From an uncultured Gammaproteobacteria bacterium (GTDB lineage Bacteria; Pseudomonadota; Gammaproteobacteria; CAKMZV01): a DNA stretch of 37,738 nucleotides. The stretch spans positions 79,156-116,893 of the forward strand of contig CAKMZV010000002.1 of NCBI GenBank assembly GCA_929200535.1, in the 5' to 3' direction. The translations under genes and the position numbers were made by a program. Position 1 is the first letter of the stretch. Every line of letters starts with the position of its first letter. The notes under the pieces are model-generated. The model was given only the letters and a program-made list of their open reading frames with translations. It searched no databases and was not told where the DNA came from. Positions 1-37,738 of the stretch are shown one piece after another.

Positions 1-991
1 CTATGAAATTTACCGTGGAACAAATAACAATCGCTCAGAAAGTAATAAAATTTCCAGCCCCACCTCCAGCCCTGATATCGACACTGGGCTTAACTCCAAC
101 ACCACTTACTACTACTGGATAAAAGTCTGCAATGTGCAAGGCACTTGCTCTGATTTCTCCCCAGCCAGCTCGGCCACCACGCTGCTAAATGCACCACAAA
201 ATATTAGCTTAAACGTTGATAGTGCCTCCCAAATTACGGTATCGTGGAGTGCAGTTACAGGTGCTAAAAAGTATGAAATTTATCGTGGAAAAAATAGCGA
301 TGCCTCAGACCGTAGTGAAATTTCCAGCCCCACCTCCGGTCCTTATATCAACACTGGGCTTACCCCCAACACCACCTATTACTACTGGATAAAAGCCTGC
401 AATGCACAAGGCACTTGCTCTGATTTCTCCCCAGCCAGCTCAGCCACCACGCTGCTAAATGCACCACAAAATATTAACTTAGACGTTAATAGCACCTCGC
501 AAATTACGATATTATGGGACAGAATTGCGGACACTAAGCACTATGAAATTTACCGTGGAACAAATAACAATCGCTCAGAAAGTAATAAAATTTCCAGCAC
601 CACCTCCAGCCCTTATATCGACACTGGGCTTAACTCCAACACCACCTACTACTACTGGATAAAAGCCTGCAATGCACAAGGCACTTGCTCTGATTTCTCC
701 CAAGTCAGCTCAGCCACTACGCTGCTAAATGCACCACAAAATATTAGCTTAAGCGTTGATAGCACTTCGCAAATCACGGTATCATGGATTGCAGTTACAG
801 GTGCTACAAAGTATGAAATTTATCGTGGAAAAAATAGCGATGCCTCAGACCGTAGTAAAATTTTCAGCTCAAGCCTTTCCTCTTATGCCGACACTGGGCT
901 TGAGCCCAAGACCCTTTATTACTACTGGATGAAAGCCTGTCAAACTGGTGATGCTTGCTCTGATTTTTCCTTACCGGTTACTACAAGAACT
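1..991 (+). repeat. In-frame 270-bp tandem repeats encoding the Fn3-like units
   Basis: The word gctgctaaatgcaccacaaa recurs at 181, 451 and 721, an exact 270-bp period (90 codons). About 3.7 units are visible and the array continues beyond the left edge. Units alternate in type: the segments at 1 and 541 are nearly identical, and those at 271 and 811 share another sequence, so there is a higher-order 540-bp period. The last unit diverges after about position 855. Confidence 0.93.
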
Positions 992-1933
992 TTCAGTTTA
1001 CCCCCGAGATGGACTCAATTGCCTACTTCCTCGGACGACTTCGAATCTCGACAGGATCAGACATCCCTGAGCTTTGGTAATAAACTATGGGTTATTGCTG
1101 GGTCTGATAGATTTTCGAATGGTCTACTCGATGTATGGAGCTATACCGATGGTGCCTTTTGGATTAAGGAGAGCGCGCCGAGCTCGTCAAGACTCTCCGG
1201 TCGAACAAGACATACAAGCGTGGTTCATAATGGTAAAATGTGGGTAATTGGTGGATACCTCGATAGCAACGATGAGACAAACGACGTATGGAATTCTACC
1301 GATGGTGTCACTTGGACTCAGGTTAAGTGTAATGATGAGGATGGATTCCTGGCTCGAGCTGATCACTCATCCGTGGTATTTAATGATGGTGAAAGTACGA
1401 AAATGTGGGTAATTGGTGGATTCAACTCATCAGCCCTAAAAGACGTATGGAGCTCGACTGATGGGGTTACTTGGACTACAGCGACGGATTCGGCAGATTT
1501 CCTTGCTCGATATGATCATACAAGTGTGGTTCATAATGGTAAAATGTGGGTGATTGGTGGAAAGGATAAGGATGGTGAAGCAAAAAACGACGTATGGAGT
1601 TCGACTGATGGGGTTACTTGGACTACAGCGACGGACTCAGCAGATTTCTCTGTTCGATATGATCATTCATCTGTAGTATTTGATAAGAGAATATGGGTCA
1701 TTGGTGGTAGAAAAGGTCGTGCTCACATTGGTACTAACAACAACGAGGTATGGAACTCTACCAATGGTGCCACTTGGACTACAATTACGGCTACAGTAAA
1801 ATTCACGGCTCGACGAGCACATTCATCCGCAGTATTTAATAATAGAGTTTGGGTAATCGGTGGGGATGACGGTGCTTCCTCGGCGGATTCCAGGAATCTC
1901 AAAAACGATGTGTGGTATTATTCTAACGACTAA
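2..1933 (+). CDS. Fibronectin III-like / kelch-like repeat protein, 3' part (5'-truncated by window edge)
   Basis: The frame is open from the first base, so this is the C-terminal part of a longer protein; a GTG at 134 is not a convincing start. About 330 residues of near-identical 90-residue beta-rich units come first (recurring LLNAPQNI, YEIYRG, TYYYWIKAC, GTCSDFS), matching fibronectin type III-like domains. Then follow six kelch-like blades, each with WVIGG (WVIAG in the first) and a DVWxSTDGxTW element, ending shortly after blade six. A six-bladed propeller behind Fn3 stalks suggests a secreted or surface binding/adhesion protein. No anchor or sorting signal is seen in this part, and the signal peptide would lie outside the window. 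Fn3 and kelch assignments are by motif; ligand unknown. The paired Cys in each Fn3-like unit could form a disulfide. Confidence 0.85.
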   Translation, partial: YEIYRGTNNNRSESNKISSPTSSPDIDTGLNSNTTYYYWIKVCNVQGTCSDFSPASSATTLLNAPQNISLNVDSASQITVSWSAVTGAKKYEIYRGKNSDASDRSEISSPTSGPYINTGLTPNTTYYYWIKACNAQGTCSDFSPASSATTLLNAPQNINLDVNSTSQITILWDRIADTKHYEIYRGTNNNRSESNKISSTTSSPYIDTGLNSNTTYYYWIKACNAQGTCSDFSQVSSATTLLNAPQNISLSVDSTSQITVSWIAVTGATKYEIYRGKNSDASDRSKIFSSSLSSYADTGLEPKTLYYYWMKACQTGDACSDFSLPVTTRTFSLPPRWTQLPTSSDDFESRQDQTSLSFGNKLWVIAGSDRFSNGLLDVWSYTDGAFWIKESAPSSSRLSGRTRHTSVVHNGKMWVIGGYLDSNDETNDVWNSTDGVTWTQVKCNDEDGFLARADHSSVVFNDGESTKMWVIGGFNSSALKDVWSSTDGVTWTTATDSADFLARYDHTSVVHNGKMWVIGGKDKDGEAKNDVWSSTDGVTWTTATDSADFSVRYDHSSVVFDKRIWVIGGRKGRAHIGTNNNEVWNSTNGATWTTITATVKFTARRAHSSAVFNNRVWVIGGDDGASSADSRNLKNDVWYYSND

Positions 1934-2000
1934 ACCTCTTATCAACCTTATACCAACAACCGAGACAACAATTGTTAGTTGTTAATGGTTAATTGTTCCC

Positions 2001-2084
2001 TGTCATTCTGAGGCTTGCCCTCATAATCTCTTTGTTCTATGGAAGGCTGGCTCCTGAGATCCTGAGACAAGTCTCAGGATGACA
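2001..2084. repeat. Short palindromic intergenic element
   Basis: The segment is bounded by tgtcattctgag (2001-2012) and ctcaggatgaca (2073-2084), which are inverted repeats matching at 11 of 12 positions. Inside the right end is a perfect 10-bp inverted repeat, atcctgagac/gtctcaggat (2059-2068 and 2071-2080). It lies between two convergent genes. Sequences of this look are dispersed in many bacterial genomes; the family was not identified. There is no T-run, so it is not a classic terminator. Confidence 0.5.
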
Positions 2085-2135
2085 AACGGGGGGCTCGCTC
2101 ACAATTCGCAGATTATTGTTGTGTTTTTAATATTT

Positions 2136-2168
2136 TTATCTGTGTTCATCTGCGTAATCTGTGGATTA
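2136..2168. repeat. Candidate dispersed repeat of the 'atctgtgttcatctgcg' type
   Basis: The stretch contains atctgtgttcatctgcgtaa followed by tctgtgg, built from near-repeats of atctg(t/c)g. I recall similar strings as widely scattered intergenic repeats in unrelated bacteria. Only one copy is present here, so the call rests on recognition alone. Confidence 0.35.
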
Positions 2169-2186
2169 TTTTTACCACTAACCATT

Positions 2187-3287
2187 CTACCAGCGTTCTT
2201 TGATAATTCCGCCACCGAGGCATTGGGTGCCTTGGTATAGGACGATGGATTGTCCAGCAGCAATGGCGAATTGGGGGGCTTGAAAGCGTACGCTGAGAGT
2301 GTCCTTGGTGGTGCTTAATTCGATGATTTGTAGGGGTTGTAGGGGTTGTCGGTGGCGGATTCTTGCGGTTATTGATTTATTTGTTGGGCAAGGCGGTTGA
2401 TTAATCCAGTTGAGTTGGTGTGCACTTAGGTGATGGTGGTTGAGGAGGGGATGGTTTTCTCCTTGGGCGATTCGTAGTTGGTTGGTTTTAACGTTTTTCT
2501 CGCATACATACCAGGGTTCTTGGGAGCCGTTTTTTTGTCCGCCTATGCCAAGTCCTTTGCGTTGTCCGATGGTGTAAAAGGCGACGCCCATATGAGTGCC
2601 AAGCACCTTATTGTTGGGGTCAATAATCTCTCCTTTTTTGGTGTGAGTGTAGTCTTTAAAAAACGTTTGAAATTTTTTATTTCCGATAAAACAGATGCCG
2701 GTGCTGTCTTTTTTATTATGGGTAATCAGACCAAGTTCTCGGGCTTTTTTTCGTACTTGTGGTTTGTGCCAGTCTTCAAGTGGGAAGAGGGTGTTTGCTA
2801 ATTGTTTTTGTGATAGAGCATAGAGGAAATAACTTTGGTCTTTATTTTCATCAGCAGCGCGGTGAAGCTCTGTCGTTGAGCTATTTTGGGTGTTGGAGTG
2901 AGTCAGTTTGGCATAGTGTCCGGTGGCAAAAAAATCCGCTCCAAGTTGTTGGGCTTTTTGCAGTAGAACATCAAATTTTATTTCTCGATTGCAGAGAATA
3001 TCTGGATTTGGTGTGCGTCCTTGTTCGTATTCTTCAATAAAATTTTTGAATACCCGATCGGCATAGTCTTGTGAAAAATTTTCTGCGTGTAGATGGATAT
3101 TAAGGTGGTCGCAGATTTTCATCACATCAAGTAAATCTTGAGTTGCCGGGCATTCGGCAGAGTCATCTTCCCAGTTTTTCATAAAAAAACCTTCGACAAG
3201 GTAGCCTTGTTGTTGTAGTAACCAGGCTGAGAGTGAGGAGTCCACACCACCTGAAAGTCCAACAATAACCTTAGACTCTGATGCCAT
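2187..3287 (-). CDS. mnmA: tRNA-specific 2-thiouridylase MnmA
   Basis: MnmA activates tRNA U34 with ATP and inserts sulfur to make the 2-thiouridine of (c)mnm5s2U in tRNA-Lys, -Glu and -Gln; it acts in the cytoplasm with sulfur-relay partners. The 366-residue length is normal. Visible are the PP-loop SGGVDSS at 12-18, the catalytic Cys in ILCNREIKF (C99), and the second Cys in STGICFIG (C199), the expected persulfide/disulfide pair. GHYAK and GQRKGLGIGG are also family motifs. It starts 18 bases after the sppA stop and is probably last in an mvaD-sppA-mnmA transcript. An AAGGG about 8 bases before ATG is one of the few plausible ribosome sites here. Confidence 0.96.
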   Translation of the reverse strand: MASESKVIVGLSGGVDSSLSAWLLQQQGYLVEGFFMKNWEDDSAECPATQDLLDVMKICDHLNIHLHAENFSQDYADRVFKNFIEEYEQGRTPNPDILCNREIKFDVLLQKAQQLGADFFATGHYAKLTHSNTQNSSTTELHRAADENKDQSYFLYALSQKQLANTLFPLEDWHKPQVRKKARELGLITHNKKDSTGICFIGNKKFQTFFKDYTHTKKGEIIDPNNKVLGTHMGVAFYTIGQRKGLGIGGQKNGSQEPWYVCEKNVKTNQLRIAQGENHPLLNHHHLSAHQLNWINQPPCPTNKSITARIRHRQPLQPLQIIELSTTKDTLSVRFQAPQFAIAAGQSIVLYQGTQCLGGGIIKERW

Positions 3288-3305
3288 AAAGGAAGCCCTT
3301 AGCCT

Positions 3306-4229
3306 TTATTGATATTTTGCTTGGATAGATGAGTAGGTTTGAAGCCCAAAACCACTTATTGCATTAAGAAGTTGTTCGTAAAAAGTTTGTTCTTTTTCGT
3401 AACGCACTAATTTGGAGGTGTCGTAGTTTTCAGCTTCATTGTATATATCACTTAATTCATCGACAAGCCCTAAATCAACACTGTCGGTCCCTATCCAAAC
3501 AAGCCCAGAAAAAAGATCTGGGTTTGTTTCATCTAATTTGCTTCCTCGACCTCTTTCAACAGCAGTGATAAATTCTGCGTGTGATTTGTCGATTAGGTCT
3601 TGTAAATGTTGTTTATTTTGCTGTGTGAGTTCGCCAAACGGGTTAATGATGGCTTTATTTTCCCCAGCCGTTAGGAGGCGCTGTTTAACCCCTATTTTTT
3701 CCATTAAGCCACGTAAATCAAAACTTTCTAAGCGAACACCGATTGAGCCAACAATGCTGGCTTGATGGGAAATTATTTTATCAACACCGGCAATAGCATA
3801 ATAACAGCCCGAGGCACATAAATCTGATATAACAGCAACCACCGGTTTGGGGTATTTAATTTTTAGGCGGGCAATAGCGTCATTAATAATTGCTGATTGC
3901 ACAGGTGAACCGCCTGGACTGTTTGCATCGATAAAAATCGTTTTTGCATTTTTTTCTTTAAAGGCTTTTTCAAGCAGTGGAATGAAGTTTTCAACGCTGG
4001 CATCTGAGCCTTGAGAAATAACTCCATGTAAGGAAACAACGGCAATGTGTGGTGATAAACTGTCTTTTTCTTTATTTTCCGACGCTCCTGCAACTAAGAA
4101 AATAATCATAATAATAATCAAAAACCATATAAAACGGCCAAATAAACGCCAGCGATGGAGAGATTTTGTTTCTTTGAGAACTTCTTTAAGTACTGTGGCT
4201 GTTAGGGAGTCTGTATTGTTGTGGTGCAT
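3306..4229 (-). CDS. sppA: Signal peptide peptidase SppA, short form (S49 peptidase)
   Basis: This is an inner-membrane protease that degrades leftover signal peptides. The 307-residue protein has a short cytoplasmic N-terminus, one membrane span at about 33-48, and an S49 domain. The catalytic Ser is probably S140 in CASGCYY, and the general-base Lys K192 in AGENKAI; the 52-residue spacing equals that of the short Bacillus-type SppA (S147/K199). SPGGS at 104-108 is another S49 motif. The long E. coli-type N-terminal repeat domain is absent, as usual for this form. The gene lies 54 bases after mvaD and 18 before mnmA. SohB is less likely given the length and motif spacing. Confidence 0.9.
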   Translation of the reverse strand: MHHNNTDSLTATVLKEVLKETKSLHRWRLFGRFIWFLIIIMIIFLVAGASENKEKDSLSPHIAVVSLHGVISQGSDASVENFIPLLEKAFKEKNAKTIFIDANSPGGSPVQSAIINDAIARLKIKYPKPVVAVISDLCASGCYYAIAGVDKIISHQASIVGSIGVRLESFDLRGLMEKIGVKQRLLTAGENKAIINPFGELTQQNKQHLQDLIDKSHAEFITAVERGRGSKLDETNPDLFSGLVWIGTDSVDLGLVDELSDIYNEAENYDTSKLVRYEKEQTFYEQLLNAISGFGLQTYSSIQAKYQ

Positions 4230-4283
4230 TTTAGTTTTTAGTGAGAGTTTGGAAAAAACGAGGTTTATATACTAATTTTGTTA

Positions 4284-5261
4284 TTAGAATGGAGATAAAA
4301 AAGGTGCAATAACGTCTGCTTCGGGGAATAGTTGTTTAACTGCCTTTTCATCTTTTTCTAAGAACAAAAGTTTGATATTAGGACCAGCATCGAGGGTTGC
4401 ATAAACTTCAATGCCTTGTTCTCGTGCTGCACGAATTTGTTGCAGAGCTTCTAAGGATTCTGGAAGCAAGTAAATTAGCGGTGGATTGCAGCCCATCATT
4501 GTGCCGTGCATCATTAGGCTGTTGCGCTCGACCATTCCCCCAAGGGTTGAAAAGTCTTTGGCTCTAATTGCTTTTATCATTTCTTTGCATGATTGTTCAG
4601 CGTATTCTACCCAACCTTGGTAAATGGGTGAGGTCGCCGTGGTTAAGTTCATCCCTTCACGGGAAGAAACCGGCTTTGGTTTTATATTAATATAGTAAAT
4701 AGCGATTCTAAATTCATTCCATTTTTCTGACAGGGGCATTACGTGAAAGTCCTCCCCATTTGGCGAAGAACCCGCTTCGAGATGAACAAATCCGCGGTGT
4801 AATGAGCGAGCGGCACTGCAACTACCAAGACGTGCAAAATGAGAGAGCAATGAATTCTTTAGGTTCCAACCAAAAAAAGCATTCATTGCCTTTAAGATTG
4901 AGCTAAAAGATGAGGCAGAGGAGGCTACCCCAGCTCCTGTTGGAATGTTGCTAAAAGTATTGATATACAAATGCGGTCTTTCCGATCCTAAAATAACGTC
5001 AATCCATTTAAATAGACGAATATGTTCAGGTTTTTTGATTGTAATTCGCTTACCATCTATCACCAACATATCACTAACTCCCTCACTTACACTGGTACGA
5101 GTGCCGAATTTGCCAAGAGAAATGCTTAGACTTGAGTTGTTTGGTAAGTTAAGAGTCTGATCTCTTTTTCCCCAATATTTGCATAGAGCAATATTTGAAG
5201 GGCAAAAGGATTCTGCTTTTTCTACAACTGGCCGATGAGTGAGCGGCGTATTTAGAATCAT
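4284..5261 (-). CDS. mvaD: Diphosphomevalonate decarboxylase (mevalonate pathway)
   Basis: The enzyme catalyses the last mevalonate-pathway step, ATP-dependent decarboxylation of mevalonate diphosphate to isopentenyl diphosphate. The 325 residues are the normal length for this GHMP-superfamily enzyme. Signature features are SNIALCKYWGKRD (22-34), the phosphate-binding loop PTGAGVASSASS (107-118), SCSAARSLHRGFV (147-159), and the likely catalytic Asp in TLDAGPN (D291). The gene is the first of a probable mvaD-sppA-mnmA unit. Its upstream region is taken up by a 228-bp MITE, so promoter and linkage to mvk may have been altered. Most gammaproteobacteria use the MEP pathway instead. No Shine-Dalgarno motif is seen before the ATG. 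Confidence 0.93.
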   Translation of the reverse strand: MILNTPLTHRPVVEKAESFCPSNIALCKYWGKRDQTLNLPNNSSLSISLGKFGTRTSVSEGVSDMLVIDGKRITIKKPEHIRLFKWIDVILGSERPHLYINTFSNIPTGAGVASSASSFSSILKAMNAFFGWNLKNSLLSHFARLGSCSAARSLHRGFVHLEAGSSPNGEDFHVMPLSEKWNEFRIAIYYINIKPKPVSSREGMNLTTATSPIYQGWVEYAEQSCKEMIKAIRAKDFSTLGGMVERNSLMMHGTMMGCNPPLIYLLPESLEALQQIRAAREQGIEVYATLDAGPNIKLLFLEKDEKAVKQLFPEADVIAPFLSPF

Positions 5262-5315
5262 TTTAATTTATAGTTTCGATTATTTTAGATAAATAATTGA
5301 TTTTTTTACGTATAA

Positions 5316-5543
5316 GAGACCTTTGCATAAAAGATATGACAAGTAAAAAAGCAAAAAATTGCCCTGATTGTCGTTGTGAAACTTGCGAAGACGGACGTAT
5401 TGGCTGCGTTTCACGCCTCAATCAGAACAATTTTTTATCTTTTTTCTTTTACCTGCAAGCAGTTCAAACACTGTTACTCTAAGGCTCGCAAGCTCGCCAA
5501 GAGTAAAAACGTTTTTTGTGCCATACTTTTATGCAAAGGTCTC
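5316..5543. mobile_element. MITE copy 1 (228 bp) with TIRs and 5-bp target duplication
   Basis: The ends are inverted repeats: gagacctttgcataaaag at the left and its exact complement at the right (to 5543). TATAA stands on both sides (5311-5315 and 5544-5548), a 5-bp target duplication. The interior is partly self-complementary (gtgaaac/gtttcac, ctgattg/caatcag), so much of the element could fold into a hairpin. Compared with the copy at 17064 it has about 70 extra bases near the right end. It has no transposase; the short ORF running through it looks fortuitous. It fills much of the 418-base mvk-mvaD gap. Confidence 0.85.
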
Positions 5544-5603
5544 TATAAGTATATAAAGTTTTACATATCTTATTTATTATATCCTCATAGGAAATGAAGA
5601 ATT

Positions 5604-5691
5604 GAGACCGTTGCAAAATAGAAAAGAACAAATAAAAATGAAAAAAACAACCCTACCTATAACAAAAAAAGTAGAACTTTTAAAGTGTTAG
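5604..5691 (+). other. Possible insertion-sequence end remnant next to mvk
   Basis: A sequence resembling the MITE end (gagaccgttgcaaaa at 5604-5618, against gagacctttgcataaaa) is followed by an ATG at 5638 opening a 17-codon ORF (MKKTTLPITKKVELLKC) that ends at 5691. It looks like an IS terminal repeat plus the beginning of a transposase, but no family was identified. It overlaps the last codons of mvk on the other strand, which may have acquired a new C-terminus. Apart from this and the MITE I see no feature in 5262-5679. Confidence 0.25.
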
Positions 5692-6648
5692 CGGGTAGTG
5701 CTTATATTCGGGTATGATTGTTTGGGCAGAATTAGAAGAACTTAGGGAGAGCACACAGTCTCCTAATCCAGAGCCTGAGATTTTTGCTCCGAGAATGGTG
5801 GGGTGTTGTTGTAATTTGTTAATCATTGAGTCTATGGTATTATCAGAAACTTGGAGGGCTTTCATAAGTTTTTGGTAATTATTGAGCGTTTCGCCAAGAG
5901 CTATTGGGTTTGCTTGTTCGAAATGTGTTACAAATTGATTGCTAAGGTTTGCCATTTTTTGGTAGATAGCTTTAACGGTTTCAGGGCTTTGTTGTTCAAA
6001 TTGTTTTGTTTTGAGGAGCACGTTGTCGGTTGTTTCTTTGTAGCCAGTGTAGTGTAGTTGCCAGTAGTGTGTTGATAGGAGTGGGGAGTTGAGGTAACGA
6101 ATAAATCCTTGTTTGGTGTTAAATAGGCAAACGCCACCGTAGATAGAGGCACATAAATCAGCTCCTGAGCCACGCCCTTGTACGGCAATAATGATGTTCT
6201 TGCAGTGTTGCCAGAGTTGTTGATTATCTATGGGTATTGCGGATAGGCGGTAGCAGGCTTTGATGGTGGCAACGACGACCGCTGCCGATGAGCCCATTCC
6301 AATGGTGGTGGGGATGGTGGATTGGTAGCAGAGTTCAAAGCCTTGTTTGAGTTTAAGGTGTTTGATGGCGTAGGCAATACTGGCGATTGCAAAACGTAAT
6401 TTTTTATTTGGTGGGAGGTTGTTTATTGTTGCACTGTAATTTTCAAGTTCTGAGAGAATATGAATTTGTGAATCAGTGCGGATTTTAATGGTGGCAGTGA
6501 GCTGTTGTTGGGTGGCAGCAACGACGGCAGAGGCACCGTAGAGAACGCTATGTTCGCCTATGAGCATTAGGTTTGCATAGGCTCTTTCGGATAGGTTATC
6601 TTGCTTAGCGATTTTTTTTGTCGTTAAAGTATGCGAGATAGCATTCAT
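5680..6648 (-). CDS. mvk: Mevalonate kinase (GHMP kinase)
   Basis: This is predicted to phosphorylate mevalonate at O5, an upstream step of the pathway ending with MvaD. The 322-residue protein carries all three GHMP motifs: LIGEHSVLYG (29-38), the ATP loop PTTIGMGSSAA (113-123) and GAKISGSGLGD (287-297). The Asp of SGADLCASIYGG (D164) is the probable catalytic base. The N-terminal GEHSVLYG is the mevalonate kinase form, though phosphomevalonate kinase cannot be fully excluded. No other kinase of the pathway is in the window. It is divergent from surA and separated from mvaD, same strand, by 418 bases of repeats. The last residues may have been changed by the adjoining IS-like sequence. Confidence 0.85.
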   Translation of the reverse strand: MNAISHTLTTKKIAKQDNLSERAYANLMLIGEHSVLYGASAVVAATQQQLTATIKIRTDSQIHILSELENYSATINNLPPNKKLRFAIASIAYAIKHLKLKQGFELCYQSTIPTTIGMGSSAAVVVATIKACYRLSAIPIDNQQLWQHCKNIIIAVQGRGSGADLCASIYGGVCLFNTKQGFIRYLNSPLLSTHYWQLHYTGYKETTDNVLLKTKQFEQQSPETVKAIYQKMANLSNQFVTHFEQANPIALGETLNNYQKLMKALQVSDNTIDSMINKLQQHPTILGAKISGSGLGDCVLSLSSSNSAQTIIPEYKHYPLTL

Positions 6649-6688
6649 TAGTAGTGATTGCTTGCCCTTAATGGTAAAATTTTCATTA

Positions 6689-6726
6689 GAGTAATCTCAA
6701 TATTGGAGTAATCTCAATTTTATAAC
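6689..6726. promoter_or_regulatory. Divergent mvk/surA control region with 13-bp direct repeats
   Basis: Within the 100-base divergent gap, gagtaatctcaat occurs twice in tandem (6689-6701 and 6706-6718; 17 bases start to start). A TATAAC hexamer at 6721-6726 could be a -10 for surA; no good -35 accompanies it, and the repeats cover that position. On the other strand each repeat contains TTGAGA, a possible -35 for mvk. A direct-repeat operator is a reasonable reading; the regulator is unknown. Confidence 0.35.
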
Positions 6727-6748
6727 GAAACCTTTAAATAAATTTAAG

Positions 6749-8020
6749 ATGAGAATTAAAAATAGTTTGTTGTATGCATTATTAGTCTCGCTTTTTTCCT
6801 TGCCAATGCACTCGTTTTCAAAAGAGGTGTTGGTAGAGGGTATTGCGGCTGTGGTAAATGGTAGACCAATTTTATTGAGTGAATTTGAGCAGGCTTGGAA
6901 GATACGCTTAGAGGGTTTAAAGGGAAAAGTGTCGAATGAAGAAATTTTGCGTAAAAATTTAATTAATCGTATGGTAATGCTTAAATTGCAAGAAGAAAGT
7001 GCAGAGAATAATGGCATTCGAGTGAATGAAAGAGAGCTAAACGCAAGTATTGATTTAATCGCAAGAAATAATAAACTTTCTTTAAAAGAGTTTTATCTGC
7101 AGGTAGAAAAGCAAGGGCTGAGTATTTCGAGCTTTAGGGAGAATATTCGTCAGCAAGTCATCGCACAACGTTTGCAAAATCAGCTATTTGGTAATCGTGT
7201 TCGCATTACTAAGACTGAAATAGATGAGGTACTAAAGAGAGAGAAGCAAATTAATGACCCTTTTGAATATCAGATTAAAAATTTATTAGTGAGACCAGAG
7301 AAAAACATTCAGCAAAGCTGGGATCAAGCACATAAAAAAATTCTTCAAATTCGTGCAAGTGTTATAGAAGGCCAATCTTTTAATGAGGCGTTAGCTTTAT
7401 ATTCCAATTCTAACGAGGCGTTCAATGATGTCAATTTGCCTTGGCTAGATGCTTCCTCTATGCCCGATGCTTTTCATAAAGCGGTAGCAAAATTAGAAAA
7501 ATTACAACTTAGTGAGCCCATTAAAACTGGGCGTGGGTATTTTTTATTGCAGTTGGTTAATAAGCAGTATAAGCAAAAGGTGCAATCTTTTCGCTATCGA
7601 CTTGAGCGTATATTACTTGCTTTGGGCTCTTATGATGAGTTAGCGGCAATAAAGGCAGAGCAAGAAATACACGCTCATTTGCAGAATAAACCCAACTCTT
7701 TTGCCGAATTAGCAAAAATATTTTCTAAAGATAATTATGCCAATAGTGGTGGGAAAACGGATTGGCTAAAAGTCGGTGAAATTCAGCCTTTATTGGCAGC
7801 ACAATTAAATGCCCAGTCTGTGAGTAAAACATTGCATAAAGTTTTATTGCCCCAAGGGTGGTTGCTTTATCGCATTGTCGATAAAGAGAGTTATGATGCT
7901 TCTGAAGAGTCAATCCGACAAAATGTTCGACAGCGTTTAACTTACCTTAAAGTGCAGGAAGAATATGAGGATTTTTTACGTAATTTAAGGGCTCGTTCGG
8001 CAGTACAAATTAATATATAA
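6749..8020 (+). CDS. surA: Periplasmic chaperone / peptidyl-prolyl isomerase SurA
   Basis: SurA escorts unfolded outer-membrane proteins across the periplasm to the Bam machinery. The 423-residue product begins with a signal peptide (basic MRIKNS, hydrophobic stretch to about residue 24). Next is the SurA N-terminal domain (VEGIAAVVNGRPILLSEFE), then two parvulin-like domains, roughly 175-275 and 285-385, the second with the GGKTDWLKVGE pattern, and the C-terminal helix that packs on the N-domain. Length and order match E. coli SurA. It heads surA-pdxA-rsmA-apaH, but lptD, usual upstream neighbour in E. coli, is replaced by divergent mvk. No strong ribosome-binding motif precedes the ATG. Confidence 0.93.
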   Translation: MRIKNSLLYALLVSLFSLPMHSFSKEVLVEGIAAVVNGRPILLSEFEQAWKIRLEGLKGKVSNEEILRKNLINRMVMLKLQEESAENNGIRVNERELNASIDLIARNNKLSLKEFYLQVEKQGLSISSFRENIRQQVIAQRLQNQLFGNRVRITKTEIDEVLKREKQINDPFEYQIKNLLVRPEKNIQQSWDQAHKKILQIRASVIEGQSFNEALALYSNSNEAFNDVNLPWLDASSMPDAFHKAVAKLEKLQLSEPIKTGRGYFLLQLVNKQYKQKVQSFRYRLERILLALGSYDELAAIKAEQEIHAHLQNKPNSFAELAKIFSKDNYANSGGKTDWLKVGEIQPLLAAQLNAQSVSKTLHKVLLPQGWLLYRIVDKESYDASEESIRQNVRQRLTYLKVQEEYEDFLRNLRARSAVQINI

Positions 8021-8045
8021 ACAAGGACAAGAGCATAAATTTTTT

Positions 8046-9101
8046 ATGTTTAATCGGCGTGTTGCGGTTTGTGCGGGTGAACCTGCTGGAGTGGGGGTTG
8101 AATTGTGTCTATGTTTATCAACACATCAGCAAAAATTTCCGCAGATTGATCTTGTTATACTATGCGATATTGCCTTGCTTGAGCAGCGTGCAGAAGAGTT
8201 GGGCGTTTCGGTTACCATCATTCCTGTTGATCAGCAGGTACTTTCCAACAAGGAACATTTTTCTGCCCTTGCCGAGGAAGCAAAAGCTCAGGGCAATTTA
8301 TTAGTTTATCCGCTTCCTCTTGCAAAGCCCTCTGTAATGGGGAAATTGGAGGAAGAAAATGCACCCTATGTATTAGATATTTTATCAACCGCTCATCGGC
8401 TATGTGTGGATCATTTGGTGGATGCTTTACTAACCTTGCCAGTACATAAGGGAATTATTAACCGCTATTTAAAAAACGCCTCAGCACAGGAGCACTTTAG
8501 CGGGCATACGGAATTTTTTCAAAAAGCCAGTCATTGTGATGAGGTCGTGATGGTATTAGCTTGTGAGAAAATATGTGTTGCCTTGGCGACCACTCATATT
8601 CCCTTAGCACAAGTAACTCAACATATAACTGCCAATTCTTTAGAAAAAAAATTAACTATTATCAATAAACAGCTTGGACGTTATGGCTTTGGTAGCGATA
8701 AATCGGGGGAGTTTCCAAGAGTGGCAGTGTTGGGTTTAAATCCGCATGCTGGTGAGGGGGGGTATATTGGTGAAGAGGAGCAACAAATTATTCAGCCTTT
8801 GGTAAATAAATTGCAACAACAGGAGGGCTGGGTAATCAGTGGCGTGTTCTCTGCAGATACTGCCTTTATCGCCGAAAATCTACCTAAGTTTGATTGTTTT
8901 TTCGGAATGTATCATGATCAAGTCTTGCCAATTATCAAGCATCTTGGCTTTCATAAAACTACCAATATTACGTTGGGTTTACCTTACCCACGGGTTTCTG
9001 TCGATCACGGTACTGCCTTAGATATTGTTGGCACGGATAAGGTAAATAATGGTAGTTTGTTATATAGCTTGCAGGTATTAAATAGATTACTGAGCGAATG
9101 A
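8046..9101 (+). CDS. pdxA: 4-hydroxythreonine-4-phosphate dehydrogenase PdxA
   Basis: PdxA oxidises 4-phosphohydroxy-threonine in pyridoxal 5'-phosphate synthesis; the product condenses with deoxyxylulose phosphate through PdxJ. The 351-residue protein has the family GEPAGVG start (11-17) and the three metal-binding His: H184 (ATTHIPL), H234 (LNPHAGEGG) and H290 (MYHDQ), followed by VSVDHGTALDI. It is slightly longer than the E. coli enzyme, with an insertion around 65-105. Its TGA overlaps the rsmA ATG in an ATGA junction, suggesting translational coupling. The pathway needs deoxyxylulose phosphate, so DXS probably exists even though isoprenoids here involve mevalonate. Confidence 0.95.
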   Translation: MFNRRVAVCAGEPAGVGVELCLCLSTHQQKFPQIDLVILCDIALLEQRAEELGVSVTIIPVDQQVLSNKEHFSALAEEAKAQGNLLVYPLPLAKPSVMGKLEEENAPYVLDILSTAHRLCVDHLVDALLTLPVHKGIINRYLKNASAQEHFSGHTEFFQKASHCDEVVMVLACEKICVALATTHIPLAQVTQHITANSLEKKLTIINKQLGRYGFGSDKSGEFPRVAVLGLNPHAGEGGYIGEEEQQIIQPLVNKLQQQEGWVISGVFSADTAFIAENLPKFDCFFGMYHDQVLPIIKHLGFHKTTNITLGLPYPRVSVDHGTALDIVGTDKVNNGSLLYSLQVLNRLLSE

Positions 9102-9874
9102 AGGCAAAGAAGCATTTTTCACAAAATTTTTTACAAGATGATGAGATTATCCAGCGTATTGTGCAGGTGATGGCAGTGCAAAAAAATGATAGATTGCTTG
9201 AGGTGGGACCCGGCAAAGGAGCATTAACGCACAAATTATCACTTCAATGTGAGCAACTTATCGCCTTAGAAATCGATCAACAGTTGGTAACATTTTTAAC
9301 TCAGCAATTTGCAACAATAAAGCACGTCCATATTGAACATCAAGATGCCTTGAGTTTTGCTTATAATCAGCAAAAACCTTTCCGCTTGGTGAGCAATTTG
9401 CCGTATCATTTATCTACTGCGTTAATCAGAAGATTTATTAGTGCAAGAGAAAATATTGTTGATATGCACTTGATGATGCAAAAAGAAGTTGCCGATCGTT
9501 TATTATGTTGTTATGGTAAATCGCGCGGTTGGCTTTCGGTGATAATTGAATTATTGTGTGATGCAGAACATTTGTTTGATGTGCCAGCAGAAAGTTTTTA
9601 TCCTGTCCCAAAAGTGAAATCTTCGGTTATTCGATTGGCGTGGAAAAAGGATCAGAATTTTTCGGTTGCGTGGTTAGCATCGTTTGAGAAAATGTTAATG
9701 CAGGCGTTCGGGCACAAGAGAAAAACTTTGTTAAATAATTTTTCCCATTCAAGTTGGACGTTAAAAAAAGAGGATTGGCAAAAAATGAATATTGATTATT
9801 CACAACGCGCAGAGCAATTATCGCTTGAGGATTATCTGATTTTGCATAATAATTTGGTATCAACTCACCCTTAA
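9098..9874 (+). CDS. rsmA: 16S rRNA dimethyladenosine transferase RsmA (KsgA)
   Basis: RsmA dimethylates the two adjacent adenosines in helix 45 of 16S rRNA (A1518/A1519 in E. coli) late in 30S assembly. The 258-residue sequence shows the KHFSQNFL start (5-12), the SAM loop LEVGPGKGALT (34-44), the acidic LEIDQQL region (57-63), and the N6-adenine methylase motif NLPYHLS (100-106). The C-terminal part with FYPVPKVKSSVIRL is typical. It overlaps pdxA by 4 bases and is 12 bases from apaH. The apaG gene usually found between rsmA and apaH in enterics is missing. Confidence 0.96.
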   Translation: MKAKKHFSQNFLQDDEIIQRIVQVMAVQKNDRLLEVGPGKGALTHKLSLQCEQLIALEIDQQLVTFLTQQFATIKHVHIEHQDALSFAYNQQKPFRLVSNLPYHLSTALIRRFISARENIVDMHLMMQKEVADRLLCCYGKSRGWLSVIIELLCDAEHLFDVPAESFYPVPKVKSSVIRLAWKKDQNFSVAWLASFEKMLMQAFGHKRKTLLNNFSHSSWTLKKEDWQKMNIDYSQRAEQLSLEDYLILHNNLVSTHP

Positions 9875-9886
9875 CCGCAAACAGCG

Positions 9887-10744
9887 ATGGCAACTTTTGT
9901 AATTGGCGATATTCACGGCAAATATAAACAACTCAAAGAACTATTGCAGTTGATTGCCTTTGATCAACAACAAGACACTCTTTGGTGTACTGGTGATTTG
10001 GTTAATCGTGGTAAAAAATCATTAGAGGTTTTGCAGTTTTGTGAGGCCTTAGGGGACCGCTTTGTGACGGTACTTGGTAATCATGATGTTTTTCTATTGG
10101 CTCTATATCACGGTTATTCAAGTGATAAAAAGCCCAGCAAATGCTTGCAGAAAATTTTAGATTCTGCAGATGTTGATCGCTTAATGAAATGGCTACAAGC
10201 AAAGCCCTTTTTACATTATCAAGAATCCTTGCAAGCTGTTTTAGTACATGCTGGTTTGCCACCATTAAGTAGTTTAGAGGAGAGCCTGCAAGGGAATCAA
10301 CAATTACAAGGTTTTTTCCAATCGGCAGATAAAGAGGAGCAATTAAAGGATTTTCTATGTCATCATCTAATGGGAAATGAACCGCGCTATATCAACGACG
10401 CTGAAACAAATTACGATCGCTATCGTTATTTTATCAATTGCTTTACCAGAATGCGCTATTGTGATTTGAAAGGAGCACCGCGTTATGGCTATAAAGGCAC
10501 TCCACAACACGCCCCCCAAAAACGCACGCCATGGTACGCCCTCCCGCAACACCCCGTTATTTCAAAGCAACGAGTATTATTCGGACACTGGGCAACCTTA
10601 GCGACTTACCGCATTAACGTACCAAAGGTTCACCATCTTGATACAGGTTGTGCTTGGGGTGGGCATTTAACCGCCTTATGCTTAGATGGTTGTACGCGAC
10701 GTGGCTACGCCATAGATCAAAGATTTGCAGTGAGTTGTTGTTAA
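9887..10744 (+). CDS. apaH: Bis(5'-nucleosyl)-tetraphosphatase, symmetrical (ApaH)
   Basis: ApaH hydrolyses diadenosine tetraphosphate to two ADP and can remove Np4-type caps from RNA. The 285 residues carry the metallophosphatase signature set: GDIHG (7-11), GDLVNRG (36-42), GNHD (64-67), VHAGLPP and FGHWA. Length is normal. It is fourth in the surA operon, as in many gammaproteobacteria, with a 12-base gap to rsmA. The stretch GYKGTPQHAPQKRTP in the second half looks like a lineage-specific insertion. Confidence 0.94.
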   Translation: MATFVIGDIHGKYKQLKELLQLIAFDQQQDTLWCTGDLVNRGKKSLEVLQFCEALGDRFVTVLGNHDVFLLALYHGYSSDKKPSKCLQKILDSADVDRLMKWLQAKPFLHYQESLQAVLVHAGLPPLSSLEESLQGNQQLQGFFQSADKEEQLKDFLCHHLMGNEPRYINDAETNYDRYRYFINCFTRMRYCDLKGAPRYGYKGTPQHAPQKRTPWYALPQHPVISKQRVLFGHWATLATYRINVPKVHHLDTGCAWGGHLTALCLDGCTRRGYAIDQRFAVSCC

Positions 10745-10759
10745 TAATCTACGATCATA

Positions 10760-11503
10760 GTGTCTAATAATTCGATAAAATCAAATTCACAGCGATTTCT
10801 TAGTATCGATTTATTGCGTGGCTTTGCCGTTTTATTGATGATTGTTTTCCATTTTTTCTATGATTACGCCTATTTTGGCTATTGGGATGTTAATCTAAAT
10901 AAGGAATTGGAGTGGGTGGTGTTTCGTTATATTATTGTGAGTTTATTTTTATTTACGGTAGGCATTAGTTTAAATTTAAGCCATCGTAAAAAAATTGCAT
11001 TACGTTCGGTTATCAGGCGTACCATAATACTCGGTGGAGCAAGCATTATTATTTCCGTAGTGAGTTATTTAATCTTTCCTCAAAAGTGGATTTATTTTGG
11101 CATAATCCATTTTATTCTTGTGGCGTCATTACTTGGCTTAGCATTACGTCAATATCCAATGTTGTGTTTATTGCTTGCAGTCGTTATTGTTGTGGGATAT
11201 GCCGAAGGCTATGTTGGCACAAATGCTTTATATCAAGCTCTTGAGCCAACTTTACATTTGCCAAAGGATACGGAGGATTTGGTACGTTTTTTCCCCTGGT
11301 TTAGTGTGGTTTTGTTGGGGATGTATTTTTCTTATTATCGGTTTTATGATTTAAGCCAAACGGGGTATGAAGATAGGCTTAGTAATTCGTCGAGTCGAAT
11401 TATTAAGGGGCTGGTTTTTATGGGAAAAAATGCCTTGCTTATTTATTTGATTCATCAGCCAATTTTATTCGGCGGATTTCTGCTTGTTCAGCAAGTTTTT
11501 TAG
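10760..11503 (+). CDS. DUF1624 / HGSNAT-like multi-pass membrane protein
   Basis: The 247-residue protein has about seven hydrophobic spans and begins with SIDLLRGFAVLLMIVFHFFYD, residues that match the DUF1624 (heparan-alpha-glucosaminide N-acetyltransferase catalytic domain-like) family, membrane proteins related to acyltransferases. Substrate unknown. The start is GTG at 10760, 15 bases after apaH; no ATG lies closer to the conserved N-terminus. It may be a last member of the surA operon. Its 3' end overlaps the convergent phosphotransferase gene by 65 bp; the reading frame through the overlap encodes the final hydrophobic segment (LIYLIHQPILFGG), so the end is probably real. Confidence 0.75.
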   Translation: MSNNSIKSNSQRFLSIDLLRGFAVLLMIVFHFFYDYAYFGYWDVNLNKELEWVVFRYIIVSLFLFTVGISLNLSHRKKIALRSVIRRTIILGGASIIISVVSYLIFPQKWIYFGIIHFILVASLLGLALRQYPMLCLLLAVVIVVGYAEGYVGTNALYQALEPTLHLPKDTEDLVRFFPWFSVVLLGMYFSYYRFYDLSQTGYEDRLSNSSSRIIKGLVFMGKNALLIYLIHQPILFGGFLLVQQVF

Positions 11504-12530
11504 CGAGGTTACTTAATGCCGAAAATTCTAAGTATTTTTCTAAGGCAGAAATAAAGTGGTCAAGGGTTAGAGGGAGGTGGTCTAAGTAATGGGGCTTATT
11601 GTAGGATAAGGCAAGGCGAGAAAATATTCCCAGAACTTTAAAGTGTCTTTGTATGCCAGAGAAATGAAAATCTTTTTGAAATCTCTCCCAGTCGGGTAAT
11701 TGATTGATTTTTCCTTGTAAATTTTTCCAGTAGTCGTGTAATAGCCTCGTTTGTTCTTGGGGGCTTAATTTCCAGTAGCAATCTTTGATAAGTGATACCG
11801 CATCGTAGGTAATTGCTCCATTTAGGGCATCTTGAAAATCTAATACTCCGAGCGAGTATGTGCTGATGGTGAGTGCATTTTCGGTAGCTGGAACAAGCAT
11901 TAAATTGCGACAATGATAATCCCGATGTACAATCACTTGCGGTTGATTTAACATATTATCAATTAGCTGCTTTTCACATTCGGCAATAGTGCTTTGTTCT
12001 GAGGGCGTGAGGGAATAATCACAAAAGGCTTCGACAAACCAGGGGATAAATAAATCCATCTCTTGTTGGAGTTGTTTGTCATCATAATGGGGCAATTCGG
12101 TATGAGCTCCTTTCTCTTGTAGCCCAACTAAGGCTTTAAGTGCCAGCTCAATATAATCTTGAGGTTGGTAGGTGCTATTTTCTTGGTAGGCAGTAGAGAA
12201 TAAGTATTCACCAAAATTTTCGATAAGGGCAAAGCCTTGTTTCATATCTTCGGCAATAATAGTAGGCACTTTCCAACAAGGGTTCTTTTTTAGAATATGT
12301 TGTGTTTTAATAAATATCGATAAGTCTTCTTTTTCTGGTGGGCAATCCATTAAGAGATAGGGAGGCGTTATTTGAGCGTTTTTTGGGTTATGTAAGTGCC
12401 AGTAACGACGAAAGCTTGCATCAGCAATTGGCGAGTGCAGACAATAAGAGTAACCAAGCTCCTCTAACCATTTTTTTGCGAGTACCGCACGTTGGTCATT
12501 GGGTTCAATTTTAGATTGTAATTTGCCCAT
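11439..12530 (-). CDS. amgK: AmgK-like sugar kinase (aminoglycoside phosphotransferase fold)
   Basis: This belongs to the APH/choline kinase fold and resembles AmgK, the anomeric MurNAc/GlcNAc kinase of peptidoglycan recycling that feeds MurU. Seen: ADASFRRYWHL (36-46) and LLMDCPPEKED (59-69), both characteristic of this subgroup; the catalytic HRDYHCRN (202-209); and the metal-binding DFQDA (231-235). Length 363 is slightly above the usual 330-345 because of the C-terminal tail, the part overlapping the convergent DUF1624 gene. murU is not adjacent. It follows apbE by 14 bases on the same strand. A different small-molecule kinase role is possible. Confidence 0.75.
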   Translation of the reverse strand: MGKLQSKIEPNDQRAVLAKKWLEELGYSYCLHSPIADASFRRYWHLHNPKNAQITPPYLLMDCPPEKEDLSIFIKTQHILKKNPCWKVPTIIAEDMKQGFALIENFGEYLFSTAYQENSTYQPQDYIELALKALVGLQEKGAHTELPHYDDKQLQQEMDLFIPWFVEAFCDYSLTPSEQSTIAECEKQLIDNMLNQPQVIVHRDYHCRNLMLVPATENALTISTYSLGVLDFQDALNGAITYDAVSLIKDCYWKLSPQEQTRLLHDYWKNLQGKINQLPDWERFQKDFHFSGIQRHFKVLGIFSRLALSYNKPHYLDHLPLTLDHFISALEKYLEFSALSNLAKKLAEQAEIRRIKLADESNK

Positions 12531-12544
12531 TAAGAGTTATTGAA

Positions 12545-13534
12545 TTAAGGTTGAAAGATGCCTGAATAATGTTTTTTTAGGGTGCTGGGGTCTCCCATTT
12601 GACCACTTACCAGTAAGGTTGATAGTGAATATTTTTTACTAATTTCAAGGCTACGTTTGATGGGTAGCACCATAAAAGCCGTTGCATAGGCATCAGCAAG
12701 CGCGGTTGAAGAGGAGATAACGCTACTGGCAATAATGTTATGAGTAATTGGTTTGGCGGTTGATGGGTCGATGGTATGGGAAATGGTTTTACCATTGTAT
12801 TGTTTGAAATTTCGATAAGAGCCAGAGGAGGCAATCGCTTGATTTTTAAGTTCGATAGTTTGCATAATAATACGTTGCACAGGATTGGGCTGTTCAATGG
12901 CAACTTTCCAAAATTGTTGTTTTTTATTTTTGCCTTTGGTGCGGATTTCTCCACCTATTTCTATTAAATAACGATTGATTTGTGCACTCTGTAGAATTTC
13001 AGCAATTTTATCTACAGCATAGCCTTTAGCAATGGCTGAAAGGTCAATATATATTGGCTTTTTTTTGTAAAGTTGGTTTTTTTTCAGGATGATATTGGTA
13101 TAACCAATTTCGTACTTTTTTGGTTGTTGTTTTTCATTATCTGCTCCAAACCCCCAATAATTGACCGCCTTGCCCACGGTAATATCAAAAGCCCCATCGG
13201 TTTGTTTGCTAACTGTAATTGAGAGCTTGATAATTTCTTCTAATTGGGGCGAGATGGGTAACCATTTGTTAATGGGTGATTGATTAAGTGTCGAGATTTC
13301 CGAGTCGTTAATATAGGTAGATGCTACCTGATTAAATTGTTGTAAATAATCTTCGATAATTTTCTGTTGGATTAAGGGAGAACCAATGTATTTAACCATC
13401 CAAGTGGTGCCCATTGTTTTGCCTTGTAATATTTGCTCATTTTCTTCACTTGAGCAGGCAAATAAAAGTAGTGCTATTCCTCCGTAAAAAAGCTTTTTTT
13501 TATAGGCTACCTTATATAGTTGTAGATGGGGCAT
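12545..13534 (-). CDS. apbE: FAD:protein FMN transferase ApbE (lipoprotein)
   Basis: ApbE covalently attaches FMN to Thr/Ser of periplasmic or membrane proteins such as the NqrB/NqrC or RnfG/RnfD subunits, using FAD and Mg2+. The 329-residue product has a signal peptide ending in a lipobox LLFAC (lipidated Cys27), placing it on the periplasmic membrane face. Family motifs: GKTMGTTW (38-45), DGAFDITVG, DLSAIAKGYAVD, and SHTIDPSTAKP near the C-terminus. Its ATG overlaps the fdx stop (TAATG), so the two are probably coupled. No Nqr or Rnf genes are in the window to identify the target. Confidence 0.93.
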   Translation of the reverse strand: MPHLQLYKVAYKKKLFYGGIALLLFACSSEENEQILQGKTMGTTWMVKYIGSPLIQQKIIEDYLQQFNQVASTYINDSEISTLNQSPINKWLPISPQLEEIIKLSITVSKQTDGAFDITVGKAVNYWGFGADNEKQQPKKYEIGYTNIILKKNQLYKKKPIYIDLSAIAKGYAVDKIAEILQSAQINRYLIEIGGEIRTKGKNKKQQFWKVAIEQPNPVQRIIMQTIELKNQAIASSGSYRNFKQYNGKTISHTIDPSTAKPITHNIIASSVISSSTALADAYATAFMVLPIKRSLEISKKYSLSTLLVSGQMGDPSTLKKHYSGIFQP

Positions 13535-13854
13535 TATTGCTTTTCAGGCAAATGCACAATCAAACCGTCCAATTCATCAGTTACGCGGATTTGACAAGAG
13601 AGGCGACTATTGTCTTTACTTGGGCTAGCGGTTTCTTCTAACATTTCGCCTTCATATTCTCCAAGTTCACCCACTTTATCCATAAAGCGCTCTTCCACAT
13701 AAACATGGCACGTTGCACAAGCACAAGACCCTCCACACTCAGCAAGAATACCGGGGATACCATTATAAATAGCACCCTCCATAACAGTTTTTCCATTGGC
13801 AACTTCAATTTCATATTGTTCACCAGCCGTAGTTTGATAAATTATTTTAGCCAT
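13534..13854 (-). CDS. Adrenodoxin/putidaredoxin-type [2Fe-2S] ferredoxin
   Basis: A small 106-residue soluble electron carrier. Cluster ligands are C40, C46, C49 and C87, in AECGGSCACATCHVYV and SCQIR, the CX5CX2C...C pattern of vertebrate-type ferredoxins (adrenodoxin, putidaredoxin, FdVI). An extra Cys (C44) lies inside the loop. The ISC-type Fdx has the same motif, but no isc genes are nearby, so I give no symbol. It is followed with TAATG overlap by apbE, hinting at a shared redox function, and preceded by pcm. Partner reductase unknown. Confidence 0.9.
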   Translation of the reverse strand: MAKIIYQTTAGEQYEIEVANGKTVMEGAIYNGIPGILAECGGSCACATCHVYVEERFMDKVGELGEYEGEMLEETASPSKDNSRLSCQIRVTDELDGLIVHLPEKQ

Positions 13855-13898
13855 AAATTCAAAGTGTTTTTATTGTTTTATAAGGTTGATAAAGTAGC

Positions 13899-14582
13899 TT
13901 ATTGAATGCCCCCTAACATAGGTACAAATTTTACCTCACAAATGAGTTTTTCATCCCACTTGATGGCACCATCGGCCCCTTGTTTTTTTTGGTAAATCGC
14001 AAGAGCCTGTGTGTTTTCATATTCAATTGGAGCAATAAGCGTACCGTTGATAGCAAGTTGAGATTGTAAGTGAAGAGGAACTTCTGTACAACAAGCGGTA
14101 ATAATAATCGCCTGAAAAGGAGCGTGGCTATCTAAGCCTTGGTTGCCGTCACCGTGGAAATAATGGATATTTTTAATGCCGATTTTTTGGTGTTTTTTTT
14201 GTGCAGAAAGATGTAGGTGCTCAATTCTTTCGATAGTATAAACGTCTTCCCATAGTTGTGAAAGAACGGCGGATTGATAACCAGAGCCGGTGCCAATTTC
14301 TAAGATAGAATTAAAGCCATCGGTTTGATTTTTCATTATCGAATAAAGATGGGCAGTCATAATAGCTACGACAGAGGGCTGAGAAATGGTCTGAGAGAAT
14401 CCAATAGGTAGTGCATCATTATCATATGCTCGATGTTCTATTGCCTGATCGATAAATAAATGGCGTGGAACACAGAGCATTGCTTGTAATACTTTATTTT
14501 GCAACTCACCATCGACTTGGCAGGCGGATTCAATCGCTTTTTTAAAGCGTTGAACAAGCAGTTTGGGAATGTTTTTTTGCAT
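13899..14582 (-). CDS. pcm: Protein-L-isoaspartate O-methyltransferase
   Basis: Pcm repairs aged proteins by methylating isoaspartyl residues with SAM. The 227 residues include FSQTISQPSVVAIMT (62-76), the family's substrate-binding stretch, and the SAM loop LEIGTGSGYQSAVL. The acidic YTIERIEHL follows at the expected distance. It lies 6 bases after surE, the arrangement of many gammaproteobacteria (surE-pcm-nlpD-rpoS), but nlpD and rpoS are not next to it; fdx and apbE follow instead. Confidence 0.95.
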   Translation of the reverse strand: MQKNIPKLLVQRFKKAIESACQVDGELQNKVLQAMLCVPRHLFIDQAIEHRAYDNDALPIGFSQTISQPSVVAIMTAHLYSIMKNQTDGFNSILEIGTGSGYQSAVLSQLWEDVYTIERIEHLHLSAQKKHQKIGIKNIHYFHGDGNQGLDSHAPFQAIIITACCTEVPLHLQSQLAINGTLIAPIEYENTQALAIYQKKQGADGAIKWDEKLICEVKFVPMLGGIQ

Positions 14583-14588
14583 TAATGA

Positions 14589-15368
14589 TTAGCGTTTAAG
14601 CTGAGTCATCATTGCCAGAAAATGCGTTAGGTTCGGCAGGGCAGAATAATCTGTTAAATCCTCCCTAATGGGGGTAATGCTAACAAAACCTTTTTCCAAT
14701 GCTTCAAAATCTGTGCCAGAATGGTTGTCCTTGCATCTGCCAATATCTCCGACGAAGTAAACTGTTTGTCCATCATCATTAATTTCAGCAGTAATCGGAG
14801 AGGATTTTACTCGTGCACCAAGCCTGGTTATTTGCCATCCTTGAATTTGATTATGTGGCAAGGCAGGGATATTAACATTTAAAATGGCATTATCTTTGCG
14901 GTGTTGCATCGTCTTAATAATCTGTACAGCAATTTCAGCGGGTACAGTAAAGTCTAATTCTTTTTTACTACTATTGCTTTCACCACTATCTAAAGAAAAA
15001 GCAATTTTTGGACAATTAGTATGGCGCCCCTCAATCACAGCTGCCACGGTTCCTGAGTAAATAGTATCATCGCCCAAATTAGCACAATCATTAATTCCAG
15101 CACAAATCATATCAGGGGTGAAATCAAATAACCCTCCAAGAGCCAGATGGATGCAGTCGGCTGGAGTGCCATTTTTAACATACCAAAGACCCTCTTCAAC
15201 CTCAACCGGTAAAAGTGGATCGTTAACAGTTAGTAAACTACTACAAGCACTACGATTTCGATCAGGTGCAATTAAGGTTACTTGATAGCCAGCCTTTAGT
15301 AAATGGTTTCTTAGGGTGTTAATTCCCGGTGCTTGATAACCATCATCATTGGAAAGTAAAATATGCAT
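14589..15368 (-). CDS. surE: 5'/3'-nucleotidase SurE
   Basis: SurE is a metal-dependent nucleoside monophosphate phosphatase that also acts on short polyphosphate. The protein is 259 residues from the ATG at 15368, which gives the canonical N-terminus MHILLSNDDGYQAPGI with the metal-binding Asp pair. NGTPADC and SGTVAAVIEGR are also family motifs. The frame stays open to an ATG at 15470, but those 34 extra residues are hydrophobic, unlike SurE, and run into the control region of the divergent smr gene; I reject that start. Usual length is about 250. It is followed directly by pcm. Confidence 0.94.
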   Translation of the reverse strand: MHILLSNDDGYQAPGINTLRNHLLKAGYQVTLIAPDRNRSACSSLLTVNDPLLPVEVEEGLWYVKNGTPADCIHLALGGLFDFTPDMICAGINDCANLGDDTIYSGTVAAVIEGRHTNCPKIAFSLDSGESNSSKKELDFTVPAEIAVQIIKTMQHRKDNAILNVNIPALPHNQIQGWQITRLGARVKSSPITAEINDDGQTVYFVGDIGRCKDNHSGTDFEALEKGFVSITPIREDLTDYSALPNLTHFLAMMTQLKR

Positions 15369-15443
15369 TAGTAAAAAAGAAAAGGTGATAATAAAAAAAT
15401 ACCAAAGGCAATCTAAAAGATAATTTATAGTAAAATCAGTGGA

Positions 15444-16088
15444 ATGGATAAAAAAAATAAAACATTTCAAAAAAAATCGGATGCTGAGCTATTTCGCCTT
15501 GCGGTGGGTGAGGTGCAGCCAATCAAAAAAAATAACAACATTCGCACAAAGCAACAACCCCTATTAATTTTACAAAACGAACAGGCAAATACGTCAAGCA
15601 AGGTAAAAAATAATTTCTCTCAACACGACGCACAAGTAAAACAAAAATCACAACAATTCAATTCTCAAAAAATCACACTCACCAGCTTATTAGAGAGAGT
15701 TGCCGATAGCGAAGGTGGGTACCACAACCGCTTAATAGCGAATTTAGAGCAAATACAGTTTAATCGGCGTGATTCACGTTGTCGTCTATATCGTGATTTA
15801 CGCAAAGGGTTATTACCTATTGAGGATGAAATTGATCTGCACCACTGCACCGTAAAAGAAGCAAAGCATAAAACACTTAATGCTATTTTAAGTGCTTACT
15901 ATGAAGGCTTTCAATGTATTCGGATTATTCACGGCAAAGGTCTAAATTCTCAAGAGGGAAACGCCTCACCCATTAAATATGCCGTCAATCATTGGCTTAG
16001 GCAAGTACCGATAGTTAGAGGTTTTTGCTCTTGCGTACCAAAAGATGGCGGTACTGGTGCGATTTACGTGCTAATTGAGGATAAGTAG
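15444..16088 (+). CDS. smrA: Smr-domain protein (SmrA-like)
   Basis: The 214-residue protein has a basic, low-complexity N-terminal half rich in Lys, Gln and Asn, then a C-terminal Smr (MutS2-related) domain from about 125. Conserved elements DLHHCTVKEA (131-140) and IIHGKGLNS (161-169) match the DLH and HGKG motifs of Smr nucleases. E. coli SmrA/SmrB have nuclease activity; SmrB cuts mRNA at collided ribosomes. Whether this protein acts on RNA or DNA cannot be decided. It is divergent from surE with 75 bases between. A GTGGA 2-6 bases before ATG is too close for a usual ribosome site. Confidence 0.82.
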   Translation: MDKKNKTFQKKSDAELFRLAVGEVQPIKKNNNIRTKQQPLLILQNEQANTSSKVKNNFSQHDAQVKQKSQQFNSQKITLTSLLERVADSEGGYHNRLIANLEQIQFNRRDSRCRLYRDLRKGLLPIEDEIDLHHCTVKEAKHKTLNAILSAYYEGFQCIRIIHGKGLNSQEGNASPIKYAVNHWLRQVPIVRGFCSCVPKDGGTGAIYVLIEDK

Positions 16089-16134
16089 GAATATCCATAC
16101 CGTTGGGTACTGATTTCCTCAGGAGAGCTTTGTG

Positions 16135-16143
16135 TGGTATAAT
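16135..16143 (+). promoter_or_regulatory. Extended -10 promoter for rpmJ
   Basis: TGGTATAAT at 16135-16143 is a perfect extended -10 element (TGn then TATAAT at 16138-16143). The -35 position (about 16115-16120, ttcctc) is weak, as tolerated with extended -10 promoters. It predicts a start near 16150 and a leader of roughly 80 AT-rich bases before rpmJ. Confidence 0.6.
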
Positions 16144-16228
16144 TGATTGCTTGTTGTTTTTATATTAAAGGATTTTTTCCTTAAATATTATTTTAAACTT
16201 ATTATATTTTTTTATATTTTTTCTCTAA

Positions 16229-16354
16229 ATGAAAATACTTTCTTCACTTAAATCAGCTAAAAAAAGACATAGAGATTGCCAGATTGTTCGTCGTCGTGGG
16301 AAGATTTTTGTTATCAACAAAACAGACGGTCGCTTTAAAGCAAGACAACGCTAA
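16229..16354 (+). CDS. rpmJ: Ribosomal protein L36 (bL36), zinc-free type
   Basis: A 41-residue protein, [20 protein letters not shown] and then [21 protein letters not shown]. It matches the second type of L36 (YkgO-like): the [20 protein letters not shown] and RFKARQR pattern. Only one Cys (C17) remains, so the CCCH zinc site of classic L36 is missing, i.e. a C-minus form. It is located in the 23S rRNA-contacting region of the 50S subunit. It has its own extended -10 promoter and stands alone between smrA and the convergent SH3 gene. No Zur-type operator was recognised. Confidence 0.92.
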
Positions 16355-16395
16355 TCTTTATTGGCAGTCTTAAATAGTCGTTATATATCTAATCG

Positions 16396-17076
16396 TTATA
16401 TATCCCAAGAGGCTTTCTTTTTTGCGGATAATCGTTTGCCGATAATATAGCCTATTAGCAGGGTAATAATCGAAACAATAATCAGCAGCGTTTGCCAGTT
16501 TGATTCTTGTTGCTGTTTTAAATCTTGTAAACTTCTTTGAAGTAGAGAGTTATCAAACTTTAAAAATTCTATATTTTTTTTGAGTTGATGATTTTCTTGA
16601 CTAACTTTAATCGGGTTAGCATTAATTTGATTAAGTTCTTGAATTTTTGTGTTTTTACTAAAATTTTGCGTTCTTAATGAGAGATTTTCCGCTCGGTAAC
16701 GCTGCACTTCTTTTTGTAGAAAAAGAGTTTCCTTTTTGTGGTTAGCAATTTCTTTTTGTAAGCTGAACACTTCTTTGTTGAGTTGCAAAATTTTGTGAAC
16801 TCGTCCTGGGTTAGCAGAAATATATTTACTTTCAATCCAGCCTGTTGTGCCGTTTTCTAATTGTATTTGATTCCAATTTTCTTTATTGCCCGTTAGAATA
16901 CGGATTTTCTGCCCAGCATTTAAATAAGTGACAATTTTTTTAGAGTTCGGCTGTTTATATAAAAAAGTGGTTAGTTGATCGGTCACGTAGCTTTCAAAAA
17001 TTTCGCCTAATGCTTGTCCAGAAAGACAAAATATCCATAGTGTAATCAGGAATTTTGTAATGTGAGACCTTTGCAT
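16396..17076 (-). CDS. TIGR04211-like SH3-domain, coiled-coil, membrane-anchored protein
   Basis: From the ATG at 17076 the protein has 226 residues: a signal peptide (MQRSHITKFLITLWIFCLSG, cleavage near QALG), a bacterial SH3 domain (about 26-90, with LNAGQKIRIL and NGTTGWIESKYI), a long coiled coil rich in Leu, Gln and Lys (about 95-190), one membrane span (LLIIVSIITLLIGYIIG) and a basic tail. This order matches the E. coli YgiM/TIGR04211 family, function unknown, envelope-associated. The ATG and the first residues (MQRS) lie inside the inverted repeat of a MITE. A longer frame starts at 17202, also inside the MITE, but would bury the signal peptide behind 42 foreign residues. It lies downstream of valS. 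Confidence 0.8.
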   Translation of the reverse strand: MQRSHITKFLITLWIFCLSGQALGEIFESYVTDQLTTFLYKQPNSKKIVTYLNAGQKIRILTGNKENWNQIQLENGTTGWIESKYISANPGRVHKILQLNKEVFSLQKEIANHKKETLFLQKEVQRYRAENLSLRTQNFSKNTKIQELNQINANPIKVSQENHQLKKNIEFLKFDNSLLQRSLQDLKQQQESNWQTLLIIVSIITLLIGYIIGKRLSAKKKASWDI

Positions 17077-17222
17077 AAAAGTATGGTAAGAGAAAAAAGA
17101 TAAAAAATCATTCTGATTGAGGCGTGAAATGAAGCTAATACGTCCGTCTTCGTAAATTTCACAACGAAAATCAGAGCGGTTTTTTGCTTTTTTACTTGTC
17201 ATATCTTTTGTGCAAAGGTCTC
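17064..17222. mobile_element. MITE copy 2 (159 bp), inserted at the 5' end of the SH3 gene
   Basis: Left end gagacctttgcataaaagta (17064-) and right end ...cttttgtgcaaaggtctc (to 17222) are inverted repeats. AATGT stands directly on both sides (17059-17063 and 17223-17227), a 5-bp target duplication. The interior closely matches copy 1 in inverted orientation and is itself nearly palindromic (aaaaaatcattctgattgag against its complement on the other arm). It separates valS from the SH3 gene and supplies the latter's ATG. Confidence 0.88.
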
Positions 17223-17267
17223 AATGTTGTTTTTTTGTGCGAATCATAGTTGATAGAGCTGGATTTT

Positions 17268-20072
17268 TTATTTTTGGAGTTTGAGGAGTTGCTCTTCAAG
17301 TTCTTTTTTTCTATGGTTAACTAATTGGTATTTTTGTTGGGTTTTTTCAACCACCTCTGCCGGTGCTTTATCTGTGTAGTTAGGATTATTTAGTTTAGCA
17401 CTCAATTGTGTGGCTTGTTTTTCTAATTGGGCAAGCTCTTTTTTAATGCGTGCAATTTCTGTACTTAAATCCACCGTTCCATCGAAGGGGATGGTCACCT
17501 TGAAATGACGGCATAGTCCGGTCATACCCAGCTTTTCATCTTGCGATTGGCTGATGGTGCATTGTTCGGCATTACATAATAGCAAGATTAAGGTGCTAAA
17601 TTGATGGTGATATTGCTGATCTTGGGTTTCTGTGTTTTCCAATAAGAGCGTGATTTTTGCCGAGGGTTTTATTTGATTTTTTGCTCGTAAGCTACGTACT
17701 GTAGTAATAAAATCCTTTAGCCAGTTGATTTGCTCCTCTACTTTTTGGTTGATATTATTTTTTTGAAATACTGGGTAGGGCTGGCACATAATTGTCGGTT
17801 GGGCATTGCCTTGTTCTGAACGGGGAAGTTGTTGCCATATTTCTTCGGTAATAAATGGAACTACCGGGTGAGCGAGGCGGCAAATACTTTCTAAAGTGGC
17901 AAGTAGAGTATTTAGCGTTTCTGCGTTTTCGTATTTATTGATAAAGGGTTTAATCATTTCAATATACCAATCGCAAAAATCATGCCATACAAAGTCATAA
18001 AGCGTGCTTGCCATTAGGTCAAAGCGGTATTTGGCAATATATTGCTCCATTTCGTTAATGGTTTGGTGAAGTCTTGATTCTATCCAGTTATTGCATAAAC
18101 TAAGCATTTGCTGATCTTCTTCGGTAATTGGTGTGGCGTTTGGAGTGTCGGCAACTTGTTGCACTTTCATAATGCTAAAGCGTGCCGAGTTCCACAGCTT
18201 ATTACAGAAATTACGATAGCCCTCACAGCGGTTTAATTCAAAGCGAATATCTCTGCCCGTTGAGGTCATTGCGATAAAGGTAAATCGTAGAGCATCGCAA
18301 CCATAGGTGGGAATACCTTGTGGAAATTCTGTCTTAGTGTCTTTGATGATTTTTTCCAATAGGTGATGTTGCATTAGCCCAGAGGTTCTTTTTTCTAAGA
18401 GAGTATCTAAGCTAACCCCATCGATAATGTCCGTTGGGTCAAGTACATTTCCTTTAGATTTAGACATTTTATCGCCTTTGCCATCACGCACTAAGCCGTG
18501 TACATAGACTTGTTTAAAAGGCACTTCACCCGTGAAATGAACGCCAAACATAATCATCCGCGCAACCCAGAAGAAGATAATATCAAAGCCAGTTACTAAT
18601 ACGCTGGTGGGATAAAAGGTTTTCAAAGCCTCGGTATTGTTTGGCCAGCCAAGTGTTGAAAAGGGCCAAAGAGCAGAGGAAAACCAAGTATCGAGAACAT
18701 CATCGTCTTGTTGTAGAGTGCCTTGATAGCCTTCTTCTTGGGCGATTTTTTTAGCTTCTTGTTCATCGTTTGCGACAATGTAAGAGCCGTCTTCTTTATA
18801 CCATACAGGGATTCTATGTCCCCACCAAAGTTGGCGTGAGATGCACCAGTCTTGAATGTTCTCTAACCATTGAAAATAGGTGTTTTCCCAGTTCTTGGGC
18901 ACAAATTCAATTTTTTCTTCTTTAACCACCTGAATTGCTTTTTCAGCTAAAGTTTCCGCTTTAACAAACCATTGATCCGTTAAATAGGGTTCGATGACGA
19001 CACCAGAGCGATCCCCATAAGGTCTTTTCATCAAATGATCATCAATTTTTTCTAAGAGCTTGGCTTGGCGTAAATCTTCAACAATAACCTCACGTGCTGC
19101 AAAACGATCTAAGCCGCGGTATTTCTTTGGCGCATTGTCGTTCATCATAGCATCTGGGGTGAAGAGATTAATGATTTCCATTTGGTGGCGTTGTCCAACT
19201 TGATAATCATTAAAATCGTGGGCTGGCGTGATTTTCACACAGCCTGTGCCAAATTCAGGATCCACGTATTCATCACGGATAACGGGGATTTTTCTATCGG
19301 TCATCGGTACCCAAACCATTTTTCCGATAAAAGGAGCATAGCGTTCATCAGCAGGATTGACCGCAAGCGCACCATCTGCAAGAATCGTTTCGGGGCGTGT
19401 GGTGGCAATTAGCAGATGTTTTTTTCCAGCGACCTCACCATCGACAAACGGATAACGAACCGTATATAAAAAGCCTTTTTCTTCCTTATTGATAACCTCA
19501 AGATCAGAAATAGCCGAGAGCAACTTAGGGTCCCAATTAACAAGGCGCTTACCACGATAAATTAAGCCCTCACGGTATAGCCGAACAAAAACCTCGGTAA
19601 CCGCAGCAGACATTTCTTTATCCATCGTAAAGCGTTCACGTTGCCAATCGACAGAAGCCCCCATACGCCTTAGTTGGCGTGAGATATTACCCCCTGATTG
19701 CTCTTTCCACTCCCAAATCTTATCAATAAACTTTTCACGTCCAAGCTCGGTACGCTTTATTCCCTCGCTCAGTAACTTACGCTCAACCAGCATTTGGGTT
19801 GCAATACCGGCATGATCGGTGCCTGGTTGCCATAGCGTATTAAATCCTTTCATTCGATGATAGCGCGTGAGGCAATCCATAATGGTATCTTGAAAAGCAT
19901 GCCCCATATGTAAACTTCCAGTCACATTAGGTGGTGGAATCATTAAGCTCCACGCCTCACCATAGCTTTCTTGAGAAGATGAAGAAGGTAACTTAGCGGT
20001 AAAATAACCCTCTTTTTCCCATCGTTGGTAGATGGTTTTTTCCATTGCTTGTGGTTGATAGACTTTATCCAT
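17268..20072 (-). CDS. valS: Valyl-tRNA synthetase
   Basis: ValS charges tRNA-Val and edits threonyl-tRNA-Val. The 934-residue protein is a class I synthetase of normal bacterial size. The HIGH motif is HMGH (55-58) in PPPNVTGSLHMGH; the KMSKS loop is at 535-539. The CP1 editing domain lies between (TTRPETILADGA). The anticodon-binding domain is in the last third, and the end is the ValS-specific coiled coil (EIARIKKELAQLEKQATQL). The ATG overlaps the end of a small ORF that follows the DNA methylase. It lies downstream of pepA as in the E. coli pepA-holC-valS cluster, but holC is missing between them. Confidence 0.97.
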   Translation of the reverse strand: MDKVYQPQAMEKTIYQRWEKEGYFTAKLPSSSSQESYGEAWSLMIPPPNVTGSLHMGHAFQDTIMDCLTRYHRMKGFNTLWQPGTDHAGIATQMLVERKLLSEGIKRTELGREKFIDKIWEWKEQSGGNISRQLRRMGASVDWQRERFTMDKEMSAAVTEVFVRLYREGLIYRGKRLVNWDPKLLSAISDLEVINKEEKGFLYTVRYPFVDGEVAGKKHLLIATTRPETILADGALAVNPADERYAPFIGKMVWVPMTDRKIPVIRDEYVDPEFGTGCVKITPAHDFNDYQVGQRHQMEIINLFTPDAMMNDNAPKKYRGLDRFAAREVIVEDLRQAKLLEKIDDHLMKRPYGDRSGVVIEPYLTDQWFVKAETLAEKAIQVVKEEKIEFVPKNWENTYFQWLENIQDWCISRQLWWGHRIPVWYKEDGSYIVANDEQEAKKIAQEEGYQGTLQQDDDVLDTWFSSALWPFSTLGWPNNTEALKTFYPTSVLVTGFDIIFFWVARMIMFGVHFTGEVPFKQVYVHGLVRDGKGDKMSKSKGNVLDPTDIIDGVSLDTLLEKRTSGLMQHHLLEKIIKDTKTEFPQGIPTYGCDALRFTFIAMTSTGRDIRFELNRCEGYRNFCNKLWNSARFSIMKVQQVADTPNATPITEEDQQMLSLCNNWIESRLHQTINEMEQYIAKYRFDLMASTLYDFVWHDFCDWYIEMIKPFINKYENAETLNTLLATLESICRLAHPVVPFITEEIWQQLPRSEQGNAQPTIMCQPYPVFQKNNINQKVEEQINWLKDFITTVRSLRAKNQIKPSAKITLLLENTETQDQQYHHQFSTLILLLCNAEQCTISQSQDEKLGMTGLCRHFKVTIPFDGTVDLSTEIARIKKELAQLEKQATQLSAKLNNPNYTDKAPAEVVEKTQQKYQLVNHRKKELEEQLLKLQK

Positions 20073-20199
20073 TTTTTTGGTATGCTTTTTGTATTGTTTG
20101 TTGCAGGTTCTTATTATTGAGTTGGTTTACTCGTTCTTTTTCTTCATCGTCAGCAGTAGAGATGCTGAATATCTTATTTTTTAATTCTAAAAGTTCCAT
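20065..20199 (-). CDS. Small 44-residue ORF between DNA methylase and valS
   Basis: ATG at 20199 opens a 44-codon frame (MELLELKNKIFSISTADDEE, then KERVNQLNNKNLQQ...) that starts inside the last 26 bases of the methylase gene and ends 8 bases past the first base of the valS ATG. It is charged, Gln/Asn-rich and probably helical. The double overlap suggests translational coupling of methylase, this ORF and valS. I do not recognise it; it could be a real small protein, or the frameshifted tail of a once longer methylase. Confidence 0.4.
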   Translation of the reverse strand: MELLELKNKIFSISTADDEEKERVNQLNNKNLQQTIQKAYQKNG

Positions 20200-21778
20200 T
20201 GTGTTTTTCTATATTCAAATATTGCCATAAATTTTCTTCATAGTACAGATTGTCATTTTGAGCAAAAAAATCACTAAAAATAGGCAAACATTCTAAATCA
20301 TTTCGTAGTACTTTATGGGTATTAAAAATTTTTTTAAATAGCCAACTCATTATTTCAGTATTCATCAAAAATACTAATTGTTCTTCTGTGATGGAAATAT
20401 TATTTTCAGTAAATGGTGTGTTTTTTTTATTGAGAATGAAAAAATTGGCACTATTTAAAAAATACCGTTGCTTATTATCTAACGCAAAAATGAGTTCAGA
20501 GTTAATAAAGCGATAAACTATTTTTTTATTAGCAAGATATAGGCTTTTATTAGCTGTTTGTTGAAATTTAGAAAAATCTTCAACAATATAAAATTGGGCA
20601 GCATTTATTTTTTCTTTATCAATGTCACATCCTCTATAAATAGGTTTGCATCCTTTTTCTTGTGTGCTTTTAAGGTGTTTTGCATTATCGCCAGTAACAA
20701 TCCCTAATCCCCATTTAGCTTTTCCTTTAAGGTTTTGATGAGGGATTGAATATAGCTGTGAAATTACTTTTTCCTCTTCAGTAGAGGTATCAAAATTAAT
20801 AATTGAATTTGGGTTGTTAAAAAAGCTTTGTTGGTCTCTTTGATAGCTTTTTTTGTTTTTAAAAAAACATTTGGTTTTAGACTCACTGCTATTATTATTT
20901 TGAACGATAACGCTATAGGCTCTGGTTTGTAATCCAGTAAATGGCTTTTCATGGTTTATAAGCCTTAATACTCTTTTTTCTAATACTTTTTTGCGAACTG
21001 AGCTAAAAGCCCCTATATTAAAAAATGCCTCAGGTAGTAGGATGCCAAGATAACCATTTTTTTCTAATAAATCTAAGGTTAATATTACAAATAGAGCAGC
21101 AGAGTCTATTTTTATTCCGTGGTTAAATTTTTTGGCGTAGTATATTTTTTCCTCGCTATTAAATTTATATCCCCAAGGAGGATTAGTAAAAATAAAATTA
21201 TATTTTTGATGATGGTTTTCTTCTAATAAGTTAAGATTTTTAATGTGTTGGGTAGTTTTTCCAGTTGTCTGATAAAAACGTTTATTAGCAATCTCAAGAG
21301 CAGTTTGATCAATATCAAAACCATAAATATTTTCAGGCTTAAAGCCTTTTTCTAAGGCTTTAATTAGAAAGTTTCCTGTACCACAACAGGGATCTAAAAA
21401 AGTATCATTATCATCGACACAAACAATCGCCTCAAACATTTCCTCTATAACGGCTTCTGGTGTGTAGTAAATGCCTTGTTTATTCCTATCTGCCACACTA
21501 AGAGATTGCTCGTATGCAGAAGATTGCTGATGTGCATTATCATCTTGTAGTATGTTTAGAACAGGTGTTTGAGAATCATTGTAATGTTGCTTATTAGCCC
21601 GTTTATTTAGCTTGCTTTTCCCCAAAATATATTGTTTGAAATAAGCATAGCTTTCATAGCTAATGTGACCGTTTTGTGAAGAGACCAAGAGCTTTGTTTT
21701 TAACCAGTTATGCAGTGTTGCATTAGAGATATTTAGTTCATCAACTATGGTTTGAAAGCTAACGTACTTCTTGTGCAT
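20174..21778 (-). CDS. N6-adenine DNA methyltransferase, TaqI/Eco57I-like
   Basis: A 534-residue protein. Residues 1-50 look like a helix-turn-helix (FQTIVDELNISNATLHNWLK). Then come motif X GIYYTPEAV (102-110), SAM motif I LDPCCGTGNFL (128-138), the acidic GFDIDQTALEIA (153-164), and the catalytic motif IV NPPW (199-202), marking amino-methylation of adenine. The C-terminal half carries a TaqI-like recognition domain (IYRGCDIDK; YLANKKIVYRFIN). No cognate nuclease is adjacent, so it may be an orphan methylase, or a fused Eco57I-type enzyme, although no nuclease motif is evident. It sits 15 bases after pepA, where holC is found in enterics, suggesting gene replacement or insertion. Recognition site unknown. 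Confidence 0.82.
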   Translation of the reverse strand: MHKKYVSFQTIVDELNISNATLHNWLKTKLLVSSQNGHISYESYAYFKQYILGKSKLNKRANKQHYNDSQTPVLNILQDDNAHQQSSAYEQSLSVADRNKQGIYYTPEAVIEEMFEAIVCVDDNDTFLDPCCGTGNFLIKALEKGFKPENIYGFDIDQTALEIANKRFYQTTGKTTQHIKNLNLLEENHHQKYNFIFTNPPWGYKFNSEEKIYYAKKFNHGIKIDSAALFVILTLDLLEKNGYLGILLPEAFFNIGAFSSVRKKVLEKRVLRLINHEKPFTGLQTRAYSVIVQNNNSSESKTKCFFKNKKSYQRDQQSFFNNPNSIINFDTSTEEEKVISQLYSIPHQNLKGKAKWGLGIVTGDNAKHLKSTQEKGCKPIYRGCDIDKEKINAAQFYIVEDFSKFQQTANKSLYLANKKIVYRFINSELIFALDNKQRYFLNSANFFILNKKNTPFTENNISITEEQLVFLMNTEIMSWLFKKIFNTHKVLRNDLECLPIFSDFFAQNDNLYYEENLWQYLNIEKHNGTFRIKK

Positions 21779-21793
21779 TGGGGCGAATATTTT

Positions 21794-23344
21794 TTAAGAT
21801 TTATTCTGTTTGAGTAGCCAGTTAGCAAGCAGTGGCACTGGGCGACCTGTTGCTCCTTTTTTCTTGCCTTCTAACCAAGCAACGCCAGCGATGTCAAGGT
21901 GAGCCCATTTGGTATTTTTGACAAAACGTTTAAGAAAGCAGCCTGCGGTGATACTGCCAGCGGCTCGTCCGCCAATATTTGCCATATCGGCAAAATTGCT
22001 GTGCAATAGCTCATCATACTCATCATCAAGTGGTAATTGCCAGCAGGGGTCAAGCACGGATTGCCCAACGTTCATTAGTTCGTTGGCAAGCTCGTCATCG
22101 TTTGACATTACGGCACTGCGATGATTCCCCAGAGCAATAATGCAAGCACCAGTTAAGGTGGCAATGTTGATCATTTTTCGCGGTTGGTATGTTTCTTCGG
22201 CGTAGCTTAGTGAATCGGCAAGAATTAAACGTCCTTCGGCATCGGTATTAAGCACTTCAACCGTTTGCCCAGAGTAAGATTTAAATACATCGCCCGGTTT
22301 GGTGGCACAATCTGAAGGCATATTTTCGGTCGCAGGAATAATGCCAATAATGCGGTTTTGGCATACGTTGGTTTCGGCAAGAAAACGCATTGTCCCCATC
22401 ACACTGGCTGCACCGCACATATCGTATTTCATTTCATCCATTCCAGCGGATGGTTTAAGCGAAATACCACCGGTGTCAAAGGTAACGCCTTTGCCGACTA
22501 AAATAATGGGGGCATCTTTTGCTTTTTTTGTTTTAGGGGTATATTCTATTTCGATAAATTTGGACTCTTCTATACTTCCTCTGCCGACACTAAGAAAAAC
22601 CTCCATTCCCAGCTTAGCCAACGCCTCCTCATCTTTAATACGAACTTGCAAGCTATCGTATTGCTTACCCATTGTTTGGGCGTAGTCAGCGAGATACGTT
22701 GGGGTGCAGATGTTGGCAGGAAGATCACCAAGAAAACGTGCGGTATTAACCCCTTCTCCGAGCTTGGCTCCAAGCGTTAATGCTTGATCTGCTTGTTGGT
22801 TGGTCAAACCATTATCTGGAATGGTGCATTTAATGGTTTGCAGGGTGTTATTTGATTTGTCTTTTTTTTCTTTTGGTGGATAACAATCGATATTTTGTGT
22901 GGCGACTTGCTCATTAAATTGGTAGCGGTGGCGTACAAATTTAAATGCCATTTGCTGGAGCATAAAAGGCATTTCAATATTGGGGGCAAGCTGACTAAAA
23001 AAGTTAATACAAATATTTTCAACCGATAAAGAGCTTAATGTGTTTACCGTGGTATCAACTATCTTATCGTAATTTTTAGCATCCAGTTTTTTGAATTTTC
23101 CTAAGCCAATCAATAAAAATCTCTTTATTTGAGAGCCATCATCGGTTATGGTATGCAGATGCGCTTGTGCCAAATCACCGGTGAAATCACCCTGTTCGAT
23201 AATTTTACGAACGCCCTTATCAACCAACATATCATACATTGTTTTATCAGTTACAAGATAGCTTAGCGGTTGATCGCTATACATAGCAATACAAAGGCAA
23301 TCGCAGGAAGTTAGATCGGTTGTTTTTATGGATTTAAATTGCAT
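21794..23344 (-). CDS. pepA: Leucyl aminopeptidase PepA (M17)
   Basis: PepA is a hexameric two-metal cytosolic aminopeptidase; in E. coli it also binds DNA in Xer recombination and carAB control. The 516-residue length fits. The C-terminal catalytic domain holds VGKGVTFDTGGISLKPS with the metal-binding Lys and Asp, the KYDMCGAA segment, and the M17 signature NTDAEGRL (366-373). The N-terminal domain is divergent, as is common. It is flanked by two acquired-looking methylase loci: the EcoRV-like pair upstream and the TaqI-like gene downstream. Confidence 0.95.
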   Translation of the reverse strand: MQFKSIKTTDLTSCDCLCIAMYSDQPLSYLVTDKTMYDMLVDKGVRKIIEQGDFTGDLAQAHLHTITDDGSQIKRFLLIGLGKFKKLDAKNYDKIVDTTVNTLSSLSVENICINFFSQLAPNIEMPFMLQQMAFKFVRHRYQFNEQVATQNIDCYPPKEKKDKSNNTLQTIKCTIPDNGLTNQQADQALTLGAKLGEGVNTARFLGDLPANICTPTYLADYAQTMGKQYDSLQVRIKDEEALAKLGMEVFLSVGRGSIEESKFIEIEYTPKTKKAKDAPIILVGKGVTFDTGGISLKPSAGMDEMKYDMCGAASVMGTMRFLAETNVCQNRIIGIIPATENMPSDCATKPGDVFKSYSGQTVEVLNTDAEGRLILADSLSYAEETYQPRKMINIATLTGACIIALGNHRSAVMSNDDELANELMNVGQSVLDPCWQLPLDDEYDELLHSNFADMANIGGRAAGSITAGCFLKRFVKNTKWAHLDIAGVAWLEGKKKGATGRPVPLLANWLLKQNKS

Positions 23345-23373
23345 AATTTTTGTGTTGTAAGTTTAATAATTAG

Positions 23374-23383
23374 AGGTAGCCTA
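23374..23383. repeat. 10-bp direct repeat, distal side of the R-M pair
   Basis: AGGTAGCCTA lies 11 bases downstream of the EcoRV-like methylase stop. The same 10 bases, same orientation, occur at 25144-25153 on the other side of the operon. Inverted copies are found at 13503-13512 (inside apbE) and 34678-34687, so it is not unique to the cassette. Confidence 0.35.
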
Positions 23384-23394
23384 TTCTTTATGTA

Positions 23395-24285
23395 CTATAA
23401 ACATAAGGTTAGTTGAGCTTGGGTTTTTATTTCGGGTTCTTTGTTTATTGTTATATCATAGTTTGTAATCAGGGCTTCTACCATTGGGTTTCTATTTTTT
23501 TCACTCCCTCCAAGATGATAGAAGTGTTCCCTTGTTAAGATGTTGAATTTATTCCATATTGAATTAATGTATTTATTTTCACGAAAATCATTATGATGCC
23601 AAGTAGATAAAATAAATTTACTTTTTGTTTTTGATAAAGCATCAAATAGGGCGTTTTCCATATTTTCATCCCATCCATTAAAATAATCTGCGTGTCTATC
23701 TATATAAGGTGGGTCGCAATAAATAATATCAGAGGATTTTGCTTTAGAAATAGTTTTTTCAAATGATTGACACACAAACTCAAAATTTTTTAAAGATAAA
23801 GTATGGCTTATATGAGAAGTTTGATTAACAATTTTACTGATATAGGCTTGTGCAAATCGTTGAGGCTTTTTGCAAAAAGGAGTGTTAAACCCTCCTTTTT
23901 TGTTAAAACGAATCATTCCATTAAAGCAAGCTCTATTTAAAAATAGAAAATCTAAAGGAGCGTGTTCATTATTAAATCGTTCTCGTATTTCATAATAATG
24001 CTCTTCTCCTTTTTCAAGAAGGGTGGCTCCTTCTGTATATAAGTATTCTTTAACTCGCCGGGGGCTAATTTCATTACTTGCTATTGCTTGATAAAATTTA
24101 ATTAGATGAGGGTTAGTGTCACACAATGTTGCTTGGTTTGGTGCAAGATTAAAACCGACTACTCCAGTTCCCATAAAAGGCTCTATCCATTTGCCATTGA
24201 AGTTAGGTGGAGAAATAGATTTTATCCAAGGAACTAATTTTGTTTTTATTCCTTGAGATTTTATTGGCGGTACGTGAATTTTCAT
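23395..24285 (-). CDS. EcoRV-like N6-adenine DNA methyltransferase (D12 class)
   Basis: This should protect the host by methylating adenine in the site cut by the adjacent nuclease, by homology GATATC. The 296 residues follow M.EcoRV closely as I recall it: [17 protein letters not shown], then SAM motif [13 protein letters not shown] (35-46), [18 protein letters not shown] (111-128), [19 protein letters not shown], catalytic DPPY (191-194), and [13 protein letters not shown]. Motif order is that of the alpha/D12 (Dam-like) group. The ATG overlaps the stop of the nuclease gene (TAATG), so nuclease and methylase are probably coupled, with the nuclease first. No controller gene is visible. Confidence 0.93.
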
Positions 24286-25124
24286 TATTCTTGATTTGCT
24301 TTCTTACGCCTTAGGACAATTTTTGCCACGTCTCCCTTACGATAAGCCACGAAATCTTGGAGAGAGGAAATCTTTTTTGTTGTCCTTTTGCCATCTGATA
24401 GGGTGATTTTATTGTAATTCATCCAATAGTCATCAAACCAGTCTTCACCAAGTTTTGCAAACATTCCATTACCATTAATAATATCATTAATGTGATTGAT
24501 GCTACCTATATTTGCGGTGTTTCCGCTACCACTTTTATCGCTGGCAATACGCCACTTTTCTGCAACAAAAAATTGCAAATCATTGATTACTGACGTGACT
24601 GATTGCAAATCACTAATATGATGCTTTTTAGCTTCATTTATTGTTGTATTGTCGGCTCGATTGTAAATAACCCCTAAACAAAAATGCCCTGAGTATTCGC
24701 CATAGGGGAATTGTATATTTTTTGTGCTCGTGCGTTCTGTAAAATATTTGCCGTGTGAGCCTAAAGTAAACCCATTACACAAAAAGGGCTTATTTGGGTT
24801 TCTGTATGTTGTTTTAAAATCCACTGCAAATTTGATGCTTTCATCTTGTGTTTTTACAAACGTAATATCAGGATAATAATTTTGGTGTTCGGCTAATACA
24901 ATTTTATATCCGTTTTTTTGAGCAAATTCAATCATTTTTGGAAACAAATGAATTTCCAAAACTTTTGATATGATTTTTGTATCGGAAGAAATGGTATAAA
25001 TATTTTGGAATACATCAATAAAACCTTTTATCGTCCATTGCCCATCTTTTGTACTTATCTGCTCTTGAAAATTTCTTACAAAATTTTTTAATTGAGCTTC
25101 AAAATCTTCCTTTGTTGAGTTCAT
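24285..25124 (-). CDS. EcoRV-like type II restriction endonuclease
   Basis: The predicted PD-(D/E)XK nuclease is 279 residues (EcoRV 245), with a 12-residue longer lead and small insertions. The catalytic set of EcoRV (E45, D74, D90, K92) maps with identical spacing to E57, D86 (YYPDITF), D102 and K104 (AVDFKTTY). The recognition-loop region reads [11 protein letters not shown], against GSGNTTNIGSI in EcoRV, so GATATC specificity is likely. WRIASD, TKNIQFP and FDDYWMNY also correspond. It starts 26 bases after hemE and overlaps the methylase ATG. Activity is inferred from intact residues only. Confidence 0.92.
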
Positions 25125-25143
25125 TGTTTTTCTATTGTCTTGC

Positions 25144-25153
25144 AGGTAGCCTA
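25144..25153. repeat. 10-bp direct repeat, hemE side of the R-M pair
   Basis: AGGTAGCCTA here covers the hemE stop codon (25151-25153) and the following bases. With the copy at 23374-23383 it brackets the R-M operon, the two lying 1,770 bp apart. It could be a trace of integration or chance. Confidence 0.35.
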
Positions 25154-26215
25154 AGGTGTTTCTTGAGCGACCTCATTAAGCATATCGTTTACTCTTTGTG
25201 GGTTAATCTCGGGAGTAATGCCATGTCCAAGGTTAAAAATATGCCCAATGTTTGACCCATCAGAGGTAAAATCATCAAGCACTTGGCGAGTTTGTTGGCG
25301 CACCACCTCTGAATTATATTTTAAGATACTTGGGTCAAGGTTTCCTTGTAAAGCAACTCGATTGCCAACGGATTTTTTGGCTTTTTTAATATCGACAGTC
25401 CAATCTAAGCCGAGCGCGTCAGCACCAGTTTGTGCCATTGCCTCTAACCAACTTCCGCCACCTTTGGTAAAAAGAATAACAGGTACTTTATCGCCTTGAG
25501 AGTTAACCTCAAGCTGTTCAATAATTTTTGCCATAGGATTGAGAGAAAAATCATAGTAGGCTTGGGTGCTTAATATGCCTCCCCACGTATCGAAAATTTG
25601 CACCACTTGTGCCCCTTTGCTAATTTGTGCATTGAGATAATCGGCTACTGCTTCAACGAGTTTATCGAGAAGCAGGGATAAATCTTTGGGGTGCTCATAA
25701 GCAAGTTGTTTGATTTTTTCAAAGCCGACTTTTCCTCTGCCCTCAACCATATAAGTTGCCAAAGTCCAAGGGCTACCGGAAAAGCCGATAAGAGGCACGC
25801 GGTTATCCAAAGCAGAGCGAATGCTTTCCACGGCATTGAGCACATAATCTAAATCTTTAGCAATATCTAATTTTGGTAAATCGAGAATATCTTGTCGATG
25901 GCTAATTGGTCGTTGAAATACAGGTCCTTCATTTTCTTGGAAAGTTAAACCTAAGCCCATTGCATCAGGGATAGTTAGAATATCGGAAAATAAAATGGCT
26001 GCATCAAGCTGGGGGAAACGTTGTAAGGGTTGTAAGGTAACTTCGGTGGCTAACTTAGGATTTTTACAGAGTTCTAAAAAAGAGCCTGCTTGGGCACGAG
26101 TTTGGCGATATTCAGGCAGGTATCTCCCTGCTTGACGCATTATCCAAACGGGTGTACGATCTACGGGTTCTCGCAATAATGCTTTGAGAAATCGATTACT
26201 TTTATTGACAGACAT
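25151..26215 (-). CDS. hemE: Uroporphyrinogen decarboxylase
   Basis: HemE removes four acetate carboxyls from uroporphyrinogen III to form coproporphyrinogen III in heme synthesis. From the ATG at 26215 the protein has 354 residues, like E. coli, beginning [14 protein letters not shown]. The signature [18 protein letters not shown] lies at 20-37, with the substrate-binding Arg and Asp residues; [13 protein letters not shown] and [13 protein letters not shown] are also family motifs. The frame extends to 26260, but those 15 residues read through a MITE-end-like sequence (gagacctttgca) and are rejected. The R-M pair follows directly. Confidence 0.96.
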
Positions 26216-26261
26216 AATGAATAGAGATAGTCTTAACAGGCTTGCAAAGGTCTCTCGCAAA

Positions 26262-26291
26262 TAAAAACACCAGCGACTATGGCTGGTGTTT
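26262..26291 (-). terminator. Rho-independent terminator of rpmE
   Basis: A perfect 10-bp stem, aaacaccagc/gctggtgttt (26265-26274 and 26282-26291), with a 7-base loop; on the minus strand it is followed by a T-rich run (TTTTTATTT). It lies about 65 bases after the rpmE stop and just before hemE, so hemE probably has its own start downstream of it or depends on read-through. Confidence 0.8.
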
Positions 26292-26356
26292 GGAATTTTT
26301 GAAAGTGAGCTTTTATAAGTTCACGATGCAAGTGTTTTATCAAATAATGGATAAAA

Positions 26357-26596
26357 CTACAGATCGTATTTTTCCATAAATTTCTCAACTCGCCCTTGTG
26401 TTGAGCCAATATTTTGCTTACCTGTGTAAAAAGGGTGTGAGGCACTGGATATTTCCACACGAATCAATGGATAGGTATTGCCATCTAATTCAATAGTGTC
26501 AGATGAGCCCATTGTAGAGCGTGTTATAAAAGTTTCCCCAGTAGGAATGTCTTGAAAGACAACTTCACGATATTTAGGGTGAATTTCTGAGTTCAT
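26357..26596 (-). CDS. rpmE2: Ribosomal protein L31 type B (bL31, zinc-free)
   Basis: From the ATG at 26596 the protein has 79 residues ([20 protein letters not shown]...), the type B (YkgM-like) form: IHPxYRxVVFxD start, [24 protein letters not shown], and no Cys at all, so no zinc finger. The protein bridges the 50S and 30S subunits. The frame stays open to 26644, adding 16 residues foreign to the family; these are rejected. A strong terminator follows. It is divergent from birA. No Zur-type palindrome was recognised in the leader. Confidence 0.93.
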
Positions 26597-26700
26597 AGGT
26601 TTAAATAGATTAAGATAAAAATTTTTAGCACTTAAAATACGCAATGGTTACGCATTCCTCATACTGTACAATTATAACCAAAAAGAAGGTCATTTGCTTT

Positions 26701-27486
26701 ATGAATACAGGTGCATTTTATTTCTTTACTCAACTATCTTCCACTAATCACTGGGCATTACAACAAAAAAGGGTAATGCCTTTTTTTTGTATTGCCCAAC
26801 AACAACTGGCTGGGCGTGGGCGACGCTTGAATCAATGGCGTAGCTTTCAGGGGGACTTATTATTGTCTTATGCCTTAGAGGTAGAGGCATTACAGCCTAA
26901 TCTAAGTGTGTTGCTCGGCGTGCGGTTAGCGCAATTTTTTGAACGTCATAAAGTACATTTGAAAATTAAATGGCCAAATGACCTTATTCTTGTGGATGCC
27001 GATGGCACTGCGGCTATTGAGGGAGATTTAGGACGATCTAAAGTGGGAGGAATCTTGATTGAATCACGTTTTTTTGGGGATAAAATTAAATTGGTTTTAG
27101 GTTTAGGGCTTAATTTATCTTCTAAGCACCAGCAATATGGGCAGGCATTTATTCCACAGGGTAAAATTTTGTATAAGGAGGCTTTGTTTGGAATCAGTGA
27201 ACTACTAACGACAGAGTTTCAACAACAAGAAATAACCTTAGCACAAGAGCAATGGCAAAAATTTGACTACTTATTGCACAAGAAAATTTATTTTGATTTA
27301 TTAAAGCCTTTGCCAAATATTCCGATAGGCAAAAAAATTATCGGACAACAAGAAAAAAATGAAACTTTGTATCGCTATTGTATGCAGGCACAAGGTATTA
27401 ATTCAGCAGCACAATTGTTAGTTTATGATGAACCTACTGAACAAAAAATTTATTTAGATAACGCATTTAACATAAGATTAGCTTGA
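26701..27486 (+). CDS. birA: Biotin--[acetyl-CoA-carboxylase] ligase, monofunctional
   Basis: It joins biotin to the carrier subunit of acetyl-CoA carboxylase via biotinyl-AMP. The 261-residue product from the ATG at 26701 starts MNTGAFYFFTQLSSTNHWAL, the SSTN substrate motif. The biotin-binding GRGRR is at 38-42, KWPND at 90-94, and the KVGGILIE segment with the likely catalytic Lys at 114-121. The DNA-binding N-terminal domain of E. coli BirA is missing, so it cannot repress a bio operon. The frame opens upstream at 26644, but that part has no homology-like features. It overlaps rluC by 4 bases. Confidence 0.9.
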   Translation: MNTGAFYFFTQLSSTNHWALQQKRVMPFFCIAQQQLAGRGRRLNQWRSFQGDLLLSYALEVEALQPNLSVLLGVRLAQFFERHKVHLKIKWPNDLILVDADGTAAIEGDLGRSKVGGILIESRFFGDKIKLVLGLGLNLSSKHQQYGQAFIPQGKILYKEALFGISELLTTEFQQQEITLAQEQWQKFDYLLHKKIYFDLLKPLPNIPIGKKIIGQQEKNETLYRYCMQAQGINSAAQLLVYDEPTEQKIYLDNAFNIRLA

Positions 27487-28496
27487 ACAAAGAAGCCGCC
27501 CCTCTATCGCCTCCCCCACAAGGAAAACTTCATCAAGCCTCCTACCATAAAGTAGGCATTGATGAGATTGGTCAACGTATTGATAATTTTTTAATACGCT
27601 ACTACAAAGCCGTACCCAAAAGTCGAGTTTATCGAATGTTGCGAGGTGGCGAGGTAAGGGTTAATAAAGGAAGAATCAAAGCCCCTTATAAATTACAACT
27701 TGGGGATAATGTCAGGCTTCCGCCATGCTTTATTGACGAACAAAAAAAACAACAAAAGGCATTAATAAACACCTCACTAATCAATGAGATACTTAGCAAT
27801 GTACTGTATGAAGATGAGTATCTTGCGGTGATTGATAAACCCTTTGGTATTGCGGTACACGGTGGGGGAGGGAGTAGTAGCACCAATGGATTGATAGAAC
27901 AGCTTAACCATACCGAGGGCTGGGAAAAAACGGAATTAGCTCATCGCTTAGATCGTGATACATCGGGTTGTTTGCTGATTGCCAAAAGGCGTAGTGTTTT
28001 GCGTCAATTACATCAGCAATTTCGCCAAAATCAAGTAAGGAAAATTTACACGGTCATCGTTAATGGTGAGTGGTCACAAAAATGGCAATCGGTTAATGAG
28101 CCATTATTGCGTTATCTAATGCCGAATGGTGAAAGACGGGTTAAAGTCAGCAAGCAAGGGCAATATGCCCTGACACATTTTGAAATTGCCCAAAAATTAC
28201 AAAACTGCACAATGCTAAAGGCTCGTTTAGAAACTGGCAGAACCCATCAAATTCGAGTGCATTGCCAATCTAATGGCTGTCCAATCATTGGTGATGATAA
28301 ATACGGAGATCGTAAATTAGATCAAGCCATAATGGCACAGCTTCCCCCTCAACAACACAAAAAAGCAAAGCTACAACGCCTTGCTCTACACTCCAGCTCG
28401 ATCACCTTCACCCATCCAGTCAAAGAACACAAGGTAAGCGTCGAAAGCCCACTACCTAAAAACTTCCAACAATTTATTGATGCGGTGAGTTTGTAA
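27483..28496 (+). CDS. rluC: 23S rRNA pseudouridine synthase, RluC type
   Basis: The 337-residue enzyme converts specific uridines of 23S rRNA to pseudouridine (955, 2504 and 2580 for E. coli RluC). An S4 RNA-binding domain at about 20-80 (RIDNFLIRYYKAVPKSRVYR, RGGEVRVNKGRIK) precedes the catalytic domain with LAHRLDRDTSG; the catalytic Asp is D157. RTHQIRVHC is another family motif. The start is TTG at 27483, overlapping the birA TGA; no ATG is available before the S4 domain. The S4 domain argues for RluC or RluD rather than RluA; RluC is preferred from overall appearance. Confidence 0.88.
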   Translation: MNKEAAPLSPPPQGKLHQASYHKVGIDEIGQRIDNFLIRYYKAVPKSRVYRMLRGGEVRVNKGRIKAPYKLQLGDNVRLPPCFIDEQKKQQKALINTSLINEILSNVLYEDEYLAVIDKPFGIAVHGGGGSSSTNGLIEQLNHTEGWEKTELAHRLDRDTSGCLLIAKRRSVLRQLHQQFRQNQVRKIYTVIVNGEWSQKWQSVNEPLLRYLMPNGERRVKVSKQGQYALTHFEIAQKLQNCTMLKARLETGRTHQIRVHCQSNGCPIIGDDKYGDRKLDQAIMAQLPPQQHKKAKLQRLALHSSSITFTHPVKEHKVSVESPLPKNFQQFIDAVSL

Positions 28497-28545
28497 TTTT
28501 GTTAATGTTCTACTCGCCTTAGCGGTGAATAAAGTGCTACCTTTT

Positions 28546-29343
28546 TTATATTTTATTTGAAAGATAAGTAATAACTGAAGCACAGATGCCTACAATTAAT
28601 TCAGCCTCTTCATCTGACGGCGGTGCTTGTCCTGGTTTTATATGACGAGCATTGTTAGATGCATATCCCCACGCTTTCGTTATAGCTTCATCTAAGGGAG
28701 AAGGTATTAGGTTTGGGTGTTTTTTTATAATTTCCCCAAGTGTTGCATTTGAATCACCACATGCCTTTCTTGCAACATACTCTAAAGCAGCCATTGAATG
28801 CTGAATGGCTCCAGTTATATCGGGTTGTGGTCGCTTAGCAAGATCTGAAAACGCCTCCTTCAACTCTCTTCTTGCAGTATCCATTTCTGATTGTAAAAGA
28901 GCTTTATCTGCTACCTCAATTATGTGTTCATTTCCCTCGGAGCTTCTATATTCTATTAGCCCTTTTGTTAATTTCCAACCTATCCCATTATCAATAAAGT
29001 ACTCATTTATTTCAGTTTCAAACTCTTTGGCGTTGTCAATTGAGGTGTCTTTAATTTCCTTATATATCGTTTCGACAATATCGTAAACCTTATACCACTG
29101 GCAATTATCTATTAGCTCTCTGTTCTCATCATCAACGTTTGGATATTCTGTCCAGTTATTATCATTTTTTCTTTTTCTGAGAACTCTGCATATTAATGTT
29201 CGAAGTGGCTCAGGAGTAAGTCCACAATCTTTAGCAATATTTGTCAATACTCCTCTAAACTCATGTGGTGCATCTTGTCGAACGGATATATCAGCAGAGA
29301 TTGCTTGATAATTGTTTCGTTTTGAAAAGGTATCTCTTTGCAT
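28546..29343 (-). CDS. AbiJ-N / Abi_C-like putative abortive-infection protein
   Basis: A 265-residue soluble protein with no signal peptide. The N-terminal half (TFSKRNNY, APHEFRGVLTNIAKDCG, WYKVYDIVETIYKEI, FETEINEYFIDNGIGWKL) resembles the AbiJ N-terminal domain type 4. The C-terminal half (AALEYVARKACGDSNATLGE, KAWGYASNNARHIKPG, AELIVGICASVITYLS) resembles the Abi_C/HEPN-like domain. Such proteins are candidate phage-defence effectors, possibly RNases, but a classical HEPN RxxxxH is not clear here (an ARH triplet is present). Neighbours are DUF2442 and DUF4160 genes on the same strand. It is convergent with rluC. Assignment is by remembered patterns. Confidence 0.6.
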   Translation of the reverse strand: MQRDTFSKRNNYQAISADISVRQDAPHEFRGVLTNIAKDCGLTPEPLRTLICRVLRKRKNDNNWTEYPNVDDENRELIDNCQWYKVYDIVETIYKEIKDTSIDNAKEFETEINEYFIDNGIGWKLTKGLIEYRSSEGNEHIIEVADKALLQSEMDTARRELKEAFSDLAKRPQPDITGAIQHSMAALEYVARKACGDSNATLGEIIKKHPNLIPSPLDEAITKAWGYASNNARHIKPGQAPPSDEEAELIVGICASVITYLSNKI

Positions 29344-29396
29344 GATTTTTTTAGGGTATATTGACTAAACTCAGCTGTGTTAGTCATCCTTAGATT

Positions 29397-29639
29397 TTAG
29401 GTATTGTATGGGCTTATATTCTCACGAAGAAATTCAGGAGCGAAATCTGCTCCATTACTCCATGATAAAGTATGCCCCTCCAAAGTGAATGTTTTGAAAA
29501 AGGAGGTGTCTTTAAGTGGCTCGAATATTTCACCGTATAGTTCAGAAGATAGGTCAATTTCCCCTTCTGCTCCATCATTGAAAGATAGCCATATTTTATA
29601 GTCCTTTAAATATTTTGCTTTTTTAACATGTAAAAACAT
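29397..29639 (-). CDS. DUF2442 protein
   Basis: From the ATG at 29639 this is an 80-residue protein (MFLHVKKAKYLKDYKIWLSF...) with the DUF2442 pattern: a first beta strand, LSFNDGAEGEIDLSSEL, FKTFTLEGHTLSWSNGADFAPEFL. It follows the DUF4160 gene by 5 bases. The DUF4160-DUF2442 pair recurs in many bacteria and looks like a two-gene module, possibly toxin-antitoxin; the function is not established. An upstream in-frame ATG (29699) lies inside the DUF4160 gene and is less likely. Confidence 0.85.
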   Translation of the reverse strand: MFLHVKKAKYLKDYKIWLSFNDGAEGEIDLSSELYGEIFEPLKDTSFFKTFTLEGHTLSWSNGADFAPEFLRENISPYNT

Positions 29640-29644
29640 AATTT

Positions 29645-29902
29645 TTATTCTAACGGCTGAATTTTTGACAAAGGTTTTCTTTTCATAGCCAATTCCCAAT
29701 TATTCATAAGCTCTTCTTTGTGTAAGATATACCATTCGAGTACAGCATTTAATGCTCTTCGTGGAAATTTTCCGGTTACTACACCTGTTTTAATATCCAC
29801 TGTGATTTCATATTCCCCGTATTCAGCGTGGAAATGAGGCGGAGCATGCTCACGGATATACATACGAATGATAATTCCAAGAAAGCGGCTAATTTCAGGC
29901 AT
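29645..29902 (-). CDS. DUF4160 protein
   Basis: An 85-residue protein with the family's diagnostic HAPPHFHAEYGEYE (19-32) preceded by FLGIIIRMYIRE, and the C-terminal ALNAVLEWYILHKEELMNNW. The clustered His and acidic residues could bind metal. It lies directly before DUF2442, 5 bases apart, suggesting a co-expressed partner. Both are of unknown function; their position next to an Abi-like gene suggests a small defence or maintenance block. No Shine-Dalgarno motif precedes it. Confidence 0.85.
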   Translation of the reverse strand: MPEISRFLGIIIRMYIREHAPPHFHAEYGEYEITVDIKTGVVTGKFPRRALNAVLEWYILHKEELMNNWELAMKRKPLSKIQPLE

Positions 29903-29969
29903 AAAAATTTCTTATAATTTTTTAATTGTAGTCAATATGTGGGTTAAAGTAGTGATTTTTTCGCTTTTT

Positions 29970-30344
29970 TTACCCGCCGCGTACCAAATAAATTCCTGAA
30001 AAAGTTGCTAATAGGCAGAGGGTTAGATTAAGTAAGATATTGCCTGTTGCTTTGAGCCATTCGGCGTTTTGCATTAGGGTGATGGTTTCTACAGAGAATG
30101 TAGAGAAGGTGGTGAATGCGCCGAGAAATCCAATAATTAGGAAACTTTGCGTTTGTACTGAAAAGCCACCTTTATCCAGTAAGAAGATAGAGATTGCTCC
30201 AACGGCAAATGAGCCAAGAACATTGGCAATTAGTGTGCCATAGGGGAAGTTGTTGCCAAGTAGTGTTGAGGCAATTGAGATGGTGAAGAAGCGAGCTAAA
30301 GCGCCAAGAGCACCACCGGTAGCAATAAGTAATAGTTGGTTCAT
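29970..30344 (-). CDS. crcB: Fluoride channel CrcB/Fluc
   Basis: A 124-residue membrane protein with four hydrophobic spans, the size of a Fluc subunit that works as a dual-topology dimer to expel fluoride. The start MNQLLLIATGGALGALARF, the central NVLGSFAVG and the pore stretch GFLGAFTTFSTFSVE are hallmark motifs. It follows cyoE by 13 bases; there is no room for a fluoride riboswitch, so expression probably follows the nadA-cyoE transcript. Confidence 0.95.
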   Translation of the reverse strand: MNQLLLIATGGALGALARFFTISIASTLLGNNFPYGTLIANVLGSFAVGAISIFLLDKGGFSVQTQSFLIIGFLGAFTTFSTFSVETITLMQNAEWLKATGNILLNLTLCLLATFSGIYLVRGG

Positions 30345-30357
30345 TAATTAAAGGGGC

Positions 30358-31275
30358 TTAGAAAGGGACTTTTTGTCCGAAAAAACTGCCGAGATAAATG
30401 GTAGCATAGTGATCGACGAGTAGTACGCAGAAGAGAAAGAGCAAATACCATATAGATACCCAAAAACTTTTCATTTCATAGCTTTGTTGTTCGGGGTAGC
30501 GAATCATTAGGATGGCATAGCTTAAGTACCACCCACCAAGTGCCAACGCCCCAACAAAATAGAGCCAGCCGGACATTCCAATCACAAAGGGCATAATGGA
30601 AATCACAATAAGTAGGATTTTGTAGAGCAGAATTTGTTGGCGGGTGTATTCGATGCCGTGGGTAATTGGTAGCATTGGGATGCTGGCTTTGGCGTATTCT
30701 TCTTTGCGGTGGATGGCGAGTGCCCAAAAGTGGGGTGGCGTCCAGACAAAAATAATAAGAAATAAAATAAGGGCTTCAATTGTAACTTGTCCGGTGATTG
30801 CTACCCAGCCGAGCAGTGGTGGGGCTGCTCCGCTGGCTCCGCCAATAACGATATTTTGTGGAGTGGCATGTTTGAGGTAAACGGTATAGATAAAAGCATA
30901 GCCAATAAGGGCAAGTCCTGTTAGCAGGGCAGTGAGAGAGTTGACCAAAAAAAGGAGTATCATTTCACCGAAAACACCAATGATAATGGCAAAAATAATT
31001 GCTTCTTTCATACTTATTTTGCCTTGTGGAATGGGGCGTTTATGGGTGCGTTGCATTTTTTCATCAATGCGGTAATCAATAATGTGATTGATGGCAGCCG
31101 CCGAGGCAGAAACCAAGGTAATACCTACCGTGCCAAAAATAAAATTTCCCCAAGGGATATGTTCTATTCCTGGGCTGGCAAGTAGCATCCCAACTACGGC
31201 AGTAAGCACGAGAAGTGCAACCACATTGGGTTTGCACAGTTTAAGGTAAGATTGGGCGATGCTTTGTGAGGACAT
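30358..31275 (-). CDS. cyoE: Protoheme IX farnesyltransferase (heme O synthase)
   Basis: CyoE/CtaB attaches farnesyl diphosphate to heme B, making heme O for terminal oxidases. The 305-residue protein is polytopic (about eight or nine spans). The substrate loop NHIIDYRIDEKMQRTHKRPI, with its Asp-rich motif, and the second loop TPQNIVIGGASGAAPPLLGW, with FVWTPPHFWALAI, are diagnostic. It follows a predicted oxidase-accessory gene by 19 bases and precedes crcB. The farnesyl donor would derive from the isoprenoid pathway represented by mvk and mvaD. Confidence 0.95.
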   Translation of the reverse strand: MSSQSIAQSYLKLCKPNVVALLVLTAVVGMLLASPGIEHIPWGNFIFGTVGITLVSASAAAINHIIDYRIDEKMQRTHKRPIPQGKISMKEAIIFAIIIGVFGEMILLFLVNSLTALLTGLALIGYAFIYTVYLKHATPQNIVIGGASGAAPPLLGWVAITGQVTIEALILFLIIFVWTPPHFWALAIHRKEEYAKASIPMLPITHGIEYTRQQILLYKILLIVISIMPFVIGMSGWLYFVGALALGGWYLSYAILMIRYPEQQSYEMKSFWVSIWYLLFLFCVLLVDHYATIYLGSFFGQKVPF

Positions 31276-31294
31276 AAGGAAGTGGTCTCTTGTT

Positions 31295-31843
31295 TTATCC
31301 GATACGAGAATATTTAAGCAAGCGTTTTAGATCCTTGAGGATTTTCTTAGGGTCTTGCTTGTCTTTGGGATACATCATCATAAAGTTGCCGAGGGGGTCG
31401 ATAAGGAGGATGTTATTTAGTAATTGCTCATTGGATAGTTGGAATTGAGAGCTTATTTCTTGCCATTGTTGGCGGCTTGCTGGTTGAGTAAATGGAGTGT
31501 CAATTTTTGCTCTTAGGTTGGTGGGTTTATATTCTTCTTTTAAGGGGTTGGTGCTAATAAAGAGGGTACGCATTCTTTTCATATTTTCGTTTGTTAGGAC
31601 GCGCGTTGTTTCAGCAGAAAGCAGGCGTCTTTTACAGAGTTCATCACACTCTTGGGCGAACACAACAAATGTCCAGAAACCTTTAGTTGATGTGTTTTTG
31701 ATGGGTTTCATCGGTGAAACAAGGGTGCCATAATTGGTGGTGCTTTGTCCGCCGGTGGAGGTTATATATTGAAAATAAGCCGTACCCAGTACAAAAGGTA
31801 ATATAAATAAGGCGAGTAGTAGGAAGAAGGTTTTTTTTTGCAT
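31295..31843 (-). CDS. Membrane-anchored cytochrome-oxidase accessory protein (SCO/thioredoxin-like)
   Basis: The 182-residue product has an N-terminal membrane anchor (KKTFFLLLALFILPFVLG) and an extracytoplasmic domain. SNYG-like TTNYGTLVSPMKPI, the strand FWTFVVFAQECDELCKRRL with a CxxxC pair, and LLIDPLGNFMMMYPKDKQDP resemble a family encoded in cytochrome c oxidase/heme operons and distantly related to SCO1 thioredoxin folds; CxxxC is the SCO copper-site spacing. Its position just before cyoE supports a role in oxidase maturation. No standard symbol is applied. Confidence 0.7.
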   Translation of the reverse strand: MQKKTFFLLLALFILPFVLGTAYFQYITSTGGQSTTNYGTLVSPMKPIKNTSTKGFWTFVVFAQECDELCKRRLLSAETTRVLTNENMKRMRTLFISTNPLKEEYKPTNLRAKIDTPFTQPASRQQWQEISSQFQLSNEQLLNNILLIDPLGNFMMMYPKDKQDPKKILKDLKRLLKYSRIG

Positions 31844-31854
31844 AAAATTTGGCT

Positions 31855-32598
31855 TTACAGTTGCTCCATTAGTTCATCGCTAATGTTGAGATTGGTATAA
31901 ACTTGTTGCACATCATCCAAATCTTCTAAGGCATCAATCAGATTAAGGGTTTTTTGTGTTCCTTCAAGTGGTAAATCCACATTGAGGCTGGCAATATGGC
32001 TAATCTCATTTTGCAAAGGGGTGATTTTTTGTTCTTCGAAAGCTTTGTTTAATTGGGGGAAATCTTCTGCGGTGCAAGTGATTTCTATGTTCCCATCTTC
32101 TAAGGTTTCCACCTCTTCGGCTCCATTAGAGAGTCCGATTTCTAAAATGCTCTCCTCATCGTGCTCGTTACTCAGACGAAACACACCTTTTTTCTCAAAG
32201 AGATAAGCCACTGAGCCATCCGTGCCGAGATTACCGCCGTTTTTACTCAGAATATGGCGCACTTCGGCAACGGTGCGTTGTTTATTATCGGTCAGGCAAT
32301 CAATCATAATCGCAATGCCATTAGGACCATAGCCCTCATAGCGAACCGACTCAAAGTTTTGTCCCTCAAGTTGTCCACTGCCTCGTTGAATCGCCTTGTC
32401 GATGGTATCTTTTTTCATATTATTGGAGAGGGCTTTATCCAAAGCAAGGCGCAACCGCGGATTGCTATCAATATCACCACCGCCCTCTTTGGCTGCCACC
32501 GTTAGTTCATGAATTAGCTTAGTGAACATTTTCCCACGCTTGGCATCCTGTCCTGCCTTGCGATGCTTAATATTTGCCCATTTACTATGTCCTGCCAT
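31855..32598 (-). CDS. yebC: YebC/PmpR family protein
   Basis: A 247-residue member of the YebC/TACO1 family, in which some members act as transcription regulators and others help ribosomes through proline stretches. The start MAGHSKWANIKHRKAGQDAK, the motif GYGPNGIAIMIDCLTDNKQR and the acidic C-terminal half are diagnostic. Usually it precedes ruvC; here it lies between nadA and the oxidase-accessory gene. TAAGGAG 11 bases before ATG is the clearest Shine-Dalgarno-like sequence in the window. Confidence 0.95.
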   Translation of the reverse strand: MAGHSKWANIKHRKAGQDAKRGKMFTKLIHELTVAAKEGGGDIDSNPRLRLALDKALSNNMKKDTIDKAIQRGSGQLEGQNFESVRYEGYGPNGIAIMIDCLTDNKQRTVAEVRHILSKNGGNLGTDGSVAYLFEKKGVFRLSNEHDEESILEIGLSNGAEEVETLEDGNIEITCTAEDFPQLNKAFEEQKITPLQNEISHIASLNVDLPLEGTQKTLNLIDALEDLDDVQQVYTNLNISDELMEQL

Positions 32599-32651
32599 TG
32601 ATTGTTAGCTCCTTATTTTTTTCACGATTCATCGTTGATAGAGGGTGCTTT

Positions 32652-33722
32652 CTAAGCATCACCTTGTACTATTAGCCCTTGTTGGGTTGAAAAATCCATC
32701 ATTCGGCTGATGGAGATTTTAGCTTTTTCAATTGTTGATTTGTCTAAGCGGATTTCACGGTCGCCTTTTTCTAAAACGGCAGATAAATTTTGTAAGCTAT
32801 TGAGTGCCATCCATGGGCAATGTCCGCAGGCAGTACAGGTCGCACTTTTGCCTCCAGTGGGGGCGACGATAAATTCTTTATCGGGTTGTAATTGTTGCAT
32901 TTTATAAAAAATCCCTTCATCAGTGGCAACAATAAATTTTTGTGCCTCCATTGTGTTGATGGCATTAACCAGAACTTTAGTTGAGCCAATCACCTGTGCC
33001 ATACTGAGCAATTCTTCGGGAGATTCAGGGTGAGCAATAACAACGGCATCAGGGTGCTCTGTAAGAAGCTCTTTTAAGGAGTTGGTGCGAAATTCATCAT
33101 GCACGACACAATGCCCTTCCCAATTAAGCATATTCGCCCCAGTCATTGCTTGTACCCAATTGCCAAGATGACGATCCGGTGCCCATAAGATTTTTTCTCC
33201 TTGGCTATGTAGGTGGTTGATAATAGCAACGGCATTGCTGGAGGTGACTGTCCAGTCCGCTAATCCTTTAACTTCGGCACTGGTATTGGCATAAACCACC
33301 GAAGTGCGATCAGGGTGCTGCTCAATAAATTGTTTAAATTCAGCGGCAGGGCATCCGAGATCTAAGGAGCATTCGGCTTCTAAAGTAGGCATTAGCACGC
33401 GTTTGTTGGGGGACAGAATTTTAGCGGTTTCTCCCATAAAGCGTACACCACAGACAACCAGCGTAGTGGCTGGATGATTACGTCCGAAATTTGCCATCTC
33501 TAAGGAGTCAGAAATTAGTCCGCCAGTTTCTTCAGCGAGTTGTTGCAATTTTTCATCGACATAGTAATGAGCAACCAAAACCGCATTTTGCTCTTTTAAT
33601 TGCGTTTTGATTTTTTCAATTATCTGCTCAGTAGCAAAAGCACCCATAGGTGCAGGCATCATACCTTTAGCAAGAATTGCTTTTTGTTGAATTGAGTGTG
33701 ATAGAGACTTTAGTTGAGTCAT
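32652..33722 (-). CDS. nadA: Quinolinate synthase NadA
   Basis: NadA condenses iminoaspartate with dihydroxyacetone phosphate to quinolinate for NAD synthesis, using a [4Fe-4S] cluster. The 356-residue protein has likely cluster ligands C118 (LEAECSLD), C205 (WEGHCVVH) and C302 (CTACGHCPW); the 87 and 97 spacings equal those of E. coli C113/C200/C297. [11 protein letters not shown] and SSNAVAI bind substrate. It heads a probable nadA-yebC-accessory-cyoE-crcB transcript; a degenerate MITE lies about 60 bases upstream. The YY in AHYY is the usual form. Confidence 0.96.
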
Positions 33723-33781
33723 AAATAATAAAAATAAAAAAATTACAAGGCTGATATATAATTTTAACTCTTTTACTGCCT

Positions 33782-33916
33782 GAGACTTTTGTAATAAAGG
33801 TATGACAAGTAAAAAAGATTAAGATTGCTCTGAATTGTTATGTTCAGGTGCGTAAATTTGTTGAGAATACTGAGAGTAAAAATACGTTTTGTGCCATAAT
33901 TTACTACAAAGGTCTC
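33782..33916. mobile_element. MITE copy 3, degenerate (135 bp)
   Basis: The ends gagacttttgtaataaagg and ...tactacaaaggtctc correspond to the TIRs of copies 1 and 2 with several changes. The inner atgacaagtaaaaaag and the stretch gagtaaaaatacgttttgtgccata match copy 1. Target duplication is decayed (TGCCT against TGTTT). It lies between nadA and the divergent hypothetical gene; with an AT-rich stretch at 33958-33990 it fills the 271-base gap. Confidence 0.75.
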
Positions 33917-33993
33917 TGTTTCATTTTTGCTGAAAAGAATGGGGGGTTACTACGACTTTCAATATATATAAATAATATATACAAATAAACTAT

Positions 33994-34680
33994 ATGGAAG
34001 AAAATAAATTTTTTAAGTACCTTTGGCGTGTAAATGGGGTTGTGTTGTTGATTGTTGGGTTTCTTGCTATTGGTGTATTGACGTTTGCTGGCTATAAAAT
34101 ATATTCTGAAACTATGCGTGAACGAGGCCAGGTCAGCATTGTCAATATTCAACCAAAAGCAGAGATTAAAGAAAAATGGGAGCTTGGTTATATGTCAAAA
34201 GTTCCTGGTACTTCCATTATCATTCTCTCATTAAATTCAGATCAAAGTTATTCCCAATCTTATTACAATAAATCAACATTGTCAGCAAGAAATTACTTAT
34301 TCATAGATGCTGAAAATAATACAAAACATTGGTTATTTAAGACAAATCAACAGTTGGTAATTAGCATTGAAAAGATGACTAAACACATTGAACAAAAAAA
34401 TAGAATGACAACGATACTTTACAAAATTGTTAAAGAAGATACCAATAACGATAAGCGTTTAACCAATAAAGACCTCTATACTATAGGGCTTTCACAGCCA
34501 GATGGTACAGGATATAAAGAGGTGCTAAGGGATATTGAAATGTTGTTTGGACATCAATTTCACGGTGAGGATAAACTGCTTTTAATTTATCAGAAAAAAG
34601 GAATAAACTACTCAGTAAATGTGAATCTTTTTGATTTTTCTCTTTCCAATAAGGAAAAATTGCCTAAAGTTGGTCTTTAG
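33994..34680 (+). CDS. Hypothetical membrane-anchored protein with an EF-hand-like loop
   Basis: The 228-residue protein starts with a short cytoplasmic segment and one membrane span (about 12-34, VVLLIVGFLAIGVLTFAGYK), then an extracytoplasmic domain with alternating polar and hydrophobic strands. A motif DTNNDKRLTNKDL (about 149-161) looks like a Ca2+-binding EF-hand/dockerin loop. I do not recognise a named family. It stands upstream of an Fe3+-type ABC permease, 37 bases from its earliest start, but a functional link is not shown. The region before the ATG is very AT-rich with no ribosome-binding motif. Confidence 0.75.
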   Translation: MEENKFFKYLWRVNGVVLLIVGFLAIGVLTFAGYKIYSETMRERGQVSIVNIQPKAEIKEKWELGYMSKVPGTSIIILSLNSDQSYSQSYYNKSTLSARNYLFIDAENNTKHWLFKTNQQLVISIEKMTKHIEQKNRMTTILYKIVKEDTNNDKRLTNKDLYTIGLSQPDGTGYKEVLRDIEMLFGHQFHGEDKLLLIYQKKGINYSVNVNLFDFSLSNKEKLPKVGL

Positions 34681-34706
34681 GCTACCTCTATTAAGAAAAT
34701 AGCTTG

Positions 34707-34724
34707 GACGCAAGACCTTGCGTC
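34707..34724. repeat. Perfect 8-bp inverted repeat at the permease start
   Basis: gacgcaag-ac-cttgcgtc forms an 18-base near-palindrome without a T-run. The TTG at 34718 that could start the permease lies inside it. Similar gacgcaag..cttgcgtc units are, as I recall, dispersed in environmental genomes. It may be a repeat insertion, a hairpin or a transcript end. Confidence 0.5.
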
Positions 34725-36409
34725 TAAACAGTGCTTGTCAGAAACAGCATAATTTGGTAAAATATCAAGCATACTTTACAAATTTTTCTATTTTGACTTC
34801 CGCAAATTTAAGGAATATTTTCCTCCCCTTGCTCTTATCGACTGCCATAGCCTTTTTGGTAATGGGTAGTTTGTCATTTATTCTGGGCAGTTACTTTCAG
34901 CCTTTTGGGGAGAACTGGCAACACATTATAGATCATCTGCTATTTTCTGTTTTACTTGATACGTTAGCTTTGTTGGGGTTAAATCTACTGGGCTGTTTGG
35001 TGTTGGGAGTTTCTCTTGCGTGGTTTGTTTGTCGCTATGACTTTTATGGACGAGCTTGGTTGCAGTGGTTATTGCTTCTACCATTGGTTATTCCACCTTA
35101 TATCACGGCATTTATTATGTTTGATGTATTTGATTCATCGGGGCATATTAATGCACAAATAAGCATCTTGGATTTTAGCTTAGATTTGCACCATCTTGGC
35201 TTTGCCTCTGTGGCAATGATTATGGTTTTTTATACCTATGTTTATTGGTTAGTGCGAAGCTCGTTGATGACCATGCAAGGCACCTTAATTGAGGGAGCAA
35301 AAAATCTTGGTCTGGGCGAATGGGGGCTTTTTTTTCGGGTGGTACTGCCTCTAACAAAACCAGCGATTATTGGCGGTTTGGGATTGGTAATGTTAGAAAC
35401 CTTAGCCGATTTTGGTACGGTGAGCATATTTAATATCGACACCTTAACAACGTTAATTTATAAAACCTGGCACTCACTTTTTGATCTGCATACGGCACTG
35501 CAAATATCAGGCATTTTATTATTATTGGTTTTGTTCGTTTATTTATGTGAAAAAACATTTCATAATAAGGGCTTGAGGCATAATTCAAGGCAAGGTGGTG
35601 GTTTACCGAGAAAAAAACTATTGGGTTGGCAGGCGTGGATTGTAAGTGGATTTTGCTGGACAGTGGCAGTGTGTAGCTTCTTTATTCCTTTAGGGAGCTT
35701 GGTGTTTATGGTGCTTTCACAAAGTGAGCCTATTGTTTGGCAGGGTTTTTTTGAGGTGCTGATAAACACGCTAATCATAGGCAGTGGGACAAGCGTTGCA
35801 CTGGTGATATTAAGTTTTATTTTGGTAACAATGCACCACCAATTAAGCAATGATTTTAGTAGCTCAAATAATGCCACGGCAAGTAACTTTATTACCAAAC
35901 TATATGCGTTATTGCGACTTGGCTATGTTTTTCCTGGGTCGGTCATTGCCATTAGTATTGTTAGTGTATTGGTTTATTTACAGCAGAGCTTATCCTCTAT
36001 GGGATTTGGGGAGATATTAAGTGGGGGATCGGTTTTGATATTGATTTGGGCTTATATGGTACGTTTTTTTGCAGTATCGCTCAACACTTTGGAAGGGTCT
36101 GTTTGTCGTATCAACTGTAATTTACCGTCAATTGCGATGAACTTGGGATCAAATCAATGGAAAATCAAGCAACGAGTTTATTTGCCAAATCTTAAAATTG
36201 CAGTGATGAGCGCCTTAGTCTTAGTGTTTATAGAAGTGATTAAGGAAATGCCCGCAACTCTACTATTGCGGCCATATAACTGGGAGACTCTTGCGGTGAA
36301 TATTTATGGTTATACTTCCGAAGGTGAATGGGCTTTTGCTGCCTTGCCCGCACTGGCAATGATAGTGCTATGTTTATTTTTTATTGGGCTGGTGTTCCGC
36401 CGAATGTAA
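34718..36409 (+). CDS. Fe3+-type ABC transporter permease (FbpB-like)
   Basis: The 563-residue protein has about twelve membrane spans in two homologous halves, the fused permease layout of FbpB/SfuB/ThiP. Each half has a coupling loop: EGAKNLGLGEWGLFFRVVLPL in the first and AMNLGSNQWKIKQRVYLPNL in the second. LRPYNWETLAVNIYGY near the end is typical of iron(III) permeases. Only non-ATG starts exist upstream of the first span: TTG at 34718 (inside a palindrome), about 34754, or 34793; the true start is uncertain. The ATPase gene follows by 4 bases. No periplasmic binding protein is in the window. Thiamine or another substrate cannot be excluded. Confidence 0.85.
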   Translation: MRLNSACQKQHNLVKYQAYFTNFSILTSANLRNIFLPLLLSTAIAFLVMGSLSFILGSYFQPFGENWQHIIDHLLFSVLLDTLALLGLNLLGCLVLGVSLAWFVCRYDFYGRAWLQWLLLLPLVIPPYITAFIMFDVFDSSGHINAQISILDFSLDLHHLGFASVAMIMVFYTYVYWLVRSSLMTMQGTLIEGAKNLGLGEWGLFFRVVLPLTKPAIIGGLGLVMLETLADFGTVSIFNIDTLTTLIYKTWHSLFDLHTALQISGILLLLVLFVYLCEKTFHNKGLRHNSRQGGGLPRKKLLGWQAWIVSGFCWTVAVCSFFIPLGSLVFMVLSQSEPIVWQGFFEVLINTLIIGSGTSVALVILSFILVTMHHQLSNDFSSSNNATASNFITKLYALLRLGYVFPGSVIAISIVSVLVYLQQSLSSMGFGEILSGGSVLILIWAYMVRFFAVSLNTLEGSVCRINCNLPSIAMNLGSNQWKIKQRVYLPNLKIAVMSALVLVFIEVIKEMPATLLLRPYNWETLAVNIYGYTSEGEWAFAALPALAMIVLCLFFIGLVFRRM

Positions 36410-36413
36410 CTTT

Positions 36414-37646
36414 ATGAATCAACAAATAGAACGTTTAACGAATTCACATATTCTTGAAGTTGAGGATATTTGTTGTGATATTGGTGGCAACGCTATTTTG
36501 AAAAATTTATCGTTTAAGGTACCTGCTGGTTCCTTTTGTTGTTTGTTGGGAAAAAGTGGCTGCGGCAAGACAACCCTATTTAGAGCACTTTCAGGATTGC
36601 AAGAAGTGCAGCAAGGGCAAGTATCTGTCAATGGGCGTATGGTTACTGAAAACGGGGCACCGGTGGTGCTTTCTCAGCACAGAAAAATTGGCTTAGTATT
36701 TCAGGATTACACCCTCTTTCCACATTTATCCGTACGAGACAATTTACTCTTTGGTGCGCCAGAATGTTCCCGCATTGAACAACAAGAAATCGTTAATCGA
36801 CTATTAACCTTGATTGACTTGGAAGGCTATCAAGAACGTTTTCCGCATGAATTATCTGGGGGGCAACAACAGCGAGTAGCCTTAGCACGAACATTAGCCT
36901 CAGACCCTCTACTGGTATTATTAGATGAGCCTTTTTCTAATCTTGAACAAGAACAGCGATTACGCTTAGCACAACAAGTCAAGCACATTTTAAAAGAACA
37001 ATCCATTTCCGCTTTATTAGTCACTCATGATCAACAAGAAGCCTTTGCCTTTGCCGACTACATAGGAATTATTATTGATGGGGAATTAGTTCAATGGGGC
37101 ACCCCCGAGGATATTTACTATCGCCCACAAAACCAGCAAGTTGCCGAATTTATTGGCTCAGGCAATTGGTATGATTGCCAATGTGTTCTTGATGAAACGG
37201 GCAAGCAAAAACTGGCTACGCCATTTGGAGTTATTGATATTTCCACCGATAATAAATTATTGAGTGAGAAAAACAAATCGATGCTACAAGGTTCAGATAA
37301 ATTACAAATTTTCCTACGCCAAGAAAATATCTACCTACCAGTCAATCAACAGGAATTTACCAAAGAATGTATCGATGACATCTGTTATACCACCCCTAAT
37401 AACACAATGCGACACTTCCCCATTATTAAATGGTGGCAAGTTACAGAAAAATATTTTGCAGGGTTTTTAAGTTTTGTGGATTTAAAACCAGTGCTGGAAA
37501 TTGAAGATGACACGCTCTCCAAACTACGAGTTAATGTATTTATCCGTAGTAACCGAGAGATTATGATTGGGCAAAAAGTTCGTGTTGAATTAGAAGTTGG
37601 TGAACTGATTTTACGCAGTATCCCCTCACCCCAACCCTCTCCCTGA
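36414..37646 (+). CDS. Fe3+-type ABC transporter ATP-binding protein (FbpC-like)
   Basis: From the ATG at 36414 the ATPase has 410 residues: Walker A GKSGCGKTT (46-54), Q-loop VFQDYTLFPHL, signature LSGGQQQR (147-154), Walker B LLVLLDEP (166-173), and H205 in VTHDQ, followed by a C-terminal regulatory TOBE-like domain from about 240. The D-loop reads SNLE rather than the usual SALD. The last residues (IPSPQPSP) are encoded by a dispersed palindromic repeat, suggesting that the repeat has replaced the original C-terminus. A frame extension to 36384 overlaps the permease and is rejected. It forms an importer with the preceding permease. Confidence 0.88.
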   Translation: MNQQIERLTNSHILEVEDICCDIGGNAILKNLSFKVPAGSFCCLLGKSGCGKTTLFRALSGLQEVQQGQVSVNGRMVTENGAPVVLSQHRKIGLVFQDYTLFPHLSVRDNLLFGAPECSRIEQQEIVNRLLTLIDLEGYQERFPHELSGGQQQRVALARTLASDPLLVLLDEPFSNLEQEQRLRLAQQVKHILKEQSISALLVTHDQQEAFAFADYIGIIIDGELVQWGTPEDIYYRPQNQQVAEFIGSGNWYDCQCVLDETGKQKLATPFGVIDISTDNKLLSEKNKSMLQGSDKLQIFLRQENIYLPVNQQEFTKECIDDICYTTPNNTMRHFPIIKWWQVTEKYFAGFLSFVDLKPVLEIEDDTLSKLRVNVFIRSNREIMIGQKVRVELEVGELILRSIPSPQPSP

Positions 37647-37655
37647 GGGAGAGGG
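37635..37655. repeat. Palindromic repeat at the 3' end of the ATPase gene
   Basis: ccctctccc-tga-gggagaggg is a perfect 9-bp stem; its loop is the stop codon (TGA, 37644-37646) of the ATPase gene. The context (cctcaccccaaccctctccc) resembles a repeat I know from many proteobacterial genomes. No T-run follows. Confidence 0.7.
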
Positions 37656-37672
37656 AGCTTGATTGTTACTCG

Positions 37673-37731
37673 TTCCCACGCTTCTGCGAGGGAATGCATA
37701 TCGCATGCGGGCAGACACATAGGTCTGCCCC
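37673..37731. repeat. Two further palindromes in the terminal intergenic segment
   Basis: ttcccacgc/gcgagggaa (37673-37694) is a near-perfect stem with one A-A mismatch, and gggcagac/gtctgccc (37709-37716 and 37723-37730) is a perfect 8-bp stem with a 6-base loop. With the preceding palindrome they form a cluster of dispersed repeat types; no gene is visible in 37647-37738. Confidence 0.6.
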
Positions 37732-37738
37732 TACTGAA

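Follow-up and report, generated by a model that had tools for sequence, protein, structure and literature searches.

EcoRV is encoded on the E. coli plasmid pLG13 (NC_005019), which is small and mobilizable, in a system in which a helix-turn-helix gene and the endonuclease gene are transcribed divergently from the methylase gene. The catalytic residues of EcoRV are D74, D90 and K92, and its reading elements are the R- and Q-loops (PMC4081073). Relatives on Rhodothermus marinus pRMAR01 and Antarctobacter pSMS3-1, and in a Cycloclasticus sponge symbiont (LWTM01000064), form a tandem subgroup with the methylase downstream of the endonuclease. Avoidance of the recognition site has been described for about half of the genome-site pairs with an independent endonuclease and methyltransferase, and more often where the system is long-resident (PMC4687349). 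Here we analyse a locus at which such a gene pair and a shortage of GATATC occur together.

An EcoRV-family gene pair in the window

The window, that is, the whole stretch of 37,738 bases that was analysed (C2:79156-116893, reaching the contig end, in a genome of 1.97 Mb and 50 contigs), encodes both components of an EcoRV-like restriction-modification (R-M) system:

23395..24285, minus strand: M.EcoRV-like D12/Dam-family N6-adenine DNA methyltransferase, 296 aa (PF02086 3.6e-51; TIGR00571 1.5e-63)
24285..25124, minus strand: EcoRV-family type II restriction endonuclease, 279 aa (Pfam PF09233 6e-119; PDB EcoRV 2e-40)

Both genes are intact, and the active-site and recognition residues of the endonuclease are conserved. 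Its residues 23-263 cover positions 2-244 of the 244 in the PF09233 (Endonuc-EcoRV) profile, and E57, D86, D102 and K104 align with EcoRV E45, D74, D90 and K92, with the catalytic equivalents D86, D102 and K104 being invariant across 81 aligned proteins. The R-loop reads GSGNTAN instead of the GSGNTTN of EcoRV (182-188); the sole change, T187 to A, is common to all 81 aligned proteins of the tandem subgroup. In the Q-loop, the equivalents of EcoRV Q69 and N70 are present (for E45 and the individual loop positions we take the assignment in EcoRV as given). Taken together with the GATATC deficit described below, the conserved loops suggest that the endonuclease cleaves GATATC. The methyltransferase is 63% identical to the methylase of the E. 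coli EcoRV plasmid and contains an invariant DPPY motif.

Compared to the pLG13 system, the endonuclease is homologous (34% identity) and has like catalytic and loop residues except for T187A, whereas the arrangement differs: the genes are in tandem, with the methyltransferase start overlapping the endonuclease stop by one base (TAATG), there is no controller gene, and the pair is surrounded by housekeeping genes on a contig of 117 kb, its neighbours being genes whose translations read as uroporphyrinogen decarboxylase (hemE) and leucyl aminopeptidase (pepA). The endonucleases of the tandem subgroup named above are 55-77% identical to the one described here, with like residues and the methylase likewise downstream; we see no notable difference, and the present pair is another member. 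A relative is encoded in at least 445 genome stretches, and in the best 80 of these the methylase lies directly downstream of the endonuclease at 79 loci.

The word TAGGCTACCT flanks the pair, at 25144 and 23374. It also occurs at 13503 and 34678, giving four copies in the window and seven in our genome sample of 410 kb (20 stretches, L001-L019 plus the window, about a fifth of the genome), where base composition leads to an estimate of about 0.6; it is often extended as TAGGCTACCTCTATT. We considered and rejected TAGGCTACCT as a target-site duplication of the R-M pair: five further copies lie elsewhere in the sampled fifth of the genome, and the two flanking ones therefore do not argue for an insertion. 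Other dispersed exact words in the 410 kb are GAGACCTTTGCA (31 copies), AAAAGATATGAC (23) and AGACGGACGTAT (16), which suggest interspersed repeats. The window also encodes, at 28546-29343 on the minus strand, a protein with AbiJ N-terminal domain 4 (PF18863) that matches the PADLOC candidate defence family PDC-S32.

GATATC in the window, the genome and other genomes

An exact count finds a single GATATC in the window, against an expectation of 12.4 from base composition and 10.3 from a maximal-order Markov model; given a second-order expectation of 10.2, the Poisson probability of one site or fewer is 4e-4. When synonymous codons are shuffled in the 32 open reading frames of the window, 8.9 sites are expected and none is observed, and none of 1000 shuffles reaches zero. 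On the plus strand HATATC occurs 54 times (AATATC 26, TATATC 17, CATATC 11). The preliminary description, made by eye, had given one GATATC with about ten expected, and about fifty occurrences of the core behind another base; the counts agree, and no site had been overlooked.

The lone site lies in a repeat array at the very start of the window:

2..939, plus strand: 270-bp tandem repeat array, 3.5 units (Tandem Repeats Finder)
74..79, no strand: sole GATATC of the window (exact count); units at 344 and 614 and one upstream unit have TATATC

To judge from the translation, the 270-bp units are probably fibronectin-type-III-like domains. The array is interrupted by a scaffold gap of 100 N, at which the window begins, and more units follow upstream of the gap. 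As had been pointed out, the sister copies at 344 and 614 read TATATC; with the upstream unit reading the same, a T-to-G change in the lone-site unit is the simplest reading. The earlier claim of a recent single-base change is thus probably right as to a derived T-to-G, whereas ‘recent’ is a presumption, for a site that adjoins an assembly gap in an array. It is unlikely that the lone GATATC is an assembly or sequencing error and the true window count zero: just 74 bases separate the site from the gap, and the tandem units around it resemble one another, but single changes are common between the units (82% matches) and another GATATC is present in the array upstream, 248 assembled bases away and at another position of the repeat (window -174, C2:78981).

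GATATC is depleted genome-wide, about threefold, which is milder than the tenfold depletion of the window. The whole genome (1.967 Mb) contains 193 sites against an extrapolated expectation of about 588. The 410-kb sample contains 49 where 122 are expected, which is the lowest z of all 4096 hexamers, and the observed/expected ratio (O/E) for the genome is about 0.33-0.40 (0.40 by Markov model in the 410-kb sample). In a stretch-stratified test conditioned on the inner tetramer, GATATC ranks first of 64 palindromes (odds ratio 0.30, z -8.2), and it still ranks first when the window is left out (odds ratio 0.33, z -7.4). The genome-wide comparison with a Markov expectation, proposed earlier as a check, therefore yields a clear deficit. 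The O/E is below the avoidance threshold of 0.78 used by PMC4687349, our statistic being close to, but not identical with, their Kr.

At the genome-wide rate, the probability of one site or fewer in 37.7 kb is 0.12, and the extra depletion of the window is therefore within chance. For the same reason, and with a dispersion p of 0.10, we rejected a local purge of GATATC near the R-M locus. One sampled stretch, L015 (C3:80001-100000), is AT-rich (GC 0.31) and contains 9 GATATC, a surplus over its share (P 0.003, uncorrected for the 20 stretches examined); it is perhaps recently acquired DNA from which GATATC has not yet been purged.

We compared GATATC between 40 other whole genomes with the pair and 54 sampled members of the class (this genome excluded), using GATATC density and the ratio to CTATAG; G042, with a partial EcoRV-family match that contains a stop, is not among the 54 controls. 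The median number of GATATC per kb is 0.107 in the carriers and 0.258 in the controls, 2.4-fold lower (one-sided p 7e-9), and the GATATC/CTATAG ratio differs as well (p 3e-5). Merely three of the 54 sampled class members have a density below that of this genome. The carriers vary, from one with 6 GATATC in 2.8 Mb to G275 with 1255 in 5.0 Mb and little deficit. Several phyla are represented among the carriers and a single class among the controls, with differing phylogeny and composition; the deficit goes with the pair across these distant genomes, which is an association and not a controlled comparison.

Other resident R-M systems and avoided palindromes

Three further type II systems provide an internal check:

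C15 (L112): HaeIII-like R-M pair (endonuclease PF09556 9e-100; methylase against M.HaeIII 1.6e-130)
C44 (L111): HinP1I-like R-M pair (PF11463 3.7e-57)
C2 near 40 kb (L113): MjaI-like R-M pair (PF09568 5.5e-30)

The established sites of these families we take to be GGCC for HaeIII, GCGC for HinP1I and CTAG for MjaI. Among the 16 palindromic tetramers, the genome has its lowest values for GGCC (0.10), CTAG (0.18) and GCGC (0.34). Including GATATC, the site is depleted for every resident type II system whose endonuclease family allows it to be assigned, four of four. The depletion of CTAG counts for less, because this tetramer is scarce in most bacteria regardless (PMC4687349). The cases here are like the ‘orthodox’ type II avoidance of Rusinov et al. 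2015 (PMC4687349) in having an independent endonuclease and methyltransferase, a palindromic site and an O/E <0.78; there is no difference in kind, but a single genome here combines four resident systems, the site of each being depleted.

The AccI-type word GTMKAC is avoided more strongly than GATATC, with 15 occurrences against 117 expected by codon shuffling in the 410-kb sample. Its O/E is 0.13-0.19 (0.13 by codon shuffling), and that of GTYRAC is 0.44. Profiles of the AccI and HincII endonucleases had no match in this genome, nor did they have any in 14 control genomes. The window does encode a solitary methyltransferase:

20174-21778, minus strand: solitary adenine methyltransferase, 534 aa, with N6_Mtase, Eco57I and TaqI_C domains

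This protein is a full-length match to the PADLOC type II methyltransferase model PDLC03356 (1e-154); its gene lies between genes reading as pepA and valS, with no adjacent endonuclease. An M.AccI-like identity was rejected: the protein is only 25% identical, over part of its length, to a methylase beside an AccI-family endonuclease. A search of viral contigs for relatives of the orphan found none. One might speculate, with considerable doubt, that the ranking of avoided palindromes reads out the R-M repertoire, such that GTMKAC would mark an AccI-type system that has been lost or has gone unrecognised, with the TaqI-type orphan methyltransferase as its possible remnant.

Origin and meaning of the avoidance

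The shortage of GATATC is, with high confidence, ordinary avoidance of the sites of a resident chromosomal EcoRV-like type II R-M pair. The endonuclease would cut unmethylated GATATC and the methyltransferase would shield the host copies by N6-adenine methylation. Since methylation is never perfect, occasional self-cleavage would impose a small cost on each chromosomal GATATC, and such sites would be lost over many generations. The outcome would be a genome-wide shortage, in which one site in a 37.7-kb stretch is compatible with chance at the genome-wide rate. We infer that the pair is probably active at present and that self-cleavage would be the selective force. The deficit suggests that the present pair, or a predecessor that also recognised GATATC, has been resident for a long time.

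It seems improbable that the avoidance was instead left by an older, different GATATC-specific system, or by exposure to foreign DNA from hosts of such systems, with the present pair being recent. Avoidance can outlast a lost system (PMC4687349), and such pairs sit on plasmids of other bacteria and therefore move; however, the resident pair suffices, there is no second EcoRV-family match in the genome, and the direct repeat flanking the pair is a dispersed word and no sign of recent insertion. The weakest reading, that GATATC is low purely from general palindrome avoidance or composition bias, is very improbable: the codon-shuffle median O/E over hexamer palindromes is 0.62, with GATATC at 0.41 and rank 21 of 63, but the first ranks of GATATC among the 64 palindromes conditioned on the inner tetramer and the 4096 hexamers by z, the fact that most palindromes with a still lower O/E hold GGCC, CTAG, GATC or GCGC (several GGCC, CTAG or GCGC), and the fewer GATATC in genomes with the R-M pair than in others all speak against it.

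Avoidance of the sites of the resident pair thus remains our preferred reading. The preliminary description had traced the avoidance to long exposure to an EcoRV-like nuclease. Such a nuclease and its methyltransferase are encoded in the window itself, and the genome-wide deficit is there, although part of it belongs to general palindrome avoidance. An R-M specificity had been predicted blind from the avoidance before the enzyme was located approximately 24 kb from the lone GATATC.

Site avoidance is a well-known effect, and the pair belongs to a known kind. The present case adds one chromosomal EcoRV-type system, and one genome with several depleted sites that match resident enzymes. Word avoidance can help to predict restriction specificities in uncharacterised genomes.
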